From the NCBI GenBank assembly GCA_944376235.1, contig CALWCA010000019.1, positions 1-64,000 on the forward strand: a stretch of DNA of 64,000 nucleotides. Direction: 5' to 3'. Below the pieces are notes generated by a model. That model worked only from the letters and a program-made list of their open reading frames with translations. It was not told the DNA's origin and did not search any database. Positions 1-64,000 of this stretch are shown one piece after another (the stretch's first letter is position 1; every line of letters starts with the position of its first letter). A program made the translations under genes and the position numbers. This DNA comes from an uncultured Clostridia bacterium (GTDB lineage: Bacteria > Bacillota > Clostridia > Oscillospirales > Feifaniaceae).

Positions 1-8
1 CCGGAAGA

Positions 9-125
9 GTTGGTGCCTATGACGAGGAGGATCCACCCGTTCCCATTCCGAACACGGTAGTTAAGCTCCTCAGTGCTGACGATACTTGGCTGGTGACGGC
101 CCGGGAAAATAAGTCGGCGCCAACA
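9..125 (+). rRNA. rrf: 5S ribosomal RNA
   Basis: The segment contains the hallmark bacterial 5S core CCCGTTCCCATTCCGAACAC and the downstream GTTAAGCTCCTCAG. The ends GTTGGTGCC (9-17) and GGCGCCAAC (116-124) pair to close helix I. Length of about 117 nt is normal. An intrinsic terminator follows at once, so this is the last gene of an rRNA operon whose 23S and 16S genes lie before the window. Confidence 0.95.
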
Positions 126-129
126 CAAA

Positions 130-165
130 AGAGCATAGCGAAGGCTATGCTCTTTTTCTTTTTCT
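130..165 (+). terminator. rRNA operon terminator
   Basis: A ten-base stem (AGAGCATAGC / GCTATGCTCT) with a GAAG loop is followed directly by a T-rich run. It lies four bases after the 5S rRNA. Confidence 0.9.
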
Positions 166-407
166 CACAAGTCGGGGAAAAGAGAGGGTTTTTAACAGAA
201 ACTCCCTTGCGGGGGAGAGCCTCATGGGAAACCTTCTCCCTGTGTCGCTTGGTATGCTTGAAAGCAGTCTTTTTTCCTTCTCTTGTGTAGAATACATAAT
301 TTTTAGAGAATGTCAACAAAATACAATAGGCACACGCTTTTTCATGGGAAATCGCCTTTTCACAAAAAATCAAAGAGGTATTTCAAAGTTTTTTCTTTTG
401 ATTTTGT
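166..407. other. Intergenic, no gene seen
   Basis: About 240 bases between the rRNA terminator and the next promoter. Short open frames exist on both strands, but none has a ribosome binding site or a recognisable product. The stretch becomes AT-rich toward 360-407, just before the nitrogenase-like operon promoter. Confidence 0.6.
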
Positions 408-438
408 TATTGACAATCATTCGCAATAGTGCTATAGT
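408..438 (+). promoter_or_regulatory. Sigma-A promoter with overlapping Fur-like operator
   Basis: TTGACA (410-415) and TATAGT (433-438) are separated by exactly 17 bases, which predicts transcription from about 445. Over the -35 box lies a 21-base palindrome, 408-428, with arms TATTG and CAATA and a centre AATCATT. Its core TGACAATCATTCGCA matches the Fur 7-1-7 consensus (TGATAATnATTATCA) at most positions. A repressor bound here would block RNA polymerase. Fur is my inference from the motif and from the iron-type transporter genes downstream. Another Fur-family protein (Zur, PerR) is possible. Confidence 0.7.
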
Positions 439-444
439 AATGAC

Positions 445-622
445 AGTGTTCTGACATCGAAATGTGCATTGAGATGGAAGATACGGTTCTTATACGAATG
501 CACCAAGCAAGAGAGGGGCGCACATGCGCTCGCACTCCTGAAAACGTGCCGGTATATGGCTGCATCTTTCGATGCAGCCATTTTTTGTTGTCGGAAAGAG
601 GAAAGACAGGAGGGAGCAAGGC
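445..622 (+). promoter_or_regulatory. Structured 5' leader, possible attenuator
   Basis: The predicted mRNA has a leader of nearly 180 nt. It can form a stem between GTGCATT (464-470) and AATGCAC (497-503), a GC-rich hairpin around 516-535, and the terminator-like hairpin at 557-586. The right arm of that terminator (GATGCA) could instead pair with the earlier TGCATT, a possible antiterminator. I do not recognise any known riboswitch class, and no B12 box is present. Confidence 0.4.
557..586 (+). terminator. Terminator hairpin inside the operon leader
   Basis: TGGCTGCATC and GATGCAGCCA form a perfect ten-base stem with a TTTC loop, followed by six T. It lies between the promoter at 410-438 and the first gene at 623. 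It should therefore stop a fraction of transcripts before the operon, unless it only ends an unseen small RNA. Confidence 0.75.
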
Positions 623-880
623 ATGGAAACAAGAGTGGCCCTAATTGGGATTATTGTGGAGGAGCCTGATAGCGTGGGCGAGCTTAATGCGATTTTGCAC
701 GACTACGGACAATATATCATCGGACGCATGGGCATTCCCTACAGGCAGCGAGGCATCAGTATTATCAGCATTGCCGTGGATGCGCCGCAGGACGTCATCA
801 GCGCGCTGTCGGGCAAGATTGGAAAGCTGGCCGGCGTCAGCGCAAAGACGGCCTATTCCAACGTGGTGACGCGGGAATGA
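623..880 (+). CDS. TM1266-like small ACT-fold regulator-type protein
   Basis: This 85-residue protein has the layout of the TM1266 family (putative iron-only hydrogenase system regulator): a small ACT/NikR-C-like ferredoxin fold with no DNA-binding part. Recognisable segments are VALIGIIVEE near the N-terminus, YGQYIIGRMGIPYRQRGI in the middle, and ISALSGKIGKLAGVSAKT near the C-terminus. In Thermotoga and Clostridia the family sits beside hydEFG maturation genes, but its biochemical role is not established. Here it leads an operon with a HydE-like enzyme. A closely similar domain is fused to the ATPase two genes on. The start is set by AGGAGGG upstream of ATG 623, and the gene overlaps the permease by four bases (ATGA). 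Confidence 0.85.
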   Translation: METRVALIGIIVEEPDSVGELNAILHDYGQYIIGRMGIPYRQRGISIISIAVDAPQDVISALSGKIGKLAGVSAKTAYSNVVTRE

Positions 881-1902
881 GGCGGGAGATCACGGGAGGC
901 CTCACATGGCGCAGCAGGGTTTTGCTGCTGCTGCTTCCCATGGTGGCCGTGGTGGCGGCTCTGTCCATCGGCCGTGTGGGGGTTCCGGTTTCGTATATTT
1001 TTAATTCGGTGCTCGAAAAGCTGGGCATGCAGGCGGCGGAGCTCATGACGCAGTATGAGTCGGTGCTGTGGAAATTCCGTCTGCCGCGCATCCTGCTCTC
1101 CCTTTTGGTGGGCGCGGGGCTTTCGGTGTCGGGCTGCGCCTTTCAGAGCCTTTTTTCCAACCCGCTTGCCACACCCGACACGCTGGGGGTGGCAAGCGGC
1201 ACCTCCTTTGGCGCCGCGCTGGCCCTTCTGCTGGGCTTTGGGATGCTGGGTGTGCAGGCCATGGCGCTGTGTTTTGGCATTGCGGCGGTGGCGCTGACCT
1301 ACCTGGCGGGCTCGGGCAAGGGCCGCTCCTCCATGGGCATGATGATTTTGTCTGGCATCATGGTGGGCTCGCTCTTTACGGCGCTCATCTCGCTCATCAA
1401 ATTCACCGCGGACACCGAGTCGCAGCTGCCGGTGATCACCTACTGGCTTATGGGCAGCATGAGTGCGGCGGGATATGATTCGCTGCTGCTGGGAGCGCCG
1501 CTCATCGTGCTGGGCATTATGGTGCTCTACCTGCTGCGCTGGCGGCTCAACATTCTGCCCCTGTCAGACGATGAGGCGCGCGCCTCGGGCATGAACGTGA
1601 AGGCCATGCGAATCGTCACGGTGCTGTGCGCCACCGGCATCACCGCCTCCTGCGTGTCCATGTGCGGTCAGGTGGGCTGGGTGGGGCTTTTGGTGCCGCA
1701 CCTGTGCCGCATGCGCTATGGCAGCAATCACTTGGCGCTGGTTCCGTCGTCGGTGTGCGTGGGGGCCGCCTTCATGGTGGCGGTGGACACCATGGCGCGC
1801 AGCGTCTCGGCGGCAGAGCTTCCGCTTTCCATTCTCACGGCCATCATCGGCGCGCCCTTTTTCATCGTTCTCATGCGGCGTTCGGGGGGGTGGCAGATGT
1901 GA
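877..1902 (+). CDS. FecCD-family ABC transporter permease
   Basis: At 341 residues this matches the usual size of a FecCD/BtuC-type permease. Such proteins form the membrane channel for iron-siderophore, heme, cobalamin or related chelates. Family signatures are RLPRILLSLLVGAGLSVSGCAFQ (residues about 68-90, quoted only in part by position), NPLATPDTLGV, and GWVGLLVPHLCR near residue 270. Eight to ten hydrophobic helices are visible. It starts with an ATGA overlap on the preceding small gene and its stop overlaps the ATPase start (GTGA), so the three genes are probably translationally coupled. The substrate cannot be read from the sequence. Iron or a metal-tetrapyrrole complex is a guess supported by the Fur-like operator. 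Confidence 0.9.
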   Translation: MRREITGGLTWRSRVLLLLLPMVAVVAALSIGRVGVPVSYIFNSVLEKLGMQAAELMTQYESVLWKFRLPRILLSLLVGAGLSVSGCAFQSLFSNPLATPDTLGVASGTSFGAALALLLGFGMLGVQAMALCFGIAAVALTYLAGSGKGRSSMGMMILSGIMVGSLFTALISLIKFTADTESQLPVITYWLMGSMSAAGYDSLLLGAPLIVLGIMVLYLLRWRLNILPLSDDEARASGMNVKAMRIVTVLCATGITASCVSMCGQVGWVGLLVPHLCRMRYGSNHLALVPSSVCVGAAFMVAVDTMARSVSAAELPLSILTAIIGAPFFIVLMRRSGGWQM

Positions 1903-3005
1903 AGCTGTCAGTTGAAAATGGGTGCTTTTCCTATCCGCGCGGCGGCAGGGAAGTGCTCAAAAACATCAATTTTTCGGCGCAGGAGGGTGACATGGTGGCT
2001 ATTTTGGGCCCCAACGGCGCCGGAAAGACCACGCTGCTGCGCTGCATCATGGGTTTTTTGCGTTGGAATGCGGGGGCCAGCCTGCTGGACGACAGGGACA
2101 TCCGCGACATCCCTTACCGTGAGTTGTGGCAGACGGTTGCCTATGTGCCGCAGGCACGCGGCGTGGCCTCCTCCAGCACGGCGCTTGAAATGGTGCTGCT
2201 GGGCAGAGGCAGCAGGGTCGGGCTCTTCGCAAAGCCGGGCGCCGCAGACCTCGAAGCGGCGCAGCAGGCCATGCGGCGCCTGCACATTGAGCATTTGGAA
2301 AGCAAGCGCTGCTCCGAGATGTCGGGCGGCGAGCTGCAGATGGTGCTCATCGCCAGGGCGCTGGCCTCCGATCCGCACATCCTCATTCTGGACGAACCCG
2401 AATCAAATCTTGATTTCAAAAATCAGCTTTTGGTGCTCAACGCCATGTCGGAGCTGACGGCGTCCGGCATGACCTGCATTTTCAACACCCACTACCCCGC
2501 CCACGCCCTGCAGCGCGCCGGTAAGGCTCTGCTGCTGTCAAAGGGGGGAGAGAGCCTGTTTGGCCAGACGCACGCCGTGGTGACCGAGCGCAACATTCAA
2601 AAGGCCTTTGGCGTGCGTGCCGTCATCGGGGAGCTGGAGACCCCCTCGAACATGGTGCACGACGTCGTGGCGCTGGAAATCTGCGAGCGCGGGAGCGTTG
2701 AGAGCGACGCAGAGGAGCAGGCGCGGCGCGAGCTGGCGGTGGTCTCGATTATCTCGCAAGATTTTGAAATTTCCTCTCAAATCAATGAGCTGCTGCACGA
2801 GGTTTCACAGCACATCGTCGGCAGGATGGGCATGCCCTACAGGGACATGGGCCTTTATATCATCAACGTGACGCTTGACGCCCCTGCCGGCGTGATGCAG
2901 GCGCTTTGCGCAAAGCTGAATGTGCTGCCGGGGGTGGCGGTGAAGGCGACCTATCCGCGAGAGACCGCGTCCCGGGGCGACGTGCAGCCCAAAAAGGAGG
3001 CGTAA
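1899..3005 (+). CDS. ABC transporter ATPase fused to a C-terminal TM1266-like domain
   Basis: Residues 1-230 are a FecE-type ATPase with Walker A GPNGAGKTT, signature MSGGELQ, and Walker B ILILDEPESNLD. It should energise the FecCD permease encoded just upstream. Residues about 276-356 form a second domain that closely resembles the free protein encoded at 623-880: IVGRMGMPYRDMGLYIINV here against IIGRMGIPYRQRGISIISI there. FecE proteins normally end after about 260 residues, so this extra ACT-like domain is unusual and suggests allosteric control of transport, or docking of the free copy. The start is GTG 1899, overlapping the permease stop. Gene order and overlap put it firmly in the nitrogenase-like operon. 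Confidence 0.88.
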   Translation: MKLSVENGCFSYPRGGREVLKNINFSAQEGDMVAILGPNGAGKTTLLRCIMGFLRWNAGASLLDDRDIRDIPYRELWQTVAYVPQARGVASSSTALEMVLLGRGSRVGLFAKPGAADLEAAQQAMRRLHIEHLESKRCSEMSGGELQMVLIARALASDPHILILDEPESNLDFKNQLLVLNAMSELTASGMTCIFNTHYPAHALQRAGKALLLSKGGESLFGQTHAVVTERNIQKAFGVRAVIGELETPSNMVHDVVALEICERGSVESDAEEQARRELAVVSIISQDFEISSQINELLHEVSQHIVGRMGMPYRDMGLYIINVTLDAPAGVMQALCAKLNVLPGVAVKATYPRETASRGDVQPKKEA

Positions 3006-3008
3006 ACG

Positions 3009-4061
3009 GTGACAAATATCGAGCTCATTCAAATGCTCAAACAGCAAAAGCATCTGACCTTTGAACAGTGGACCCAGCTAATTGGAACCTTTACGGAGCG
3101 TGAGCAGGCCTATGCGGCCGATTTGGCCAGGGAGATTTCGCTGGCCCGCTTCGGCAACAAAATTTTCTTTCGCGGCATCATCGAATTTACCAACTACTGC
3201 AAAAACGACTGTCTTTACTGCGGCATCCGAAGGAGCAGCGGCGCCAGCCGCTACCGTCTGAGCAAGGAGGACATCCTGCTGAGCTGTGAAGACGGCTACC
3301 GTGCAGGATTCCGTACCTTTGTGCTGCAGGGCGGGGAGGACCCTTGGTTTAGCGATGAGCGCATGGAGGAGATCGTAAAAGCCATCCGGGAAGGGTATCC
3401 CGACTGCGCCATCACGCTGTCGCTGGGCGAGCGAAGCAGGGAGTCCTACCAAAGGCTGTTTGACGCCGGGGCCGACCGCTATCTGCTGCGCCACGAAACG
3501 GCCGACAAGCAGCACTACGAGTCGCTGCACCCGCCGGAGATTTCCTTTGAAAACCGCATGCGCTGCCTATATGACCTGCGCGACATCGGCTATCAGACGG
3601 GCTGCGGCATGATGGTGGGCACGCCGGGGCAGCGCCCCGAGCACCTGGCGCGCGACATGCTCTTCATGTGCGGCTTTCGGCCCCAGATGATTGGGACAGG
3701 TCCATTTTTGCCCCACCACGACACGCCCTTTCGCAATGAGCCGGCCGGCAGCGCCGATGTGACGCTCATGCTGATGTCGCTGTGCCGCATCATGCTGCCC
3801 GACGTGCTGCTGCCCGCCACCACAGCGCTGGGCACACTGGACGGAGAGGGCCGCAAGCGCGGCGTTTTGGCGGGGGCAAACGTGATCATGCCCAATCTGT
3901 CGCCGCTTGCGGTGCGCGAGAAGTATATGCTGTATGACGGCAAGTCCATTTCAGGGGACGACGCCGGGGAGAGTCTTGACATTCTGCGGCGGCACATGCA
4001 GGAAATCGGCTATGAGCTGCAGGTGGGCCGGGGAGACTACAAGGAGGGAACGGACAAATGA
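3009..4061 (+). CDS. HydE-like radical SAM enzyme
   Basis: This 350-residue protein has the HydE form of the radical SAM motif, CX3CX2C (Cys64, Cys68, Cys71, in TNYCKNDCLYCGIR), at almost the same positions as in Thermotoga HydE. Typical flanks are present (GNKIFFRGIIEF before, SRYRLSKEDILLSCE after), as are LQGGED and MVGTPGQRPEHLARD. HydE acts in assembly of the hydrogenase H-cluster di-iron site, and relatives include PylB and BioB. The C-terminal third has no cysteines, so the accessory cluster of some HydE proteins is absent. No hydF, hydG or hydrogenase gene is in the window. A role in making or modifying a cofactor for the adjoining NifDK-like complex is my inference. It has a GTG start with AAGGAGG upstream, and ends in an ATGA overlap. 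Confidence 0.85.
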   Translation: MTNIELIQMLKQQKHLTFEQWTQLIGTFTEREQAYAADLAREISLARFGNKIFFRGIIEFTNYCKNDCLYCGIRRSSGASRYRLSKEDILLSCEDGYRAGFRTFVLQGGEDPWFSDERMEEIVKAIREGYPDCAITLSLGERSRESYQRLFDAGADRYLLRHETADKQHYESLHPPEISFENRMRCLYDLRDIGYQTGCGMMVGTPGQRPEHLARDMLFMCGFRPQMIGTGPFLPHHDTPFRNEPAGSADVTLMLMSLCRIMLPDVLLPATTALGTLDGEGRKRGVLAGANVIMPNLSPLAVREKYMLYDGKSISGDDAGESLDILRRHMQEIGYELQVGRGDYKEGTDK

Positions 4062-4828
4062 TGAAAATTGCCGTTTACGGTAAGGGCGGCATTGGAAAGT
4101 CGACCACGGTGTCAAACGTGGCGGCGGCCCTTGCCGGTCAGGGGCTGCGGGTGATGCAGATTGGCTGCGACCCCAAGGCCGACTCCACCACCATGCTGCA
4201 CGGGGGGACGAGAATCCCCACCGTGCTCGACCTGGTGCGCGAGCGTAAGGACGATTTTTCACTGGAGGAGATGGTGGTGCAGGGCTTTGGCGGCGTCATC
4301 TGCGTCGAGGCCGGCGGGCCCACGCCGGGGCTGGGCTGTGCCGGGCGCGGCATCGTGGCGGCGCTGGACAAGCTGGCAGAAAAGGGGGCCTATGAGGTCT
4401 ACAAGCCCGACCTTGTCATTTACGACGTCCTGGGCGACGTGGTGTGCGGCGGTTTTTCCATGCCCATGCGCCAGGGCTATGCCGACAAGGTGTTTGTGGT
4501 GACGTCGGGCGAGAACATGGCCATTTACGCGGCCGCCAACATCGCCACGGCCGTTGAGAATTTCCGAGACAGGGGGTATGCTTCTCTGGGCGGGCTGATT
4601 CTCAACCGCCGCAATGTAAAAAACGAGCAGCAGAAGGTGGAGGAGCTGGCGCAGGAGCTGGGGACCGATATCGTGGGCACGCTGGATCACAGCGACCTGG
4701 TGACGCAGGCCGAGGAGCTTGGGAAGACGGTGCTCGAGGCCTTTCCCGGCTCCGATATGGCGCAGCAATACCGCGACCTGGCAAACAGCCTCTTGCAGGC
4801 CTGCCGAAAAGGAGGGGACAAGGGGTGA
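4058..4828 (+). CDS. NifH-like (nitrogenase-family) reductase
   Basis: The 256-residue protein has the full set of NifH/BchL/CfbC features. These are P-loop GKGGIGKS (8-15), QIGCDPKADST (34-44), and both ligands for the bridging [4Fe-4S] cluster: Cys94 in GPTPGLGCAGRG and Cys130 in DVLGDVVCGGF. It should be a homodimeric ATP-driven electron donor to the NifDK-like pair encoded next. At about 256 residues it is shorter than classical NifH (280-295). Gene context without nifB, nifE, nifN or nifV argues against nitrogen fixation. It overlaps hydE-like (ATGA) upstream and the next gene (GTGA) downstream. Confidence 0.93.
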   Translation: MMKIAVYGKGGIGKSTTVSNVAAALAGQGLRVMQIGCDPKADSTTMLHGGTRIPTVLDLVRERKDDFSLEEMVVQGFGGVICVEAGGPTPGLGCAGRGIVAALDKLAEKGAYEVYKPDLVIYDVLGDVVCGGFSMPMRQGYADKVFVVTSGENMAIYAAANIATAVENFRDRGYASLGGLILNRRNVKNEQQKVEELAQELGTDIVGTLDHSDLVTQAEELGKTVLEAFPGSDMAQQYRDLANSLLQACRKGGDKG

Positions 4829-6150
4829 AAAATCTGAGAGCCGGAGCCGTTCTCGACAGCACGCAGGCCACCATTGCCGAGGCCGCCTTCCCTGTTCCCT
4901 TTGCGCAGGGGCTGGAATACGGCACGCCGGCCAGGGGCACTTGGAACATCGTCCATACGGGCATGCTGATTCCGCAGGCACATCAGATTTTCGTGTGCGC
5001 GGCGGGCTGCCTGCGCGGCGTGGTGCTCACGGCGGCCGAGATGGGGCTGGAAGAGCGCTTTTCCACGGTGGAAATTAGAGAAAACAACCTGCTCGACGGG
5101 GACATGGAGGAGCTCATCATCGAGGGCGTGAGCGACATTTTGCAGCGCCTGCCCCAGATGCCGCCTGCCGTGTTGATTTACACGAGCTGCATCCACCATT
5201 TCCTGGCCTGCGACCTCGACCGCGTATACGATATTTTGCGTCAGCGCTTTCCCCATGTCGGCTTTGCGCAGTGCTATATGAACCCCATCATGCGAAAGAG
5301 CGGGCTGACGCCCGATCAGCTCATGCGGCATGGGCTTTATTCGCTGCTTGAGCCCTGCCCGCTCAATGAAAAGTCGGTCAGCATTCTAGGAAACGACCTG
5401 CCCACCGACGAGAGCAGCGAGCTGTATCAGATCCTGTCGGAGGAGGGCTTTACCATTCGCGACATCACGCGCTGCAGGGATTACGCTGAGTATCAGCAGA
5501 TGGCGCAAAGCGCCCTGGCGCTGACTTACAACCCGGCCGCCATTCCGGCGGGAGAGTTTGTGCAGCAGCATCTTGGGGCAAAGCACCTTTACCTGCCGCT
5601 CTCCTATGACTTTGACGCCATTGCGGCGGGCTATGACGCCCTGTGCGATACGCTGGGAATTGCACGCCGCGACTTTTCGAAGCAGCGCGAGCGCGCCGAC
5701 GCCGCACTGCGTCATGCCCGGCATCTCATCGGGGACACGCCCGTCGAAATAGACTATACGCTGACCTTCAAGCCGCTCGGGCTCGCGCGCCTTTTGCTGT
5801 CCTACGGCTTTCGCGTGACCACGATGTATGCCGACGCCTTTTTGGGCGAGGAACGGCAGGATTTTGAGGCTCTGCGCGAAACGGCTCCCGATCTGCTGCT
5901 GCGTCCCACCATCCATGCCGGGATGCGCTTCGCTTCGCGCGAGAGAGAGCAGAAGGTGCTGGCGCTGGGACAGAAGGCGGCCTACTTTGCCGGCACGCCC
6001 CACTTTGTCAACGTGGTGGAGTGCGGCGGCATGTTCGGCTTTGACGGCATCTGCCGCCTGGCAAAGCTGATGGAAGAGGCCTTCTGCGAGGAAAAGGACA
6101 CCAAAGCGCTCATTCAAATCAAGGGATTGGGGTGTGGATGCTGCTCATGA
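4825..6150 (+). CDS. NifD/NifE-like nitrogenase component 1 subunit
   Basis: A 441-residue member of the nitrogenase component 1 family. Near the N-terminus Cys58 and Cys62 (FVCAAGCLRG) and then Cys122 (YTSCIHHF) are candidate metal-cluster ligands. The central pattern YLPLSYDFDAI and the later FAGTPHFVNVVECGGMFGFDG fit the family's Rossmann-like domains. The protein ends in an unusual cysteine-rich tail, GLGCGCCS (Cys437, 439, 440). It should pair with the product of the next gene and receive electrons from the NifH-like protein. It starts with GTG overlapping the nifH-like stop. The substrate is unknown. Divergence from NifD, ChlN/BchN and CfbD places it, as far as I can judge by eye, among the uncharacterised group IV-type nitrogenase homologues. 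Confidence 0.85.
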   Translation: MKNLRAGAVLDSTQATIAEAAFPVPFAQGLEYGTPARGTWNIVHTGMLIPQAHQIFVCAAGCLRGVVLTAAEMGLEERFSTVEIRENNLLDGDMEELIIEGVSDILQRLPQMPPAVLIYTSCIHHFLACDLDRVYDILRQRFPHVGFAQCYMNPIMRKSGLTPDQLMRHGLYSLLEPCPLNEKSVSILGNDLPTDESSELYQILSEEGFTIRDITRCRDYAEYQQMAQSALALTYNPAAIPAGEFVQQHLGAKHLYLPLSYDFDAIAAGYDALCDTLGIARRDFSKQRERADAALRHARHLIGDTPVEIDYTLTFKPLGLARLLLSYGFRVTTMYADAFLGEERQDFEALRETAPDLLLRPTIHAGMRFASREREQKVLALGQKAAYFAGTPHFVNVVECGGMFGFDGICRLAKLMEEAFCEEKDTKALIQIKGLGCGCCS

Positions 6151-7286
6151 AACAGACTGCGAGAATTATCTCTACCTACGCGGCCGACGTGTCGGGCGTG
6201 TGCTCCGCGCTTTACGAGCTGGGGGGTATGACCGTCATGCACGACGCCTCGGGCTGCAACTCCACCTACAACACCCATGACGAGCCGCGCTGGTACGACA
6301 TGGACAGTATGGTTTACATTTCGGCGCTCTCCGAAATGGAGGCCGTCATGGGAGACGATGAAAAGCTGGTGGGAGACATCGTCTCGGTGGCGAAGGAGCT
6401 GAACCCCAAATTCATCGCCGTGGCGGGCACTCCCATTCCTATGGTCATCGGCACCGATTTTGCCGCCGTAGCGTCCATGATTGAAAAACGGAGCGGCATT
6501 CCGACCATGGGCTTTTCCACAAACGGCATGCACTCCTATTTGAGCGGGGCCTCTATGGCCTTTGCCGGGCTGGCACGCCGCTTCTGCCTAGGAGAGACCG
6601 AAAAGACAGAGGCGTTAGGCGCCAACATTCTGGGGCTGACTCCCCTTGACTTCTCCGTCAACGGCAGCGCACAGGACATAAAAGCCCTGCTGGAGCAAAA
6701 CGGCATCGAGGTGGTTTCATCCTGGGCCATGGGCAGCTCGCTTGAGCAGCTCGAGCGGGCGGGAGCGGCGCATGTCAACCTGGTGGTTTCCTATGCAGGC
6801 CTTGAAACGGCAAAACTGCTGAAGGAGCGCTTCGGCACGCCCTATGTGGCGGGCGTGCCGGTAGGCAGGGAATTTTCAAGCCTGGTGGTGCAGAGGCTGT
6901 ACAGTGCGGCAAGGACGGAGGAGAACGCGGTTGCCTACCCCAAGAAGGCACGCGGGCACTTTGACGGCGTCATCATCGGGGAGAGCGTCATGGCGCACTC
7001 GCTGGCGGCTGCCGCCTTGCTGGAGCAAGGGAAAAACCTGCGTGTTCTCTGCCCACTGGAGGCGGAAAAGGAGCTGCTGGGCGCCGACAGCCTGCACGTT
7101 CATGACGAGACCGACATCGCCGAATGCCTGGCCGGCGAGCGCCTCATTGTCGCCGACCCGCTTTACAAACCCATTTGTCCCAAAGACGCGGTATTTGTAC
7201 CGCTTGCACATGAGGCTTTTTCCGGCCGTATTTTCAGACGCGATATTCCAGACCTGATTGGACGCGGACTGAACTCCCTGTTTTAA
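6147..7286 (+). CDS. NifK/NifN-like nitrogenase component 1 subunit
   Basis: 379 residues from ATG 6147, which overlaps the previous stop (ATGA). An upstream in-frame GTG at 6132 is less likely. N-terminal GVCSALYELGG (Cys19) and ASGCNSTYNTHDEPRW (Cys37) are typical of component 1 family members. The third cysteine expected further on (as in the STC-x-IGDD region of NifK) is replaced: the sequence reads AVAGTPIPMVIGTDF. So any cluster shared with the partner subunit would be coordinated asymmetrically. The protein is short compared with NifK (about 520), as in other nitrogenase-like reductases. It probably forms a heterotetramer with the upstream product. Confidence 0.83.
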   Translation: MKQTARIISTYAADVSGVCSALYELGGMTVMHDASGCNSTYNTHDEPRWYDMDSMVYISALSEMEAVMGDDEKLVGDIVSVAKELNPKFIAVAGTPIPMVIGTDFAAVASMIEKRSGIPTMGFSTNGMHSYLSGASMAFAGLARRFCLGETEKTEALGANILGLTPLDFSVNGSAQDIKALLEQNGIEVVSSWAMGSSLEQLERAGAAHVNLVVSYAGLETAKLLKERFGTPYVAGVPVGREFSSLVVQRLYSAARTEENAVAYPKKARGHFDGVIIGESVMAHSLAAAALLEQGKNLRVLCPLEAEKELLGADSLHVHDETDIAECLAGERLIVADPLYKPICPKDAVFVPLAHEAFSGRIFRRDIPDLIGRGLNSLF

Positions 7287-7318
7287 TTCACTCTGATTCA
7301 AAAGAAAGGAAGCTTCTG

Positions 7319-8455
7319 ATGAAAAAGACAATTTCCCTGCTTTTGGCCCTGCTCTTTCTGCTGTCGGCAGCCGGCTGCTCCAACACGCAGGACGACACCC
7401 AGGACCCCGGCGAAACCCAGCAAACTCCCGATACGATCACCGTGACCGATCACCTTGACAAGCAGGTCACGGTTCCCGCAGATATTGAGCGCATTGCGGT
7501 GGTGGGCGTGTGGCCCCTGCCTTCGGTGCTGACCATTTTCTTCAATTCGGCCGAAAAGATTGTCGGCATGCCCGAGGCCAGCCTGACGGCTGCGCAAAAC
7601 GGGCTGCTCGGCGAGCTCTATCCCGAGATTCTCAACGCCAAGACCGATTTCATCAACGGCGACGACGTCAACCTCGAAGAGCTGATGCTGCTCGAGCCCG
7701 ACGTGGTGTTCTACAACGCGGCAAATCCCGCCGTCGGTGAGAAGCTGACCAACGCAGGGTTTGCGGCGGTGGCGGTGTCGGTCAACAAGTGGGATTACGA
7801 CTGCATTGAGACGCTCAACAACTGGATTGAGCTCTTCTCCGCCATGTTCCCCAAGGACGCCAAGAGCGATGCCGTTGAGAAATATTCCAACGAGGTCTAC
7901 GACCTCATCAGCGAGCGCGTCTCCACCCTTTCGGATGAGCAGCGCGCCAGGGTTTTCTTCATCTACCAGTACACCGACACGATGCTGGCCTCTTCGGGCG
8001 CAAAATTCTTCGGTCAGTGGTGGTGTGATGCGGTGGGCGCCGTCAATGTGGCGCAGGAGCTGACCACCGACAACTCGGTGGAGGTCAATATGGAACAGGT
8101 CTATGCCTGGAACCCCGACACCATCGTCGTGACCAATTTTACGGCCGCTCAGCCCGAAGACCTCATGAACAACACCATCGGCAACTATGACTGGAGCACG
8201 GTGGCGGCCATCCAGAACGGGCGGGTCTTCAAAATGCCGCTTGGCATGTACCGCAGCTATACGCCGGGCGCCGACACGCCGGTCACGCTGCTGTGGCTGG
8301 CCAAGAGCGTCTACCCCGAGCTCTTTGAAGATATCGACATCACCGAGCGCGCCCGCAGCTACTACAAGGACGTGTTCGGCGTGGAGCTGACCGACGAGCA
8401 GATTGCCTCCATTTTCACTCCCACCTCCGCTGCGGCGGGCGGCGCGGGAGCATAA
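7319..8455 (+). CDS. FecB/BtuF-like substrate-binding lipoprotein
   Basis: This 378-residue protein begins with a lipoprotein signal peptide ending LLSAAGC, with lipidated Cys20, followed by a charged linker. The mature part has the class III binding protein layout: VTDHLDKQVTVPADIERIAVVG at the start, NLEELMLLEPDVVFYN, and VNMEQVYAWNPDTIVVTNF. This is typical of proteins binding iron complexes, heme, cobalamin or molybdate and delivering them to FecCD permeases. It is the last gene of the operon, 32 bases after the NifK-like gene with AAAGGAAG before ATG. It presumably serves the permease and ATPase encoded at 877-3005. A shared terminator follows. Confidence 0.9.
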   Translation: MKKTISLLLALLFLLSAAGCSNTQDDTQDPGETQQTPDTITVTDHLDKQVTVPADIERIAVVGVWPLPSVLTIFFNSAEKIVGMPEASLTAAQNGLLGELYPEILNAKTDFINGDDVNLEELMLLEPDVVFYNAANPAVGEKLTNAGFAAVAVSVNKWDYDCIETLNNWIELFSAMFPKDAKSDAVEKYSNEVYDLISERVSTLSDEQRARVFFIYQYTDTMLASSGAKFFGQWWCDAVGAVNVAQELTTDNSVEVNMEQVYAWNPDTIVVTNFTAAQPEDLMNNTIGNYDWSTVAAIQNGRVFKMPLGMYRSYTPGADTPVTLLWLAKSVYPELFEDIDITERARSYYKDVFGVELTDEQIASIFTPTSAAAGGAGA

Positions 8456-8505
8456 CGGTCAAAGCCCTTTCGGGCAGCCGCGCTTTGGGAAAGAGAAAAA
8501 GAAAA

Positions 8506-8540
8506 AGAGTGCTGGCGGGTTTGCCGCCAGCGCTCTTTTT
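8506..8540. terminator. Bidirectional terminator between convergent genes
   Basis: AGAGTGCTGGCGG pairs with CCGCCAGCGCTCT (one G-T pair) and is flanked by T-rich sequence on the plus strand and A-rich sequence on the other side. It can end both the nitrogenase-like operon and the opposing FAH-family gene. Confidence 0.85.
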
Positions 8541-8576
8541 GAATGCGGATTGTTTTTGAAAAAGGGGTTCCAAAGG

Positions 8577-9356
8577 TCAGCGGGGAACCTCGGCAACGAC
8601 CTGATTTTTGAGCTCGCCCAGCTCGTCTGAGCTGATGACAATGACGTCGCCCACCTGCATGGGCGCCACGCCGCTCGGCGTGCCGGTGGCAATGACGTCG
8701 CCCGGCATGAGGGTCATGCGGTTGGTGACAAATTCGAAGATTTCGGGGATGCCGAAAATCATGTCCTCAATGGTGGCGTTTTGGCGCAGCTCACCGTTGA
8801 GGTGGGAGCGGATGGTGATGCCGCTCAGGCTGTCCACCGTGGTAATCCAGGGGCCGATGGGGCAGAAGGTGTCATACCCCTTGCCGTTGACCCACTGGGT
8901 CGTGGTCTTGGCCTTGTCGCGCCGGGAGACGTCGTTGAGCAGGGTGAGGCCGAAGATGTAGTCCATGACCTCCTCCTTCTTGACGTAACGGGCCTTCTTT
9001 TTGACAATGACGGCAATCTCAGCCTCGTAGTCCACTCGCTGCGCCCCGATGGGATAGATGATGTCCTCCCCGGGATTCAAAATGGCGGACGGGGGCTTGA
9101 GGAAGACCTCGGGCTCCTCGGGCAGTGCCGGGGCCGCCATGGCCGACATCTCGTTGATGTGGTCAACGTAGTTTTTGCCGATGGCCACAATCTTGGAGGG
9201 GTCGGCGGGCGCCAGCAGCTTGGCCTTTTCCAGGGGGATGCCAGCGCTGCCCACCGTAAAGGAGCCAAACAAATCGCCCGAAATGGGGTAGACCATCCCG
9301 TTTTCCAGTTTTCCGTAGCAGGTTTTGCCCTCAAATAGGATTTTTGCGATTTTCAT
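8577..9356 (-). CDS. Fumarylacetoacetate hydrolase (FAH) family protein
   Basis: The 259-residue protein has the FAH fold signatures KIVAIGKNYVDH, EPEVFLKPPSAI, and YEAEIAVIV, with the metal ligands of the family at Glu111, Glu113 and Asp142 (LLNDVSRRD). Further typical pieces are GKGYDTFCPIGPWI and MTLMPGDVIATGTPSGV. Members act on 2-keto acid derivatives (acylpyruvases, hydratases, oxaloacetate decarboxylases), and the exact substrate cannot be assigned. I chose ATG 9356, preceded by AAGGACGG. The open frame extends upstream, but without family resemblance. It is a single gene converging on the nitrogenase-like operon. Confidence 0.9.
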   Translation of the reverse strand: MKIAKILFEGKTCYGKLENGMVYPISGDLFGSFTVGSAGIPLEKAKLLAPADPSKIVAIGKNYVDHINEMSAMAAPALPEEPEVFLKPPSAILNPGEDIIYPIGAQRVDYEAEIAVIVKKKARYVKKEEVMDYIFGLTLLNDVSRRDKAKTTTQWVNGKGYDTFCPIGPWITTVDSLSGITIRSHLNGELRQNATIEDMIFGIPEIFEFVTNRMTLMPGDVIATGTPSGVAPMQVGDVIVISSDELGELKNQVVAEVPR

Positions 9357-9576
9357 TTTGCGCACCGTCCTTTTCTCAAAAATTGCCGAGGGAAGCCGAC
9401 AGGGAAACGAAAAAAACTTCAGCCTCTCCCGATTTTCTTTGGAATTTTGCTTAAAAATTCTCACTTCAGGATGACTGCTCTCAGTATAGCAGAGCGCGGC
9501 AAAGGGTGTCAAGAAAAGGAATGGGGGTGCGGCGGGGCGCCGCAGGCAAATTTTGTCGGCAGTGCGCGGCAAAGCC

Positions 9577-9606
9577 TTGTCAGGGGCAGGGGGCTTGTGG
9601 TATACT
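9577..9606 (+). promoter_or_regulatory. Promoter for the GNAT and hydrolase genes
   Basis: TTGTCA (9577-9582) and TATACT (9601-9606) are 18 bases apart, about 35 bases before the ATG at 9643. Confidence 0.7.
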
Positions 9607-9642
9607 CACAAAAGCGTATGACATGAAAGGGGAGAGGCCGGC

Positions 9643-10107
9643 ATGCTGCTCAGAGCCTATCGCGAGAGCGACGCTGCGGTGCTGTGTGCGCTGTTTTTTG
9701 ACACGGTGCACACCGTGTGCGCGAAGGACTACACCGAGCAGCAGTGTGACGCCTGGGCCCCACGGGAGTTTGACTGCGCCGCCCTGTGCGGGCGCCTGGC
9801 CAGAAGTTATGCATTGGTGGCCGAGTGCGGCGGTGTTCTGGCGGGCTTTGCCAATCTGGGAGAAGACGGGTATTTCGACTGTCTTTACGTCAGCTCGCAG
9901 ATGCAGGGGCGCGGCGTTGCCACGGCCCTGGCAGATGCCATGGAGCGCCGTGCGGCGCAGCAGGGCGCTTCCCGCATGGTCAGCGACGTTTCCATTACGG
10001 CAAGGCCCTTTTTTGAACACCGGGGCTACCGTGTGCTGCGGGAGCAGACGGTGATCAGGCACGGCGTATCGATGACCAATTATCACATGGAGAAGGTGCT
10101 ACCATGA
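9643..10107 (+). CDS. GNAT family N-acetyltransferase
   Basis: 154 residues with the acetyl-CoA binding motif of the GNAT fold: FDCLYVSSQMQGRGVATALADAME, in which QGRGVA supplies the pyrophosphate loop, followed by FFEHRGYRVLREQ. The N-terminus LLRAYRESDAAVLCALFFDTVHTV resembles YafP-like enzymes. The acceptor is unknown. The start is ATG 9643 with AAAGGGGAG upstream. It overlaps the following hydrolase gene by four bases (ATGA), so the two are co-translated. Confidence 0.88.
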   Translation: MLLRAYRESDAAVLCALFFDTVHTVCAKDYTEQQCDAWAPREFDCAALCGRLARSYALVAECGGVLAGFANLGEDGYFDCLYVSSQMQGRGVATALADAMERRAAQQGASRMVSDVSITARPFFEHRGYRVLREQTVIRHGVSMTNYHMEKVLP

Positions 10108-10949
10108 CAAAACAACGAAAATCAGGAAAAAGGCCCCCTGCGAAAAAAGCCCCTGTCAAGGCGTCGGCCTCCGGCTCGTCTGCTTCTTCGGTCAGCCTTC
10201 CGGCGCTGGGAAGCCGGCGGGCGTGGAGCGCAACGGCACGGTTTGGAGCGGTGATTGTGGCGGTGGCGTGCGTGCTCTTTTATATGAATATCAAAGACGT
10301 CTATGAGGCCCAGAACAGTGCCTTGGCGGCAACCGAGTCCAACTCGCAGGTGACGGTGGAGCGCGGCGATGCGGCGCTGGCCTTTCGTCCGGTTGAGGGT
10401 ATGGGAGACACGGGCTTTATCTTTTATCCCGGCGGCAAGGTAGAGTATGAGGCCTATGCCCCGCTCATGCAGCAGATGGCGCAGCGCGGCGTCTTTTGCG
10501 TGCTGGTGGAAATGCCCTTTGAGCTGGCCATTCTTGAGAAGTCTGCGGCGGGGGTTTATCCGGCGGATTATCCCGAAATCACAAACTGGGTCATCGGAGG
10601 GCATGATATGGGAGGGCGCATGGCCGCCTCCTATGCCGCCAAAAACGCCGAAAGTTTGAGCGGGCTGGTGCTGCTGGGTGCCTACTCCTCCAAGGATTTG
10701 ACGCAAAGCGGCCTGCCGGTGCTCTCCATTACGGCCGAGCTCGACACGGTGGTGGACGAGAACAAGATGGGGAGAAACCGCGAGAACCTGCCTGAGGATA
10801 CCGTGGAACAAACCATTGCCGGCGGCAACCACTCGGGCTTTGGGGATTACGGCCTGCAGGATGGTGACACCGAGGCCGCCATCCCTGCCGCGCAGCAGCA
10901 GGAGCAGACGGCGCAAATCATTGCAGACTGGATTGCCGCCCTGCCGTAA
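10104..10949 (+). CDS. Membrane-anchored alpha/beta hydrolase
   Basis: 281 residues. A basic, low-complexity N-terminus (1-43) precedes one membrane helix (about 44-62), placing the catalytic domain outside the cell. The fold is recognisable from GFIFYPGGKVEYEAY, the nucleophile elbow VIGGHDMGG (Asp168 at the nucleophile position), PVLSITAELDTVV, and the catalytic histidine region AGGNHSGFGDYG (His243). In most relatives I know the elbow reads GHSxGG, so an aspartate in place of serine is notable. It may mean dehalogenase- or epoxide-hydrolase-like chemistry, or loss of activity. No true substrate can be inferred. It is coupled to the upstream acetyltransferase gene. Confidence 0.82.
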   Translation: MTKQRKSGKRPPAKKAPVKASASGSSASSVSLPALGSRRAWSATARFGAVIVAVACVLFYMNIKDVYEAQNSALAATESNSQVTVERGDAALAFRPVEGMGDTGFIFYPGGKVEYEAYAPLMQQMAQRGVFCVLVEMPFELAILEKSAAGVYPADYPEITNWVIGGHDMGGRMAASYAAKNAESLSGLVLLGAYSSKDLTQSGLPVLSITAELDTVVDENKMGRNRENLPEDTVEQTIAGGNHSGFGDYGLQDGDTEAAIPAAQQQEQTAQIIADWIAALP

Positions 10950-11107
10950 GGCGGGGCTTGCGGCGCCCCGGACACAGGACGGCGTTCGGGGCGCCTTCTG
11001 CCTTGCAGGGAAAGCCTGCCCTTTTCTGTCCCTCTTTGGAGCGGGAAAGGCCCCTGCTCTTTGGAAGGCGCCGGAAAAGCCGGGCGCACAAAAGCCCAGC
11101 CCTGCCT

Positions 11108-11163
11108 GAAAGGGAAAAAGAAAAACCGGGGCGGTGCAAACATGTTTGCACCGCTCCGGTTTG
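11108..11163 (-). terminator. Terminator of pduL
   Basis: A long stem (AACCGG-GCGGTGCAAACATG / CATGTTTGCACCGC-CCGGTT with small bulges, 11123-11163) is followed on the minus strand by a T-rich run (complement of AAAAAGAAAAA). It lies 30 bases past the pduL stop. Confidence 0.85.
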
Positions 11164-11193
11164 ATTTTGCAGGGCTTTGAGGCCGGGCCGGGC

Positions 11194-11766
11194 TTACTTG
11201 ATCAGCGTGCCCTCCACGTTGCCGGAGATACCGGCGGCATTGGCCTCGTCGGTATCGATATGCATGGCAAGAGCATAGTTGTCGGCCACACGGCAGACGA
11301 CTTCCTCGAAGATGACGCCGCGCGGGCCCTCATATTTCACGCCGACAATCTGCTTGTCCACAACGCCGAACTCCTTGGCTTCCGAGGTGTGGAAGTGGAT
11401 GTGGCGCTTTGCAACCATCACGCCCTCTTTGATCTCCACCTCTCCGGCGGGCCCGATCAGCTTGACGCCGGGGGTGCCGGCGATGTCGCCGGACTCACGC
11501 ACGGGGGGCTTGAGGCCCAGGGTGCGGGCGTCGGTCAAAGAGACCTCAACCTGGGTGGCGGAACGCTCCGGCCCGAGAATCGACATCTTGAGCTCGCCCT
11601 TGGGGCCGACAACCGTGACCTTCTCCTCACAGGCGAACTGACCGGGCTGCGAGAGGTCTTTCTTGTTGGTGAGCTGGTAGCCGGGGCCGTACAGGACGTC
11701 CAGATCGCCTCTGGACACATGGAGGTGGCGCGCAGAGGTTTCAATGAGAATTTTCTTATCAGACAT
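11194..11766 (-). CDS. pduL: PduL-type phosphate acyltransferase
   Basis: 190 residues with the two zinc-binding histidine motifs of the PTAC family: SARHLHVS (His14, His16) and AKRHIHFHTSEA (His122, 124, 126). Further family features are LSQPGQFACEEKV and ISGNVEGTLI-like ends. The enzyme interconverts acyl-CoA and acyl phosphate, here probably acetyl-CoA to acetyl phosphate for ATP formation by a kinase. There is no N-terminal encapsulation extension and no microcompartment gene nearby, so it is the free cytosolic form common in Clostridia that lack Pta. ATG 11766 is preferred over 11784 because AAAGGAG lies at proper distance. Confidence 0.93.
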   Translation of the reverse strand: MSDKKILIETSARHLHVSRGDLDVLYGPGYQLTNKKDLSQPGQFACEEKVTVVGPKGELKMSILGPERSATQVEVSLTDARTLGLKPPVRESGDIAGTPGVKLIGPAGEVEIKEGVMVAKRHIHFHTSEAKEFGVVDKQIVGVKYEGPRGVIFEEVVCRVADNYALAMHIDTDEANAAGISGNVEGTLIK

Positions 11767-11871
11767 GGCGGGGGCTCCTTTCATGAGGTAAAATTTCTTT
11801 CCAGAAGTGGTGCGGAAACAAAGGGACTTCCATACGAGCTCAGCCGATGAAAGGACAACCGCACCCTTTCT

Positions 11872-11900
11872 ATTGTACCAAACAAAGGCGGCGCTTGCAA
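11872..11900 (-). promoter_or_regulatory. Promoter of pduL
   Basis: Read on the minus strand, TTGCAA (11900-11895) and TACAAT (11877-11872) are 17 bases apart. The predicted leader is about 100 nt before the pduL ATG. The rest of the 333-base gap between pduL and the next gene (11767-12099) holds no further feature that I can support. Confidence 0.75.
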
Positions 11901-12099
11901 GAGAAGGGGAGAAGAAATACGAGGGGAAGGGGGCCTTTTTCCCGCATCGTGCGCGAAAAACCCTTTTTGCGGGATTGGCAAACGCCTAAGTCAAAGGGGA
12001 AACTGGGGAGCGGCGTCTGTGTGCGGCATAAAAATTGCACGCATGGCCCTTTCCCCTCGAAGGAGGGCCGCGCCGCCGTCCCGGGCAGGCTAGAAAAGG

Positions 12100-12816
12100 T
12101 CAGAGCCTGATTGCGCTCATGACAATAAGGGCAAGGTCGTTTTGCGTGTCGGCATCGAGAAATTCCACGTCAATGAATCCACGGTGCTCCTTGGCCCACA
12201 CCGCCCACGGACGCCATATTTCCTTGGGATTTTCCATGTTGTAGCATGCCGTGATGCGCGCGGCGCCCGTTTTTTCCCACAGGTGCCGCCACCAGTCTTT
12301 GCTGTGGAAGCTGAACATCTCCCCGCTCCAGAATTCGCGAAGCGTGTCGGGACAGCCCCCTTCAACCTCGCGAGTCAGCCCCGGCACCACGATGCCGAGC
12401 TGCCCGCCGGACTTGACAAGCCGGGAAAATGTGCATGGAAAATAGAGCTCGTCGGCACCAAAGTATTGATAACTGTCTATGGCGATGGCGGCGTCGAAAA
12501 AGTCCCGGGCGTAGGGAAGGGTGTGGGCCTCGGCGTGGATGGGGAAGACCCGGTCTGCAACACCGGCCTGCTCGAAGCGGCGCAGGTTGTCAGAGGCCTC
12601 AATCCACAGGTCGGTGGCGAACACGGTGACGCCGAACTCCCGGGCCAGGAAAACCGAGGTGAGGCCCTGTCCGCAGCCCAAATCCAGCACCTTCATACCG
12701 GGTTTTAAGTCGAGATGCTGGCACAGCTCCTCCAAAAGCCACAGGGGGTTTGGTCCCATCCAGTTTTCACAAATCCATGCGGGATCATATTGTTCGGTTT
12801 TGGGATATCGCTTCAT
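12100..12816 (-). CDS. Class I SAM-dependent methyltransferase
   Basis: 238 residues with the SAM-binding motif I VLDLGCGQG (43-51), motif II VFATDLWIEA, and an acidic post-motif region DAAIAIDSYQYF. The family is the Methyltransf_11/25 type acting on small molecules. The substrate is unknown. Several aromatic residues in the C-terminal half (SKDWWRHLWEKTG, EIWRPWAVWA) may line a pocket. ATG 12816 is preceded by AGGAGG on the minus strand. It stands alone with no functional clue from neighbours. Confidence 0.85.
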   Translation of the reverse strand: MKRYPKTEQYDPAWICENWMGPNPLWLLEELCQHLDLKPGMKVLDLGCGQGLTSVFLAREFGVTVFATDLWIEASDNLRRFEQAGVADRVFPIHAEAHTLPYARDFFDAAIAIDSYQYFGADELYFPCTFSRLVKSGGQLGIVVPGLTREVEGGCPDTLREFWSGEMFSFHSKDWWRHLWEKTGAARITACYNMENPKEIWRPWAVWAKEHRGFIDVEFLDADTQNDLALIVMSAIRL

Positions 12817-12985
12817 GGCGGCTTTCCTCCTGACAGAGGGCAGCCCCTTTCGGGGCACGCCCTTTTTACAGATTATGATACGGAATTTGAGGCAGTTTTT
12901 CAAGGAGAAATACGGCGGGTGCACGCCGGCCTGAACGGGGGGCGTGCAAAAGTTGTTCGTCAGGAAAGGGCCGAGGCATCGCTTC

Positions 12986-13014
12986 TTTACAAAAAGCAAT
13001 CTTTCAGATATACT
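12986..13014 (+). promoter_or_regulatory. Promoter of the XRE regulator gene
   Basis: TTTACA (12986-12991) and TATACT (13009-13014) are 17 bases apart, 33 bases before the ATG at 13048. Confidence 0.7.
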
Positions 13015-13047
13015 ATACCTTTAGAAAAACGAGTGTGGAGGCATGGC

Positions 13048-13710
13048 ATGAACAAGGAATTTCCCCGTGTGCTGGCGCTGCTGCGCAAGGAGCGCGGGCT
13101 CAGTCAGAAGTCGGCGGCGGGCGAGCTGGGCATTTCACAGGCGCTGCTCAGCCACTATGAAAAGGGGGCGCGCGAGCCGGGGTTGGACTTTTTGTGCAAA
13201 GCGGCTTCCTTTTACAATGTGTCGGTGGACTATCTGCTGGGGCGCTCGAGTGAGCGCCGGCCGGGAGAAGAGCTGCCCAATGTGCAGCAGGCGCCCGACA
13301 ATTTGCTGCGCGGGCGCAATGTGTTTTCCGCTCTAGGCAAGAACCTCACCGTCAGCGCCGTCAATGTGCTGTTTGGGCTGATGGAGATGGAGCAGACAAA
13401 GGAATTTGCATCCTGTACACAGCAGTATCTGGGCATTTCCATTTATAAGGTCTTCCGCCACCTGACCATGGCAAACCCCGGCCATCTGCAGGGGCTGTTT
13501 TCACTGCCCGAGATGGCCTTTCTCGAGACCGGCAACGCCGCACAGCAGATGTGCGAGCTTCAGCTCAAGCTGCTGGCCGCGCAGATGGCCAAAAACGGGA
13601 TGGTGATGCAGCCCATGGATTACGAGGCCATCCGCGCACGCTTTGCAAAGGATGCGGCAGCATTTTTCAATGTGCTCAAGCGGGCGGAGGATGAAATTCG
13701 CGCCGTGTGA
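13048..13710 (+). CDS. XRE-family transcriptional regulator
   Basis: 220 residues. Residues 6-62 form a Cro/CI-type helix-turn-helix (ALLRKERGLSQKSAAGELGISQALLSHYEKG) ending in the FYNVSVDYLLGRS motif typical of Firmicutes XRE proteins. The remaining 150 residues are helical, with no sensor domain I recognise. They may mediate dimerisation. The gene precedes a B3/4-domain gene and pepF in the same direction, but the role of the regulator is unknown. GGAGG precedes ATG 13048. Confidence 0.88.
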   Translation: MNKEFPRVLALLRKERGLSQKSAAGELGISQALLSHYEKGAREPGLDFLCKAASFYNVSVDYLLGRSSERRPGEELPNVQQAPDNLLRGRNVFSALGKNLTVSAVNVLFGLMEMEQTKEFASCTQQYLGISIYKVFRHLTMANPGHLQGLFSLPEMAFLETGNAAQQMCELQLKLLAAQMAKNGMVMQPMDYEAIRARFAKDAAAFFNVLKRAEDEIRAV

Positions 13711-13764
13711 TGTTTGAAAGAGCCCTGTAAGGAAAAAATAAAGGAGAAGAAAGGATGTTGTGCT

Positions 13765-14460
13765 GTGAGCTTTCGCATTGTACCCGAAGTATTTGACAAG
13801 CTGCCCGAGCTTTATATTGGAGCCCTTGTTGTCAAGGGAATTGACAACACGAAGGATTATCCGCAGGTGACGGAGTTTCTCGACGAATGCGTGCAGAACC
13901 TGCACCGGGACCTGGCCGGACAAAAAATCAAGGAGCATCCCTTTATTCTGCCCTTCCGGGGAGCCTTCAACGCCCTTGGAATCAATCCCAACAAGTTTAT
14001 GCCCTCCATCGAGGCGCTGGCCTCGCGCATTGAGAAGGGCAAGGGCATGCCTCATATCAACCCCATTGTTGACCTTGGCAACGCCATTTCGCTTAAATAT
14101 CTGCTGCCCATCGGGGCGCATCCTCTGCAGGCGCTCGACGAAGAGGTGCGCTTTGCCAGAGAGGGGGACATTTTCCGCCCCTTCGGCGCCGAAAAGGACG
14201 AGCAGCCCGACGTGGGCGAACTCATTTATGCCAACGGCAACATTGTCGGTACGCGGCGCTGGATTTGGAGACAGAGCGACATCAGCAAGATTGAGCGCGA
14301 CACCACCGATGTCTTTTTCCCCATCGACGGGTTCACCTTCCTTGCCCCGCGCGTGGAAGCGGCGCTCGACGAGCTGTCTGCGCTGTGCGAGAGCTTTTTC
14401 GGCTGCAAGCCGGTGGCGCGCGGCGCGGTGCACAAGGAAAGCAATGAAATGAAATTTTAA
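13765..14460 (+). CDS. B3/B4 tRNA-binding domain protein
   Basis: 231 residues from GTG 13765, chosen because AAAGGA lies nine bases upstream. A TTG at 13714 would add an N-terminus rich in lysine and cysteine. The sequence matches the B3/4 domain found in PheRS beta and in free-standing proteins thought to edit or bind misacylated tRNA or amino acids. Markers are HPFILPFRGAFNALGINPNKFMPSIEAL, INPIVDLGNAISLKYLLPIGAH and GTRRWIWRQSD. It lies between the regulator and pepF and may be cotranscribed with both. The physiological role is not established. Confidence 0.85.
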   Translation: MSFRIVPEVFDKLPELYIGALVVKGIDNTKDYPQVTEFLDECVQNLHRDLAGQKIKEHPFILPFRGAFNALGINPNKFMPSIEALASRIEKGKGMPHINPIVDLGNAISLKYLLPIGAHPLQALDEEVRFAREGDIFRPFGAEKDEQPDVGELIYANGNIVGTRRWIWRQSDISKIERDTTDVFFPIDGFTFLAPRVEAALDELSALCESFFGCKPVARGAVHKESNEMKF

Positions 14461-14470
14461 GGAGAACATC

Positions 14471-16264
14471 ATGGCCGAAAAGAAGAGCCTCCCCACCAGG
14501 GAGCAAGCCGATGCCGCTTTTTTGTGGCATACGCAGGACATCTTTGAAAGTGACGAGCAGTTTTTGAAGGCGCTTGAGCAGCTCAAGGGCTGCGCCGGGG
14601 AACTGGCCGCCTTTCAGGGAACGCTGGGCGACGCGCAGACGCTGTTGCGCTGCCTGAGGCTGATGGAGCAGACCGAGGAGCTGGCCGGAAATGTGGGAAG
14701 CTACGCCGCGCTCAAGAGCGATCAGGACACGGCAAATCCCGTGTATCAGGGGTATGTCGGTCTGGTTTCCTCCGCCGGGGTGGAGCTTTCGGCGGCAACG
14801 GCCTATTTTACCCCGGAAATTCTGGCGCTTGGCGATCGGGTGGACGACATGATCAAGGCCTGTCCGGAGCTCGCCCTTTACCGGAAGTATCTCGACGACA
14901 TCCTGCGTCAGAAGGCCCACATCCTCCCCGAGCGGGAGGAGCGGCTGCTTTCGCTGACGGGGGAGATGGCGGGAGCTGCCGAGGAGGCCTTCTCCATGCT
15001 CAACGACGCCGATATGCGCTTTGGAGAAATCACGGGGGAAGACGGGGAGCCCGTCACGCTGACGCATGGCAGATATATCCATTTTTTGGAATCGACTGAC
15101 CGCCGCGTAAGAAAAGAGGCCTTTGAGACGCTCTACCGGGCCTACGAACAGCACAGCAACACGCTGGCATCCCTGCTTTGCGCCCACGAGCGAAAAAATA
15201 AGTTTTACAAGCAGGCTAGGGGCTATAAATCCTGCCTGGAGATGTGCCTGTTTTCGGGCGACATCCCCGAGAGCGTCTACCACAGCCTTATTAAGGCGGT
15301 GCATGGGGCGTTTCCCGCCTTTTACGACTATATGGCGCTGCGGCGCCGTGCGCTGGGGCTCGAGCAGCTGCACATGTATGATCTCTATGTACCGGTGACG
15401 GAAAATCCCTATCAGGGCATCACCTATGAGCAGGCCTTTGAGCTGGTGTTCAAGGCGCTTGCCCCTCTGGGCGAAGAATATGTGAGCCTTTTGCACCGCG
15501 CGCGGGACGAGGGCTGGATTGACGTCTATGAAAATCAGGGCAAGCGCAGCGGTGCTTACTCCAACGGCACGCCCACCTGCCATCCCTTTGTCCTGCTCAA
15601 CCATCAGGACAATTTGGAGTCGGTCTTCACCCTGGCCCACGAGCTGGGGCACGCCATGCACTCCTACTTCTCCAACAGGGAGCAGCCGCCCATCTACCGG
15701 GGCTACAGCATCTTTGTGGCCGAGGTGGCCTCCACCGTCAACGAGGCGCTGCTGCTGCGCTATCTGGAAAAAGAGGCGGGGCGGGACAGGAAAAAGAGAG
15801 CATACCTGTGCAATCATGCGCTCGAGCAATTCCGTGCCACCCTCTTCCGGCAGACCATGTTTGCCGAATTTGAGCTCAAGACCCATGAAATCGTGGAAGG
15901 CGGCGCGTCGCTGACCGCCGAGCTGCTCGACGAGCTTTACGGCTCGCTTTGCGCAGATTATTTCGGCAGCGGCGTGGTGCTCGACTCCCAAATCCGCAAG
16001 GAGTGGTCGCGTATTCCGCATTTTTACTATGATTTTTACGTCTATCAGTACGCCACCGGCTTTGCCGCGGCGCAGGCGCTCTCCCAGTGCATCCTGGAGC
16101 AGGACGGTGCGGCAGACTACCTGCGCTTCCTGTCGCTTGGCAGTCGTGTGCCGCCTCTGGAGGCGCTTCGGGTTGCCGGCGTTGACCTCGCCACACCGGC
16201 CCCCGTGCAGCAGGCGCTCGCGCTGTTTGCACAGCGCGTGGAACAGCTAGACAAGCTGCTGTGA
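14471..16264 (+). CDS. pepF: Oligoendopeptidase F (M3 metallopeptidase)
   Basis: 597 residues, the normal PepF length. The zinc site HELGH (390-394, in TLAHELGHAMHSYFS) is followed by the third ligand region FVAEVASTVNEALLL, the M3 pattern. The C-terminus shows YYDFYVYQYATGFAAAQAL, typical of the family. PepF is a cytosolic zinc enzyme that cleaves peptides of about 7-17 residues, contributing to peptide turnover. ATG 14471 follows AAGGAG, ten bases after the B3/4 gene stop. Confidence 0.95.
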   Translation: MAEKKSLPTREQADAAFLWHTQDIFESDEQFLKALEQLKGCAGELAAFQGTLGDAQTLLRCLRLMEQTEELAGNVGSYAALKSDQDTANPVYQGYVGLVSSAGVELSAATAYFTPEILALGDRVDDMIKACPELALYRKYLDDILRQKAHILPEREERLLSLTGEMAGAAEEAFSMLNDADMRFGEITGEDGEPVTLTHGRYIHFLESTDRRVRKEAFETLYRAYEQHSNTLASLLCAHERKNKFYKQARGYKSCLEMCLFSGDIPESVYHSLIKAVHGAFPAFYDYMALRRRALGLEQLHMYDLYVPVTENPYQGITYEQAFELVFKALAPLGEEYVSLLHRARDEGWIDVYENQGKRSGAYSNGTPTCHPFVLLNHQDNLESVFTLAHELGHAMHSYFSNREQPPIYRGYSIFVAEVASTVNEALLLRYLEKEAGRDRKKRAYLCNHALEQFRATLFRQTMFAEFELKTHEIVEGGASLTAELLDELYGSLCADYFGSGVVLDSQIRKEWSRIPHFYYDFYVYQYATGFAAAQALSQCILEQDGAADYLRFLSLGSRVPPLEALRVAGVDLATPAPVQQALALFAQRVEQLDKLL

Positions 16265-16339
16265 CAAACAGGCCTTGCCCGCCCTGCGGCGGGCAGGGCC
16301 TTTGCAGGCGGTCTCGTTCGGAGGCAGCCTGCGCCCCGG

Positions 16340-16366
16340 GGCCCCTGCGAAAGCAGGGGGCCTTTT
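16340..16366 (+). terminator. Terminator after pepF
   Basis: GGCCCCTGC and GCAGGGGGCC form a stem with a GAAA tetraloop, followed by TTTT. A second, T-poor hairpin (GGCCTTGCCCGCC / GGCGGGCAGGGCC, 16271-16300) lies just after the pepF stop. Confidence 0.75.
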
Positions 16367-16469
16367 GGTGTGTGCGGCAGACGCAGGTATCCGTCCGGGG
16401 ATATTTGCGCACCGGAGCGGCGGCGCAAAAATTAAGTGCCGGCTTTTTGGCGGGGAGCCGGAACATTCG

Positions 16470-16484
16470 GACGAAGACTTCGTC
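16470..16484 (+). promoter_or_regulatory. Perfect short palindrome upstream of the MacAB-like operon
   Basis: GACGAAGACTTCGTC is a 15-base inverted repeat about 85 bases before the adaptor gene. It may be an operator for a repressor of the exporter operon. No regulator gene lies beside it and I cannot place a convincing promoter in this 300-base gap. Confidence 0.35.
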
Positions 16485-16569
16485 TAAGTAAACTTGTAAC
16501 GTGTGGGAACACAAAACGTCAACAGGAAACACACACAGCCACCAGAAACGTCTTTAAGGAGGAAGCACC

Positions 16570-18363
16570 ATGCAACAGACACCCACGCAAGAGCCCTTGC
16601 AGGAGCAGGTTTCCGCAGAGGCGCAGGAGACCGTTACGCAGCCCCCACTGGAGGAAACCCTGACCTTTGCCCCGGAAAAGAAGGGCAAGCTGGGGAAAAA
16701 CATCAAGCGAATTATCTTATGGGGTCTGCTTGCAGCCGTGGTTCTCTCCATCGGCTTCGTGATTTACAGCCTCTTTTTCAAAAAAGAACCCCCGCCCGAG
16801 ATGATGACGGCCTTTGCCAGCATCAGCACCATTGAGACCAAAGTCCAGGGCTCGGGCTCCGTCACCGCTCAGGAGAAGCAGGACGTGCCCGGCCTTGCCA
16901 AGGGCGAGGTTTTGGAGGTCTTTGTCAGCGTCGGCGACCAGGTGGAGGTGGGAGACCCCCTGTTCACGGTCAACGACGAGGAGATTTTGACCGACCTCAA
17001 CGAGTATCAGGCCAGCCTGGACCAGGCCTACAAGAATGTGGAGCTGGTGCAGGAGGAAATCGCCTCGCAGGACATGCGCGCCGAATTTTCCGGCAAAACG
17101 CTTTCGGTCAACTGCGAGAAGGGCCAGATTGTCTCCAAGGGAGAGGTTTTGGGCGTCTTGGCCGATGATTCCAGCATGAAGCTGGTCTCTTACTACAGCG
17201 TGGCCTACATAGACGACATCGCCGTGGGGCAGACGGCCGACGTGTCCATCCCCAAGAGCATGGCGCTGGTCACGGGAACGGTCAGCCGTATCGAGCGCAT
17301 TTCCAAAATCACCGACGAGGGCGCGGTGCTCTTTGAGGTGGAAATCTCCATCGACAACCCCGGCTCGCTGACCAAGGGAATGGTTGCCACCGCCGTGATT
17401 CACACCCCGGCGGGGGATGTGACGCCGGCAGAAGCGGCCACGCTGAGCTTCAACCAGGAGGAGAACATCAAGGCCGGAACGTCGGGAGAAATCACCTCGG
17501 TCGCCATGCGCGACTACTATTCCTTTGAAGCCGGCGAGCAGCTCTTCACCATCAAAAACGAAGATTTAGAGAGCCGCCTTGCCAGTGAGCTCAAGGCGCT
17601 TGACGCCGCCAAGAAGAATTACGACACCATTGCCGAGCAGTACAAGTACTATGCTCCCACGGCCGAGATTGCCGGGCAGGTGGTGGCCGTCAACATTGCG
17701 GAGGGCGACGAGCTGACGGGCGGCGGCAACGCCGTGGTTTCGGTGGCCGACCTTTCGCGCATGATTATGGACGTTGAGATTGACGAGATGTATGTCTCTT
17801 CGCTGGTGCCCGGCATGCCGGTCTCCATCAGCGCAAGCTACGACGGCGGCGCCATGTATGACGGTGTCCTTTCAAGCGTCTCGCTGCAGGCGACGGTGGG
17901 CACCGGCATGTCGACCTTCCCTGCCAAGATTGAGATTCTCAATGCGCAGGGCCTCATGAGCGGCATGTGGCTGGACTATGAAATCACGACCAACCGCGTG
18001 GAGAACTGCCTGACGGTGCCCTCCAACGCCGTGAAGTATGTGGAAGGCGGCACGGTCTGCTTCGTGCGCCAGGTGCAGGAGTGGCACAACGTTGCCCAGC
18101 TTGAAACTGTGACCGAAGGAGAAGAGGCGCAGAGCTCTGACGGCGAGATGACAGGAGACGCGGTGGCGGGAGACGGCGCGGCGCTGCCCGAGGGTATGCT
18201 CGACGCCAACACCGCAGCGCAGATTCCCGAGGGCTTCACTGCCGTTTGGGTGACGACCGGCGCTTCGGACGCCTCACAAATTGAAATCACCGAGGGCCTT
18301 CAGGAGGGCGATGAGGTGGCCACCACCGCCGTGCAGGAAAATCCGTATGGCATGATGTACTAA
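16570..18363 (+). CDS. MacA/HlyD-like efflux adaptor protein
   Basis: 597 residues. A hydrophilic, glutamine-rich cytosolic segment (1-43) is followed by one membrane helix (about 48-70) and a large extracellular part. Two biotinyl-lipoyl-like segments are visible (GEVLEVFVSVGDQVEVGDPLFTVND and a later GQVVAVNIAEGDELTGG), with a helical hairpin between. Near the C-terminus is the long insertion DSQ/EGEEAQSSDGEMTGDAVAG, rich in acidic residues. It works with the ATPase and permease encoded next as a MacAB-type (mechanotransmission) ABC system, which in Gram-positives acts on substrates at the outer face of the membrane. AAGGAGG precedes ATG. Length exceeds that of Gram-negative MacA (about 370). 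Confidence 0.85.
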   Translation: MQQTPTQEPLQEQVSAEAQETVTQPPLEETLTFAPEKKGKLGKNIKRIILWGLLAAVVLSIGFVIYSLFFKKEPPPEMMTAFASISTIETKVQGSGSVTAQEKQDVPGLAKGEVLEVFVSVGDQVEVGDPLFTVNDEEILTDLNEYQASLDQAYKNVELVQEEIASQDMRAEFSGKTLSVNCEKGQIVSKGEVLGVLADDSSMKLVSYYSVAYIDDIAVGQTADVSIPKSMALVTGTVSRIERISKITDEGAVLFEVEISIDNPGSLTKGMVATAVIHTPAGDVTPAEAATLSFNQEENIKAGTSGEITSVAMRDYYSFEAGEQLFTIKNEDLESRLASELKALDAAKKNYDTIAEQYKYYAPTAEIAGQVVAVNIAEGDELTGGGNAVVSVADLSRMIMDVEIDEMYVSSLVPGMPVSISASYDGGAMYDGVLSSVSLQATVGTGMSTFPAKIEILNAQGLMSGMWLDYEITTNRVENCLTVPSNAVKYVEGGTVCFVRQVQEWHNVAQLETVTEGEEAQSSDGEMTGDAVAGDGAALPEGMLDANTAAQIPEGFTAVWVTTGASDASQIEITEGLQEGDEVATTAVQENPYGMMY

Positions 18364-18374
18364 GGGAGGCTGTC

Positions 18375-19088
18375 ATGGCGCTCATTGAAATGAAGCGGAT
18401 TTACAAGGTTTACAATCCCGGAGAGGAAAGCGAGGTGCGCGCGCTCAACGGAGTCTCGCTCTCGGTGGAAAAAGGGGAATTTTTGGCGGTGCTGGGCACC
18501 TCGGGCTGCGGTAAGTCGACCATGATGAACATTATGGGCTGTCTTGACGTGCCGACGGCAGGGGAGTATCTTCTGGGCGGCACCAACGTCAATGAGCTCT
18601 CCGACAATCAGCTTGCCCGGGTCAGAAGCCGTGCCATCGGATTTATTTTTCAGGGCTACAACCTGATCAAGGATTTGACGGCCATCGAAAATGTGGAGCT
18701 TCCCCTCATCTACCGCAATATCGGACGTGCCAAACGCCATCAGCTTGCCAAGGACGCGCTGGTGGCGGTGGGCCTGGAAAAGAGGATGCACCACCGGCCC
18801 TCTGAGATGTCAGGCGGCCAGCAGCAAAGGGTTGCCATCGCCCGCGCCATCTCGACGGCGCCCCCCATCGTCATGGCCGACGAGCCCACGGGAAATCTTG
18901 ACACGCACTCCTCCATTGAGATTATGGAGATGCTTTCCAATCTCAACAAGAAGGGCACGACCATCATCCTCATCACCCACGACATCGACACGGCCGAGTA
19001 TGCCCATCGAATTATCGAGCTGCGCGACGGAAGGATTATTCGCGACCATCTGCAGGAGCAGAAGGCGCAAAAGGAGGCGGGGCAATGA
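18375..19088 (+). CDS. MacB/LolD-type ABC transporter ATPase
   Basis: 237 residues, a complete MacB-branch ATPase: Walker A GTSGCGKST, the family-typical GFIFQGYNLI (Q-loop), signature MSGGQQQR, Walker B VMADEPTGNLD, and H-loop ILITHD. It powers the permease encoded next, and the two genes overlap by four bases (ATGA at 19085). It sits eleven bases after the adaptor gene with GGGAGG as ribosome binding site. Confidence 0.95.
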   Translation: MALIEMKRIYKVYNPGEESEVRALNGVSLSVEKGEFLAVLGTSGCGKSTMMNIMGCLDVPTAGEYLLGGTNVNELSDNQLARVRSRAIGFIFQGYNLIKDLTAIENVELPLIYRNIGRAKRHQLAKDALVAVGLEKRMHHRPSEMSGGQQQRVAIARAISTAPPIVMADEPTGNLDTHSSIEIMEMLSNLNKKGTTIILITHDIDTAEYAHRIIELRDGRIIRDHLQEQKAQKEAGQ

Positions 19089-20263
19089 GGCTGGGTCAAT
19101 CCTTTTCCATGGCCATCAAGTCCATCAAAAACAACAAGGGCCGCTCCTTTCTGACCATGCTGGGCATCATCATCGGCCTGGCAGCCGTCATCACCCTGGT
19201 TACGCTGGTGTCGGGTGTAAAAAAGCAGTTCATGATGAGCTTTGAGACCATGGGCACCAATGTGGTGCAGGTGGAATATTATCAGGACCAGCGCGACGTA
19301 TCCAAGGAGATTTACAGCAAGACGCTGGAGCTCTCCGACCTCGTGCAGGCCTATACGCCAAACCTTTCGACCTATGAAACGGTCAAGCAAAAGGACAAGA
19401 GCATCAACAGCTGCCGCATTCTGCTTGGCAGCGAGGATTACGACGTGTGCAGCAACTACACGATAGAGCGCGGCAGCATGTTCACCCACTCCAACGTGCT
19501 CAACTGCGACCGTGTTGCGGTGATCGGCAGCAAGGTTCGAAGCGATTTGTTTGACTTTGAGAACCCCATCGGCAAGACCATCCGCATCAAGGGGGAGCGT
19601 TTTACCGTAGTGGGCCTCTTTGAAGAGAAGACGGGCGCCGGAGACTACATGAACAATGTCATCGTGGTGCCCTATACCAACAACCGCTTTTTGATGAACT
19701 CGCCTGCCGTTTCCTCCTTTATCATCAAGGCGGTAGACGGAGACGCCACCAACCAGGTTGTCACCGAGATGCAGGAGTATATGAAGGAGCTCACGGGCAA
19801 CGACTGGGGCTTTTGGGTCTACAGTGAAAACCAGTATATGGACTTTTACGATGAGCAGCTTGCCATGATGTCGCTGGTGGGCGGCGGCATTGCCGGCATC
19901 TCGCTGATTGTGGGCGGCATCGGCATCATGAACATCATGCTGGTGTCGGTCACGGAGAGAACAAGGGAAATCGGCATCCGAAAGTCCATCGGTGCACGGC
20001 GCATCGACATCATTTCGCAGTTTCTCATCGAGGCGGGCACCATCAGCCTGCTGGGTGGGCTCATTGGCATTGCCATCGGCTCACTGCTCTCGCTCATCTT
20101 TGGGCGATTGCTGTTCCAGGGCACGGATATGGTGCTGCTGCCATCCATGCCTCTGGTGCTTGGCGCGGCCGCCTTCTCCATTTTCATCGGCATGTTCTTC
20201 GGATTTTATCCCGCAAACCGCGCATCCAAGCTCCATCCCATTGAGGCGCTGCGCGCGGAATAG
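19085..20263 (+). CDS. MacB-type ABC transporter permease
   Basis: 392 residues with the MacB layout. One N-terminal membrane helix (SIKNNKGRSFLTMLGIIIGLAAVITL) is followed by a large extracytoplasmic domain, then three C-terminal helices with the FtsX/MacB signature GGIGIMNIMLVSVTERTREIGIRKSIGA. The protein forms a dimer that moves or extrudes substrates from outside the membrane. It lies between the ATPase gene and the gene for an SLH surface protein, with which it is probably cotranscribed. Confidence 0.95.
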   Translation: MRLGQSFSMAIKSIKNNKGRSFLTMLGIIIGLAAVITLVTLVSGVKKQFMMSFETMGTNVVQVEYYQDQRDVSKEIYSKTLELSDLVQAYTPNLSTYETVKQKDKSINSCRILLGSEDYDVCSNYTIERGSMFTHSNVLNCDRVAVIGSKVRSDLFDFENPIGKTIRIKGERFTVVGLFEEKTGAGDYMNNVIVVPYTNNRFLMNSPAVSSFIIKAVDGDATNQVVTEMQEYMKELTGNDWGFWVYSENQYMDFYDEQLAMMSLVGGGIAGISLIVGGIGIMNIMLVSVTERTREIGIRKSIGARRIDIISQFLIEAGTISLLGGLIGIAIGSLLSLIFGRLLFQGTDMVLLPSMPLVLGAAAFSIFIGMFFGFYPANRASKLHPIEALRAE

Positions 20264-20274
20264 GAGGAAACAAC

Positions 20275-22515
20275 ATGAAAAGACAGACGATTTTTCTGTG
20301 TGTTGCCCTGATGCTGGCGACGATGCTGCCCATGTCGGCGGCTGCATTTTCCGACATCAGGGACGACGAGGTGCGGGTGGCAGCCGAGACGCTGGCCGCG
20401 CTCGACATTGTCACGGGGTTTGAAGACGGCAGTTTTCGCCCCACCAGCACGCTGACCAGGGCGCAATTTGCCAAAATGGGCGTGCTGAGCATGGGCAATG
20501 AGGACAAGGTGGCGCTCTACCACAACTACACGCTCTTTCCCGACGTTAAGACCGGGCACTGGGCCGTGGGCTATGTCAACGTGGCGGTGCGCGAGAGCAA
20601 GCTGCTGAGCGGCTACCCCGACGGCACCTTCCGGCCGGACAACGCCATCACCGAGGCCGAGGCCGTGACCATCTGCCTGAGGATGCTGGGCTATGAAGAG
20701 ACCGACATCGGCTCCTTTTGGCCAAATGACTACCTGGTCAAGGCCGAGGAGATTGGCCTGACCGATGGGCTGTCCATTTCCCCTTACGCACCCATGACGC
20801 GCGGCAGGGCGGCGCAGCTTTTGGCCAACCTGCTCATCACCGAAAACAAGGAGGGCTCGGTCTTCTCGCTCAACATGGGCCTGACCGGCACCGAAAACGC
20901 GGTGCTGCTGGCCACCGAAAAGACCGATTTGTCGCTGGCACAGGGCATCATCAGCGTTTCGGTGGGCGGCACCGTGACCCAGATGAGCACCGTCAACGAC
21001 ATGCCCTCGTCGCTGGTGGGGATGCGCGGCGTGCTGCTGACCGGAAAGGACGGCCGTGTGTGCGGCTTTGTCGCAGGGCGGTATGAGCCGGTTTCGGTGG
21101 TGGTAAAGTCTCGCGATGCCGACGGCATCAACACCACCGAGGGCGGGCGCATTTTGGTGCCTGCAGGCACTGAGGTGGTGCTGCGGGGCACGGTGCAGAC
21201 CTACCAGTCTGCCTATGTGGACCTCAAGGCCGGAACCACCCTGCAGCTCTTTTATGATAAGAACGGTGCGCTGAGCTACCTGTCGACCACGGCAAGCGGC
21301 GTGACGGGGAGCGAAAATTATGTCCTGGAGAGCGGCTACACTTCCTCCAAAAATCCCCTGCTGGAACACTACGGAGCTGCGATTGTGGAGCAGACGCCCA
21401 TCTATAAGAATGGGGTTCAGGTCGACGCCTCGGCCCTCAAGGCCAACGACGTCGTCACCTACTCCGAGTCGCTGGGACGCTTCCTGGTGAGCGACATGCG
21501 TTTGTCGGGCGTCATCAGCGCGGCATACCCCACCAAGACGAGGGCCCAGAGCTTTGAAATGTTCGGCATCACCTTCTCGCTGTCCGACAACAAGGAGCTT
21601 GATTTGAGCGGCTTTGACGGCAAGGTGGTCACGGCGCTGATTGCCCCCGACGGAACGGTGGCCGGCGTTGTGAACTCCTCCAGCGCCTCGGCGCTGATGG
21701 GCGGCGTTGCGAAGGAGGTTTCGGGCAGCGCTGCCACGGTGAGCCTGTGGTCGGGCTACGAGATCTCGGGCGACACCACGCGCGACTTCAGCAGCCTTGC
21801 CGACCGCTATGTGGAGGTCTCGGTGTCTTACGACGGCAAGCTCTCGCTGAGCGAGCCCTCCTATTCCAGCCTCGGAACCTCCGATTTCTCAGTTGCCAAG
21901 ATGACGCTGGGAGGAAAGACGGTTGCCGCCGATGTGGCGCTCTACGAGTGCGCCGACCCGCTCGCCTCCTTTGAGGAGATTTCCCTGGAGGATGCCTACG
22001 GGACGACCGGAATCGTCGAGGCCAAAAAGATCCTCTACTATAAGACCGATGCCTCCGGCGTGGTGCGCGCCATCGTCATGCGCAACGCCACCGGCAACGC
22101 CTTCATTTACGGACTCGTCTCCGCGACAGAGGACGATGACGGGGAAAACCGCTCCTATTCTGTGACGACCGATACCACGGCTGGCAGCGGAGTTGTGACG
22201 GTTTCCACCGTGACGGCACAGGGCGGGGTTTCCCTGCCGGTGCAGGGGCCGTACGGCGGCCTTGCCGTGGGCGGCGGCTATGCCAGGGCATTCAACAAGC
22301 TGGAAAAGCAGGGCCAGGTGACGCTGGACGCCTTTGACGCAGCCAGCAATGTGCATGTGGACGGCAGGAGCCTGCCCATCTCGGACGAGGTGCAGGTCTA
22401 CAACGAGTCCACCAAGAAGTTTATCACGCTGCAGCAGGCCAAGGAGGACTTCAACAGGTTTGACATCTACACGGATGTGACGGCCGGAATTGTCCGCTTT
22501 GTCGTGGTAAAATAA
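20275..22515 (+). CDS. SLH-domain cell surface protein
   Basis: 746 residues. A signal peptide (about 1-23, ending MSAAAFS) is followed by three S-layer homology domains within residues 23-190: FSDIRDDEVRVAAETLAALDIVTG, FPDVKTGHWAVGYVN, and a more divergent FWPNDYLVKAEEIGLTDGL. SLH triplets bind pyruvylated secondary wall polymers. The remaining 550 residues are beta-rich with repeated DG and GT turns and no catalytic motif I recognise. AGGAGG precedes ATG 20275, twelve bases after the permease gene, so it probably belongs to the exporter operon. It could be a structural surface protein or a partner of the transporter. Confidence 0.88.
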   Translation: MKRQTIFLCVALMLATMLPMSAAAFSDIRDDEVRVAAETLAALDIVTGFEDGSFRPTSTLTRAQFAKMGVLSMGNEDKVALYHNYTLFPDVKTGHWAVGYVNVAVRESKLLSGYPDGTFRPDNAITEAEAVTICLRMLGYEETDIGSFWPNDYLVKAEEIGLTDGLSISPYAPMTRGRAAQLLANLLITENKEGSVFSLNMGLTGTENAVLLATEKTDLSLAQGIISVSVGGTVTQMSTVNDMPSSLVGMRGVLLTGKDGRVCGFVAGRYEPVSVVVKSRDADGINTTEGGRILVPAGTEVVLRGTVQTYQSAYVDLKAGTTLQLFYDKNGALSYLSTTASGVTGSENYVLESGYTSSKNPLLEHYGAAIVEQTPIYKNGVQVDASALKANDVVTYSESLGRFLVSDMRLSGVISAAYPTKTRAQSFEMFGITFSLSDNKELDLSGFDGKVVTALIAPDGTVAGVVNSSSASALMGGVAKEVSGSAATVSLWSGYEISGDTTRDFSSLADRYVEVSVSYDGKLSLSEPSYSSLGTSDFSVAKMTLGGKTVAADVALYECADPLASFEEISLEDAYGTTGIVEAKKILYYKTDASGVVRAIVMRNATGNAFIYGLVSATEDDDGENRSYSVTTDTTAGSGVVTVSTVTAQGGVSLPVQGPYGGLAVGGGYARAFNKLEKQGQVTLDAFDAASNVHVDGRSLPISDEVQVYNESTKKFITLQQAKEDFNRFDIYTDVTAGIVRFVVVK

Positions 22516-22528
22516 CAAAAACAAAAAC

Positions 22529-22573
22529 GCAAGGCGGGGTTGGAAGTCTGCCGCTTCCAATCCCGCTTGCGTC
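22529..22573 (+). terminator. Strong hairpin after the SLH gene
   Basis: ACGCAAG-CGGGGTTGGAAG pairs almost perfectly with CTTCCAATCCCGCTTGCGT. The T-run is missing, so it may stabilise the mRNA end or terminate weakly, allowing read-through into prmA 20 bases later. Confidence 0.55.
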
Positions 22574-22593
22574 GCGGATGGAGGGAATGGGCC

Positions 22594-23565
22594 ATGCGCT
22601 TTTGGGAAATTGACATTGCCGCCACGTCGCAGGGCATCGAGGTTCTGACAGGGCTTTTGGAAGAGCTTGGCGTGAGCGGGATGGTGGTCAGCGACCCCAG
22701 GGATTTCGAGGATTTTCTAAACAAGACGCAGACCTACTGGGACTATGTGGACGAGAGCCTGATGGAGCTGCGCGACGCCGCGCCGCACGTCACCTTTTAC
22801 CTGCCGCACAATGCACAGGGCGAGCAGCAACTGGCCGACATCCGGCAGGCCCTTGCCAATCTGCACGGCAGGGATGCGGCAGGAGAGTTTGGCTCCCTTG
22901 CGCTGACCTGCGGCAGCGTGCAGGAGGAGGACTGGGCAAACAACTGGAAGCAGTATTTCAAGTCTTTTCGCGTGGGGCGGCACTTTTACGTCAAGCCCTC
23001 GTGGGAGACCATTGACGACGACGAGGGCCGCATCGTGCTGCACATCGATCCTGCCTCCTCCTTTGGCACGGGGACGCACCACACCACGCAGCTTTGTCTC
23101 AAGGAGCTTGAGAAGGTTCCCGTGGAGGGGGCCTGTGTGCTGGACATGGGCTGCGGCAGCGGCATTTTGGGCATTGCGGCAGCCCTGCTGGGGGCAAAAC
23201 GTGTCACGGCGGTGGACATCGACGAGGCTTCGATTGGGGTAACGCGGGAAAATGTGTTGAAAAACGGCATTGACCCCGAGAAATTCACGCTGCTGCGCGG
23301 TGATGTGACCGGCAATGCCGCGCTGGCGCAGCGCGTGGGAACGGGTTACGACGTGGTGCTGGCCAACATTGTGGCCGACGTGATTATCGGCATGCGCAGG
23401 GAGCTGCTTGCCTTTTTGCGCCCCGGCGGAACGCTGATTGCCTCGGGCATCATCGGGGAGCGGGCCGACGAGGTGGAAAGGGCACTGCTGGACTGCGGGT
23501 TTGTCCTGCGTGAACGCGGTGAGCAGCAGGACTGGATTGTGCTGCGGTGTGAGAAACCCCTTTGA
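22594..23565 (+). CDS. prmA: Ribosomal protein L11 methyltransferase
   Basis: 323 residues from ATG 22594 (GGAGGG upstream). The SAM motif VLDMGCGSGILGIAA begins near residue 182, and the PrmA markers DPASSFGTGTHHTT (just before it) and DVVLANIVADVI are present. The enzyme trimethylates lysines and the N-terminus of ribosomal protein L11. It lies upstream of rsmE, a common Firmicutes arrangement in which both rRNA/protein modification genes follow dnaJ. No dnaK or dnaJ gene is present here. Confidence 0.95.
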   Translation: MRFWEIDIAATSQGIEVLTGLLEELGVSGMVVSDPRDFEDFLNKTQTYWDYVDESLMELRDAAPHVTFYLPHNAQGEQQLADIRQALANLHGRDAAGEFGSLALTCGSVQEEDWANNWKQYFKSFRVGRHFYVKPSWETIDDDEGRIVLHIDPASSFGTGTHHTTQLCLKELEKVPVEGACVLDMGCGSGILGIAAALLGAKRVTAVDIDEASIGVTRENVLKNGIDPEKFTLLRGDVTGNAALAQRVGTGYDVVLANIVADVIIGMRRELLAFLRPGGTLIASGIIGERADEVERALLDCGFVLRERGEQQDWIVLRCEKPL

Positions 23566-23659
23566 GGCGTGTGCCGCCCTTTCCTTGCGGGAAAGAGCTT
23601 TTTGCGCCGTGTGCGGTGCAAAAAAGAGGGGCACGATGCCGGTTGTGCGCAGGTTGGAC

Positions 23660-23688
23660 TTGTAAAAGACACAAAATGTTGGTATACT
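23660..23688 (+). promoter_or_regulatory. Promoter of rsmE
   Basis: TTGTAA (23660-23665) and TATACT (23683-23688) are 17 bases apart, about 60 bases before the rsmE ATG. Confidence 0.7.
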
Positions 23689-23749
23689 AAAACACGTGTT
23701 GGCACAGGATATGGTCTTTTTGCAAATTGCATGGGAAGTGGTGCGTGCT

Positions 23750-24481
23750 ATGCCTTTGTTTTTCGTGTCGCCTGAGCAGGCGCAGCAGGATGTTTTGTGC
23801 CTGACTGGGGAAGACGCGCGGCACATCGCGGGTTCCCTTCGCATGCAGCCGGGAGAGAGACTGACGCTGAGCGACGGCGCGGGCCTTACGCTGCACTGCG
23901 AAATTGAGTCTGTGGAAAAGACGGCCGTGACCGTGCGTGTGTGCGGGAGGGAGCCCTGTGCGAGCGAGTCCTCCTGCGCCGTGACGCTGTTTCAGTGCCT
24001 CCCCAAGGGAGACAAGATGGACGGCATTGTTCAAAAGTCTGTGGAGCTTGGGGCGGTGCGCATTGTGCCGGTGCTCTCATCCCGATGCGTTTCAAGGCCG
24101 GAAGGCGCGGCGCTGGAAAAAAAGAGGCGGCGCTGGCAGCAGATTGCGCTGGAGGCAGCCAAGCAGTCGGGCCGGGGAATGGTTCCCGAGGTTGCGCCGG
24201 TCTGCCGGTGGGAACAAGCGGTTGCCATGCTTTCCTCCTTGCAGCACAAGTTGCTGCTCTATGAGGAGCAAAGGGGCAGCGCGCTGGCACAGGTACCGGC
24301 GTCGGCTGTTGAAGTCGGGCTGCTGGTGGGCCCCGAAGGGGGGATTTCCCCGCAGGAGGCGGACTGCTGCCGCAAGGCAGGGATTTTGTGCGTGGGGCTC
24401 GGCCCCCGTATTCTCCGCACCGAAACGGCGGGGCCGGCCGCCATCGCAGTACTGCAATATCTGACCGGAAATTTCGAGTAA
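23750..24481 (+). CDS. rsmE: 16S rRNA m3U1498 methyltransferase
   Basis: 243 residues with the SPOUT-fold signature of RsmE: LFQCLPKGDKMDGIVQKSVELG, RWQQIALEAAKQSGRG, LLVGPEGGISPQEADCC, and LGPRILRTETAGPAAIAVLQY, where the knot binds SAM. It methylates N3 of U1498 in 16S rRNA. ATG 23750 gives the normal family start MPLFFV. The upstream frame is open without similarity. The ribosome binding site is weak (GGAAG). Confidence 0.95.
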   Translation: MPLFFVSPEQAQQDVLCLTGEDARHIAGSLRMQPGERLTLSDGAGLTLHCEIESVEKTAVTVRVCGREPCASESSCAVTLFQCLPKGDKMDGIVQKSVELGAVRIVPVLSSRCVSRPEGAALEKKRRRWQQIALEAAKQSGRGMVPEVAPVCRWEQAVAMLSSLQHKLLLYEEQRGSALAQVPASAVEVGLLVGPEGGISPQEADCCRKAGILCVGLGPRILRTETAGPAAIAVLQYLTGNFE

Positions 24482-24541
24482 GAAGGGTGCCCTGCCGAGG
24501 GGTGATTTGGCAGCGCGCACGCTTGTCAGGAGTTGGATTTT

Positions 24542-25324
24542 TTGAATACCAAAAACAATACCGGGAAAAAACTGTCTGAGGAAATGGAGGCCAACCGGCT
24601 TTCGCTTTATATCATCCTTGCATTTGTCTGCCTGGTGGGACTGGTGTTTTTGTATCGGGCGGTTGAAAGCGTAACCCATATTTCGTTTTTCAACACATGT
24701 GTGAGATGGTTGATCTGGCTGAGTGTGGCGCTTGTGGCCGTCTCGGCGTGGCGCGTGGCCGCCTCGCGGGGTAAGGACGTGTCAAGCATGCTGCTCACCC
24801 CGGGAACGGGACTTTTTTTGAGTGTTCTGGCGCTGCTTTCCAGCCTGTTTTTGAAGATGTTTTACAGCGACGCCATCAAGCTGCTCTATATCCTGCTCCC
24901 CGGGCTTTGCGTGGTCTATCTGATCAAGCTGATTTATGCCAACGGGTTTTTTCCTGCGGCGGGCTTTTTGCTGCTGGCGGCGTCACTCCTCTATGTATTT
25001 GACCGGTTGCTTTTGTGGGGCCTTTTTGCAAGCTGGAAACTTCCCTTTGGCCTGATTTTGGCTTTGCTGGGAGCGGCCTTTGCGCTTTTGTGCTTGCGCT
25101 GTACCAAAAACGACGGTGTGCTGCGCATCGGCAGCTTGGAACGGCAGTTTTTCAAGAAGTCCGAAACCTGTGTGCCGGCCGTTTTGGCAGGCGTTGCGGT
25201 GATGGTTGTGGGCGGCGTATTTGTCAAATCCCCTTCCTACGCCGTGTTTTACGGCTTGATGGGGCTTGGGTGCCTTGCCGTGGCACTTGGGATGTATTAC
25301 ACATATCGTCTGATGTATCATTGA
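24542..25324 (+). CDS. Polytopic membrane protein of unknown function
   Basis: 260 residues from TTG 24542, nine bases after AGGAG. A TTG nine bases earlier lacks spacing. After a charged N-terminus (NTKNNTGKKLSEEMEANR) there are about seven or eight hydrophobic helices, roughly at residues 22-40, 50-70, 85-105, 112-130, 137-160, 163-180, 205-225 and 230-250. No catalytic or transport motif is visible. It follows rsmE by 60 bases and may be read through from it. I do not recognise the family. Confidence 0.75.
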   Translation: MNTKNNTGKKLSEEMEANRLSLYIILAFVCLVGLVFLYRAVESVTHISFFNTCVRWLIWLSVALVAVSAWRVAASRGKDVSSMLLTPGTGLFLSVLALLSSLFLKMFYSDAIKLLYILLPGLCVVYLIKLIYANGFFPAAGFLLLAASLLYVFDRLLLWGLFASWKLPFGLILALLGAAFALLCLRCTKNDGVLRIGSLERQFFKKSETCVPAVLAGVAVMVVGGVFVKSPSYAVFYGLMGLGCLAVALGMYYTYRLMYH

Positions 25325-25360
25325 TTTGATTTGCGGCGCGCCTTTTGAAGAGCGTGCCTT

Positions 25361-25387
25361 AAAAAGGTCGCTTTGCGGCCTTTTTTG
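25361..25387 (+). terminator. Terminator after the membrane protein gene
   Basis: AAAAAGGTCGC and GCGGCCTTTTT form a stem around TTT, and the T-rich right arm acts as the release tract. Confidence 0.75.
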
Positions 25388-25512
25388 CTCTAAAAGCATG
25401 GCTGCTTTGACCAATGAAGTGCACGGGGACGGCAAATTTCAAAAATGCTTTTTGCCTAAATGAGCGGCCGGAAGGAAAAGCGCCGCAAGACAGCTTGAAA
25501 AGGAGACGGTCT

Positions 25513-26175
25513 ATGGATTATCTCATTGCCTATCTGGAGGGGGTGCTCTCCTTTGCTTCTCCCTGCCTGCTGCCCATGCTGCCCATTTACCTGAGCTATT
25601 TTTCGGCCCAGCAGTCCCGGAAAGCGACTATGCTGCGCGTGGCGGCATTCACGGCGGGAATTGCAGCCGTATTTTGCAGCATGGGGGCGCTGGCCGGCCT
25701 GATGGGCCGGCTGCTGATCCGCTATGCCACGGCGCTCAACCTGGTGTGCGGCGCGCTGATGGTGGCGCTGGGGCTGTCCCGCCTGGCCGGGCAGGGCCTT
25801 CCCGGACTGTCAAAGCTCTCCTTTCTGCAGCCGAGAGCCGCGATCGGCATGGGCATGCTGTCCTCCTTTTTGCTGGGGGCGGCGCTCTCCCTTGTCTGGA
25901 CGCCCTGCATCGGCGCCTTTTTGGGGTCGGCACTGCTGCTGGCCGCCACGGCAGGCAGCAGTGCAAAGGGGATCATCATGCTGCTCTGCTATTCGCTGGG
26001 GCTGGGAAGCCCTATTGCCATCTGTGTGGCGCTGGTGTCGCAGCTGCGGCAGGTTTTGCAGCTCGCACAGCGCCGTCAAAGGGAAATCGACATTGTCTGC
26101 GGGGCGTTTTTGATTGCCGTTGGGATATTAACGGCGTCTGGCATGCTGCAGTCGGTGTTGGGAAAATTGATGTGA
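25513..26175 (+). CDS. ccdA: CcdA-type thiol-disulfide membrane protein
   Basis: 220 residues with six hydrophobic helices and the two redox cysteines of the CcdA/DsbD-gamma family: Cys18 in SFASPCLLPMLPIYLSY and Cys132 in VWTPCIGAFLG. The protein carries reducing equivalents across the membrane to an extracytoplasmic thioredoxin-like partner, here most likely the TlpA-type protein encoded ten bases downstream. AGGAGA precedes ATG 25513. No cytochrome c assembly genes are nearby, so a general thiol-reducing or sporulation-linked role is likelier than heme maturation. Confidence 0.93.
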   Translation: MDYLIAYLEGVLSFASPCLLPMLPIYLSYFSAQQSRKATMLRVAAFTAGIAAVFCSMGALAGLMGRLLIRYATALNLVCGALMVALGLSRLAGQGLPGLSKLSFLQPRAAIGMGMLSSFLLGAALSLVWTPCIGAFLGSALLLAATAGSSAKGIIMLLCYSLGLGSPIAICVALVSQLRQVLQLAQRRQREIDIVCGAFLIAVGILTASGMLQSVLGKLM

Positions 26176-26185
26176 GGAGGCAACG

Positions 26186-26818
26186 ATGGACGACAAACGC
26201 GAGGGAAGACCCACAAGAGACGCTCGCCAAAAGCCGCTTTTGCTGCTGGCTGCGCTGATAGCCCTGCTGCTGCTTGCCTGGTATGGCTACAACAGGCTGA
26301 CAGGGCAGGGGGGCAATTTGCCCGATGCCGGTTTGGGACAGCAGGAGCAAGAGCGCGTGGCCATGATTGATGTGGCATTGACCGACATGGAGGGACAGAC
26401 CGTGCAGCTTTTTGATTTGACGGGAAAGCCCATGGTGCTGCATTTTTGGGCCACCTGGTGCGGCATCTGCGAGCAGGAGATGCCAGACTGGGAGAGCCTG
26501 TATCAGGAGTTTGGCGATGAAGTGACGTTTGTCATGGTCGACGTCGTCGACGGCGTGGATGAGACGGTCGAGAAGGGAAAGGCATATCTGGAAGAAAACG
26601 GGTATACCTTTCCTGCCTATTTTGACACACAGGGGGAGGCGGCCTACGTCTACGGTGTGACCGGCCTGCCGGCAACGCTCTTTGTGGACAGCGAGGGCTA
26701 CTATGTGGCGGGCCAGCTTGGAATGCTCAGCCCCGAAGGGATGCGTCAGGGCATTTCCCTGGCGGCGCAGGCCACAGGCCTTGAGCTTGAGGGACTGGAA
26801 CAGGAGCCGGAAAGCTGA
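26186..26818 (+). CDS. Membrane-anchored TlpA/ResA-like thioredoxin
   Basis: 210 residues. A basic N-terminus and one membrane helix (about 18-36) are followed by a thioredoxin-like domain with active site WCGIC (Cys92, Cys95), a following EMP, and a cis-proline loop GVTGLPATLFVD. It belongs to the AhpC-TSA/Redoxin group of extracytoplasmic reductants. Pairing with the ccdA gene (ten-base gap, AGGAGG) indicates that CcdA keeps it reduced. The substrate proteins are unknown. Confidence 0.92.
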   Translation: MDDKREGRPTRDARQKPLLLLAALIALLLLAWYGYNRLTGQGGNLPDAGLGQQEQERVAMIDVALTDMEGQTVQLFDLTGKPMVLHFWATWCGICEQEMPDWESLYQEFGDEVTFVMVDVVDGVDETVEKGKAYLEENGYTFPAYFDTQGEAAYVYGVTGLPATLFVDSEGYYVAGQLGMLSPEGMRQGISLAAQATGLELEGLEQEPES

Positions 26819-26981
26819 ATCAGGGCGGCAGGAGGCTGATTTGGGCAAGCCTGGAGCCGGCGTTTTTGGGTGCGCAGGGCCACGGGGAAAAGGGCTGCGG
26901 GCCCGTGTGCCCTGGAAAGCGCTGTGCGCCGGATAAGGGCTGGGCGGATGCACGGTAAAAAGAAATTGAAAGCGGCATAAA

Positions 26982-27016
26982 AGAGCGCGGCGCCTGCTTT
27001 TCAGGCGCCGCGCTCT
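26982..27016. terminator. Hairpin between convergent genes
   Basis: AGAGCGCGGCGCCTG and CAGGCGCCGCGCTCT are perfect complements around a five-base loop. Neither side has a long T-run, so termination strength is uncertain. It probably serves both tlpA-like and the aldo/keto reductase gene. The rest of 26819-27041 shows nothing else. Confidence 0.6.
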
Positions 27017-27041
27017 GAAGTCTGCTGTGAAAAAACCGTTG

Positions 27042-28064
27042 TTATTTTGCGTGGTAGCTGTTCCAGTGCTCCATGTAGTCTTCATAGAGTTCAGGCAGAC
27101 GGGAGGGGGGATCGAGCTCGTAGGGGCAGCGGCTCGAGCAGGCGCCGCAGCCGATGCACAGCTTGGTATCCTCCATCATTTGCCGCCATTCCTCGTTCAT
27201 GAGCTGGGAAACCGGCATGCGGCGCAGGTTATAGTAGCTGCGCATGACCATGTCGACCCGGATGCCCATGGGACAGGGCAGGCAGTAGCCGCAGTTGCGG
27301 CAGAAATTGCCCTTGAGTTGGGCCTTGTCGGCCGCAATCACGGGCGCGGCGTCGGCCTCGGAGGGCGGATTGTCCAAAAAGCCCAGCATCTGCTCCAGCT
27401 CCCACATGTGCTGCATGCCGTAAATGGGCAGCACATCTTTTTGGGTGGAGAAGAAGTGGTAAACGGCGCCGCCGTCAGTCAGAACGCCGCCGCCAAAGGG
27501 CTTCATGGCGACAAAGCCCATGTCGCTCGCCAGGCAGTCGTCTTTCAGTTTGAACTCCGACTCGCTTGAAAGATAGGCAAAGGGGAACTGCAGCAGGTCA
27601 TACAGGCCGCTCTCGATGGCCTCGCGCGCCACATGCTCGCGGTGGTTGGTGATGCCGATGTGCAGCAGCTTGCCCTCTTTTTTGGCGCGCAGCATCGCGT
27701 CGTAAACGCCGTCCTCCCCGCCGGGCTTGGGACAGAAAGGAGGATTGTGAACCTGGAGCACGTCTACATGGTCGGTCTTCATGAGCCTCAAACTGGTGTC
27801 AAGGTCCTCTAAAATGCCCTCTGCCGTGAAATGGTGGGATTTGGTGGCAAGGTAGATGTGGTTGCGCACCTCCGAGAGGGCTGCGCCGATCTTCTCCTCA
27901 CTGTCGGAATACATGCGGGCGGTGTCAAAGTAATTGATGCCGCTGTCGTAGGCCTTGCGCAGCAGCTTTGTGACCTCGTCCATGGGGCGGCGCTGCAGAG
28001 GCAGGCAGCCAAATCCGATTTTGGAAGCCATGATCTCGGTTCTGCCAAGACGGATTTTCTCCAT
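27042..28064 (-). CDS. Aldo/keto reductase with C-terminal [4Fe-4S] domain
   Basis: 340 residues. The N-terminal 270 form an aldo/keto reductase barrel: ASKIGFGCLPLQRR, NYFDTARMYSDSEEKIG with the Asp-Tyr pair of the active site, and VDVLQVHNPPF. The C-terminal 80 hold cysteine sets CRNCGYCLPCPMGI and CIGCGACSSRCPYEL, a ferredoxin-like arrangement found in clostridial members. The clusters suggest ferredoxin-linked rather than only NAD(P)H-linked electron transfer. The substrate is unknown. GGAGGAAAGG lies upstream of ATG 28064 on the minus strand. Confidence 0.92.
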   Translation of the reverse strand: MEKIRLGRTEIMASKIGFGCLPLQRRPMDEVTKLLRKAYDSGINYFDTARMYSDSEEKIGAALSEVRNHIYLATKSHHFTAEGILEDLDTSLRLMKTDHVDVLQVHNPPFCPKPGGEDGVYDAMLRAKKEGKLLHIGITNHREHVAREAIESGLYDLLQFPFAYLSSESEFKLKDDCLASDMGFVAMKPFGGGVLTDGGAVYHFFSTQKDVLPIYGMQHMWELEQMLGFLDNPPSEADAAPVIAADKAQLKGNFCRNCGYCLPCPMGIRVDMVMRSYYNLRRMPVSQLMNEEWRQMMEDTKLCIGCGACSSRCPYELDPPSRLPELYEDYMEHWNSYHAK

Positions 28065-28229
28065 TCAAAAACACCCTTTCCTCCTCGTATTCAGTCAAGC
28101 GGGCTGTTTTTTTCCAAAAGAGAACAGTCAAAAAGAGGATACACCGGCCCTCTTGCCAGAGGGCATATACCAGCCTTCAACCTCCTCACTGGGACGGAAA
28201 TTGAAAACGCCCGCTTTTGCTTACTTCGT

Positions 28230-28281
28230 ATTGTAGCAGAGCGGCGCATGCCTTGCAAGACGGCGGCAGATTTGATATAAT
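28230..28281. promoter_or_regulatory. Divergent promoters sharing one -35 box
   Basis: The self-complementary TTGCAA at 28253-28258 lies 17 bases from TATAAT (28276-28281) on the plus strand, for the DUF1385 gene. It also lies 17 bases from TACAAT on the minus strand (28235-28230), for the aldo/keto reductase. Both are near-consensus promoters and could not be bound by polymerase at the same time. Confidence 0.7.
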
Positions 28282-28342
28282 AAACCGTAATGTCAAGGCG
28301 CAGGAAAGTGCTGCCCAGTTTGACATGCAGAAAGGAAACACT

Positions 28343-29275
28343 ATGAATCAAAAGCACAAAACCTCCATCGGAGGCCAGGCGCTTTACGAGGGCGTGATGA
28401 TGCGCGGGCCCAAGAATTACGCCATTGCCCTGCGTCTGCCCGACGGGAGCATCGAGACCACCGTGCACCCCAACAAGAGCCTCAAGGACCGTGTCAGAAT
28501 TTTGAAGCTGCCGATTCTCCGGGGCATGGTCGGTCTGATAGAATCGCTGGTCCTGGGATATAAGACGCTGACCTATTCTTTTGAAAAGGCGGGCTTTGAA
28601 GAGGAGGAGCCGACAAAATTTGAGCTGTGGCTCTCAAAGACCTTTGGAAAATCGGTGATGGAGATTGCCACGGTTTTTGCAGGCGTTTTGGGTATTTTGC
28701 TGGCGCTCATGCTCTTTATGCTGCTGCCCTCCATGGGAGTGAAGCTGGTGGCCGGCTATATTCCGGACTGGAGCCGCTCTCTGGTGGAGGGCGTAATCAA
28801 AATCGGGATTTTTCTTATCTATGTCGCGCTGGTTTCGCGCATGGAGGAGATCCGGCGCACCTTCGAATACCATGGTGCGGAGCACAAGACCATTTTCTGT
28901 TATGAAAACGGGCTGGATTTGACGGTGGAAAATGTACGCCCGATGTCGCGCTTTCATCCGCGCTGCGGCACCAGCTTTTTGCTCATCGCCATGATTGTCA
29001 GCATCTTGTTTTTTTCACTGCCCATCGTCACATGGGACAATGTTTTGCTGCGCATGGCAACCAAGCTCATCCTGCTGCCGGTGGTGGTGGGCGTGGCCTA
29101 TGAGTTCATCCACCTGGCCGGAAAATATGACAACATCTTCACCCGGGTGCTGTCCGCTCCGGGGCTCTGGCTGCAGAGGCTGACCACCAAGGAGCCCGAC
29201 GATTCTCAGATTGAGGTGGCTATTGCCTCCATGCTGCCTGTTTTGACGGGCAATCCGGAGGACGACAAGTGGTGA
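28343..29275 (+). CDS. DUF1385 membrane protein
   Basis: 310 residues, a clear DUF1385 member (YqhQ-like): SIGGQALYEGVMMRGPKNYAIALR at the start, then EYHGAEHKTIFCYENG and the motif MSRFHPRCGTSFLL. There are about four or five membrane helices in residues 100-245. Function is not established. The gene is typically found upstream of prmC and prfA in Clostridia. Here prmC follows with overlap, but prfA is absent. ATG 28343 follows AAAGGA. Confidence 0.92.
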   Translation: MNQKHKTSIGGQALYEGVMMRGPKNYAIALRLPDGSIETTVHPNKSLKDRVRILKLPILRGMVGLIESLVLGYKTLTYSFEKAGFEEEEPTKFELWLSKTFGKSVMEIATVFAGVLGILLALMLFMLLPSMGVKLVAGYIPDWSRSLVEGVIKIGIFLIYVALVSRMEEIRRTFEYHGAEHKTIFCYENGLDLTVENVRPMSRFHPRCGTSFLLIAMIVSILFFSLPIVTWDNVLLRMATKLILLPVVVGVAYEFIHLAGKYDNIFTRVLSAPGLWLQRLTTKEPDDSQIEVAIASMLPVLTGNPEDDKW

Positions 29276-30147
29276 TTTCGCAGCTGCGGCAGCAGCTTGC
29301 CGACAGGCTCAGGCGCATGGGCTGCGATGCGCCGGGGCTTGAGGCGCGCGAGCTGCTGTGTGCCGCGCTGGGCGTCTCAAGCCGGCAGCTGACGCTGCTG
29401 CCCCACGACACCCCTGTGGATGATACGGCCTGCCGGCGTCTGTCTGACCTGCTCGGGCAGAGGGAGCAGGGAAAGCCCCTGCAGTATGTGCTCGGGGAGT
29501 GGGATTTTTACGGGAGGACTTTTTTTTGCAGCGAGCAGGCGCTCATTCCGCGCCCCGAGACCGAGCTGCTTGTTGAGCAGGCGCTGCCGGCGCTGCGCAG
29601 GAGGCCGGGAGCCAGGGTGCTCGACCTCGGCTGCGGGACGGGCTGCATCGGATTGACGCTGGCGCTCGAGGCCCCCTGTACGGTGACGCTGGCAGACCTG
29701 TCGGAGCAGGCGCTTGCGCTGGCGCGCCGCAACGCCGAAAGGCTTTGTGCAAAAGCGGAATTTCTCAGGCTCGACATGCTGGCGCCGCCCCCCGAAGGGC
29801 GGCAGTGGGAGCTCATTGTCTCCAACCCGCCCTATCTCACCGGGGCGGACATGCTGGTGCTGGAGCCGGCCCTGCGCTTTGAGCCCGCCATGGCGCTTTT
29901 CGGAGGGGAAGACGGGCTTGATTTTTACCGCGCGCTGACCGGGCTGTGGGTGCCGGCACTTGTCCCTGGGGGAATGCTGCTGGTGGAGCACGGCATGGGC
30001 CAGGGAGCTGCGGTTGCCGGGCTTTTTTCGCAGGCAGGCCTCCAAGATGTGCGCATGCTGTACGACTGCGAGGGCCGCGACCGCATGGTCACAGGCGTCA
30101 GGGTGCGGCGGGAGGATACCTGTGGCGAAACCGAAAAGGGAATTTGA
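29269..30147 (+). CDS. prmC: Peptide chain release factor glutamine methyltransferase
   Basis: 292 residues. The PrmC family is shown by an N-terminal helical domain (about 1-75), PLQYVLGEWDFYGRTF, LIPRPETELLVE, SAM motif VLDLGCGTGCIGLTLA, and the substrate glutamine-binding NPPY (Asn186, in IVSNPPYLTG). It methylates the GGQ glutamine of release factors. Two adjacent GTG codons (29269 and 29272) can start it. GGAGG at 29257 favours the first. Either overlaps the DUF1385 stop. Confidence 0.95.
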   Translation: MVISQLRQQLADRLRRMGCDAPGLEARELLCAALGVSSRQLTLLPHDTPVDDTACRRLSDLLGQREQGKPLQYVLGEWDFYGRTFFCSEQALIPRPETELLVEQALPALRRRPGARVLDLGCGTGCIGLTLALEAPCTVTLADLSEQALALARRNAERLCAKAEFLRLDMLAPPPEGRQWELIVSNPPYLTGADMLVLEPALRFEPAMALFGGEDGLDFYRALTGLWVPALVPGGMLLVEHGMGQGAAVAGLFSQAGLQDVRMLYDCEGRDRMVTGVRVRREDTCGETEKGI

Positions 30148-30155
30148 AAAAGCAC

Positions 30156-30184
30156 TTGCCGGATGGGTGCCGGCATGGTAAAAT
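30156..30184 (+). promoter_or_regulatory. Promoter of recA operon
   Basis: TTGCCG (30156-30161) and TAAAAT (30179-30184) are 17 bases apart. I could not find a LexA box (CGAACnnnnGTTYG type) in the 60 bases before recA, although ACAAACGTTT at 30191-30200 is loosely similar to half of one. Confidence 0.6.
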
Positions 30185-30248
30185 AAAAGAACAAACGTTT
30201 TAGAAAAGGTGCTCCTTTGAAAAAAGGGCACGCGTGGGAGGCAGGAGC

Positions 30249-31418
30249 ATGTCTGATCGCAAGGAGGCGCTCAAAAACGCGCTGGCGCAGATTGAAAAGC
30301 AGTTTGGCAAGGGTGCCGTGATGAAGCTCGGGGAGAACACGGCCATGAACGTGGAGGCCATCCCGACCGGCTCTTTGGCGCTTGACGCCGCGCTGGGCAT
30401 CGGCGGCATTCCGCGCGGCCGTGTGATTGAGATTTACGGGCCCGAGTCCTCGGGCAAGACGACGCTGGCGCTGCACTGTGTGGCGCAGGCGCAGAAGGCG
30501 GGCGGAGAGGCGGCTTTTATCGACGTGGAGCACGCGCTCGACCCGGTGTATGCCGCTCAGCTCGGCGTAGACGTGGCGTCGCTTTTGGTGGCCCAGCCAG
30601 ACAGTGGGGAGCAGGCGCTGGAGATTGCCGAAACGCTGGTGCGCAGCGGCGCCATCGACATTGTGGTGGTCGACTCGGTGGCGGCCCTTGTCACCCGGGC
30701 CGAAATCGAAGGGGAGATGGGCGACACCCATGTGGGCCTTCAGGCAAGGCTGATGTCGCAGGCCATGCGCAAGCTGGCGGGGGCAATGGCCAAGGCCAAC
30801 TGCGCCGCCATTTTCATCAACCAGCTGCGCGAGAAGGTGGGCGTTGTCTACGGGAATCCCGAGGTCACGCCGGGCGGCCGCGCCCTGAAGTTTTACGCCT
30901 CTGTGCGTATCGACGTGCGCCGCATCGAGCAAATCAAGTCGGGCACCGAGGTTTTGGGCAACCGGACGCGCGCCAAGGTGGTCAAAAACAAGGTGGCGCC
31001 GCCTTTCCGTGAGGCCGAGTTTGACATTTTGTACGGGCAGGGCATTTCGCGCGAGGGAGAGCTCATCGACCTTGGCGTGAAAAACGACCTGATTGTCAAG
31101 AGCGGCTCCTGGTTTTCCTATGGGGAGCTGCGCCTGGGGCAGGGAAAAGAAAATTCAAGGGAATATCTCAAGGCCCACCCCGAGCTCATGGACGAGCTCG
31201 AGAGTAAAATCAGGGCCATCCTCATGAAAAAGCCCGAAGAGGGGCAGGCGCCGGCGGAGACGCCGTCAAAGGCCTTTGCATCGTCCGTGTCCCAGGCCGG
31301 CACGGGAAATGAGGCGGGGGCCGTCTCCGCCCCTGCGGCGCCGCGCGGCGCCGGGAAGCCCGAGGCCAGGGGTTCCGCTTCCAAGAAGCTCGACATTTCG
31401 GCGGAGGACTTTGAGTGA
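30249..31418 (+). CDS. recA: Recombinase RecA
   Basis: 389 residues. Walker A is GPESSGKT (64-71), and [21 protein letters not shown], and the L2 region [26 protein letters not shown] (by position) are intact. RecA forms filaments on single-stranded DNA for recombination and SOS induction. The C-terminal tail after residue 330 is longer than usual and rich in Ala, Pro and Gly, ending [14 protein letters not shown] 30249 follows GGAGGCAGGAG. It overlaps recX by four bases. Confidence 0.98.
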
Positions 31419-32038
31419 GCGGGCAGATCACCAAGCTGACATATCTTCGAAACGGAGGCCTGCGCGTCTTTGTAGACGGGCAGGCGCTCTGCGTCATCGA
31501 TGCGGCGGACTGGGGCGCATTTGGCCTGTCCAGAGGAGATGCGCTGTCCGGGGAGAGCTGTGAGGTGCTGCAGCAGTGTGCGCAGAGGTTTGAGGCGCGC
31601 AAACGGGCGGCGGCAAGCCTTGCCTGCCAGGCTTATTCGGCCAAAGGGCTGGAGCGGCGGCTGCGCCAGAAGGGCACGCCGGCGCAGGCGGCGCAGGAGG
31701 CGGTGGAGCACTATCGCAGCCTGGGATATCTGGAGGATAGGGCTTTTGCGCAGAATCTGGCGCAAAGGCTGCATGAGACCAAAAATTATGCAAAACGGCG
31801 CATTGCGCAGGAGCTGCGCGCCAAGGGCGTAGAGCAGCAGACGGTGCAGGAGGTGCTGGAAACGCTGCCGCCCGACGAGGCGGCGCTGCGGCGCAGCCTT
31901 GAAAAAAAGCACCGAGCGGTTGACTGGAGCGACGCGGTGCAGAGGCGCCGTGCCGTGTGCGCCCTGCTGCGCGACGGCTTTGCCTGGGAGCAGATTGCCG
32001 CCGTGGTGGGGCATGTGCAGGAGGAGGAATGGGAATGA
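31415..32038 (+). CDS. recX: Regulatory protein RecX
   Basis: 207 residues in tandem three-helix repeats: [64 protein letters not shown] and the shorter C-terminal one, as expected for RecX. It modulates RecA filament growth, consistent with direct coupling to recA (GTG start within GTGA overlap). Its own stop overlaps the rimO start. Confidence 0.93.
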
Positions 32039-33360
32039 GCATCAGAGTGGCCATGATTTCGCTGGGATGCCCCAAAAATCAGGTGGAGGCCGAGCACATG
32101 CTGGCCCTGCTTGCCGACGCGGGCTGTGAGCTGGTGGGCGACGCCTCCGAGGCGCAGGTGGCGGTCATCAACACCTGCGGATTCATTGACTCGGCCAAGC
32201 AGGAGGCCATTGACAGCATTTTGGAAATGGCGGCCCTCAAGCAGCAGGGCCTTTGCGGCATTGTCGTCACCGGCTGCCTGGCCGAGCGGTATCGCCAGCA
32301 AATCCGTCAGCAGATGCCGGAGGTCGATGTTGTGCTGGGCGGCGGCAGCGTGGGCGACATTGTCGAGGCCGTGCGGCAGGCGGCACAGGGGAAAAGCTTT
32401 GAGCGGTATGCCGACATCGAAAAGGCGCCGCTTGGGGGAGACCGTCTGCTCACCACTCCCTTTTACACCGCCTACCTCAAGCTGGGAGACGGCTGCGACA
32501 ACTTTTGCACCTACTGCGCCATCCCGCTCATCCGGGGACGGCTGCGCAGCCGTCCCTTGGAGGAGCTGGTGGAGGAGGCGCAGGCGCTGGCCCAAAGCGG
32601 CGTGCGCGAGCTTGTGCTGGTGGCGCAGGACACCACGCGCTACGGGGAAGACCTCTATGGGGAAAACCGGTTTTGCGATTTGCTGCGCGCACTTGAGCGG
32701 GTGGAGGGCATCGCCTGGATTCGCATTCTGTATGCCTATCCCGACCGCATCAGCGACGAGCTGCTCGAGCTCATGGCCAAAAGCGAGAAAATCCTGCCCT
32801 ACATTGACCTGCCCCTGCAGCATGCAAACGACGCCATTTTGAGTGCCATGAACCGCCGGGGCAGCCGCGCGGACATTGAGGCGGTGCTTGCAAAAATCCG
32901 CAAAACGCTGCCGCACGCCTGCGTCCGCACCACCTTTATCTGCGGCTTTCCGGGAGAGACGGCCGAGCAGTTTGAGCAGCTTTGCGATTTTGTGGCGCAG
33001 CAGAGGTTTGAGCGCATGGGCTGCTTTGCCTACTCGGCCGAGGAGGGCACGCCGGCGGCTGATTTTCCAAATCAGATTGACGAGGCCGAAAAGCAGCGCC
33101 GCACCGAGCTGCTCATGACGCTGCAAAACACCATCTCCACGCAGCTCAATCAGGAGATGGTGGGCAAAACGCTGCCCGTTTTGGTGGAGGAGTATGACGA
33201 GGAGCTGGGACGCTATGCCGGACGCAGCTACCGGGACGCGCCCGAGGTCGACGGAAGGGTGTACTTTACCAGTGGACAGGCGCACGAGGAGGGCTGCTTT
33301 GTCGACGTGACCGTGACGGCGGCCGACGACTATGACCTCTATGGGAAAGCGGCAGAGTAG
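32035..33360 (+). CDS. rimO: Ribosomal protein S12 methylthiotransferase
   Basis: 441 residues from ATG 32035 (AGGAGGAA upstream, ATGA overlap with recX). The N-terminal MTTase domain has Cys12, Cys48 and Cys81 (SLGCPKNQ, INTCGF, VTGCLAERY) for the auxiliary cluster. The radical SAM motif is CDNFCTYC (Cys154, 158, 161). A C-terminal TRAM domain ends the protein. RimO adds a methylthio group to Asp of S12. The exact start SLGCPKNQ and the DLPLQHAND pattern distinguish it from MiaB. Confidence 0.95.
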   Translation: MSIRVAMISLGCPKNQVEAEHMLALLADAGCELVGDASEAQVAVINTCGFIDSAKQEAIDSILEMAALKQQGLCGIVVTGCLAERYRQQIRQQMPEVDVVLGGGSVGDIVEAVRQAAQGKSFERYADIEKAPLGGDRLLTTPFYTAYLKLGDGCDNFCTYCAIPLIRGRLRSRPLEELVEEAQALAQSGVRELVLVAQDTTRYGEDLYGENRFCDLLRALERVEGIAWIRILYAYPDRISDELLELMAKSEKILPYIDLPLQHANDAILSAMNRRGSRADIEAVLAKIRKTLPHACVRTTFICGFPGETAEQFEQLCDFVAQQRFERMGCFAYSAEEGTPAADFPNQIDEAEKQRRTELLMTLQNTISTQLNQEMVGKTLPVLVEEYDEELGRYAGRSYRDAPEVDGRVYFTSGQAHEEGCFVDVTVTAADDYDLYGKAAE

Positions 33361-33434
33361 GAAGTCGCCCTGTGCCCGGCAGGGGGCATCTTCCGCTTTG
33401 CAGTTTTTTTTGAAAAGCTGAGTTTCAAAAAAGA

Positions 33435-33478
33435 GAAAAAGGCGGCCGGCCGCATACTGCGGCCGGCCGCCTTTTTTG
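33435..33478. terminator. Bidirectional terminator after rimO
   Basis: AAAAAGGCGGCCGGCCGCA pairs perfectly with TGCGGCCGGCCGCCTTTTT around TAC. A- and T-tracts on both sides make it work in both directions. Confidence 0.92.
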
Positions 33479-33517
33479 GGGGGCTTTTGCACCGGCGTGA
33501 AGGGGGAAGGGCGGATG

Positions 33518-33952
33518 TTACAGGGTATCCAGAAACCGGATGCAGAGCTCCATCACCGGGATGCAGACGGTTTCGCGCAGATTGTTCTGCGCAAAGAGGG
33601 CGCCCCCCTCCGGCGTAGAGGGGTCAAGCCCCAAAAGCTCATGACAATTCGTGCAGCCGTACTGCGCTTCCAGCCGCTCGGTCAGCTCCCGCAGGGCGCG
33701 GGAGGACTTCTTTTTTGCATCGCGGTTTTGGGGAAAGCCCCTGCCCAGCTTGAGGCCGATCACCAGTGCGGCGCCCGACAGGCAGCCGCATACGCGGCCC
33801 TTTGCCATACCGCCGGCAAGCGGCAGCGCCATGGCGCTGGCCAGCTCCTCGTCCAGCCCAAACTCTGCGGCATAGGGAATCAAAACACTCTGCCCGCAGG
33901 AATAGCCTGCGCGGCGCAGGGAGAGGGAACGCTCGAGATGCTCGCTTGACAT
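33518..33952 (-). CDS. C_GCAxxG_C_C family redox protein
   Basis: 144 residues of the C_GCAxxG_C_C family (putative redox-active proteins): GYSCGQSVL near the start, GGMAKGRVCGCLSGAALVIG in the middle, and later single cysteines in YGCTNCHELLGLD and ETVCIPVMELC. Conserved cysteines suggest metal or disulfide chemistry. The function is not established. It starts three bases after the aminotransferase gene on the same strand, so the two form an operon. Confidence 0.85.
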   Translation of the reverse strand: MSSEHLERSLSLRRAGYSCGQSVLIPYAAEFGLDEELASAMALPLAGGMAKGRVCGCLSGAALVIGLKLGRGFPQNRDAKKKSSRALRELTERLEAQYGCTNCHELLGLDPSTPEGGALFAQNNLRETVCIPVMELCIRFLDTL

Positions 33953-33955
33953 AGT

Positions 33956-35224
33956 CTATTCCTCCTCAAGCAGTTTTTCGATGCCGGCGAGTTTGACGCA
34001 GACGCACAAAAGGTCAATGGCGGTGCGCAGCTCGTCTTGCGGCGGATAGGTGGGTGCGATGCGGATGTTGGCATCGTTTGGATCGGTTTTGTAGGGGAAG
34101 GTGGCGCCTGCCCCCGTCAGCGTGACGCCGGCGCGCTTGGCGAGCTCCACCGTGGCCTTGGCGCAGCCGGGCAGGGTGTCCAGCGAGACGAAGTACCCGC
34201 CCTTCGGGCTTGTCCAGGAGGCCAGCCCGGTGCCGCCCAGCTCGCGCTCAAGGGTGGAGAGCACCAGCTCAAAGCGCGGCCGCAGCAGGGCGGCCTGCCG
34301 CTCCATGTGGTCGCGCACGGCCTGCGGCGTGGGCAGGACCGAAAGCAGGCGAAGCTGGTTGATTTTGTCCGAGCCGATGGTTTGGATGGAGATGTGGCGC
34401 AGCGCCTCGGCACGGTTTTGGGGGCTCATGGCCATCATGGAAACGCCGCCGCCCGGGAAGGAGACCTTGGAGGTGGAAAAGAAGTAAAAGACGCGATCCA
34501 GCGTGCCCGCTTTTTCGCAGGCTTCAAAGATGTCCTTTAAGGGCACGGGCTCGCAGAGATGGTGAATGCCATAGGCATTGTCCCACATGATGCAGAAATC
34601 CGGGGCTGCGGTTTTCATGCCGGCAAGGCGCTCCACCGTCTCGTCGCTGTAACAGATGCCCTGCGGATTGGAGTAGAGCGGCACGCACCAGATGCCCTTG
34701 ATGGAGGCGTCCTGCGCCACGAGCTGCTCCACCACCTCCATGTCGGGCCCCTGGGGCGTCATGGGAACCGTGATCAGCTCAAAGCCCAGCTCCTGCGTGA
34801 CGGCAAAATGACGGTCGTAGCCCGGCGCGGGGCAGAGGAATTTCCTGTCCTTTTGCTCCACCCAGGGGCGTTGCCCTGCCTTGCCGAAGAGCAGCATGCG
34901 GCACAGCGTATCGTACATCAGATTGAGACTGGAGTTTCCTCCGATCAGGATATATTCCTTTGGAATGTCCAGAAGCTCCGAAAAGAGGGCCGCCGTCTCG
35001 GAAAGGTCCTCCGGCGTGCTGTAGTTGCGCGCGTCCAGGCCCTCTTTTGAAATGTAGGAGGCCGGGGCCTGCAAAAAGGCGTTTGACAGGTCAAGCTGCT
35101 CAGGAGACGGCTTGCCGCGCGCCATGTTGAGGGCAAGGCCTCTGGCACAGTAGTCATCATAGGTGCGGCGCAGAGCATCCCTCTGCGCGCGAAGCTGCTC
35201 TTTGGGCAATGTGAGAACACTCAT
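33956..35224 (-). CDS. Class Ic aspartate-type aminotransferase
   Basis: 422 residues, a fold type I PLP enzyme of the Asp_aminotransf (MocR-like, AspAT Ic) group: LNMARGKPSPEQLDLS, YILIGGNSSLNLMYDTL, CPAPGYDRHF, MWDNAYGIHHL, and the PLP-lysine region FFSTSKVSFPGGGVSMMAMS. It probably uses aspartate/2-oxoglutarate or a related pair. ATG 35224 has GGAGG nine bases upstream, better than the longer upstream frame. It is followed directly by the C_GCAxxG_C_C gene. Confidence 0.92.
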   Translation of the reverse strand: MSVLTLPKEQLRAQRDALRRTYDDYCARGLALNMARGKPSPEQLDLSNAFLQAPASYISKEGLDARNYSTPEDLSETAALFSELLDIPKEYILIGGNSSLNLMYDTLCRMLLFGKAGQRPWVEQKDRKFLCPAPGYDRHFAVTQELGFELITVPMTPQGPDMEVVEQLVAQDASIKGIWCVPLYSNPQGICYSDETVERLAGMKTAAPDFCIMWDNAYGIHHLCEPVPLKDIFEACEKAGTLDRVFYFFSTSKVSFPGGGVSMMAMSPQNRAEALRHISIQTIGSDKINQLRLLSVLPTPQAVRDHMERQAALLRPRFELVLSTLERELGGTGLASWTSPKGGYFVSLDTLPGCAKATVELAKRAGVTLTGAGATFPYKTDPNDANIRIAPTYPPQDELRTAIDLLCVCVKLAGIEKLLEEE

Positions 35225-35353
35225 AACTGCATACCTCCAGACAATGGGGAAACTAGGGTCGATTTTTCCCAGTATAGCGGCAAGAAGGTCAAAAAGCAAG
35301 AGAAGCTTTGCAAAATGCCCGACGCAGAGTGTGGGGAAACGCCATCTTTCTAT

Positions 35354-35382
35354 TGTAATTTTTGGCTCTTTCCGATATAATG
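35354..35382 (+). promoter_or_regulatory. Promoter of pgsA-cysS-mrnC
   Basis: TTGTAA (35354-35359) and TATAAT (35377-35382) are 17 bases apart, 60 bases before pgsA. Confidence 0.8.
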
Positions 35383-35441
35383 AATAAAAATATTACAGAG
35401 CAGGAAAGGGTCCAACCCGCCTGCGGAAAGAGCGGCATTCC

Positions 35442-35981
35442 ATGAATCTTGCAAACAGGATCACGGTAGCGCGCATGCTGCTCATCCCCCTTTTTTTGGT
35501 GCTGCTGCTGCACGTTCCCGCCCCGGCAGGGCCATTGTGGGCGCTCGTGCTTTATATTCTGGCCTCCAGCACCGACAAACTGGACGGATGGGTGGCGCGC
35601 AAATACAATCTGGTGACAACCTTTGGAAAATTCCTAGACCCCCTGGCCGACAAGCTGCTGGTGCTCTCCGCCCTCATCTGCCTGACCTGGTATGGACGAT
35701 GTAGCCCCTACATCAGTATTCTGGTGCTGATGCGCGAACTGGTGGTCACATCGTTTCGCATTGTGGCGATGGGCAGTGGGCTGGAGCTTGCGGCTGACGG
35801 CTGGGGCAAGGCCAAGACCTTTGTGCAGAATGTGGCGGTCTATCTGACGCTGCTTGGCATGGTGTGGGAACCGGCTGAGCTTCCGGGCGAGGTGCTGCTG
35901 TGGGCCTCTGCGGTGCTGACCATTTATTCCGGGTATCGGTATCTCTCAAACAACTGGGAATGTATTGGACATAATTGGTGA
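35442..35981 (+). CDS. pgsA: CDP-diacylglycerol-glycerol-3-phosphate phosphatidyltransferase
   Basis: 179 residues with the CDP-alcohol phosphotransferase motif, Asp45, Asp48, Gly49, Ala52-Arg53, Asp66 and Asp70 ([14 protein letters not shown] then KFLDPLADK), and four to six membrane helices. It makes phosphatidylglycerophosphate, the first committed step to phosphatidylglycerol and cardiolipin. It starts the pgsA-cysS-mrnC group. ATG 35442 has a weak ribosome binding site. Confidence 0.95.
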
Positions 35982-36007
35982 CAATTTTAGGGAAAGAGAG
36001 GAATTTC

Positions 36008-37408
36008 ATGAAACTGTATAACGACCTAACCCGCCAAAAAGAGGAATTTGTCCCCTTAAAGCAGGGCGAAGTTTCCATCTATTCCTGCGGCCCGACCGTT
36101 TACAACTATTTTCACATCGGGAATGCGCGCCCTTTTATCGTGTTTGATTGTCTGCGCCGCTATCTGGCCTATCGGGGCTATAAGGTGAAGTTTGTGCAAA
36201 ATTTCACGGATGTAGACGACAAGATTATCAAAAAGGCCAACGAAGAGGGCGTGACCAGCGAGCAGGTGGCGCAGCGATATATCGACGAGTATTTTGTCGA
36301 CGCGGGCGGGCTTGGCGTCGCGCCGGCCGACGTACATCCCAAGGCCACCGAGACCATGGATGAGATCATCGACATGGTCAAGACGCTGGTGGAAAAGGGC
36401 TATGCCTATGAGTCCAACGGCGACGTCTACTTCCGTACGCTTCAGTTCAAGGACTACGGCAAGCTGTCGCACCAGCCCATTGACGAGCTGCAGGCCGGCG
36501 CACGCATCGACGTGTCGGAGCACAAGGAAAACGCGCTGGACTTTGCGCTGTGGAAGGCCAGCAAGCCGGGCGAGCCGGCCTGGGATTCCCCCTGGGGGCC
36601 GGGACGTCCGGGTTGGCACATCGAGTGCTCGGCCATGGCAAAAAAGCACCTTGGAAACACCATCGACATCCACTGTGGTGGGCAGGATCTGACTTTCCCG
36701 CATCACGAAAACGAGATTGCGCAATCCGAAGCGGCCAACGGATGTGAGTTTGCCCGCTACTGGGTTCACAACGGCTACATCAATGTCGACAACCAGAAGA
36801 TGAGCAAGTCGCTGGGCAACTTTTTCACGGTGCGCGACGTGGCGCAGACCTACGGCTATGAGGTCATCCGCTTTTTCATGCTCTCGTCGCACTACCGCAG
36901 CCAGATCAACTACTCCACCGAGACGCTTGAGCAGGCCAAGGCGGCGCTGGAGCGTCTGTATAACTGCAAGAACAACCTGCAGTTTTTGTGCGAGAAGGGG
37001 GCTGCCGGCGAGATGACGGAGGCGGAGCAGGTGGCTGCCGGCAACTTTGCCAAGCACAAGCAGGCCTTCCTGGACGCCATGGACGACGACCTCAACACGG
37101 CGGACGCCATTTCGGCCATCTTCGAGCTGGTGCGGGAAATCAATACCGTGACTGGCGAGCAGGAGGCGCCGACGCAGGCTTTTGCCAAGGCGGCGCTGGA
37201 CATTTTTGAGGAGCTCTGCTCGGTGCTCGGCCTTTGCCAGGGCAAGGCAGAGCAGCTGGACGATGAGATCGAGGCGCTCATTGAGCAGAGACAGGCGGCG
37301 CGCAAGGCAAAGGACTTCAAAACGGCCGACGCCATTCGCGACAAGCTGCACGACATGGGCATCGTGCTGGAGGATACGCCTCAGGGCGTCAAGTGGAGAA
37401 GGGCGTAA
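36008..37408 (+). CDS. cysS: Cysteinyl-tRNA synthetase
   Basis: 466 residues, the standard length. HIGH-like HIGN (36-39), SCGPTVYNY with the zinc cysteine, [23 protein letters not shown], and KMSKS (264-268) are all present. Class I synthetase charging tRNA-Cys. ATG 36008 follows GAGAGGAA. It is followed by the mini-RNase III gene, the usual Firmicutes order. Confidence 0.97.
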
Positions 37409-37465
37409 TCCGAAAAGACGGCAGGCGGCGGCTGCAAAAGGACAACAACAGAAGAGGCGCATACG

Positions 37466-37876
37466 ATGTATTTTGACTTGCTGCCGGTGCCGGCAGAACA
37501 AATCAATCCTGCGGTGCTTGCCTATTTGGGAGATGCGGTGTTTGAGCTCATGACCAGGGAGTATCTTTTGCATGAGATGCAAAGCCAAAGCGGAAAACTG
37601 CACCGCAGGGCAAAGCAGATATGCAGCGCCGTGGGGCAGGCCAGGGCCGTGCGGGAGGTGCTGCCCATGCTCGATGAGCGGGAGCTACACCACTTCAAGA
37701 GGGGACGGAATGCCGCCCTCTCGGTGACGAAAAAGGCCAATCCCGGCATCCACAGCGCAGCTTCCGGCCTGGAAACGCTGATGGGGGCGCTGTATCTGGA
37801 AAAAAGAGAGGATCGGCTTCGCGACATCTTTTCGGCCTGTGTGAAGGCCTGCCTGTCGGAGCCGCAGGAGGGGTAG
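37466..37876 (+). CDS. mrnC: Mini-ribonuclease 3
   Basis: 136 residues consisting of an RNase III catalytic domain only, with no dsRNA-binding domain: YLGDAVFELMTREYLL (Asp23, Glu27), HRRAKQICSAVGQA, and GLETLMGALYLEKR with the second acidic cluster. In Bacillus it matures 23S rRNA ends. Location directly after cysS is conserved in Firmicutes. Confidence 0.95.
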   Translation: MYFDLLPVPAEQINPAVLAYLGDAVFELMTREYLLHEMQSQSGKLHRRAKQICSAVGQARAVREVLPMLDERELHHFKRGRNAALSVTKKANPGIHSAASGLETLMGALYLEKREDRLRDIFSACVKACLSEPQEG

Positions 37877-38000
37877 GAAGTCTGCCATCCGGAGCGCCGG
37901 GGAGGGCGTCGAAGCTTTGGGCAGGCCGTGTGTGCAGCGTTTGGAAAGGCCGTTGTCCAGACGGGCCGGCCGCATGGGACACCAACAGAAAAAAGCAAAA

Positions 38001-38038
38001 ATCTGAGCCGTGACGCTCACGGCTCAGATTTTTTTGAG
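38001..38038. terminator. Bidirectional terminator after mrnC
   Basis: ATCTGAGCCGTGA pairs with TCACGGCTCAGAT around CGC, with seven T on the plus side. A-rich sequence on the other side makes it a terminator for the opposing small gene as well. Confidence 0.9.
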
Positions 38039-38071
38039 AGAAGATACTTTGAATCAGGACAGGGCCTGCGC

Positions 38072-38200
38072 TTACTTGGAGGGGCAATTGCCACGGCTGC
38101 CCTTGGGATTCTGCTGATTTTCCATGTTCTGAGAACTGGTCTGGGGTTCTTCCTGGTTGTTTTTCTTGTTTTGCTGGTGCTTGTTTTTCGGGTCAGACAT
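38072..38200 (-). CDS. 42-residue Gln/Asn/Lys-rich small protein
   Basis: Read on the minus strand, an ATG at 38200 follows a perfect ribosome binding site (GGAGGTG, seven to eight bases away) and opens a 42-residue frame: MSDPKNKHQQNKKNNQEEPQ, then TSSQNMENQQNPKGSRGNCP, then SK. It has 16 Gln or Asn, many Lys, one Cys, and no hydrophobic core, so it is probably disordered. A terminator follows at 38038-38001. Composition recalls small acid-soluble spore proteins of the minor types (SspP/SspN-like), but I see no real sequence match. The frame is too short for many gene finders. Confidence 0.7.
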   Translation of the reverse strand: MSDPKNKHQQNKKNNQEEPQTSSQNMENQQNPKGSRGNCPSK

Positions 38201-38402
38201 TTTTATTCACCTCCGTTGAAGCGTTGTGTACGGCAAAGCCGTTCGGAGATAGCATGGACGCAAGTTGAGATTTTTATTCAAGGACAAAGAACAATTCAAA
38301 AAGAAAACGCTGCGGCTGCGAGCATGTGGGCAAGGGCTGAAGAAGGCAGAACAAAAAGCCATGAGTATGCCGGGCCTCCGTGAAAGAGCTTGTTTTTTCG
38401 TG

Positions 38403-38431
38403 TTGCGCAGGAAAACCATCTGTGATACAAT
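38403..38431 (+). promoter_or_regulatory. Promoter of yebC
   Basis: TTGCGC (38403-38408) and TACAAT (38426-38431) are 17 bases apart, about 37 bases before the ATG. Confidence 0.65.
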
Positions 38432-38467
38432 AATTACTGCTTACTTTGCATCATGGAGGCTTTTGAT

Positions 38468-39193
38468 ATGTCAGGACATTCCAAATGGAAAAATATCATG
38501 CATAAAAAAGAGAAAACCGATGCGCAGCGCGCCAAGGTTTTTACAAAAATCGGCAGGGAGATGTCGCTTTGCGTCAAGCAGGGAGGGCCTGACCCCAATG
38601 TCAATTCCCGCCTCAAGGACCTCATTGCCAAAGCGCGGGCCAACAATGTGCCGATGGACAACATTGATCGCATCATCAAAAAAGCCTCCGGAGACGGCGC
38701 TGCCGACAATTATGAGGATGTGACCTATGAGGGCTACGGGCCGAGCGGCGTGGCTGTGATCGTGGAGGCACTGACCGACAACCGCAACAGAACGGCAGGG
38801 GACATGCGCCATTATTTTGACAAATACGGCGGCAACTTGGGCCAGAGCGGCTCGGTGAGCTGGATGTTTGCCAGCAAGGGTCAGCTTGTGCTTGAAAGTG
38901 AAGGGCTTGACGCAGATGAGGTCATGATGGATGCCTTGGATGCCGGAGCCTCCGACTTTGAAGATGAGGGCGAGGTGTTCACCATTACCACCGAGCCCGA
39001 GGCCTTTTCCCAGGTGCTCGAGCAGCTTTCGCAAAAGGGGTATCGGTTTGTGGAGGCTGAGGTGGCCAGAGTGCCCTCTACCTATGCAAAAATTGAAGAC
39101 GAGGAGCAGGTTTCCAAAATGGAGAAGCTGCTGGAAATGCTCGAAGACAACGACGACGTGCAGAATGTCTACCACAACTGGGAGCAGGATTGA
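38468..39193 (+). CDS. yebC: YebC/PmpR-family protein
   Basis: 241 residues, the normal length. It begins [32 protein letters not shown] (positions 1-32) and has [39 protein letters not shown], and [14 protein letters not shown], all diagnostic. Members are DNA-binding regulators and, in recent work, factors that ease ribosome stalling at proline runs. GGAGG precedes ATG 38468. tadA follows with overlap. Confidence 0.96.
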
Positions 39194-39212
39194 GCAGACC
39201 GACAGGCGGTTT

Positions 39213-39677
39213 ATGGCGCTTGCGCTGGAGCAGGCAAATCTGGCGCTGCCGCAGGATGTGCCCGTGGGTGCCGTGATGGTCAGGGACGGAGAGGTTGTGT
39301 CGGTGGGCCGCAATGTGCGCGAGCAGGAAGGCAGCGCGCTGGGACACGCCGAGATACAGGCCATTTCCAAGGCTTGCGCGAGCTTGGGCCGGTGGAGCCT
39401 GCAGGGGTGTACTCTGTATGTCACGCTGGAGCCCTGCCCCATGTGTGCCGGAGCCATTGTGCAGGCCAGAGTGGATCGCGTGGTGTTCGGTGCATTCGAT
39501 GAAAAGGCAGGGGCCTGCGGTTCGGTGTGCGATTTGTTTGCGATGCCTTTTTCACACCGTCCGGATGTGACTTCGGGCGTGATGGAGAGGGAATGTGCCG
39601 CACTGCTGCAGGAATTCTTCACAAATTTGCGAGAGAAGGGGAAAAACTCTTGCAATTTTTCTCCCAATAAGATATAA
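39213..39677 (+). CDS. tadA: tRNA-specific adenosine deaminase
   Basis: At least 154 residues. The zinc site of the cytidine-deaminase fold is intact: HAE (His45, Glu47 counted from ATG 39213) and PCPMC (Cys75, Cys78). VPVGAVMV and FGAFDEKAGACGS fit TadA. The enzyme makes inosine at position 34 of tRNA-Arg(ACG). The ATG aligns with residue 8 of typical TadA. An in-frame ATT at 39189, overlapping the yebC stop (ATTGA) and preceded by GGAG, would give the expected start [12 protein letters not shown]. So the true start may be non-canonical. Confidence 0.93.
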   Translation: MALALEQANLALPQDVPVGAVMVRDGEVVSVGRNVREQEGSALGHAEIQAISKACASLGRWSLQGCTLYVTLEPCPMCAGAIVQARVDRVVFGAFDEKAGACGSVCDLFAMPFSHRPDVTSGVMERECAALLQEFFTNLREKGKNSCNFSPNKI

Positions 39678-39678
39678 T
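39650..39678 (+). promoter_or_regulatory. Promoter of rpsT
   Basis: TTGCAA (39650-39655) and TATAAT (39673-39678) are 17 bases apart. The promoter overlaps the end of tadA. Confidence 0.85.
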
Positions 39679-39719
39679 AACGTCTGCTAATCAATGCCGA
39701 TGGTACGGAGGTGAAACAA

Positions 39720-39977
39720 ATGCCCAACATCAAATCCGCCAAAAAGCGCGTGAAGGTCAATGCCACCAAGGCGCTGCAGAACCAGATGGTGAAAAACGCC
39801 ATGCGCACCGAGCTCAAAAAGTTTGATGCAGCCGTTGCGGAAGGCGATGAGCAGGCCCGCAAGGCGGCTCTGGCCCGCGCGACCAAGTGCGTGGATAAGG
39901 CTGCTGCCAAGGGGATTTTGCATAAGAATACGGCAGCTCGCACCAAGAGCCGTCTGGCCAAAAAAGCCGCAATGTAA
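39720..39977 (+). CDS. rpsT: Ribosomal protein S20
   Basis: 85 residues, MPNIKSAKKRVKVNATKALQ at the start, a basic helical protein ending TKSRLAKKAAM. It binds 16S rRNA early in 30S assembly. ATG 39720 follows GGAGG. In Clostridia rpsT is commonly beside gpr, as here. Confidence 0.97.
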   Translation: MPNIKSAKKRVKVNATKALQNQMVKNAMRTELKKFDAAVAEGDEQARKAALARATKCVDKAAAKGILHKNTAARTKSRLAKKAAM

Positions 39978-40000
39978 CCAGCGTCAAACGCAGGTGTTTT

Positions 40001-40036
40001 GGGACGTCTTTCCGGGAGGAAGACGTCCCTTTTTGC
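40001..40036 (+). terminator. Terminator of rpsT
   Basis: GGGACGTCTT-CC pairs with GG-AAGACGTCCC, followed by TTTTT. Confidence 0.9.
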
Positions 40037-40286
40037 TGCGGGCCTAAAAGGCAAACGGGCAAGGGTGGGCTTGCATTTTGGTGCAGGGCCGGCGCGGTAA
40101 ATGTTCAAGCCTATCTTGGCCGTGGCTTTCTCTTGTTTTTCTATGGAAGAATACCTGCCGATGCGGGAGAAACAGTTGGGAAAGCCGGGCACAGGGGAAA
40201 GACCGGGATGCTTTTTCTGTTTTTTCTTTTTCCTTACCGTAGTTTTTTGACGCCGTGGCCGTTTCGCAGGAAAGACCCAAACAAAA
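40037..40286. other. Intergenic before gpr, no gene seen
   Basis: About 250 bases with T-rich patches (40208-40252) and short open frames without ribosome binding sites. No hairpin with a T-run and no known RNA motif is visible. Confidence 0.5.
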
Positions 40287-40317
40287 AGAATGAAGAAGAA
40301 ACGGACGGTGCATACTG
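40287..40317 (+). promoter_or_regulatory. Possible sigma-G/F promoter of gpr
   Basis: AGAATGA (40287-40293) and CATACTG (40311-40317) lie 17 bases apart and resemble the forespore consensus (TGnATA, then CATACTA). Forespore expression of gpr is well known in Bacillus and Clostridia. The match is partial. Confidence 0.45.
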
Positions 40318-40352
40318 TATGGAAGAGAAAAGACGCTGGGAGGAGTTTTTCG

Positions 40353-41240
40353 ATGCAGTCGAGCATCTTTACCGATCTTGCGGTGGAGGCGGCGGCACAG
40401 GCGCCGACGGGGACCTCGGGAGTGCAGTCGCACACGACGATGCAGGGGGGCTTGCGCATTACCCGGCTTGAAATTACGTCGCAGGCGGGTGAAGCGGTGC
40501 TGGGGCGCCCGCAGGGGCGCTACTATACCGCCGAGATTCCCGATACGCTGGGGCAGGGGGATGACGACTATGAGCAGTCGGCGCAGACGTTGGCCGAGCT
40601 GCTCGGGGAGCTGCTTCCCGCCGGGGACGGCTGCCTGCTGGTGGCAGGGCTTGGCAACGAAGGCGTAACGCCGGACGCCCTGGGGCCTGAAACAGCCTCG
40701 CGCGTTCTGGTCACGCGCCATTTGACGACGGCCGATTCAAAGCTGGCAGAGCTGTTCCGCGCTGTGGCAGTGGTCTGCCCCGGCGTGCTGGGGCAGACGG
40801 GCCTGGAATCTGCCGAGCTGCTGCGGGGCGCTGCAGCCACCGTGCGGCCCGTGGCCATTTTGGCCATTGATGCGCTGGCCGCGCGCAGCCTGACCCGCCT
40901 GGGCAATACCATTCAGATCACCGATACGGGGCTTTTGCCGGGCGGAGGCATCGGGAACAGCCGTCAGGAGCTTTCCTTTCGCACCATGGGCGTGCCGGTG
41001 GTGGGCATTGGGGTGCCAACCGTCATCAGTGCGGGGACGCTGGTGCAGGACGTGCTGGCGGATTTGACCCCAAACCCCTGCGCGTCACCCCCCATGGGGC
41101 GCTATGCCAGCTTGTATGTTGCGCCCAAGGAGATCGACTCCACCAACCGCAGGCTGGCACGTCTTTTGGCGGACGCCATCAATTTGGCGCTGCAGCCCAC
41201 CCTGTCGCTGGAGGATTTGCGCTATTATCTGGAAAGCTGA
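40353..41240 (+). CDS. gpr: Spore germination protease GPR
   Basis: 295 residues from ATG 40353 (GGAGGAG upstream). The A25 family is recognised by FTDLAVEA at the start, GDGCLLVAGLGNEGVTPDALGPETASRVLVTRHL, VCPGVLGQTGLESAEL, AILAIDALAARSLTRLGNTIQITDTGLLPGGGIGN and VGIGVPTVISA (given here by pieces). It degrades small acid-soluble spore proteins on germination after autoprocessing of an N-terminal propeptide. This implies the organism forms endospores. Confidence 0.96.
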   Translation: MQSSIFTDLAVEAAAQAPTGTSGVQSHTTMQGGLRITRLEITSQAGEAVLGRPQGRYYTAEIPDTLGQGDDDYEQSAQTLAELLGELLPAGDGCLLVAGLGNEGVTPDALGPETASRVLVTRHLTTADSKLAELFRAVAVVCPGVLGQTGLESAELLRGAAATVRPVAILAIDALAARSLTRLGNTIQITDTGLLPGGGIGNSRQELSFRTMGVPVVGIGVPTVISAGTLVQDVLADLTPNPCASPPMGRYASLYVAPKEIDSTNRRLARLLADAINLALQPTLSLEDLRYYLES

Positions 41241-41324
41241 TTTTTGTCCTTCCCCGGCAGGCCGGAACAGGGCAAAACAAAGGAGGGTAGGAGAGGAGCT
41301 TGCCTGGACCTGCCCGCAGGGGAA

Positions 41325-41354
41325 TTGACAAGCAGGCGCATGCTGTGATAAAAT
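41325..41354 (+). promoter_or_regulatory. Promoter of the mntP riboswitch transcript
   Basis: TTGACA (41325-41330) and TAAAAT (41349-41354) with an 18-base spacer, directly before the riboswitch. Confidence 0.75.
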
Positions 41355-41362
41355 ACCCTCAC

Positions 41363-41456
41363 GTTCGGTAAGGGAGTAGTCAGCAGGGCAATGCCCTGGG
41401 GCAAGTCAACACATTGGCCGCATGGCCTGGTTTGCCTGAAACGACAAGACTTATTG
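41363..41456 (+). ncRNA. yybP-ykoY manganese riboswitch
   Basis: Conserved pieces of the yybP-ykoY aptamer are present in order: GGTAAGGGAGTAGTC (start of P1 and L1), GGGCAATGCCCTGGGGCAAGTCAACA, GGCC-GCAT-GGCC hairpin, and GCCTGAAACGACAAGAC at the 3' end. Its last strand (AAGACTTATTGATG) is shared with the following terminator. So manganese binding should favour the aptamer over the terminator and turn the gene on. The downstream gene is a manganese exporter of the MntP family, the classic partner of this riboswitch. Confidence 0.88.
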
Positions 41457-41487
41457 ATGGGGAAGCTCATCAATAAGTCTTTTTTTC
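41447..41487 (+). terminator. Riboswitch expression-platform terminator
   Basis: AGACTTATTGATG (41447-41459) pairs perfectly with CATCAATAAGTCT (41468-41480), followed by seven T. It overlaps the 3' strand of the manganese aptamer. Confidence 0.93.
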
Positions 41488-41525
41488 AGCCCTGTTCCGT
41501 ATGCTTTTGAGGGGGGGAAGGAAGC

Positions 41526-42068
41526 ATGACCTTTTGGGAGACACTGCTGCTTGCGACGGCACTGAGCATGGATGCCGTGGCTGTGACCATCGCCAACAGC
41601 CTGGCTTACCGATGCAAGGCCAGGGAGATGGCCGCCATGCCCTTGCTGTTTGGAGGCTTTCAGGGGCTGATGCCCCTGCTGGGCTACTGGGTGAGCGGCC
41701 TGTTTGCGGACCTGGTGCATCGGTATGCCGGAGTCGTCACATTGGTGGTGCTGGGATACATTGGAGCCAAAATGCTGTTTGACGGTCTCCGGGGAGAAGG
41801 GGAAAGCGGCCTGGGGGCAATGCTGACCTGGAAGCTCCTGCTGCTTCAGGCCGTTGCCACGAGTATCGACGCCTTTGCCGTCGGCGTGAGTTTGCTGGCA
41901 ATGGACGTAGAGGTGGTGCCGGCCTGTGCCATGATTGCCGTGACGACCTTTTTGTGCAGCCTGTTGGCGCTGTTTTTGGGAAGGCGTTTCGGCTCGGCCC
42001 TGGGCGATAAGGCCAAGGCGGCGGGCGGCGTCATTTTGCTGGCCATTGCCATAAAAGCGGTGCTGTGA
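41526..42068 (+). CDS. mntP: Manganese efflux pump MntP
   Basis: 180 residues, six membrane helices in two related halves, each with the MntP acidic motif: ATALSMDAVAVTIANSLAY (N-terminal) and ATSIDAFAVGVSLLA (C-terminal). It exports Mn2+. The manganese riboswitch just upstream supports the substrate. ATG 41526 follows GGAAGGAAG. Confidence 0.94.
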   Translation: MTFWETLLLATALSMDAVAVTIANSLAYRCKAREMAAMPLLFGGFQGLMPLLGYWVSGLFADLVHRYAGVVTLVVLGYIGAKMLFDGLRGEGESGLGAMLTWKLLLLQAVATSIDAFAVGVSLLAMDVEVVPACAMIAVTTFLCSLLALFLGRRFGSALGDKAKAAGGVILLAIAIKAVL

Positions 42069-42123
42069 GACGGTGTACCGGCCAGCCTGGCCGGGCCTGC
42101 CTCTGGGCCTGGAGCAAAAAAGG

Positions 42124-42168
42124 AAAAAATCCCGGGAAAGACATTTGCTGCTTCCCGGGATTTTTTGT
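42124..42168. terminator. Bidirectional terminator between mntP and spoIIP
   Basis: AAAAAATCCCGGGAA pairs with TTCCCGGGATTTTTT around a 13-base loop, with A/T tracts on both sides. Confidence 0.9.
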
Positions 42169-42204
42169 AAGGAGAGCGGGCAAAGAAGGAGTTGACCCGT
42201 GCGC

Positions 42205-43212
42205 TTAAGAAGAGGTTTCCTGCAGCAGCTGGGCGAGCCCCGTGGCCAGGAGCTCTACGGCAGCATCGGCCTGGGCCTGGGTGTTTGCGCAGGTTCCAAC
42301 CTCAACAAGCATGGCTCCGGGCAGCAAGTGCTGATTGTAGCGGTTGGCCGAAATGTGGATAGGACGCATAAGGCCGGGGGTGTTTTGCTCCAGGATCTGA
42401 TAGAGCCTGGCGGCGAGCGCAAGATTTTTCTGCCAGTTCGGATGCTCAAGCCCGTTTTTTGGGCTGCCCACGACCAGCATAAGCTGTGCGGTGCTGACGC
42501 CGTCAATGGTGAGAAGGGGGCGGTATTTGACGCCCTGGGCCGAAATCATGGAATCCCGGTGCAGGTCGATGATGATTTGTACGGATGGGTTTTCGGCCAG
42601 CACCTGTTCGGCAACCGTACGGCTCTTGTTATATGCCTGGTTGAAAGATGGAGTGTCGCAATGGGTTGTGTCATGGATGACGCTTATCCCCAGACGTTCC
42701 AAAGCCGCCGCCAGCGTATCGCCGACGGCAACGACGTTGTTTCGGTCGTCTTGGTCGTAAGTCGAAGCGTCGGGGTCATAGTAGGAGGCGCCGTCGGAGT
42801 AGGCTTCACTGGTATGCGTGTGCAAAATCAAAACCTGGGCACCGTCGGAGGGCTGCCCCAGAGAGGGGATATTTTCCAAAAGAGATTCGTAGTCAACAGG
42901 CAGCCCCGAGAGGTTTTGGTAGTATACCCCGTCTGCCCCTTCGTAGCCCCCCGAAGCGCCTGAAATGGTGATAGAGGAGACCGGGAGCATGCCCTCCGGG
43001 ATGGGGCCTTCGTCGGGAGAGGGCTGGGCGAGAATGAGAGAGGGCAGCGGGCGCTGCAACTCCTCTTCCCCCTCCGGCACAATGGTTGCACAGACCGGAA
43101 GCATGAGAAAAAAACAAAGGGCCGCCAAGAAGCCGCCCATGGCATTGAGCAGTGCGATTTGAGACAGTGCTGAAAATCGGGAAACACGGATTCTGGTGTG
43201 CCGCGCCGGCAT
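42205..43212 (-). CDS. spoIIP: Stage II sporulation protein P
   Basis: 335 residues from ATG 43212 (GGGGGAGG upstream). One membrane helix (about 18-44) leads to the SpoIIP hydrolase domain: VLILHTHTSEAY, RNNVVAVGDTLAAALERLGI, QIIIDLHRDS, LVVGSPKNGLEHPNWQKNLALA and MLVEVGTCANT. SpoIIP is the amidase/endopeptidase that works with SpoIID and SpoIIM in peptidoglycan remodelling during engulfment. In many Clostridia it follows gpr. Here mntP is inserted and spoIIP is inverted. A small gene lies upstream on the same strand. Confidence 0.95.
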   Translation of the reverse strand: MPARHTRIRVSRFSALSQIALLNAMGGFLAALCFFLMLPVCATIVPEGEEELQRPLPSLILAQPSPDEGPIPEGMLPVSSITISGASGGYEGADGVYYQNLSGLPVDYESLLENIPSLGQPSDGAQVLILHTHTSEAYSDGASYYDPDASTYDQDDRNNVVAVGDTLAAALERLGISVIHDTTHCDTPSFNQAYNKSRTVAEQVLAENPSVQIIIDLHRDSMISAQGVKYRPLLTIDGVSTAQLMLVVGSPKNGLEHPNWQKNLALAARLYQILEQNTPGLMRPIHISANRYNQHLLPGAMLVEVGTCANTQAQADAAVELLATGLAQLLQETSS

Positions 43213-43309
43213 GAAAAGACCTCCCCCTTCTAACGCCCTGATGGACAAGGCTGTATCTGTCAAAACTTATGCGCGGGGAGAGACTCTTATGCCTTGCACC
43301 CAAAGGGGC

Positions 43310-43624
43310 CTATGGGAGAAGGGCATGCCGAATGAGGGCCGAAGTCCCCAGCAGGGTCTGGATATGGGCGGGCAGCAGCAGTCGTATGGTCTGGTGCAGT
43401 CTTTCACCGCCCTGCTCAAAACGATCCACCAAGGAGGCCGGCACGAGATAGCGTTGATCCAGGATGATGAGCGCCAGCCCATCCTGCCCGCGTTCTAAGG
43501 AAAGAACTGCGTCAGGGGAGTCGGAAAGAGAGAGGCTGCCTGCTGAAAGATTCAGCCCCGTAACAGTAAAAATGGCCAGGGAGAAGAGGGTAAAGGCGAT
43601 CAAAAAGCTCCCTTTTTTTTCCAT
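43310..43624 (-). CDS. Small membrane-anchored protein upstream of spoIIP
   Basis: 104 residues from ATG 43624, preceded by an ideal AGGAGG on the minus strand. The N-terminus is a signal anchor (GSFLIAFTLFSLAIFTVTGL). The remainder is soluble, with LSLERGQDGLALIILDQRYLVPASLVDRFEQ and a leucine-rich end. I do not recognise a family. The distance to spoIIP (97 bases) and common strand suggest cotranscription, hence a possible sporulation role. Confidence 0.7.
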   Translation of the reverse strand: MEKKGSFLIAFTLFSLAIFTVTGLNLSAGSLSLSDSPDAVLSLERGQDGLALIILDQRYLVPASLVDRFEQGGERLHQTIRLLLPAHIQTLLGTSALIRHALLP

Positions 43625-43732
43625 GTTTCGACCTCCTGTCAATGAGAGAGTGTCAAAAAAGCTGGTTGTTTTCAGGCGATTCAGCCACATCACTTTACAT
43701 TGCCAAAACGAAACGCGGGAAACGTGAAATTT

Positions 43733-43777
43733 TTGACAAATGTGTATATTGCACGTACAAATGGCATTTGATACAAT
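43733..43777 (+). promoter_or_regulatory. Promoter(s) of the symporter gene
   Basis: Two overlapping options are visible: TTGACA (43733-43738) with TACAAA (43756-43761), spacer 17, and TTGCAC (43749-43754) with TACAAT (43772-43777), spacer 17. Confidence 0.65.
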
Positions 43778-43845
43778 GGTAGCATCGCTGTAAGGGCGTA
43801 TACATTTATTCAACAATTCAGCAAACGGTTTTCAAGGAGGGTACC

Positions 43846-45126
43846 ATGAGTCAAATTACCAAGCAAAGTGTCCTAAAGTCGTACCGATTTCCCCTCATCC
43901 TGCTCGCGTCGATTGGCGTGGGTTGTGTGATCGGTGTTGTAGCAGGGGAGAAAGCCGTGGTGTTAAAACCATTTGGTGACGTGTTTTTGAACCTTATTTT
44001 CACCCTGGTGGTTCCGATTGTGTTTTTCTCGATCAGCTCCTCCATCGCCTCCATGGTCAATTTGCGCCGCCTGGGCAAAATCTTGCTGTGGATGATCATT
44101 GTGTTTGTCATCACCGGCCTGATTGCGTCGGTGATCATGATTGGTCTGTGCAAGGCTATTCCTCCGGTGGGAGATACCCAGTTTGAGCTTGACGAGACTG
44201 CTACGGTCGAGCCGCTCAAGTTCAGCGAGCAGGTGGTCAACGCCCTTACCGTCAGCGACTTCCCCAACCTGATTTCGCGTTCCAACATGCTGCCCTTGAT
44301 TTTGTTTACCATCTTCTTCGGTGCGGTCACGGCCAGCTTCGGAGAAAAGGCGGCGTCGGTCATTCGGTTTTTGAATTTGATGGCTGAGATTTTCCTCAAG
44401 ATGGTCAACGTCGTCATGTACTATGCCCCGATTGGTCTGGGCGCATACTTTGCCTATCTGGTGGGAGACCTCGGACCTCAGCTCATCGGCACCTATACCC
44501 GCACCGTCGTGTTTATCTACCTGCCGGCGTGCATCGTTTATTTTGTCGTGTTTTTCGCCCTGTATACCTATGTTGCGGGCGGAAAGCTGGGTGTGAAGAC
44601 TTTTTTCAAAAACGCCCTCAACCCCGTGGCCACATCTTTGGCAACCCAGAGCAGCATCGCCACGCTGCCTGTCAACCTTTCTGCTGCCGAGCGCATCGGC
44701 GTTCCCAAGGACATCCGCGAAATTGTGCTGCCTATTGGCGCGACCATGCACATGGACGGCACCTGCCTCTCCTCCATTTTGAAAATCACAGTCATGTTTG
44801 GAATTTTTGGCCGTCCCTTTGAGGGAATCGGCACCTATGTGTCGGCCATTTTGATTTCCATTATGTGCGGTATGGTCATGTCGGGTGTGCCGGGCGGCGG
44901 CCTCATCGGCGAGGCTCTGCTCATGAGCATTTACGGTTTCCCGGCATCGGCCTATCCCATCATTGTCACCATCGGCTTTTTGGTTGACGCTCCCGCCACC
45001 ATGATCAATGCCGTGGGCGACACGGTCGCTGCCATGCTGGTGACGCGCTTTGTCGAAGGGAAAGACTGGCTTGAGAAAAAGCTTGGCAAAAATTCCAAGG
45101 AGCCGGCCGAAGTGAAAGCCGCGTAA
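43846..45126 (+). CDS. Dicarboxylate/amino acid:cation symporter
   Basis: 426 residues of the DAACS (GltP/DctA) family. Eight membrane helices and the re-entrant signatures are present: SSSIASMVNL, SLATQSSIATLPVNLSAAERIGV (serine-rich HP1), MHMDGTCL (the NMDGT motif with His in place of Asn), and PGGGLIGEALLMSIYGF. It takes up glutamate, aspartate, serine/threonine or C4-dicarboxylates with Na+ or H+. AAGGAGG precedes ATG 43846. Single-gene unit. Confidence 0.94.
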   Translation: MSQITKQSVLKSYRFPLILLASIGVGCVIGVVAGEKAVVLKPFGDVFLNLIFTLVVPIVFFSISSSIASMVNLRRLGKILLWMIIVFVITGLIASVIMIGLCKAIPPVGDTQFELDETATVEPLKFSEQVVNALTVSDFPNLISRSNMLPLILFTIFFGAVTASFGEKAASVIRFLNLMAEIFLKMVNVVMYYAPIGLGAYFAYLVGDLGPQLIGTYTRTVVFIYLPACIVYFVVFFALYTYVAGGKLGVKTFFKNALNPVATSLATQSSIATLPVNLSAAERIGVPKDIREIVLPIGATMHMDGTCLSSILKITVMFGIFGRPFEGIGTYVSAILISIMCGMVMSGVPGGGLIGEALLMSIYGFPASAYPIIVTIGFLVDAPATMINAVGDTVAAMLVTRFVEGKDWLEKKLGKNSKEPAEVKAA

Positions 45127-45148
45127 GTTTTTTTGAATCAAACCTTTC

Positions 45149-45184
45149 AGGAGGCGGGCTTTCGCGTGCGAAAGCCCGCCTCCT
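45149..45184 (+). terminator. Hairpin after the symporter gene
   Basis: CAGGAGGCGGGCTTTCGC pairs perfectly with a complementary arm ending CCCGCCTCCTG around GTG. There is no T-run, so its role as terminator is likely but unproven. Confidence 0.6.
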
Positions 45185-45221
45185 GGGCGTCAGGAGAGCA
45201 GAACTAAGAGGCAATCTTGCC

Positions 45222-45250
45222 TTGCATCAAGGCTTGCTGTATGATATACT
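45222..45250 (+). promoter_or_regulatory. Promoter of the cyclophilin gene
   Basis: TTGCAT (45222-45227) and TATACT (45245-45250) are 17 bases apart. Confidence 0.75.
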
Positions 45251-45314
45251 AAAAAAGCCCGGTGCAAAGGAAGCGGCGCCGAAATAGCCCGTCAAAAAAG
45301 GAGGGACTTTCCAA

Positions 45315-45866
45315 GTGAAAAAGCATCCTGTTGCAACCATTGAAATGGCAAGCGGAAAGAACATCGTGATAGAGCTCTATCCTGAGGAGGCCCCCAACAC
45401 CTGTGCCAGCTTTATCTGGCTGGCAAACCGTGGCCGTTACGACAACAAGACGGTGGATCGGATTGTGCCGGGTTTTGTCATTCAGCCAAGCTATTCCGAG
45501 TTTGACCACGAGGAATGCAGGTATGAGATTGACGGGGAGTTTTTGAGCAACGGGTTTCCCAACCACCTGAAAAACGACGTGGGCTGCGTTGCCATGGGAG
45601 GCGACGGAAAGAGCAGGGCTTCGGGCTGCGAATTTTATTTCACACTGGCCTACCACGAGCGTCTGGACGGCAACTATCCTGTGTTCGGAAAAGTGATCGA
45701 GGGCTGGGATGAGGTTGAGAGGCTGGAGCATGTGGAGCTGGTCAATGTGCCCTGCTCACACCCTGGTATCGAGATCAACCGCCCCGTGACGCCTGAAACC
45801 ATGGTGCGCGTCCGCGTGGAGACCTTTGGCGAGAGTTATCCCGAGCCTGTGAAGCTTCCCAAGTGA
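45315..45866 (+). CDS. Cyclophilin-type peptidyl-prolyl isomerase
   Basis: 183 residues, cytosolic (no signal). The cyclophilin fold shows IVIELYPEEAPNTCASFIWLANRGRYDNKTVDRIVPGFVIQ (partly divergent RxxxxFMIQG motif), CVAMGGDGKSRASGCEFYFTLAYHERLDGNYPVFGKVIEG. It speeds cis-trans isomerisation of proline bonds. GTG 45315 follows GGAGGGA. The next gene is a lipoprotein and may be cotranscribed. Confidence 0.93.
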   Translation: MKKHPVATIEMASGKNIVIELYPEEAPNTCASFIWLANRGRYDNKTVDRIVPGFVIQPSYSEFDHEECRYEIDGEFLSNGFPNHLKNDVGCVAMGGDGKSRASGCEFYFTLAYHERLDGNYPVFGKVIEGWDEVERLEHVELVNVPCSHPGIEINRPVTPETMVRVRVETFGESYPEPVKLPK

Positions 45867-45914
45867 GCGGCTTGCAAAAGAACAAGTAAACGTAGAAAAA
45901 AGGATGATGTTCCC

Positions 45915-46388
45915 ATGATGCGAAGAAAGAGTGCGCTTTTTTTGGGCACTTTGCTTTTGTTGGCGCTGCTGCTGGCATTTGCCGGGTGCAGCAAGGAGGA
46001 AGAAGATACGGGCGACGAATGCGGAAGCCTGGAGGAGCTGGGTGAGAAGGTCGGCTATTCTGTGAATACTCCCATGTATCTGCCGGGGAAGGGTTATACG
46101 GAGAGCTATCGTGCCCTCGAGGGAAACGTGGCGCAGATTGTCTACCAGAGTGACGAGCAAACCATCACTTTTACCATGGCAAAGCAGGCAGATGTGGATT
46201 TGCTGGGCGATGTGAGTGAATTTACCGAGCAGTTTGAAAGCACCTGCAAGGGGTTTTCGGTGCCGCTCTATGGAAAAGGCGGTGTGGCCTATGCGGCGCA
46301 GTGGAGTGAGAACGACAAAACTTTCGCCCTGCGCTTTGAAGTGGGGATTACGCCCGAGCTTTTTGACGAGGTCATCAAGGGTGTGTGA
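45915..46388 (+). CDS. Small lipoprotein of unknown function
   Basis: 157 residues. A lipoprotein signal ending LLAFAGC (Cys25) is followed by an acidic linker (SKEEEDTGDECGS) and a compact domain of about 115 residues, with alternating strands such as VAQIVYQSDEQTITFTMAK and AYAAQWSENDKTFALRFEVGI. The layout resembles DUF4367-type extracytoplasmic domains, but I am not sure. GTTTCC-type spacing is poor and the ribosome binding site is AAAAAAGGATG. Confidence 0.75.
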   Translation: MMRRKSALFLGTLLLLALLLAFAGCSKEEEDTGDECGSLEELGEKVGYSVNTPMYLPGKGYTESYRALEGNVAQIVYQSDEQTITFTMAKQADVDLLGDVSEFTEQFESTCKGFSVPLYGKGGVAYAAQWSENDKTFALRFEVGITPELFDEVIKGV

Positions 46389-46464
46389 AGCTGTTGCCCC
46401 TAAGGGATCAGAAGAACTCAAAAAGCAAAAGGGCAGCTTGTTTGTCTGAATAAGGGCCATTTCA

Positions 46465-46498
46465 AAGGCGCCTTCTGGAAATTCCGGAAGGCGCCTTC
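46465..46498 (+). terminator. Terminator after the small lipoprotein gene
   Basis: AAGGCGCCTTC and a complementary GGAAGGCGCCTT form a strong stem, followed by a modest T content (CTTGGCATTTTT). Confidence 0.6.
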
Positions 46499-46641
46499 TT
46501 GGCATTTTTGGATAGGAAAAGAAAAAATGGAAAAGTGGGATTGGGAAGTGGCATTGTGCAGGCGCGGAATTGCTTGAAAGGGGCAAAGCCCGGAACTTTT
46601 TGGGGCGTTTTGAGCCTAAACAGGAAAAGAGGGGGAATTTG

Positions 46642-47460
46642 ATGAAAAATCAGGTCAAATGGATTTTTTTGGGGCTGGGCTGCCTGCTGGCTCTGACCGG
46701 CTGTACGCAGGCGCCTCTGATAGAGGTTGAGAAAGGCTCTGCGGCATTACTTAGGGTGACAAAAGATGAAATTGCAGTGGAGATCACACGCCCCGAGACC
46801 ATTTTGGAGATGGCAGACGAGCTCAACAGCTTACAGTATGAAGTGCTGGAGCTGCGTCCCACGGAGGATTGTCATGGCTACTGCCTGGAATGGTATGACG
46901 ACCAAGGCCGGCACATGGCGCAGGCCGACATTCTCGATGGCAGACAGTCTGCTATGGGGGGAAAACTGTATCACGTCAAAGACCAGAAGCAGCATCTGGA
47001 GCTGGAACGCTTGGAGCAGCTTTTGGAGGAAAAACGGGAGCAGGAAGTGCAGGCCGAGCCTTTGGTTGGGGTGGACTACGCAGACCGGGGGCTTTTGGGC
47101 CAAAGTGAAGCCCGGTATGAATGGACGGTGGATGCTTCCGACGAGGCCGTGGAGGTTGTGCTTTTGGCGCAGGAAGAGCTGAGAAACTTCAAACTGGTGC
47201 AGCTGGAGTGGAAAGAGAGCCAACCGAGGGGGGAAATGGCGTTTAAAATATCAAAGGAACACGGCAGGCTTGACCTTCTCCCCCAGCACACCCCACTGGT
47301 TGTGACAATGGCCTTTGCCGGCGTTGTCCCCCATGTGGGGATCTCCTTTGAGAGGGAAGACGGGACACAGATGTGTTATGCCATCGGGATGAGCGGGAAA
47401 GACACATCGCTTTTGCTGATCCCCTTTTCAAAGGGCAATGTTTCCGAAACGGCTGCATGA
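46642..47460 (+). CDS. Lipoprotein of unknown function
   Basis: 272 residues from ATG 46642 (AGGGGGAA upstream). A lipoprotein signal ends LLALTGC (Cys21). The mature protein has an acidic, probably helical middle (LERLEQLLEEKREQEVQAEP) between two beta-rich parts. No enzyme motif is visible. It is not clearly related to the other lipoproteins nearby. Function unknown. Confidence 0.75.
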   Translation: MKNQVKWIFLGLGCLLALTGCTQAPLIEVEKGSAALLRVTKDEIAVEITRPETILEMADELNSLQYEVLELRPTEDCHGYCLEWYDDQGRHMAQADILDGRQSAMGGKLYHVKDQKQHLELERLEQLLEEKREQEVQAEPLVGVDYADRGLLGQSEARYEWTVDASDEAVEVVLLAQEELRNFKLVQLEWKESQPRGEMAFKISKEHGRLDLLPQHTPLVVTMAFAGVVPHVGISFEREDGTQMCYAIGMSGKDTSLLLIPFSKGNVSETAA

Positions 47461-47501
47461 AAATGATAGAAAAAATCAGCCTGCGCCGGGAGCTTTGGCG
47501 G

Positions 47502-47531
47502 GAAAAAAGGACGCCTCTTAGAAGGCGTCCT
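47502..47531 (-). terminator. Terminator of the DUF2974 gene
   Basis: On the minus strand AGGACGCCT and its complement form a stem followed by TTTTTT (complement of 47503-47508). Confidence 0.85.
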
Positions 47532-47547
47532 CCTGCAAACGGAAGGC

Positions 47548-48705
47548 TTATTCCTCATTTTGCATTTTTTCCCGGAGCATGAGCACCTGGTCGTGTACCA
47601 GATCCTTCATTTCCTCTGCACTGGCACGGATAAGGGCCCCGATGGTCTGTGAAATAACGTGTCTGACCGAGGGATCCGTGTCGCGGACGGCTTCATAGAT
47701 GGTTTTAAGATTGCGGCGCCAATTGGAGGCAAGGTCGTAAAAGGTTACGGCGTCGGTATGCTGGAGGATGGCGTAAAGAGAGTCGACAAAGGTCTTGCGT
47801 GTGTCGATGTCGAGCTCGCTCAGCCAGGCATTGAGAGTGCGGTTGGTGTATTTCGAGAAATTATCGACATCCTTGATATAGACAAAGGAGCCCTTTTCTA
47901 CAATCCACGAAAAGGGGTCATGCTGGAACAGGGTGAAGGCGTTGCTGGCCACAACAAAGTAGCTCTCGTGCTGTTCAAGCATCAGGCCGATGATGGCGGT
48001 CTGGGGAATGGTTTTGTGGATAAGGCTGTGAATGGAACGGTAGGCAGGGGAGTCAAACACCTCGGGAGGAAACCCGGGACCGTCGTGGTTGTAAACGCGA
48101 AAGATGCGTGCACGATTGTCCTTTGGAAGGTGCATGGCCGCATAGACGGCCAGGTTTCCCCCCTTGGAATGGCCGCCTAAAATTAGGGTTCCCTTGCTGG
48201 TGCGTGCAATTTGCTCGGCATAGCGCAGGGCGGAATATTGGGAGGGGATGTTCTTGGAAAAAGAGAGGTTGAAATCTTCTTTCCATCCGACAACGGTGGC
48301 GTCGGTGCCGCGATAGGCGATGTAGTGCAGGGTGTCGCTTAAGTGAAAGGTGATGGCAGAAAACTGTTCCTCTTCCGTACGGTCGACCACACAGACATGC
48401 TGCGCAACTCTGACATCCCCAAAACGGCGGCTGAGTGCGGCGCAGCGCATGAGGGCAATGTTGCCGTCTGGATTCCAGGTGTGCCGCACATAGGAGCCGC
48501 CAAAGCATTTGGAAAAAATGTCATAAAGGGAGCCACTGCAGGGTGTGGTGCAGGTGTCACATTTGCGGTAGTTGAGATAAGAAAGCTGCGAGAGTATCAG
48601 GCTGTCCACCTCGCAGAAGGGACGCTCGTCAAAGCTCTGATAGCCCAGTTCCCTGATGTAGGAAACAATGTTACCGTTGCCGCGTGAATTTGCCCGGCCT
48701 GACAT
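47548..48705 (-). CDS. DUF2974 lipase-like protein
   Basis: 385 residues of the Mbeg1-like/DUF2974 family. The alpha/beta hydrolase core has the nucleophile elbow LILGGHSKGGNLAVYAA with Ser in GHSKG, preceded by TLHYIAYRGTDATVVGWKEDFNLSF, a class 3 lipase-like strand. YNHDGPGFPPEV follows. A CxxC pair (CDTCTTPC) lies near residue 50. No signal peptide, so it is cytosolic. Substrate unknown. AAGGGGAT precedes ATG 48705. Confidence 0.88.
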   Translation of the reverse strand: MSGRANSRGNGNIVSYIRELGYQSFDERPFCEVDSLILSQLSYLNYRKCDTCTTPCSGSLYDIFSKCFGGSYVRHTWNPDGNIALMRCAALSRRFGDVRVAQHVCVVDRTEEEQFSAITFHLSDTLHYIAYRGTDATVVGWKEDFNLSFSKNIPSQYSALRYAEQIARTSKGTLILGGHSKGGNLAVYAAMHLPKDNRARIFRVYNHDGPGFPPEVFDSPAYRSIHSLIHKTIPQTAIIGLMLEQHESYFVVASNAFTLFQHDPFSWIVEKGSFVYIKDVDNFSKYTNRTLNAWLSELDIDTRKTFVDSLYAILQHTDAVTFYDLASNWRRNLKTIYEAVRDTDPSVRHVISQTIGALIRASAEEMKDLVHDQVLMLREKMQNEE

Positions 48706-48904
48706 AGATATCCCCTTTCCCCTTAATAAAGAAGGCCGGCCTTTTTGAAAAAGAGGCCTTTTTTGGAATGAAATTTATTATAAAGGATTTTTTCTCCAAA
48801 ATCAATCGGGGAAAAGGCGCTGCAAAAGAGTGTGGACAGGAGAAAAAGGCGTCACAGGCCAAAATGCGTCTGCAATTGATTGGCCGGGCTCCGTCAGCCT
48901 TTTC
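48706..48904. other. Intergenic, no gene seen
   Basis: About 200 bases upstream of the divergent units. It contains AT-rich stretches near 48765-48800 that may hold the promoter of the minus-strand gene, but I could not place boxes with confidence. Confidence 0.4.
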
Positions 48905-48934
48905 TTGACAAGGGGCAGGGCGGGACGGTACAAT
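48905..48934 (+). promoter_or_regulatory. Promoter with long leader
   Basis: TTGACA (48905-48910) and TACAAT (48929-48934) are 18 bases apart. The next credible start is ATG 49292, which leaves a leader of about 350 nt (48941-49291). It contains short complementary segments (for example GCCCTGCTGGGGC and GGGGATTTCCCCC) but no RNA family I recognise. Confidence 0.65.
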
Positions 48935-49291
48935 TTGATGGACACACCAAAGCGGCCACAAAGGATGACAAAGGAAGACAGCCAGACGGACTGAAGCTGT
49001 TACACCGGCCTGTTTCATGTAAAGCAAATCACCATAACAGATATGTCTGACCTGCCGACGAGATGCCCTGCTGGGGCACTGGGTGGCAGATGGGGCAGGA
49101 GTTTGGAAAAAGTCCGAAAAACAGGGGATTTCCCCCAAAAGAAGGTCATTGATTCAGGACGTTCCGAGGAATGACAAGGGGAATCCCTTTTCACAAAGGC
49201 CCTTGGCGGACATGCGGCTCCAAGAGATGGCACGGCCCTCGTAAAAGAGGGGCGCAGCAGCGCAGGACATTTTAGCAAGGAGATGAGGTCA

Positions 49292-51838
49292 ATGAAGCTG
49301 GAGACCGGCAAAAGAGGAAAGAGAGGGCTTGCGGCGCTGCTTGGCATTTTGCTTCTGGCGGGGGCTGTTGCAGGGCTTGCAGGCTGCAGCAAAAGCGACA
49401 TTGTGGAATATGAGCGAGACGGCTTTGTGGTTCCCTTTACAAGGGAGTTTTATAAAAGCGTGGAGCTCACGCCGAAAGAGGAGCTGAGCGAGGGCGTTCT
49501 TGCCGAGGTTTACGACAGGGACGGCGTCTTTTTGTTCCGGCTTCTGGCCCAAACGCAGGGCGCGTGGGAACGCGGCGCCATAGAGGCCTGCCGTGAGGGC
49601 GGCAGCGTGAAGGCCTTTGCCAGAAAGGAAGATACGGTCTATGTCGTTGAAGGGCCGTCGGCGGAGCAGGCCGGCGGGGCACAGGCCGGTGAAGAGGAAC
49701 TGCCGGACGGCGGGGAGCAGGCGCAGCAGCAGGGGGAGCTGCCCGGGCTTTTGGAGCGTATCCGGCAAACAAACGGCCTTGAGGAATTTGAGCCACATTT
49801 GTATGAAGAGCCCTATTTAATGCTTTTTGCGGCAAGCGGGGCGGCAAAGCAGTCGTGGAGCGACATCGGGGAGCTGCCGCCGGAATATCTCTGCGACTTT
49901 TTCCCGGACGCCTATGTATGGGAAGGCGGGGACTTGTCTCCCTATGTGCTCCAGGCTGAGAGCAGCGCGCAGCAATATCTTGTGCCCTCGGATGTTTTTG
50001 AAGGGCTGCTCATGCGCTATTTTGACGTGACCCCCGAGCTGCTGCGCGCCATGCCGCAGTATGATTCAGAGCAAAACGCCTATCTTGTCGCGTCCGAGGA
50101 AAAGCCGCAGGAGAAGGCCCTTGTAGCTCTTGACTGCGAGCAGGGGAAGCAGGGGCTTTTGACCCTTCGCTACTACGTCTCGATCGAAGGACAGGAGGAC
50201 GGCCTGCGGGAGGTGACGGTGCGGCAGACGGGGGAAAAGAGCTACCGGTACGTCTCCTTTGCCGCGCAGGACGAGATGACGGCGCGCAGGTATTATGATT
50301 ACTTTGAGCAGCACAGCAGCCAGCTCAACCCCCTGTTTTCCCTCCCCAGCGGCGACCAGCGTCAGGACGATGAGAACCTGATGTTTTTTGCACTGCAGAA
50401 CATGCCGTTGCCTTCGCAGGAGGCGGGCGTGAGCAAACAGAGCATCGACGAGGTGCTGATCAAATATTTCGGGCGCACCGTGACCGACTATGAGACAAAC
50501 ATGACCCGAGAGCTGCCTTCGGGCAACATCACCTGGGACGGCTTTAGCTTTCATGGAACGGTGCGGCCGGTGCTCCGTCATCTGCAGCAGCAAGACGGCG
50601 GGAAAAAAGGAGTTTTTGAAGTGTACGTCCTGCCCGAAGATGATTTGTCCGGGTATGGCGGCAGCGACAATGTGCTGGAGCGTCTGCGGCAGGGGCAGAC
50701 GCAGGGGCTGGAGAAGCTCTATGCCGGGGAGCTGACGCTGGTCTTTGAGGAAGTGGAGGATCTGCAAGAGCCGCTTGGATTTTATATCCGGTATCAAAGT
50801 GTGAAATTTGACAGCGTCTCAGATGTGCAAGAGCAAAGCCTGTATTTTTACAACGGCTCCCTGCTTGGCAGTTTCGACGGGCAGGGCTGGTACTCGCTTT
50901 GTGATTTGACAGGGGGAGGGCAGCAAAGCTACACAGTCAGCGCAGACGCCACCCCCAGGATCTACACGGCCAACGACGTTTTGGCCGCCCCCATTTACTA
51001 TCTCTTTGAAGAGGGCGCCTTCTCCGGGCATTCGGACTGGCTGATATGGCCTGCGGGCACCGGCGGCTTAGGCGAGTTTGAAAGCCCACAGGCCAACGAC
51101 ATCCTGTCACAGGCCGGCACGCTGTGGGAGTCGGAGGAATTTGGTTCCAGGGAGTTTTACCGCATGCAGCTGCCCGGAACACTCTATGAGGATGGCGCCG
51201 CGCTGAGAATCCCCGACTATTCCTTTGTCACCTACTTCGGCGAGAGTGTGGGGCAGGAGATTGCCGGGAGCGTGGGGGAAGACGTCAGCCTGCTTGTGAC
51301 AAATGCAAACCACGACTTGGCGGCGGTGCAGGTGCAGGAGCTCGACTTGTCGAAGTGTGACGTGGATGACGCCGTGGCACAGATCTTTGCTCAGGCCGGC
51401 ATGGGAAACACCCGCCCCAACCTGGTCAGGGCGCAACAGGGCGATTTTGACGCCGACGGAGAACCCGAGACAATCTATACGCTGATCTCCCCGAAAGACG
51501 AGGGCGGCTGGCCCCTGATGGAAGGGGAAGGCGTGACGGGCAACGTCGGCACCTTTGCGCTTCTTCTCTATGAGGACAAGGAACTGCAGGTGGTTTTCTC
51601 GGATCTGCGGCCCTGGCACAACGGGGAGGAGGTCACGTTTGAGGACGGCTTCTTCCCGGTGTCCGACATTGACTACTGTCATGACGTGGAGGTCTCCGCC
51701 GTGGCCGATCTGGACGGCGACGGAGACTGCGAGCTGGTTGTGACCTGTTCGCTGTGGGAGGGCGGCTATACGCTTGTGTTCTCGCAGAACGGACAGGGAC
51801 GCTATGAAGCCGTCATGCGCTCCAACTGGGGGTCGTAA
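49292..51838 (+). CDS. Large lipoprotein with EF-hand-like calcium loops
   Basis: 848 residues from ATG 49292, nine bases after AAGGAG. An in-frame ATG at 49283 lies too close. Lipobox GLAGC (Cys32). A Gln/Glu/Ala-rich stretch (about residues 125-150) follows the first domain. Near the C-terminus two DxDxDG-type loops occur, DFDADGEPE (about 717) and DLDGDGDCE (about 806), typical of FG-GAP/VCBS-like or dockerin-like calcium sites. No catalytic motif is seen. It is probably an extracellular membrane-anchored protein of unknown function, transcribed alone. Confidence 0.8.
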   Translation: MKLETGKRGKRGLAALLGILLLAGAVAGLAGCSKSDIVEYERDGFVVPFTREFYKSVELTPKEELSEGVLAEVYDRDGVFLFRLLAQTQGAWERGAIEACREGGSVKAFARKEDTVYVVEGPSAEQAGGAQAGEEELPDGGEQAQQQGELPGLLERIRQTNGLEEFEPHLYEEPYLMLFAASGAAKQSWSDIGELPPEYLCDFFPDAYVWEGGDLSPYVLQAESSAQQYLVPSDVFEGLLMRYFDVTPELLRAMPQYDSEQNAYLVASEEKPQEKALVALDCEQGKQGLLTLRYYVSIEGQEDGLREVTVRQTGEKSYRYVSFAAQDEMTARRYYDYFEQHSSQLNPLFSLPSGDQRQDDENLMFFALQNMPLPSQEAGVSKQSIDEVLIKYFGRTVTDYETNMTRELPSGNITWDGFSFHGTVRPVLRHLQQQDGGKKGVFEVYVLPEDDLSGYGGSDNVLERLRQGQTQGLEKLYAGELTLVFEEVEDLQEPLGFYIRYQSVKFDSVSDVQEQSLYFYNGSLLGSFDGQGWYSLCDLTGGGQQSYTVSADATPRIYTANDVLAAPIYYLFEEGAFSGHSDWLIWPAGTGGLGEFESPQANDILSQAGTLWESEEFGSREFYRMQLPGTLYEDGAALRIPDYSFVTYFGESVGQEIAGSVGEDVSLLVTNANHDLAAVQVQELDLSKCDVDDAVAQIFAQAGMGNTRPNLVRAQQGDFDADGEPETIYTLISPKDEGGWPLMEGEGVTGNVGTFALLLYEDKELQVVFSDLRPWHNGEEVTFEDGFFPVSDIDYCHDVEVSAVADLDGDGDCELVVTCSLWEGGYTLVFSQNGQGRYEAVMRSNWGS

Positions 51839-51955
51839 CGCCGCGCTTTGCGGGATGGGACGCCCTTGGAAAGGGCGCCTGAGGCAAAAAGAGAAAAGAC
51901 GAAAAGCCGCCTCCTGTGCACCGCAGAGGCAGGGCGTTTTGACAGCGTGATACCG

Positions 51956-51998
51956 GGCGGCCGGAGCGGCTTCCAGCCGCTCCGGCCGCCCTCTTTTT
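51956..51998 (+). terminator. Terminator of the large lipoprotein gene
   Basis: GGGCGGCCGGAGCGGCT pairs with AGCCGCTCCGGCCGCCC around a short loop, followed by CTTTTT. Confidence 0.9.
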
Positions 51999-52139
51999 GT
52001 GCCTGTGGCCCTGCTTCCTCTTAAAAAAGCCTGCCCTCTTTGTGCCTTTTTGACGCCCTGCGCTCGACGGCGTTTTCTGCGCGCGCCCTGCTTTCCCCTC
52101 TTTTCCCGCAAAGGAACCCTTTTCAGACAGGGGAATAGC

Positions 52140-52712
52140 ATGGGAAAAGAGGTGGTTTGCGTGGTTTTCGTTTCGGCCGTGCTGCTCGGCATTGCGACCA
52201 ATCTTGACAACCTGCTCATTGGGCTGTCGGCGGGCGCGCGCGGCAAAAAAATTACATTTTTGACCAACTGCATTATTGCGTTGTCCTCCGGCGCCGTGTC
52301 TTATCTGCTGTGCCGGCTGGGCGTTTTTTCGGTGGGGCTTGGCAGAATTTCCAACTGGCTGGGCGGCGGACTTTTAGTGGCCATCGGCCTGTGGCCCCTG
52401 CTGGTCCGCCCTTCGGGGGAACACGCTCCTGCGGATGCCGGGGCAGCGCAGGGACGGCGCCTTTCGGCAGGAGAGGTGCTGACGCTGTCTCTGGCGCTGG
52501 CCTTCAACTGTTTGCCCGCCTCCTTTGCCGCAGGGCTCACAGGTATTCCCGCACAGGCCGCCGCCCTGGCCGTGACGCTGTGCAGCCTGGGCTTTGTATG
52601 GCTGGGGCAGGGCCTCGGGAAAAGGCTTGAGGACAGGTGCCCGGGTGCTCTGCTGACCCAAATCTCCAGCGCGGCCATGATCGCGCTGGGTGTTTTGGAA
52701 ATGCTGATTTGA
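52140..52712 (+). CDS. MntP/YtaF-family membrane protein
   Basis: 190 residues from ATG 52140, with six helices in two halves. It keeps the acidic motif of the MntP superfamily in the first half (IATNLDNLLIGLSAGARGKKI), but the second half has LALAFNCLPASFAAGLTGIP, with no Asp. This resembles the sporulation membrane protein YtaF more than the Mn2+ exporter. No riboswitch precedes it. The frame is open further upstream, but only this start has a (weak) site, ACAGGGGA. Confidence 0.8.
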   Translation: MGKEVVCVVFVSAVLLGIATNLDNLLIGLSAGARGKKITFLTNCIIALSSGAVSYLLCRLGVFSVGLGRISNWLGGGLLVAIGLWPLLVRPSGEHAPADAGAAQGRRLSAGEVLTLSLALAFNCLPASFAAGLTGIPAQAAALAVTLCSLGFVWLGQGLGKRLEDRCPGALLTQISSAAMIALGVLEMLI

Positions 52713-53039
52713 AAATCCCTTGCCGTTTGTCCCTTGGAGCCCTTGCCAGGGAAGTCGGCGCGGCGTTGCCCCCGGGATGGCGGAGGGGAGCAGGGGGTAT
52801 TTTTATATTATATGTTTTTTGAATAAATACAAAATAAATTGTAGAAATTGGCGCAAGCTGACGCGTTTCGAAGAAAAATCAGGCGTGGACGCAAAGAATT
52901 TTCACGGTGAAAGCAGGCGGCGCTGCGCGCATGCGGCAAAGGAGAAAAAGGGCGGTATCTCCGGCAATAGAGGTGATTTTCAGAGAAAGAGAATGGGCCG
53001 GAAAATGGACAAATCTCCCTGCGGCGGAGGATATTACCA
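52713..53039. other. Intergenic, AT-rich patch, no gene seen
   Basis: The stretch 52798-52850 is markedly AT-rich compared with its surroundings. A frame in phase with the CAP-domain gene is open from 52907 but has no ribosome binding site and no sequence resemblance, so I treat it as non-coding. Confidence 0.5.
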
Positions 53040-53069
53040 TTGCGAAAAAACGGGAAATTTGGATACAAT
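53040..53069 (+). promoter_or_regulatory. Promoter of the CAP-domain gene
   Basis: TTGCGA (53040-53045) and TACAAT (53064-53069) with an 18-base spacer. A second GATACAAT occurs at 53078-53085, making a direct repeat of the -10 region. Confidence 0.55.
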
Positions 53070-53125
53070 TTCTTTGCGATACAATCTTTTCCCGATTTCG
53101 TGTTTTTTTACAGGAGGTGCTGCAA

Positions 53126-53788
53126 ATGAAACGATGGATTTCCCGTCTGGCCGTGTTTGCCTTTGTCGTGTCTATGTTGACGACTGGCGCGTCGGCCCTG
53201 TCGTGCAGGGAGGTGTGCGGCGAGCTTGCGCACGGACTGTCTGCCGGGTGTCAGGAGACATTGCGGCAGATGCTTGCGGACAGCCCGTGCCTGTCCCTGT
53301 TTCGATTGATGTGCCTGGGGGAGCTGCCCCAAGTGCCCGCGCCTGACGAGGGAACGCCCGCGCCTGACGAGGGAACACCCGCGCCGGACGAGGAGCAGAC
53401 CACAGGGGGTGTGATTTCGGCTTATGAGGCCGAGGTCATCCGGCTGGTCAACGAAATTCGCCGCCAAAACGGACTGGGAGAGCTGACGGCAAGCGCCGAG
53501 CTTTCGCATGTGGCGCGCCTTAAGTCGCAGGACATGCACGACAAGGGCTATTTTGACCACACCAGCCCCACCTACGGCTCCGCCTTTGATATGCTGCGCA
53601 GCTTCGGAATTTCCTATGGGACCGCCGGGGAAAATATCGCCTATGGCTACTCCACCCCGCAGGCCGTTGTTGACGCGTGGATGAATTCGAGCGGACACCG
53701 CGCCAATATTTTGAATGCGTCCTATACGCAGATTGGCGTGGGCCATGTGCAGGACGGAAATTACTGCACGCAGATTTTTGTCGGCTGA
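53126..53788 (+). CDS. Secreted CAP (SCP/PR-1) domain protein
   Basis: 220 residues from ATG 53126 (CAGGAGGTG upstream). A signal peptide (about 1-24, ending GASALS) is followed by a cysteine-rich segment (SCREVCGELAHGLSAGCQ), a PAPDEGT repeat linker (about 70-90), and a CAP domain of the YkwD type: EAEVIRLVNEIRRQNGLGEL, SHVARLKSQDMHDKGYFDHTSPTYG, GENIAYGYSTPQAVVDAWMNSSGHRANIL with the two conserved His. Members are secreted, of debated function. Several are linked to spore coats or cell walls. Confidence 0.92.
   Translation: MKRWISRLAVFAFVVSMLTTGASALSCREVCGELAHGLSAGCQETLRQMLADSPCLSLFRLMCLGELPQVPAPDEGTPAPDEGTPAPDEEQTTGGVISAYEAEVIRLVNEIRRQNGLGELTASAELSHVARLKSQDMHDKGYFDHTSPTYGSAFDMLRSFGISYGTAGENIAYGYSTPQAVVDAWMNSSGHRANILNASYTQIGVGHVQDGNYCTQIFVG
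53336..53393 (+). repeat. 21-base in-frame tandem repeat
   Basis: Two units of 21 bases (53336-53356, 53357-53377) differ at one base and are followed by a partial third (53378-53393). They encode the PAPDEGT linker of the CAP-domain protein. Copy number could vary by slippage. Confidence 0.9.
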
Positions 53789-53884
53789 CCCTTCTTGGAA
53801 AGAAAGGGCCGTATCATAAGATATCTGAAAGAAAAAGGCCGCCTCGAAGGGCGGCCGATACCGCAGGGAAATGAGTTTTTCGCA

Positions 53885-53928
53885 CAAAAAGCCGCCGCTC
53901 CCGGGAAAAAGGGGTGCGGCGGCTTTTT
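53885..53928. terminator. Bidirectional terminator
   Basis: AAAAAGCCGCCGC pairs with GCGGCGGCTTTTT around a 19-base loop. It lies between the CAP-domain gene and the convergent small gene. Confidence 0.8.
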
Positions 53929-53937
53929 GCGGCGGCG

Positions 53938-54201
53938 TCAGGCCCTGTGCGGCGGCGCAGAGCCTGAATCGGATGGCACCGGTATCTGCGGGCGGCCCTT
54001 TCTGGGCGATGACGATTCGTGAGCGTCCGGAGGGATGCCGCAGATGGCACCTGAGCAGGACAGGCGCAGCTGCTGCGGCAGGATTTCATTGACCTCCACA
54101 ACCCGTGAGCGGCCGAAAAGGTCAAGGTAGCAGGCAAGCGCCTCCTTGACCGACTGTGCCAGCCCTGCGGGTGCGTCAATGGAAACAATAATCTGCAGCA
54201 T
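53938..54201 (-). CDS. Small protein of unknown function
   Basis: 87 residues from ATG 54201, preceded by AAGGAGAG on the minus strand. The first 47 residues (MLQIIVSIDAPAGLAQSVKE onward, to NEILPQQLRLSC) predict a beta-alpha-beta unit. The rest is Pro/Ser-rich and probably disordered (GIPPDAHESSSPRKGRPQIPVPSDSG). The family is not recognised. It is a single gene that ends at the shared terminator. Confidence 0.55.
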   Translation of the reverse strand: MLQIIVSIDAPAGLAQSVKEALACYLDLFGRSRVVEVNEILPQQLRLSCSGAICGIPPDAHESSSPRKGRPQIPVPSDSGSAPPHRA

Positions 54202-54268
54202 GGGAAGCTCTCCTTGTGTTGGTCTGCGGGGAATGCGGGGAAAGGTGTGGCTTTTTTGAAAAATGCGG

Positions 54269-54297
54269 TTGAAAATGGAAGAGGCATCAATTACAAT
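54269..54297 (+). promoter_or_regulatory. Promoter of the nuclease-like gene
   Basis: TTGAAA (54269-54274) and TACAAT (54292-54297) are 17 bases apart. Thirty-six bases downstream an inverted repeat (GTTCG-AAATAT / ATATTT-CGAAC, 54334-54358) lies in the leader and may be an operator or an mRNA hairpin. Confidence 0.6.
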
Positions 54298-54507
54298 AGG
54301 GAACAGGAGCAAAAAACAATCATATGTTCGAAAATATCATATTTCCGAACGAGGCAAAAGTCAAGTGTCAAATATTTCTGGGACGGCCCTTGACGACTTT
54401 GACGCAAGGGGACAGCAGCTTTAAAAGGGTAGTTGTCCGGCTCCGTGCCGAGAGGACTGCGGATATCCGACAAAGGTTTAAGAAAGAACACGAAAGGGGC
54501 GGGAAAC

Positions 54508-55383
54508 ATGAGACGATGGACGAGAGGCTGGAGGACGTTTTGCCTGACATTGATGGTGCTGACGTCGTTTTGCATGGGAGTCGGGGTGTCGCAGGGACTG
54601 GAGGCAAGGGAGGTTACGGCTCAGCTTCGGCCCGATTTTGTGATTGTGATTGATCAAGAGACGGCACATTTTTCCGATGTCAACGGCAGCGAGGTCTACC
54701 CCCTGCTGTATGAGGGAACCACCTACCTGCCGCTGCGCGCCATTGGAAACCTGATGGGCAAGCAGGTGGACTGGGATGAACAGAGCAAAACCGTCACACT
54801 GAGCGACGCACTGCGCGAGAGCGCTGCGGTGGAGCGCGTGGTGGACGGCGACACGCTGGAGGTGCTGTGGCGCGACAGCTCGGAAAAGGTGCGGCTGATC
54901 GGGGTGGACACGGCGGAGAGCGTGCATCCCGATGAGCAGAAGAACACGGAGTTTGGCAAGCTGGCCGCCGCTTACACGAGGGAGGCGCTCGAGGGAAAAA
55001 CCGTGGAGCTGGAATTTGACGTGCAGCAGCGCGACCAGTATGGACGGCTGCTCTGCTATGTCTATTTGGACGGGGAGATGTTCAACGAGCGGCTGCTGGA
55101 AGAGGGCATGGCGGCGGTGTCGACCTGGCCGCCCAATGTCAAATACGTTGAGAGCTTCACGCAGGCACAGCAGAGGGCCAAAGAGGCCGGAGCCGGCATG
55201 TGGGAGGGCTATGTGCCGCAGGATTTCGGCATCACCGAGCAGCAGGCGCAAAGCATCGTCTATGTGACGGCAACGGGCAAAAAGTATCACAAAAGCAGCA
55301 CCTGCGGCGCGGGGACGTATTTTGAGAGCACGCTGCAGCAGGCTCTGGAACAGGGACTGACGGCCTGCGACAAGTGCTGGTGA
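54508..55383 (+). CDS. Secreted SNase-like nuclease with copper-amine-oxidase-N domain
   Basis: 291 residues. After a signal peptide (1-30) comes a copper amine oxidase N-terminal-like domain (about 40-100; LLYEGTTYLPLRAIGNLMGKQVDW). Next is a staphylococcal nuclease domain with catalytic residues in place: Asp115 in VVDGDT, Arg129, Asp134 and Glu137 in RLIGVDTAESV. The last 40 residues, YHKSSTC then LTACDKCW, form a His/Cys motif that may bind zinc. It is probably a secreted, wall-associated nuclease. ATG 54508 follows AAAGGGG. Confidence 0.9.
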   Translation: MRRWTRGWRTFCLTLMVLTSFCMGVGVSQGLEAREVTAQLRPDFVIVIDQETAHFSDVNGSEVYPLLYEGTTYLPLRAIGNLMGKQVDWDEQSKTVTLSDALRESAAVERVVDGDTLEVLWRDSSEKVRLIGVDTAESVHPDEQKNTEFGKLAAAYTREALEGKTVELEFDVQQRDQYGRLLCYVYLDGEMFNERLLEEGMAAVSTWPPNVKYVESFTQAQQRAKEAGAGMWEGYVPQDFGITEQQAQSIVYVTATGKKYHKSSTCGAGTYFESTLQQALEQGLTACDKCW

Positions 55384-55401
55384 GGCAAGGGAAGGCCCCA
55401 C

Positions 55402-55445
55402 GGGGGCCCCGGCGCGTAATGTGCCGGGGCCCCCGCGCATGTTTT
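55402..55445 (+). terminator. Terminator of the nuclease-like gene
   Basis: GGGGGCCCCGGC pairs with GCCGGGGCCCCC around a nine-base loop. TTTTT follows after GCGCATG. Confidence 0.75.
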
Positions 55446-55654
55446 TCCTGCTCTTGACGGAAAAGAAGGCACGCCAGGCAGCAGCCTGCATGCGGGCTGC
55501 CGGCTCTTCCTCCAACATCCTGACGCAAAAGGGAAAGGGCTTTTTTGAAGAGCTTTGAGAAAAAAGACTTACCTTTCTTTTTTAAAGATTTTGAGCGAAG
55601 GGATTGGAATACAGGGGGCAAATGTGTCCTTTTCCCGAATTTTCAGAAAAGGCA

Positions 55655-55715
55655 TTGACAGAAAAAAGTTGTGTGGTAAAATAATAAACGGTTAATGAAT
55701 TGACGACTAATTAAA
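55655..55715 (+). promoter_or_regulatory. Promoter and possible operator of the MarR-ABC operon
   Basis: TTGACA (55655-55660) and TAAAAT (55677-55682) have a 16-base spacer. Just downstream TTAAT (55692-55696) and ATTAA (55711-55715) form an AT-rich inverted repeat in the early transcript, a plausible site for autoregulation by the MarR protein. Confidence 0.55.
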
Positions 55716-55751
55716 TGCTGCGCGGGCGGCATGGAAAGGAGGAAGCAAAGC

Positions 55752-56375
55752 ATGGCACCGGAGTCCAAACAAGGGATGTGGGAAGACAAACCCGTCTGGC
55801 CTCACGAGACGCCGGAGGGGCGTGCGAGGATGGAAGTGGTCATGCGCATGGAGCGCATTCATCTTCTGCGCAGGCTGTATATGCAAAAGACCATGCCCGA
55901 TCACGACCTTTATTTTGGGCAGCTTCCCATGCTGGAATATATCTGGCTGCACGACGGCTGCACGCAGGTAGAGGTGGCGCAGGCGCTCGACGTGTCGGCG
56001 GCTTCAGTTGCGGTGTCGACCAAGCGGCTGCAAAAGGCGGGCCTGCTTGTCAAAAAGACCGATGAGAAGGATTTGCGCGTCAAGAGGCTGTCGGCCACGC
56101 CCGAGGGCATTGCGCGTGCCCGCCGGGGACGGGAGGTTTTCAGCGAGCTTGACAGCCGCACCTTTGAAGGGTTTACCGAGGAGGAATTTACCTCGCTGGC
56201 GTCGACGCTCGAGCGCATCGGAAAGAATCTGGGCGCTGCCATCAACCAGGATTTAGGGCTGGAGACGGCACCTCTGCACAAGCTGGCTGAGGAGGTTCTC
56301 AAGAATGTATCGCTGCCCCCACGGCCCCAAAGGGGTCAGCAAAAAGAAAATAAGGAGGAGCCTTTCCAATGCTAA
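55752..56375 (+). CDS. MarR-family transcriptional regulator
   Basis: 207 residues. The winged helix-turn-helix lies at about 65-125: LEYIWLHDGCTQVEVAQALDVSAASVAVSTKRLQKAGLLVKKTDEKDLRVKRLSAT, the last part being the wing with the DxRxxR-like pattern. The C-terminal 35 residues are basic and extended (RPQRGQQKENKEEP). ATG 55752 lies nine bases after AAAGGAGG. It overlaps the exporter gene and probably represses the operon until a ligand binds. Confidence 0.92.
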   Translation: MAPESKQGMWEDKPVWPHETPEGRARMEVVMRMERIHLLRRLYMQKTMPDHDLYFGQLPMLEYIWLHDGCTQVEVAQALDVSAASVAVSTKRLQKAGLLVKKTDEKDLRVKRLSATPEGIARARRGREVFSELDSRTFEGFTEEEFTSLASTLERIGKNLGAAINQDLGLETAPLHKLAEEVLKNVSLPPRPQRGQQKENKEEPFQC

Positions 56376-58099
56376 AACAATTTTGGGGCTATTTGGAGCC
56401 CCGTTATCGGCGGCAGGCCATTCTCACGCCGATTTTCATTTTGGCCGAGGTCTTTATGGAGGTTTTCATTCCCCTGCAAATGGCCAAGGTCATCAATCTG
56501 GGCGTGAACCTTGGCGACATCAATGCCGTGCTGGTGCATGGCGGGGCCATGGTTGTGATGGCGCTGCTCTCGCTGTTGTTTGGGATTCTGGCGGCCAAGA
56601 CCAGCGTCAATGCCAGTGTAGGCTTTGCCAAAAACATCCGTCAGGCGCTTTTTCACAAGGTGCAGGACTTTTCCTTTGCCAACGTGGACCGCTTTTCCAC
56701 CGCCTCGCTGGTCACAAGGCTGACCACCGACGTCACCAACATGCAGATGGCCTTCATGATGTGCATTCGTATGCTGGTGCGCTCGCCCGTCATGCTGGTC
56801 AGCGCCACCTTTATGGCAGCCTATATCAGCCCCAAGCTGGCATTGATTTTTTTGGTTGTCATTCCGGTTCTCGGCGGCCTTTTGGGCGTGATTGCCGCAA
56901 AGACCTTTCCGCGCTTTCAGGCCATGCTGGCCAAATATGATGCGCTCAACGCCCGTGTGCAGGAAAACCTCACGGCCATCCGCGTGGTCAAGGCCTTTGT
57001 GCGTGAGGACTATGAGATTGAGAAGTTCGACACCTCGGCGGACGACGTGCGCGACACCATGGTGCGGGCCGAAAAACTGCTGGTGTGGAACGGCCCCGTG
57101 ATGCAGTTTTGCATGTACGGCTGTATGATCGCAATTTCCTGGTTTGGCGGAAGGCTGATCATCGGCGGCTCCATGCAGATTGGAGACCTGATGAGCTTTA
57201 TCAGCTATGTGTCGCAGATTTTGATGTCTCTCATGATGCTGTCCATGATTTTTGTCATGCTGCTCATGTCCAGAGCGTCGGCCTCGCGTATTTCCGAGGT
57301 GCTCAACGAGAAGCTTGACCTCACCGACGACAATGTAACGGAAGACGTGCCGGTGAAGGACGGTTCCATTGTCTTCGAGCATGTGGACTTCAGCTACAGC
57401 AAGGACAAGAACACCCTCAATCTCAGCGACATCAACTTCTCCATCGCCTCGGGTGAGACCATCGGCATCATTGGCGGCACCGGCTCGGCAAAATCCACCC
57501 TGGTGCAGCTCATCCCGCGTCTGTACGACGTGCTGGACGGACGCATCCTGGTGGGCGGCAGAGACGTGCGCGAATACAAGCTCGACACGCTGCGCCGTCA
57601 GGTGGCCATGGTGCTGCAAAAGAACGTGCTGTTCTCGGGTACCATCAGAGAAAACCTGCTCTGGGGCGACGAAAACGCCACGCAGGAGCAGGTGGAAGAG
57701 GCCTGCCGTGCCGCGCAGGCCCACGACTTCATCACCAGCTTCCCCGACGGCTACGAGACCGAGCTCGGACAGGGCGGCGTCAATGTGTCAGGCGGTCAGA
57801 AGCAGAGGCTGTGTATTGCAAGGGCACTGCTGGCGCATCCCAAAATCATCATTTTGGATGACTCGACCAGTGCCGTGGACACGGCGACCGACAGCAAGAT
57901 CCGAGCGGCGCTGCATGAGAAGCTGGCCGGCACCACGACAATTATCATTGCACAGCGCATCACCTCGGTGATGGATGCCGACCGCATCATCGTGCTCGAC
58001 GACGGCAAAATCGACGCCATCGGCACGCACGAGCAGCTGCTCCAGAGCAATGCCATTTACCGTGAGGTTTACGAATCTCAGCAAAAGGGGGTGGCCTGA
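56369..58099 (+). CDS. ABC exporter half-transporter with degenerate ATPase site
   Basis: 576 residues: six-helix exporter domain (1-320) and an ATPase domain (about 335-576). Walker A reads GGTGSAKST (Gly replaced by Ala before the Lys), the signature VSGGQKQR is canonical, and Walker B ends ILDDSTSAVD, with Asp498 where the catalytic Glu is expected. That pattern is typical of the degenerate half of heterodimeric multidrug exporters (TM287/288, BmrCD). The partner is encoded at once downstream. AAGGAGGAG precedes ATG 56369, inside the end of the MarR gene. Confidence 0.95.
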   Translation: MLKQFWGYLEPRYRRQAILTPIFILAEVFMEVFIPLQMAKVINLGVNLGDINAVLVHGGAMVVMALLSLLFGILAAKTSVNASVGFAKNIRQALFHKVQDFSFANVDRFSTASLVTRLTTDVTNMQMAFMMCIRMLVRSPVMLVSATFMAAYISPKLALIFLVVIPVLGGLLGVIAAKTFPRFQAMLAKYDALNARVQENLTAIRVVKAFVREDYEIEKFDTSADDVRDTMVRAEKLLVWNGPVMQFCMYGCMIAISWFGGRLIIGGSMQIGDLMSFISYVSQILMSLMMLSMIFVMLLMSRASASRISEVLNEKLDLTDDNVTEDVPVKDGSIVFEHVDFSYSKDKNTLNLSDINFSIASGETIGIIGGTGSAKSTLVQLIPRLYDVLDGRILVGGRDVREYKLDTLRRQVAMVLQKNVLFSGTIRENLLWGDENATQEQVEEACRAAQAHDFITSFPDGYETELGQGGVNVSGGQKQRLCIARALLAHPKIIILDDSTSAVDTATDSKIRAALHEKLAGTTTIIIAQRITSVMDADRIIVLDDGKIDAIGTHEQLLQSNAIYREVYESQQKGVA

Positions 58100-60025
58100 G
58101 TGAACCAGAAAAACACCAAAGTGCAAAACGGCGGCGCCGGCGGCCCCGGGGGCCCGCGCGGCGTTCCCATGGGCAAGCCGGAGGAAATCAAAAAGACCAT
58201 CGGACGGGTTTTCGGATATCTTAAAGGATTCCGGCTGCATATGACGATTGTGGCCATTTGCCTGCTGGTCAACGCGGCGAGCTCGATTGCCTGCACCTAT
58301 TTTCTCAAACCGCTCTTTAACAACTTCATCGGTCCGCTCATCGGCCAGCAAAATCCCGATTTATCGGAATTTGCCAGGATCCTGGTGCTGATGGGAATGC
58401 TCTACCTGTCTGGCGTGGTGGCGCTTTACATCCAAAATCGCCTCATGCTGGAAGTTTCCACCAGAACGCTTTACCGCATCCGGGCCGACCTCTTCTCCCA
58501 CATGGAGAAGCTGCCCATTTCCTATTTTGATACCCATTCCACCGGCGACATCATGAGCCGGTACACCAACGATATCGACACGCTGCGCAATATGCTCAGC
58601 CAGAGCCTGCCGCAGTTTCTCTCTTCGGCCGTGATGGTTGTGGGCGTGTTTTTGGCCATGCTGTTTTTGAGTCCTGCCCTCACCATTTTGGTGGTGCTCA
58701 TGCTCTTTATTATGCTGAAGATCATTGCGGTGCTTGGAAAACGAAGCGGCGCCGCCTTCAAGCGGCAGCAGCGAGCGCTGGGCAATGCCAACGGCTATAT
58801 CGAAGAGATGATCGAAGGGCAGAAGGTTGTCAAGGTGTTCTGTCACGAACCGGTCTCGAAGCAAGAGTTTGACAAGCTCAACGAGACGCTGTGCGACGCC
58901 TCCGTGGAGGCGAACACAGCCGCCTTCCTGCTCATGCCCATCATGGCAAACCTCTCCTATATCCACTATGCTTTTACGGCGGTGGTGGGCAGCCTGATGG
59001 CCATTGCAGGTATGTTGGACCTCGGAACGGTCGCCGCCTTTTTGCAGTACACCCGCTCCTTCTCGCAGCCCATCACGCAGATTTCCCAGCAGTTCAACAC
59101 GCTGCTGTCGGCCCTTGCCGGCGCCGAGAGAATCTTCCGCCTCATGGACGAGCAGGTGGAGACCGACAATGGCGACGTGACGCTGGTCAACGCGGTGCAG
59201 GACGAAAACGGGAAGCTGCAGGAATGCGGCCACCGCACCGGCCTGTGGGCGTGGCGCGTGCCTGAGGGGGACAGCGTGTCCTATGTTGAGGTGCGCGGCG
59301 CGGTGGTGTTTGATCATGTAACCTTCTCGTACGACGGCAAGAAAACCGTGCTCAACGACGTCAGCCTCTACGCGAAGCCGGGTCAGAAAATTGCCTTCGT
59401 CGGCTCAACGGGAGCCGGAAAGACCACTATCACCAACCTCATCAACCGCTTTTACGACGTGCCGGGCGGCGGCATCACCTACGACGGTATCCCTATTGAG
59501 CGCATCCACAAGGGGGATTTGAGACGCTCCATGTCCATGGTGCTGCAGGACACGCACCTGTTCACCGGCACCGTGATGGAAAACATCCGCTACGGCAAGC
59601 TCGACGCCACCGACGAGGAGGTTCTCAAGGCGGCGTCCCTCGCCAATGCCGACAGCTTTATCAGGCATCTGCCGCACGGATATGACACCGTGCTGCAGTC
59701 GGACGGCGACAATCTCAGCCAGGGACAGCGCCAGCTGCTGGCCATCGCCCGCGCCGCCGTCGCCGACCCGCCCGTGCTGGTGCTTGACGAGGCCACCTCG
59801 TCCATCGACACCCGTACCGAAGCGCTCATCGAGCGCGGTATGGATTCGCTGATGGAGGGCCGCACCGTCTTTGTCATTGCGCACAGGCTTTCCACCGTGC
59901 GCAACTCCAACGCCATCATGGTGCTGGAGCAGGGCCGCATCATCGAGCGCGGCGACCACGACGACCTGATTGCGGCGCGCGGGAAATACTATCAGCTCTA
60001 TACCGGCATGTTTGAACTCGACTAA
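58100..60025 (+). CDS. ABC exporter half-transporter, catalytic partner
   Basis: 641 residues from GTG 58100, immediately after the previous stop. A Gly/Pro-rich N-terminal tail (NGGAGGPGGPRGVPMGKPEE) precedes the six-helix domain (about 45-330) and an ATPase domain with Walker A GSTGAGKTT, Walker B LVLDEATSSID (Asp563, catalytic Glu564), and a signature of LSQGQRQ. The signature lies across from the degenerate site of the partner. An insertion (about 350-400) lies between the two domains. Together the pair exports drugs, lipids or peptides. Confidence 0.95.
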   Translation: MNQKNTKVQNGGAGGPGGPRGVPMGKPEEIKKTIGRVFGYLKGFRLHMTIVAICLLVNAASSIACTYFLKPLFNNFIGPLIGQQNPDLSEFARILVLMGMLYLSGVVALYIQNRLMLEVSTRTLYRIRADLFSHMEKLPISYFDTHSTGDIMSRYTNDIDTLRNMLSQSLPQFLSSAVMVVGVFLAMLFLSPALTILVVLMLFIMLKIIAVLGKRSGAAFKRQQRALGNANGYIEEMIEGQKVVKVFCHEPVSKQEFDKLNETLCDASVEANTAAFLLMPIMANLSYIHYAFTAVVGSLMAIAGMLDLGTVAAFLQYTRSFSQPITQISQQFNTLLSALAGAERIFRLMDEQVETDNGDVTLVNAVQDENGKLQECGHRTGLWAWRVPEGDSVSYVEVRGAVVFDHVTFSYDGKKTVLNDVSLYAKPGQKIAFVGSTGAGKTTITNLINRFYDVPGGGITYDGIPIERIHKGDLRRSMSMVLQDTHLFTGTVMENIRYGKLDATDEEVLKAASLANADSFIRHLPHGYDTVLQSDGDNLSQGQRQLLAIARAAVADPPVLVLDEATSSIDTRTEALIERGMDSLMEGRTVFVIAHRLSTVRNSNAIMVLEQGRIIERGDHDDLIAARGKYYQLYTGMFELD

Positions 60026-60166
60026 GTTCTCTTTTTCAAAGCCGACTGCTTTTGGGTAAAATGCCGGGCGCAAAGGGGGCGAAAGAGAATGGCCCTTCGC
60101 GGCTTCTCAAGCAAAAACGAAGAGCCAAAAACAGACAAGGGCTATGCAATTTTCGAGAAAAAGCTC

Positions 60167-60195
60167 TTGCAATTTGACGTGTGGTATGGTATGAT
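60167..60195 (+). promoter_or_regulatory. Promoter of rpmE
   Basis: TTGCAA (60167-60172) and TATGAT (60190-60195) are 17 bases apart. Confidence 0.75.
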
Positions 60196-60235
60196 ATTAA
60201 GGCTAATGAAATGTCATTAAGCGAGGTGAAACAAA

Positions 60236-60436
60236 ATGAAAGAGGGAATCCATCCCGACTACAAGCCCACAACCATCCGCTGCGCCTGCGGCGAGGTGAT
60301 TGAGACCAGCTCGACCAAGTCGGATATTAAGGTTGAAATTTGCTCCAAGTGCCATCCCTTCTATACCGGAAAGCAAAAGCTGGTCGATACCGGCGGGCGC
60401 GTGGATCGTTTCAACAAGAAGTTTGGCTTGAAGTAA
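60236..60436 (+). CDS. rpmE: Ribosomal protein L31
   Basis: 66 residues with the zinc-binding cysteines of the C+ type of L31 (Cys16, Cys18, Cys36, Cys39; RCACGE and [13 protein letters not shown]). It bridges the ribosomal subunits. The C+ type binds zinc, and a zinc-independent paralogue often exists elsewhere. AGGTG precedes ATG 60236. Confidence 0.97.
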
Positions 60437-60444
60437 ATGTCAAT

Positions 60445-60473
60445 AAAAAACCACCGGTTCCGGTGGTTTTTTT
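60445..60473 (+). terminator. Terminator of rpmE
   Basis: AAAAAACCACCGG pairs with CGGTGGTTTTTT around TTC, with a T-run of seven. Confidence 0.92.
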
Positions 60474-60551
60474 GCAGGCATGTCTTAGGGAGAGCTTTGT
60501 TTCCTTTGCGCGAAGGGAAGCGGGGAAAAGCCCGGCCTCCTTTCAAAATAA

Positions 60552-60628
60552 GCGCCCGTAGCTCAGTTGGATAGAGCGTTGGACTCCGACTCCAAAGGTC
60601 GCAGATTCGAATTCTGTCGGGCGTACCA
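60552..60628 (+). tRNA. tRNA-Arg (anticodon CCG)
   Basis: A 77-base cloverleaf including an encoded CCA end. Acceptor GCGCCCG pairs with CGGGCGT. The D arm is GCTCAGTTGGATAGAGC. The anticodon stem TTGGA/TCCAA holds the loop CTCCGAC, whose middle triplet is CCG. The T loop contains TTCGAAT. It decodes CGG. Confidence 0.96.
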
Positions 60629-60671
60629 GAACAGGCAGACGGCACCAGCCGCCTGCCTGTTCTTTTTTTTG
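60629..60671 (+). terminator. Terminator of the tRNA gene
   Basis: AGAACAGGCAG pairs with CTGCCTGTTCT with an inner CGGC/GCCG extension, followed by eight T. Confidence 0.9.
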
Positions 60672-60780
60672 GGGGAAAGGGACTGAGTGCTCAGGCGACA
60701 GCCTGTGGATGACGGTTTGTACTTAAAAGGCACAGGCTGCAAAGGGCAGGCCTCATCAAGGAGGCGGAGACACTGGGAAA

Positions 60781-61212
60781 TCAGAGGTAAGAGCGCAGGT
60801 TTTCCGCCAGTTCGTCTTCAAGCTGAATCAGGCGCTTTGTGATTTCCACCGCGCGCGGTTCCGCGTCGCTGCAGTCGTTGAGGGACTCCTGAAGCGATTT
60901 GACTCCCATGTGGCAGCCGTCGGTGATGAGGCCGGCCACGGTGTCGTCACCGGGGTCCATCGAGAGCTTGAGGCTGGTTTTCATCCAAGCCATGCCCTTG
61001 GCAATGGGGCTGGGGGCGCTGCCGTCGCGGTGGTAATCCGCCAGCAGCGATTCGGCTTCGTCGCCCAGGACCTCATGTTCGTGACGGCTGCTGCGCAGCA
61101 GCCTGGCAAGCTCTGAGTCGCGTACCGAGGGAAGCACCTCGTCAATCGAGGAGACCCCCATCTGTGCGCCGGAATGGCAAACGGTAAGCAAACGGATGGT
61201 ATCTTCTTGCAT
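60781..61212 (-). CDS. Ferritin-like helical protein of unknown function
   Basis: 143 residues from ATG 61212 (CAGGAGGTG on the minus strand). It is entirely helical, with an internal repeat: VCHSGAQMGVSSIDEVLPSVRDSEL in the first half and GCHMGVKSLQESLNDCSDAEP in the second. Each looks like a helical hairpin, giving a four-helix bundle. Similar small proteins are common in Clostridia, but I know no established function. Metal ligands of true ferritins are not evident. Confidence 0.75.
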   Translation of the reverse strand: MQEDTIRLLTVCHSGAQMGVSSIDEVLPSVRDSELARLLRSSRHEHEVLGDEAESLLADYHRDGSAPSPIAKGMAWMKTSLKLSMDPGDDTVAGLITDGCHMGVKSLQESLNDCSDAEPRAVEITKRLIQLEDELAENLRSYL

Positions 61213-61351
61213 GATTGCACCTCCTGCCGTCAGTATCGGCCAAAACGGGTGTGTTATTCGCAGGGCGGTGGAAAAAAGGAGCAGAATATGGTATGATTGA
61301 TTCAAAGCGGAAGCTGAGGAAATAGTTTGGAAGAAATGGGGGACGTGCGCC

Positions 61352-61816
61352 TTGATCAACACAACCCTGTGTTATCTTGAAAAGGACGGGCAGGTTTTGA
61401 TGCTGCACCGCACCAAAAAGCAAAACGACCTCAATGTCGACAAGTGGATCGGCGTGGGCGGAAAGTTTGAGGACAAGGAGAGCCCGGAGGACTGCCTGCT
61501 GCGGGAGACAAGGGAGGAGACGGGGCTGACGCTGACCGATTACCGCTATCGCGGCATCGTCACCTTTGTTTCGGACAAATGGCCCACCGAGTACATGCAT
61601 CTGTTTACGGCCACGGGTTTTACCGGGCGGCAGAAGGAGTGCGACGAGGGCGAGCTGGTGTGGATAGAAAAGACCCGGCTTGCGGAGCTGACGCTGTGGG
61701 AGGGGGACAAAATCTTTTTGAGCCTGCTCGAGCAAAACGCCCCCTTTTTCTCGCTCAAGCTGGTCTATGAGGGGGAGCGTCTGACACTGGCCGTGCTGGA
61801 CGGAAAACCCCTGTAA
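61352..61816 (+). CDS. NUDIX hydrolase (MutT/8-oxo-dGTPase type)
   Basis: 154 residues from TTG 61352, with GGGGGA upstream. The NUDIX box occupies residues 36-59 (GGKFEDKESPEDCLLRETRE then ETGL) and is complete. The N-terminus TTLCYLEKDGQVLMLHRTKK and VGVGGK fit the 8-oxo-dGTP diphosphatase group, which sanitises the nucleotide pool. It is divergent from the ferritin-like gene. Confidence 0.9.
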   Translation: MINTTLCYLEKDGQVLMLHRTKKQNDLNVDKWIGVGGKFEDKESPEDCLLRETREETGLTLTDYRYRGIVTFVSDKWPTEYMHLFTATGFTGRQKECDEGELVWIEKTRLAELTLWEGDKIFLSLLEQNAPFFSLKLVYEGERLTLAVLDGKPL

Positions 61817-61852
61817 AAAACGGGGGCCTTTTTGAAAAAAAGGCCCCCGTTT
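61817..61852 (+). terminator. Terminator of the NUDIX gene
   Basis: AAACGGGGGCC pairs with GGCCCCCGTTT around an A/T-rich loop. Confidence 0.8.
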
Positions 61853-61906
61853 GGGCGGTGCCTGGGTGTTTGCAGTCTGCAAAAGGCCCCGGCACCGTCT
61901 CTCTGT

Positions 61907-61966
61907 CCCCCTTTTGGGGGTTGGCTCAGGACTTTGCCAACCCCCAAAAGGGGGGCTTTTTTCATC
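61907..61966. terminator. Long bidirectional hairpin
   Basis: CCCCCTTTTGGGGGTTGGC (61907-61925) pairs perfectly with a complementary arm ending CCCCCAAAAGGGGG (61936-61955), with a ten-base loop, and CTTTTTT follows. It can end transcription from either side, including the minus-strand membrane protein gene. Confidence 0.8.
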
Positions 61967-62033
61967 TTTTTCATTTTTTGAGGAAGAGGGCCCCTCACGC
62001 CAAAGCCTCTTTTTTGCCGAGGGGGAGCGAATT

Positions 62034-62369
62034 TCAAAAAATTTTTGCACCTTTAGGAGCGTAGGAGCGCCTTTTTTTGGCCGCCCCTGACACCACGGCC
62101 CAGACGCCCCAGCCCGCAGCGCAGGCAAGCACCATCATGGCGCAAAACAGGGAAAGAAAGACGTAGCCAAGCCCATCCCAGCCTGCAGAGGCAACATTCA
62201 AGACAAGAAAGACCACCGCCAGCGCCGACAGGGTCAAGATAGGCAGCAGACGAAGCGACAGGCTCTTTGCCCGAAAGCAGAGCAGCGTCTGAGCGGGCAG
62301 GACAAGGACGACCGACAGGATCAGGACCAGCGTGGTCAGCTCGATGTCGCCCCAGTAGATATCAAATAT
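62034..62369 (-). CDS. Small membrane protein with a non-ATG start
   Basis: On the minus strand an open frame of about 110 codons encodes three hydrophobic helices: TTLVLILSVVLVLPAQTLLC, LTLSALAVVFLVLNVA, and YVFLSLFCAMMVLACAAGWG. It then has a basic tail ending KKRRSYAPKGAKIF. No in-frame ATG or GTG precedes the first helix. An ATA at 62369 lies six bases after AGGGGG and would start the protein as (M)FDIYWGDIEL. An internal TTG at 62237 would remove the first helix. Family not named with confidence. Start uncertain. Confidence 0.6.
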   Translation of the reverse strand: MFDIYWGDIELTTLVLILSVVLVLPAQTLLCFRAKSLSLRLLPILTLSALAVVFLVLNVASAGWDGLGYVFLSLFCAMMVLACAAGWGVWAVVSGAAKKRRSYAPKGAKIF

Positions 62370-62730
62370 GAAAAGCCCCCTTTTTTGTTCCGAAACAGTC
62401 CCGGGTGTTTTGAAAAAGCCCTCGATATAGGGAAAAGAGCTTGGGTCACAAGGCTTTGTAGCTTTTCTGCTTCTTATGCAAGACAGACGGGTGCAGCGCC
62501 CATTTGTTCCAAACGTCTGAAATTAGTCTTTTCAAAGAGAACGCTTTTTGTATGGCCTGTGAAGCTGTCTTTTTATATTTTACCCGAAAGGAAGGTCAAA
62601 AGGCAAGAAAAAAGGCATGGCAAAAAGAAAAGCCCCGGGACGGGAATCTGCTCTGGAGCGCGTCCACTGCGCTCTCCAAAGGCAGGGAGTGCCGCCCTGG
62701 GCAAGGGCTTTTTGCACCTGGGGCAGGGGA
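62370..62730. other. Intergenic, no gene seen
   Basis: About 360 bases with short open frames lacking ribosome binding sites. A GC-rich hairpin-like segment (GGAGCGCG-TCCACTG-CGCTCTCC, 62655-62677) is present. I see no promoter or RNA gene that I can support. Confidence 0.45.
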
Positions 62731-62783
62731 CAAAAAGAAAAAGCAGACCGTATCCCATGTGTGTTTCACGGGATACGGCCTGC
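62731..62783 (-). terminator. Terminator of the HAD-thiamine-type operon
   Basis: On the minus strand GCAGGCCGTATCCCGTG pairs with CATGGGATACGGTCTGC around AAACACA, followed by TTTTTCTTTTTG. Confidence 0.88.
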
Positions 62784-62800
62784 GAGAAGGGGAAACAAGA

Positions 62801-63451
62801 TTATTTGACGTACCAGTCCGCCAAGCGGCAGAGGACGTCCCAGTCGCCGTCTGACTCCGCATCGTAGACAGCCAGCACCTGCGCCTTGGTCTGCTTTGCC
62901 GCCTTGACGGCGTAGAGCGCGTCTTCGCAAATCAGGGTTTGCGCGATGTCAAAGCCCAGCAGTTCGCAGGTGCGCTCATAGATAACGCCGCTTCGCTTGT
63001 CGAGCCCCAGCATATCGGTGCTCAGGATGGCTTCAAAGCAGTCGAGCAGTCCAACGCGCCGCAGCGCCTGGGAGGCCAGGCCCTTGTCCGAGGTAGTCAA
63101 TACGCACATGCGGCAGCCTGCCCGGTGCGCCTGTGGGATGGCGTCTGCCGCAAAGCCCTTTGCAGGCACAAGCTGACGGTATTCGTCGGCAATTAAGGCA
63201 AAGACCTCTTCAATGATTTGCTTTTGAGGCTTGTCGAGGCCGAGCTCCTGCTGAAAATACCGCGCGGACTCCTCCATGGTCATGGCGTCGATGATTTCGT
63301 GCAGGTTTTGGGGCGGCGTGATGCCCACCGAGACAAGATAGTCCCGACCCAGGTTGGTCCAGTAGGGCATGGAGTCGAGAATGGTGCCGTCCATGTCCCA
63401 AATCAGATAGGGATAGCGACACAAATCGGAAACGCAGGCCTGCTTCATCAT
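62801..63451 (-). CDS. HAD-superfamily phosphatase
   Basis: 216 residues. The HAD motifs are present: motif I DMDGTILDS (Asp19, Asp21), motif II LTTSDKG, the Lys in MLGLDKRSGVIYE, and motif IV ICEDALYAVKAA. The four-helix cap is at the C1 site (about 30-95), as in phosphoglycolate phosphatase/beta-phosphoglucomutase relatives. The substrate is not evident. It starts one base after the stop of the thiamine-binding protein gene, in the same unit as a probable thiE. This makes a thiamine-phosphate-related role possible but unproven. Confidence 0.88.
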   Translation of the reverse strand: MMKQACVSDLCRYPYLIWDMDGTILDSMPYWTNLGRDYLVSVGITPPQNLHEIIDAMTMEESARYFQQELGLDKPQKQIIEEVFALIADEYRQLVPAKGFAADAIPQAHRAGCRMCVLTTSDKGLASQALRRVGLLDCFEAILSTDMLGLDKRSGVIYERTCELLGFDIAQTLICEDALYAVKAAKQTKAQVLAVYDAESDGDWDVLCRLADWYVK

Positions 63452-63452
63452 G

Positions 63453-63761
63453 TTACAGCAGCTCGGCGTTGCCGGCCTGGTATTTGTCGGTCTTCTGATT
63501 GATGGTCAGCACACCCTCGGGGTTGTAGTTGATTTTGACGTAGGTCATCGTGGCGGACGCGCCGGCTTGCACCGCGATGAGCTGGCACTGCTTGACAATT
63601 TCCATGAGCTCGTCATACTCGCCCTCGATGGTGGTCTCAAAGGGGGAGACAAAGGTCTTGAGTCCCTTGCTTTTGATGTACTCGATGACCTTGTCGACAA
63701 CGGGGAGCATCTGATCGCTTGACACGGTGGGGAGAACCTGGATGGCTACGCTTGCATTCAT
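63453..63761 (-). CDS. Thiamine-binding protein (DUF77/YqgV family)
   Basis: 102 residues from ATG 63761 (AAAGGAG eight bases upstream on the minus strand). The family (MTH1187/YkoF-like, formerly DUF77) is recognised from ASVAIQVLPTVSSDQMLPVVDKVIEYIKSKG, FETTIEGEYDELMEIVKQC and MTYVKINYNPEGVLTINQKTDKYQ (given in pieces). It is a small ferredoxin-like fold that binds thiamine or its pyrimidine. Its position between a HAD phosphatase gene and a probable thiE end supports a thiamine link. Confidence 0.88.
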   Translation of the reverse strand: MNASVAIQVLPTVSSDQMLPVVDKVIEYIKSKGLKTFVSPFETTIEGEYDELMEIVKQCQLIAVQAGASATMTYVKINYNPEGVLTINQKTDKYQAGNAELL

Positions 63762-63894
63762 GAGAAAAACTCCTTTCAAAAATAAATAATGCAGTGGAAA
63801 GAATCAACGCAAATCAAATGACAAGGAAAGTGCGGCCTGCTCTGCATGCAGAATGTTGCGCCATGACCCAAGAGTACGCGGCAAAAGCCTTTGA

Positions 63895-64000
63895 CTATCT
63901 GGCGCTGCCGTCCCACACGCGGGCCAGCTCGAGGGCGGCTGCGGCGGGGTCGTTTGCGCTGGCAATGGCGGACACCACGAAAAAGCCCGCAACGCCGGTC
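63895..64000 (-). CDS. thiE: Thiamine-phosphate synthase, C-terminal end only
   Basis: The window ends inside this gene. The last 34 codons before the stop (63897-63895) read TGVAGFFVVSAIASANDPAA then AALELARVWDGSAR. The GVAxxxVVSAI element followed by a DP-A-AA helix is the end of the ThiE barrel, where the phosphate of the product is bound. ThiE joins HMP-PP and the thiazole phosphate. The downstream thiamine-binding protein gene supports the call. A related thiazole enzyme cannot be excluded from so short a piece. Confidence 0.7.
   Translation of the reverse strand, partial: TGVAGFFVVSAIASANDPAAAALELARVWDGSAR

Follow-up and report, generated by a model that had tools for sequence, protein, structure and literature searches.

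In [FeFe]-hydrogenase maturation by HydE, HydF and HydG, the CO and CN- ligands of the H-cluster are generally attributed to HydG. It makes both from tyrosine and passes an Fe(CO)2(CN)-cysteine unit to HydE. In the HypCDEF pathway of [NiFe]-hydrogenase, HypF, HypC, HypD and HypE draw on carbamoyl phosphate for the CN- that they attach to iron, and the cysteine of the HypE C-terminal PRIC is the cyanide carrier. Among the targets of nitrogenase-like enzymes are tetrapyrroles and C-S bonds, and FecCD importers transport haem and corrinoids.

A survey of eight gas-fermenting clostridia left HydG undetected in five (PMC9431212). HydE and HydF were present without HydG in C. ljungdahlii, C. carboxidivorans, C. 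ragsdalei, C. coskatii, and C. sp. AWRP. HypCDEF was found, but no HypAB, in C. autoethanogenum, C. ljungdahlii, C. coskatii, C. sp. AWRP, and C. ragsdalei. The full set of six Hyp genes is found in C. carboxidivorans, and the authors had no straightforward explanation for either gap.

We analyzed a window of 64,000 nucleotides from an uncultured Clostridia bacterium. The operon comprises eight genes, all on the forward strand and with mostly overlapping ends. The features are as follows.

410-438, forward: putative sigma-70-like promoter, TTGACA-17-TATAGT, read from the sequence
443-494, forward: conserved leader RNA motif, CUGA-NNNN-RAAA ... UUGA-NNNN-RAAG (covariance model R1, 57.4 bits, by construction)
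557-586, forward: terminator-like hairpin and T-run, downstream of the leader motif and ahead of the first gene
623-880, forward: free TM1266-family protein, 85 aa (PF21699, 4.6e-33; TIGR03959, 118.9 bits, cut-off 60.8)
877-1902, forward: FecCD/BtuC-type ABC permease (PF01032, 6.3e-83)
1899-3005, forward: ABC ATPase with C-terminal TM1266 domain, GTG start, 368 aa (ABC_tran at residues 20-167, 1.9e-32)
2733-2948, forward: fused TM1266 domain, residues 279-350 (PF21699, 64.5 bits; 2NZC, 8.8e-8)
3009-4061, forward: HydE, radical SAM H-cluster maturase (TIGR03956, 524.6 bits, cut-off 254.6)
4058-4828, forward: NifH-like ATP-dependent reductase, NifH-A (PF00142, 1.7e-90)
4825-6150, forward: NifD-like subunit, NifD-A (PF00148, 2.7e-12)
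6132-7286, forward: NifK-like subunit, NifK-A (PF00148, 6.5e-33)
7319-8455, forward: substrate-binding lipoprotein of the importer (PF01497, 1.2e-14; Cys20 in 97%)

The permease, the ATPase and the Peripla_BP_2 binding protein, encoded in one operon, identify a FecCD/BtuCD-type importer. A 5S rRNA gene lies at 9-125 of the window, and the operon starts about 500 bases later.

The preliminary description had read the 1899-3005 gene as an ABC ATPase fused to a TM1266-type domain with a free copy two genes upstream, and both parts were confirmed. The fused domain exceeds the cut-offs of PF21699 (27; E-value 8.7e-18) and TIGR03959 (73.7 bits), which makes it a TM1266 family member. By BLASTP, it shares 41% identity and 68% positives with the free copy over 74 residues (5e-20), and the free copy also matches 2NZC (4.4e-12), a solved protein that we take to be T. 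maritima TM1266. In the AlphaFold2 model of the whole protein (mean pLDDT 87.8), a normal ATPase precedes the TM1266-type domain, and residues 277-351 are predicted to fold as strand-helix-strand-strand-helix-strand (block-mean pLDDT 84-93). This topology, together with the 2NZC match, supports the likeness to TM1266; the fold assignment is based on sequence and predicted topology. The Foldseek matches of the fused model were dominated by the ATPase domain, and the structure search related the importer ATPase to haem and metal-chelate ATPases.

A sequencing error truncating the ATPase frame before the C-terminal region was ruled out since the fusion is conserved across homologues. It recurs in 50 of the 60 intact cluster ATPases, these 50 being 51-60% identical homologues, and the same fusion is found in a 97%-identical congener (L047) and in three genomes of another family (51-54% identity). 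The Walker, signature and switch residues are invariant across 36 fused homologues, so the window ATPase should be active. The description of the TM1266/TIGR03959 family does not include an ABC ATPase fusion, although the free copy and the fused domain are both members.

In the methionine importer MetNI, too, the ABC ATPase ends in a regulatory domain of ferredoxin-like fold. In MetN, a domain of this general fold mediates trans-inhibition by methionine; the window's domain, however, is TM1266-type and its transporter FecCD-type. By this analogy, the fused domain probably regulates the importer, and two copies on the ATPase dimer would be well placed for gating import. Sensing of the imported cofactor by this domain, with control of transport, is plausible, as had been suggested before along with a possible pairing of the free copy with the fused one; that earlier interpretation captured the fusion, the hydrogenase-system link and the place in a metal-chelate importer, but missed the operon-wide part in H-cluster maturation proposed below. 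The domain could instead be a structural or dimerization module of the ATPase with no ligand sensing, which we regard as the weaker possibility. The module is missing from the other 10 of the 60 intact cluster ATPases, so transport has no need of it; yet G308-R309-M310 and the family signature are kept across 36 diverse fusions, which speaks against a purely structural part.

Free TM1266 copies occur in most importer clusters, in some of the type II clusters described below, and at other Clostridia loci. They are also found beside unfused ATPases (L049, L050) and in clusters with no ABC transporter (L165, L167), so the free copy has to serve a separate role. In the window genome, a third TM1266-like ORF with a weak score (27.6 bits, below the cut-off) lies upstream of a flavodoxin-like reductase (L003, G000:C20:14829-15062).

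Compared with HydEFG maturation, the system shares HydE, HydF, a TM1266 protein and a common leader RNA motif, and in relatives of the window genome also a hydrogenase with H-cluster motifs. However, most cluster carriers lack HydG and have a NifHDK-like reductase plus an importer or Hyp genes instead. In a sample of 295 genomes from the order, operon carriers were defined by NifD-A at no less than 43% identity (n=10). Each of the ten carries one HydE and a HydF over the cut-off (544-574 bits), and none carries a HydG over the cut-off. In the window genome, the operon HydE is the sole HydE, HydF at G000:C3 scores 548 bits against 325.6, and the search for HydG gave no match. Among the 130 HydE genomes of the sample, HydG was present in 117 of the 120 without the operon. 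None of these 117 has a true NifD-A, and one (G556) has a 32% paralogue. The 13 HydE genomes without HydG comprise the ten carriers, G334, G454 (weak HydE, no HydF), and G418 (76% complete). G334 is 99% complete and has HydE and HydF (L083, G334:C65) with neither HydG nor the cluster, which counts against a HydG-independent reading of the cluster. The Fisher test of cluster against HydG, which ignores phylogeny, resulted in 1e-12 by genome and 3e-7 by genus. The ten carriers span six genera and four families, and all four families include HydG-bearing relatives.

Beyond these ten, we surveyed 48 more carriers, most of them Clostridia: HydG is missing from 39, complete in eight, and a fragment in one. 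The eight demonstrate that the cluster and HydG can coexist. HydG replacement is thus the rule, and coexistence occurs. Many carriers are metagenome-assembled genomes and the evidence throughout is comparative genomics, and the HydG-less species might possess an unrecognized HydG. In G664, G228, and G576, HydF lies within the cluster. The cluster HydE was compared with 19 canonical HydEs, of which 18 come from genomes that also encode a full HydG, and has lost no catalytic residue. On this ground we rejected a HydE that has diverged towards a new active site; HydE probably performs its usual step on its usual substrate, in which case the upstream parts must deliver an Fe(CO)x(CN) unit.

The presumed target of such maturation is present in the carriers. 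Searches for [FeFe]-hydrogenase genes were positive in 11 of 12 and in 40 of 42 carrier genomes; the search of the 42 gave no hydrogenase match in G520 or in the genome of L105. The H-cluster motifs are kept in all 30 retrieved loci, those of the congener G405 and 29 others. The case is weaker for the window genome, which is 93% complete: its sole [FeFe]-hydrogenase match is without the L2 motif, and the congener has a complete one. Most carrier hydrogenases (L074, L178-L207) read TSCSPGW rather than TSCCPxW in the first H-cluster motif, with Ser for the proton-relay Cys.

The NifD-A genome scan returned 503 relatives, from which 80 loci were kept. Mapping of 89 loci resulted in 71 with an ABC importer (type I, as in the window), 12 with a second, diverged NifHDK set (B) and no importer (type II), none with both, and six of undecided type. 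In type II, HypF-HypC-HypD-HypE lie between the two NifHDK-like sets (L123, L104, L139, L165, L167, and seven others), with profile scores over the cut-offs for HypF (772 against 466 bits), HypD (392 against 193), and HypE (417 against 252); HypC is also present, and HypE ends in PRIC. The cyanide carrier cysteine of the HypCDEF pathway is therefore intact, whereas the location of the Hyp genes between NifHDK-like sets, in HydE/HydF genomes, sets type II apart from that pathway. HypD occurs in all 12 type II genomes versus 2 of 45 type I genomes, and is missing from the window's genome. The two type I HypD genes are both outside the cluster and count against the HydG-independent reading. That the importer and the Hyp and NifHDK-B genes exclude each other suggests an importer that provides the product of Hyp and NifHDK-B; type II is likely the biosynthetic equivalent of the cluster in the window.

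We consider it probable, on the basis of sequence comparison, that the operon is a HydG-independent [FeFe]-hydrogenase maturation module in which NifHDK-A replaces HydG and the importer provides a precursor equivalent to the product of Hyp and NifHDK-B. From the fusion, the operon, the co-occurrence, the exclusivity of Hyp and importer, and the intact hydrogenase motifs in relatives, we infer the substrate, the chemistry and the direction of regulation as follows. HydE and HydF would be retained, and the ATP-dependent set A would act in place of HydG, converting the precursor into the unit taken up by HydE. In type I, the FecCD-type importer and its binding lipoprotein would deliver the precursor. 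In type II, HypF-C-D-E and set B stand where the importer would be; the compound brought in is therefore probably the chemical equivalent of their product. The CN- of type II would come from carbamoyl phosphate via HypF and HypE, and its two NifHDK-like enzymes may perform ATP-driven reductions, possibly with CO formation too. On this scheme, the imported compound would probably be an iron cyano/carbonyl species or something that supplies its ligands; taken by itself, the idea that the type I importer takes up such an iron compound, or a different ligand source, from outside is put forward tentatively. The TM1266 domain of the ATPase would probably signal the state of the supply line to the importer, much as MetN's C-terminal domain does with methionine.

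The assignment of set A bears on the alternatives. In the equivalog profile search, NifH-A was below the cut-offs of NifH, CfbC, BchL, and BchX, and NifD-A and NifK-A were far below every named family cut-off, so that those of nifH, nifD, and nifK were all missed, as were the CfbCD, DPOR, and COR cut-offs. Among 84 sequences, the NifH-like protein keeps the P-loop G8-T16 and the cluster cysteines C94 and C130 invariant. The invariant cysteines of the other subunits are C58, C62, and C122 in NifD-A and only C42 in NifK-A; this 3 + 1 pattern would suggest a single shared Fe-S cluster rather than the nitrogenase P-cluster. In fold, the NifD-A model is about equally close to NifEN, VnfDK (V-nitrogenase), and DPOR, with Z about 23. 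The enzyme thus resembles DPOR, CfbCD, NifEN, and methylthio-alkane reductase in its NifH-like reductase and NifDK-type fold, but differs from them in scoring under all family cut-offs and in the 3 + 1 invariant cysteines. Homology to NifH, NifD, and NifK would also fit a true diazotrophic nitrogenase. This was rejected, and we give it next to no probability, because all three subunits miss the nitrogenase cut-offs and NifK-A, with one invariant cysteine, is without the standard six-Cys P-cluster. Another nitrogenase-like subfamily (L056, 6867-13084; L057, 8342-11324) has a NifD about 27-32% identical to NifD-A; at L056 it comes with a separate FecCD importer and binding protein, and the genome there has a normal HydG.

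A NifHDK-like enzyme with its own imported substrate, a tetrapyrrole or an organosulfur compound, would make HydE a borrowed gene and the hydrogenase link incidental. The known substrates of nitrogenase-like enzymes and the cargo of FecCD importers fit such compounds, the importer ATPase is akin to haem and metal-chelate ATPases, and several type I clusters are without a local HydE. We nevertheless judge this unlikely, since the cluster HydE is the only HydE in these genomes and HydG has been lost, HydF is present in all of them and lies within three of the clusters, the TM1266 family belongs to hydrogenase systems, and the importer gives way to Hyp genes in type II. Similarly improbable is an importer that brings iron or haem only, with NifH or NifHDK making CO from CO2 and an unrecognized enzyme making CN- in type I. 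The usual role of the FecCD family agrees with it, and nitrogenase Fe proteins do reduce CO2 to CO, but it leaves unexplained why the importer never occurs together with Hyp and NifHDK-B.

The leader RNA connects these clusters with canonical maturation genes. With the covariance model, the motif was found before about 40 clusters and before canonical TM1266, hydE, and hydG genes (L004, L008, L009, L010, L173, L210, and L217). Two tandem G-A steps flank a covarying 4-bp helix (P1), followed by a terminator hairpin (443-586 in the window). The inner helix has 26 double changes versus 9 expected by shuffling, and its 100% pairing is circular, as pairing was required in the selection; in the unselected scan, all four helix positions were paired in 32 of 45 distinct motifs. 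Terminator-like hairpins occur in 25 of 66 leaders versus 7 of 177 control stretches. A comparison with Rfam 15 gave no match over the gathering score. The leader is a candidate riboswitch or antiterminator, and a candidate new riboswitch class for hydrogenase maturation. At L099 and L137, the motif is in tandem, with two copies about 400 bases apart.

The gene cluster is widespread and apparently absent from the literature. In the open-access literature, we found no paper that links nitrogenase-like genes with HydG loss, and an earlier description elsewhere is possible; nitrogenase-like and HydG genes go unmentioned within the main text of the TraDIS paper (PMC9004356). Our genome search placed a type II cluster in C. 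ljungdahlii, C. carboxidivorans, and C. ragsdalei, all three without HydG, and the cluster together with HydG in C. drakei, which agrees with the table of PMC9431212. The cluster is one possible explanation for both gaps, HydG and HypAB, in C. ljungdahlii and C. ragsdalei, and for the missing HydG of C. carboxidivorans.

The cluster provides a candidate function for a sizeable set of nitrogenase-like enzymes that this analysis assigned to no family (503 matches in a single genome scan), and through it the role of TM1266 becomes testable. More speculatively, many anaerobes may possess a second H-cluster pathway, in which cyanide placed on iron by Hyp proteins would pass through two nitrogenase-like enzymes to HydE and HydF, whereas importer types would scavenge an Fe-CN/CO precursor through a TM1266-regulated transporter, a precursor that gut bacteria may share.
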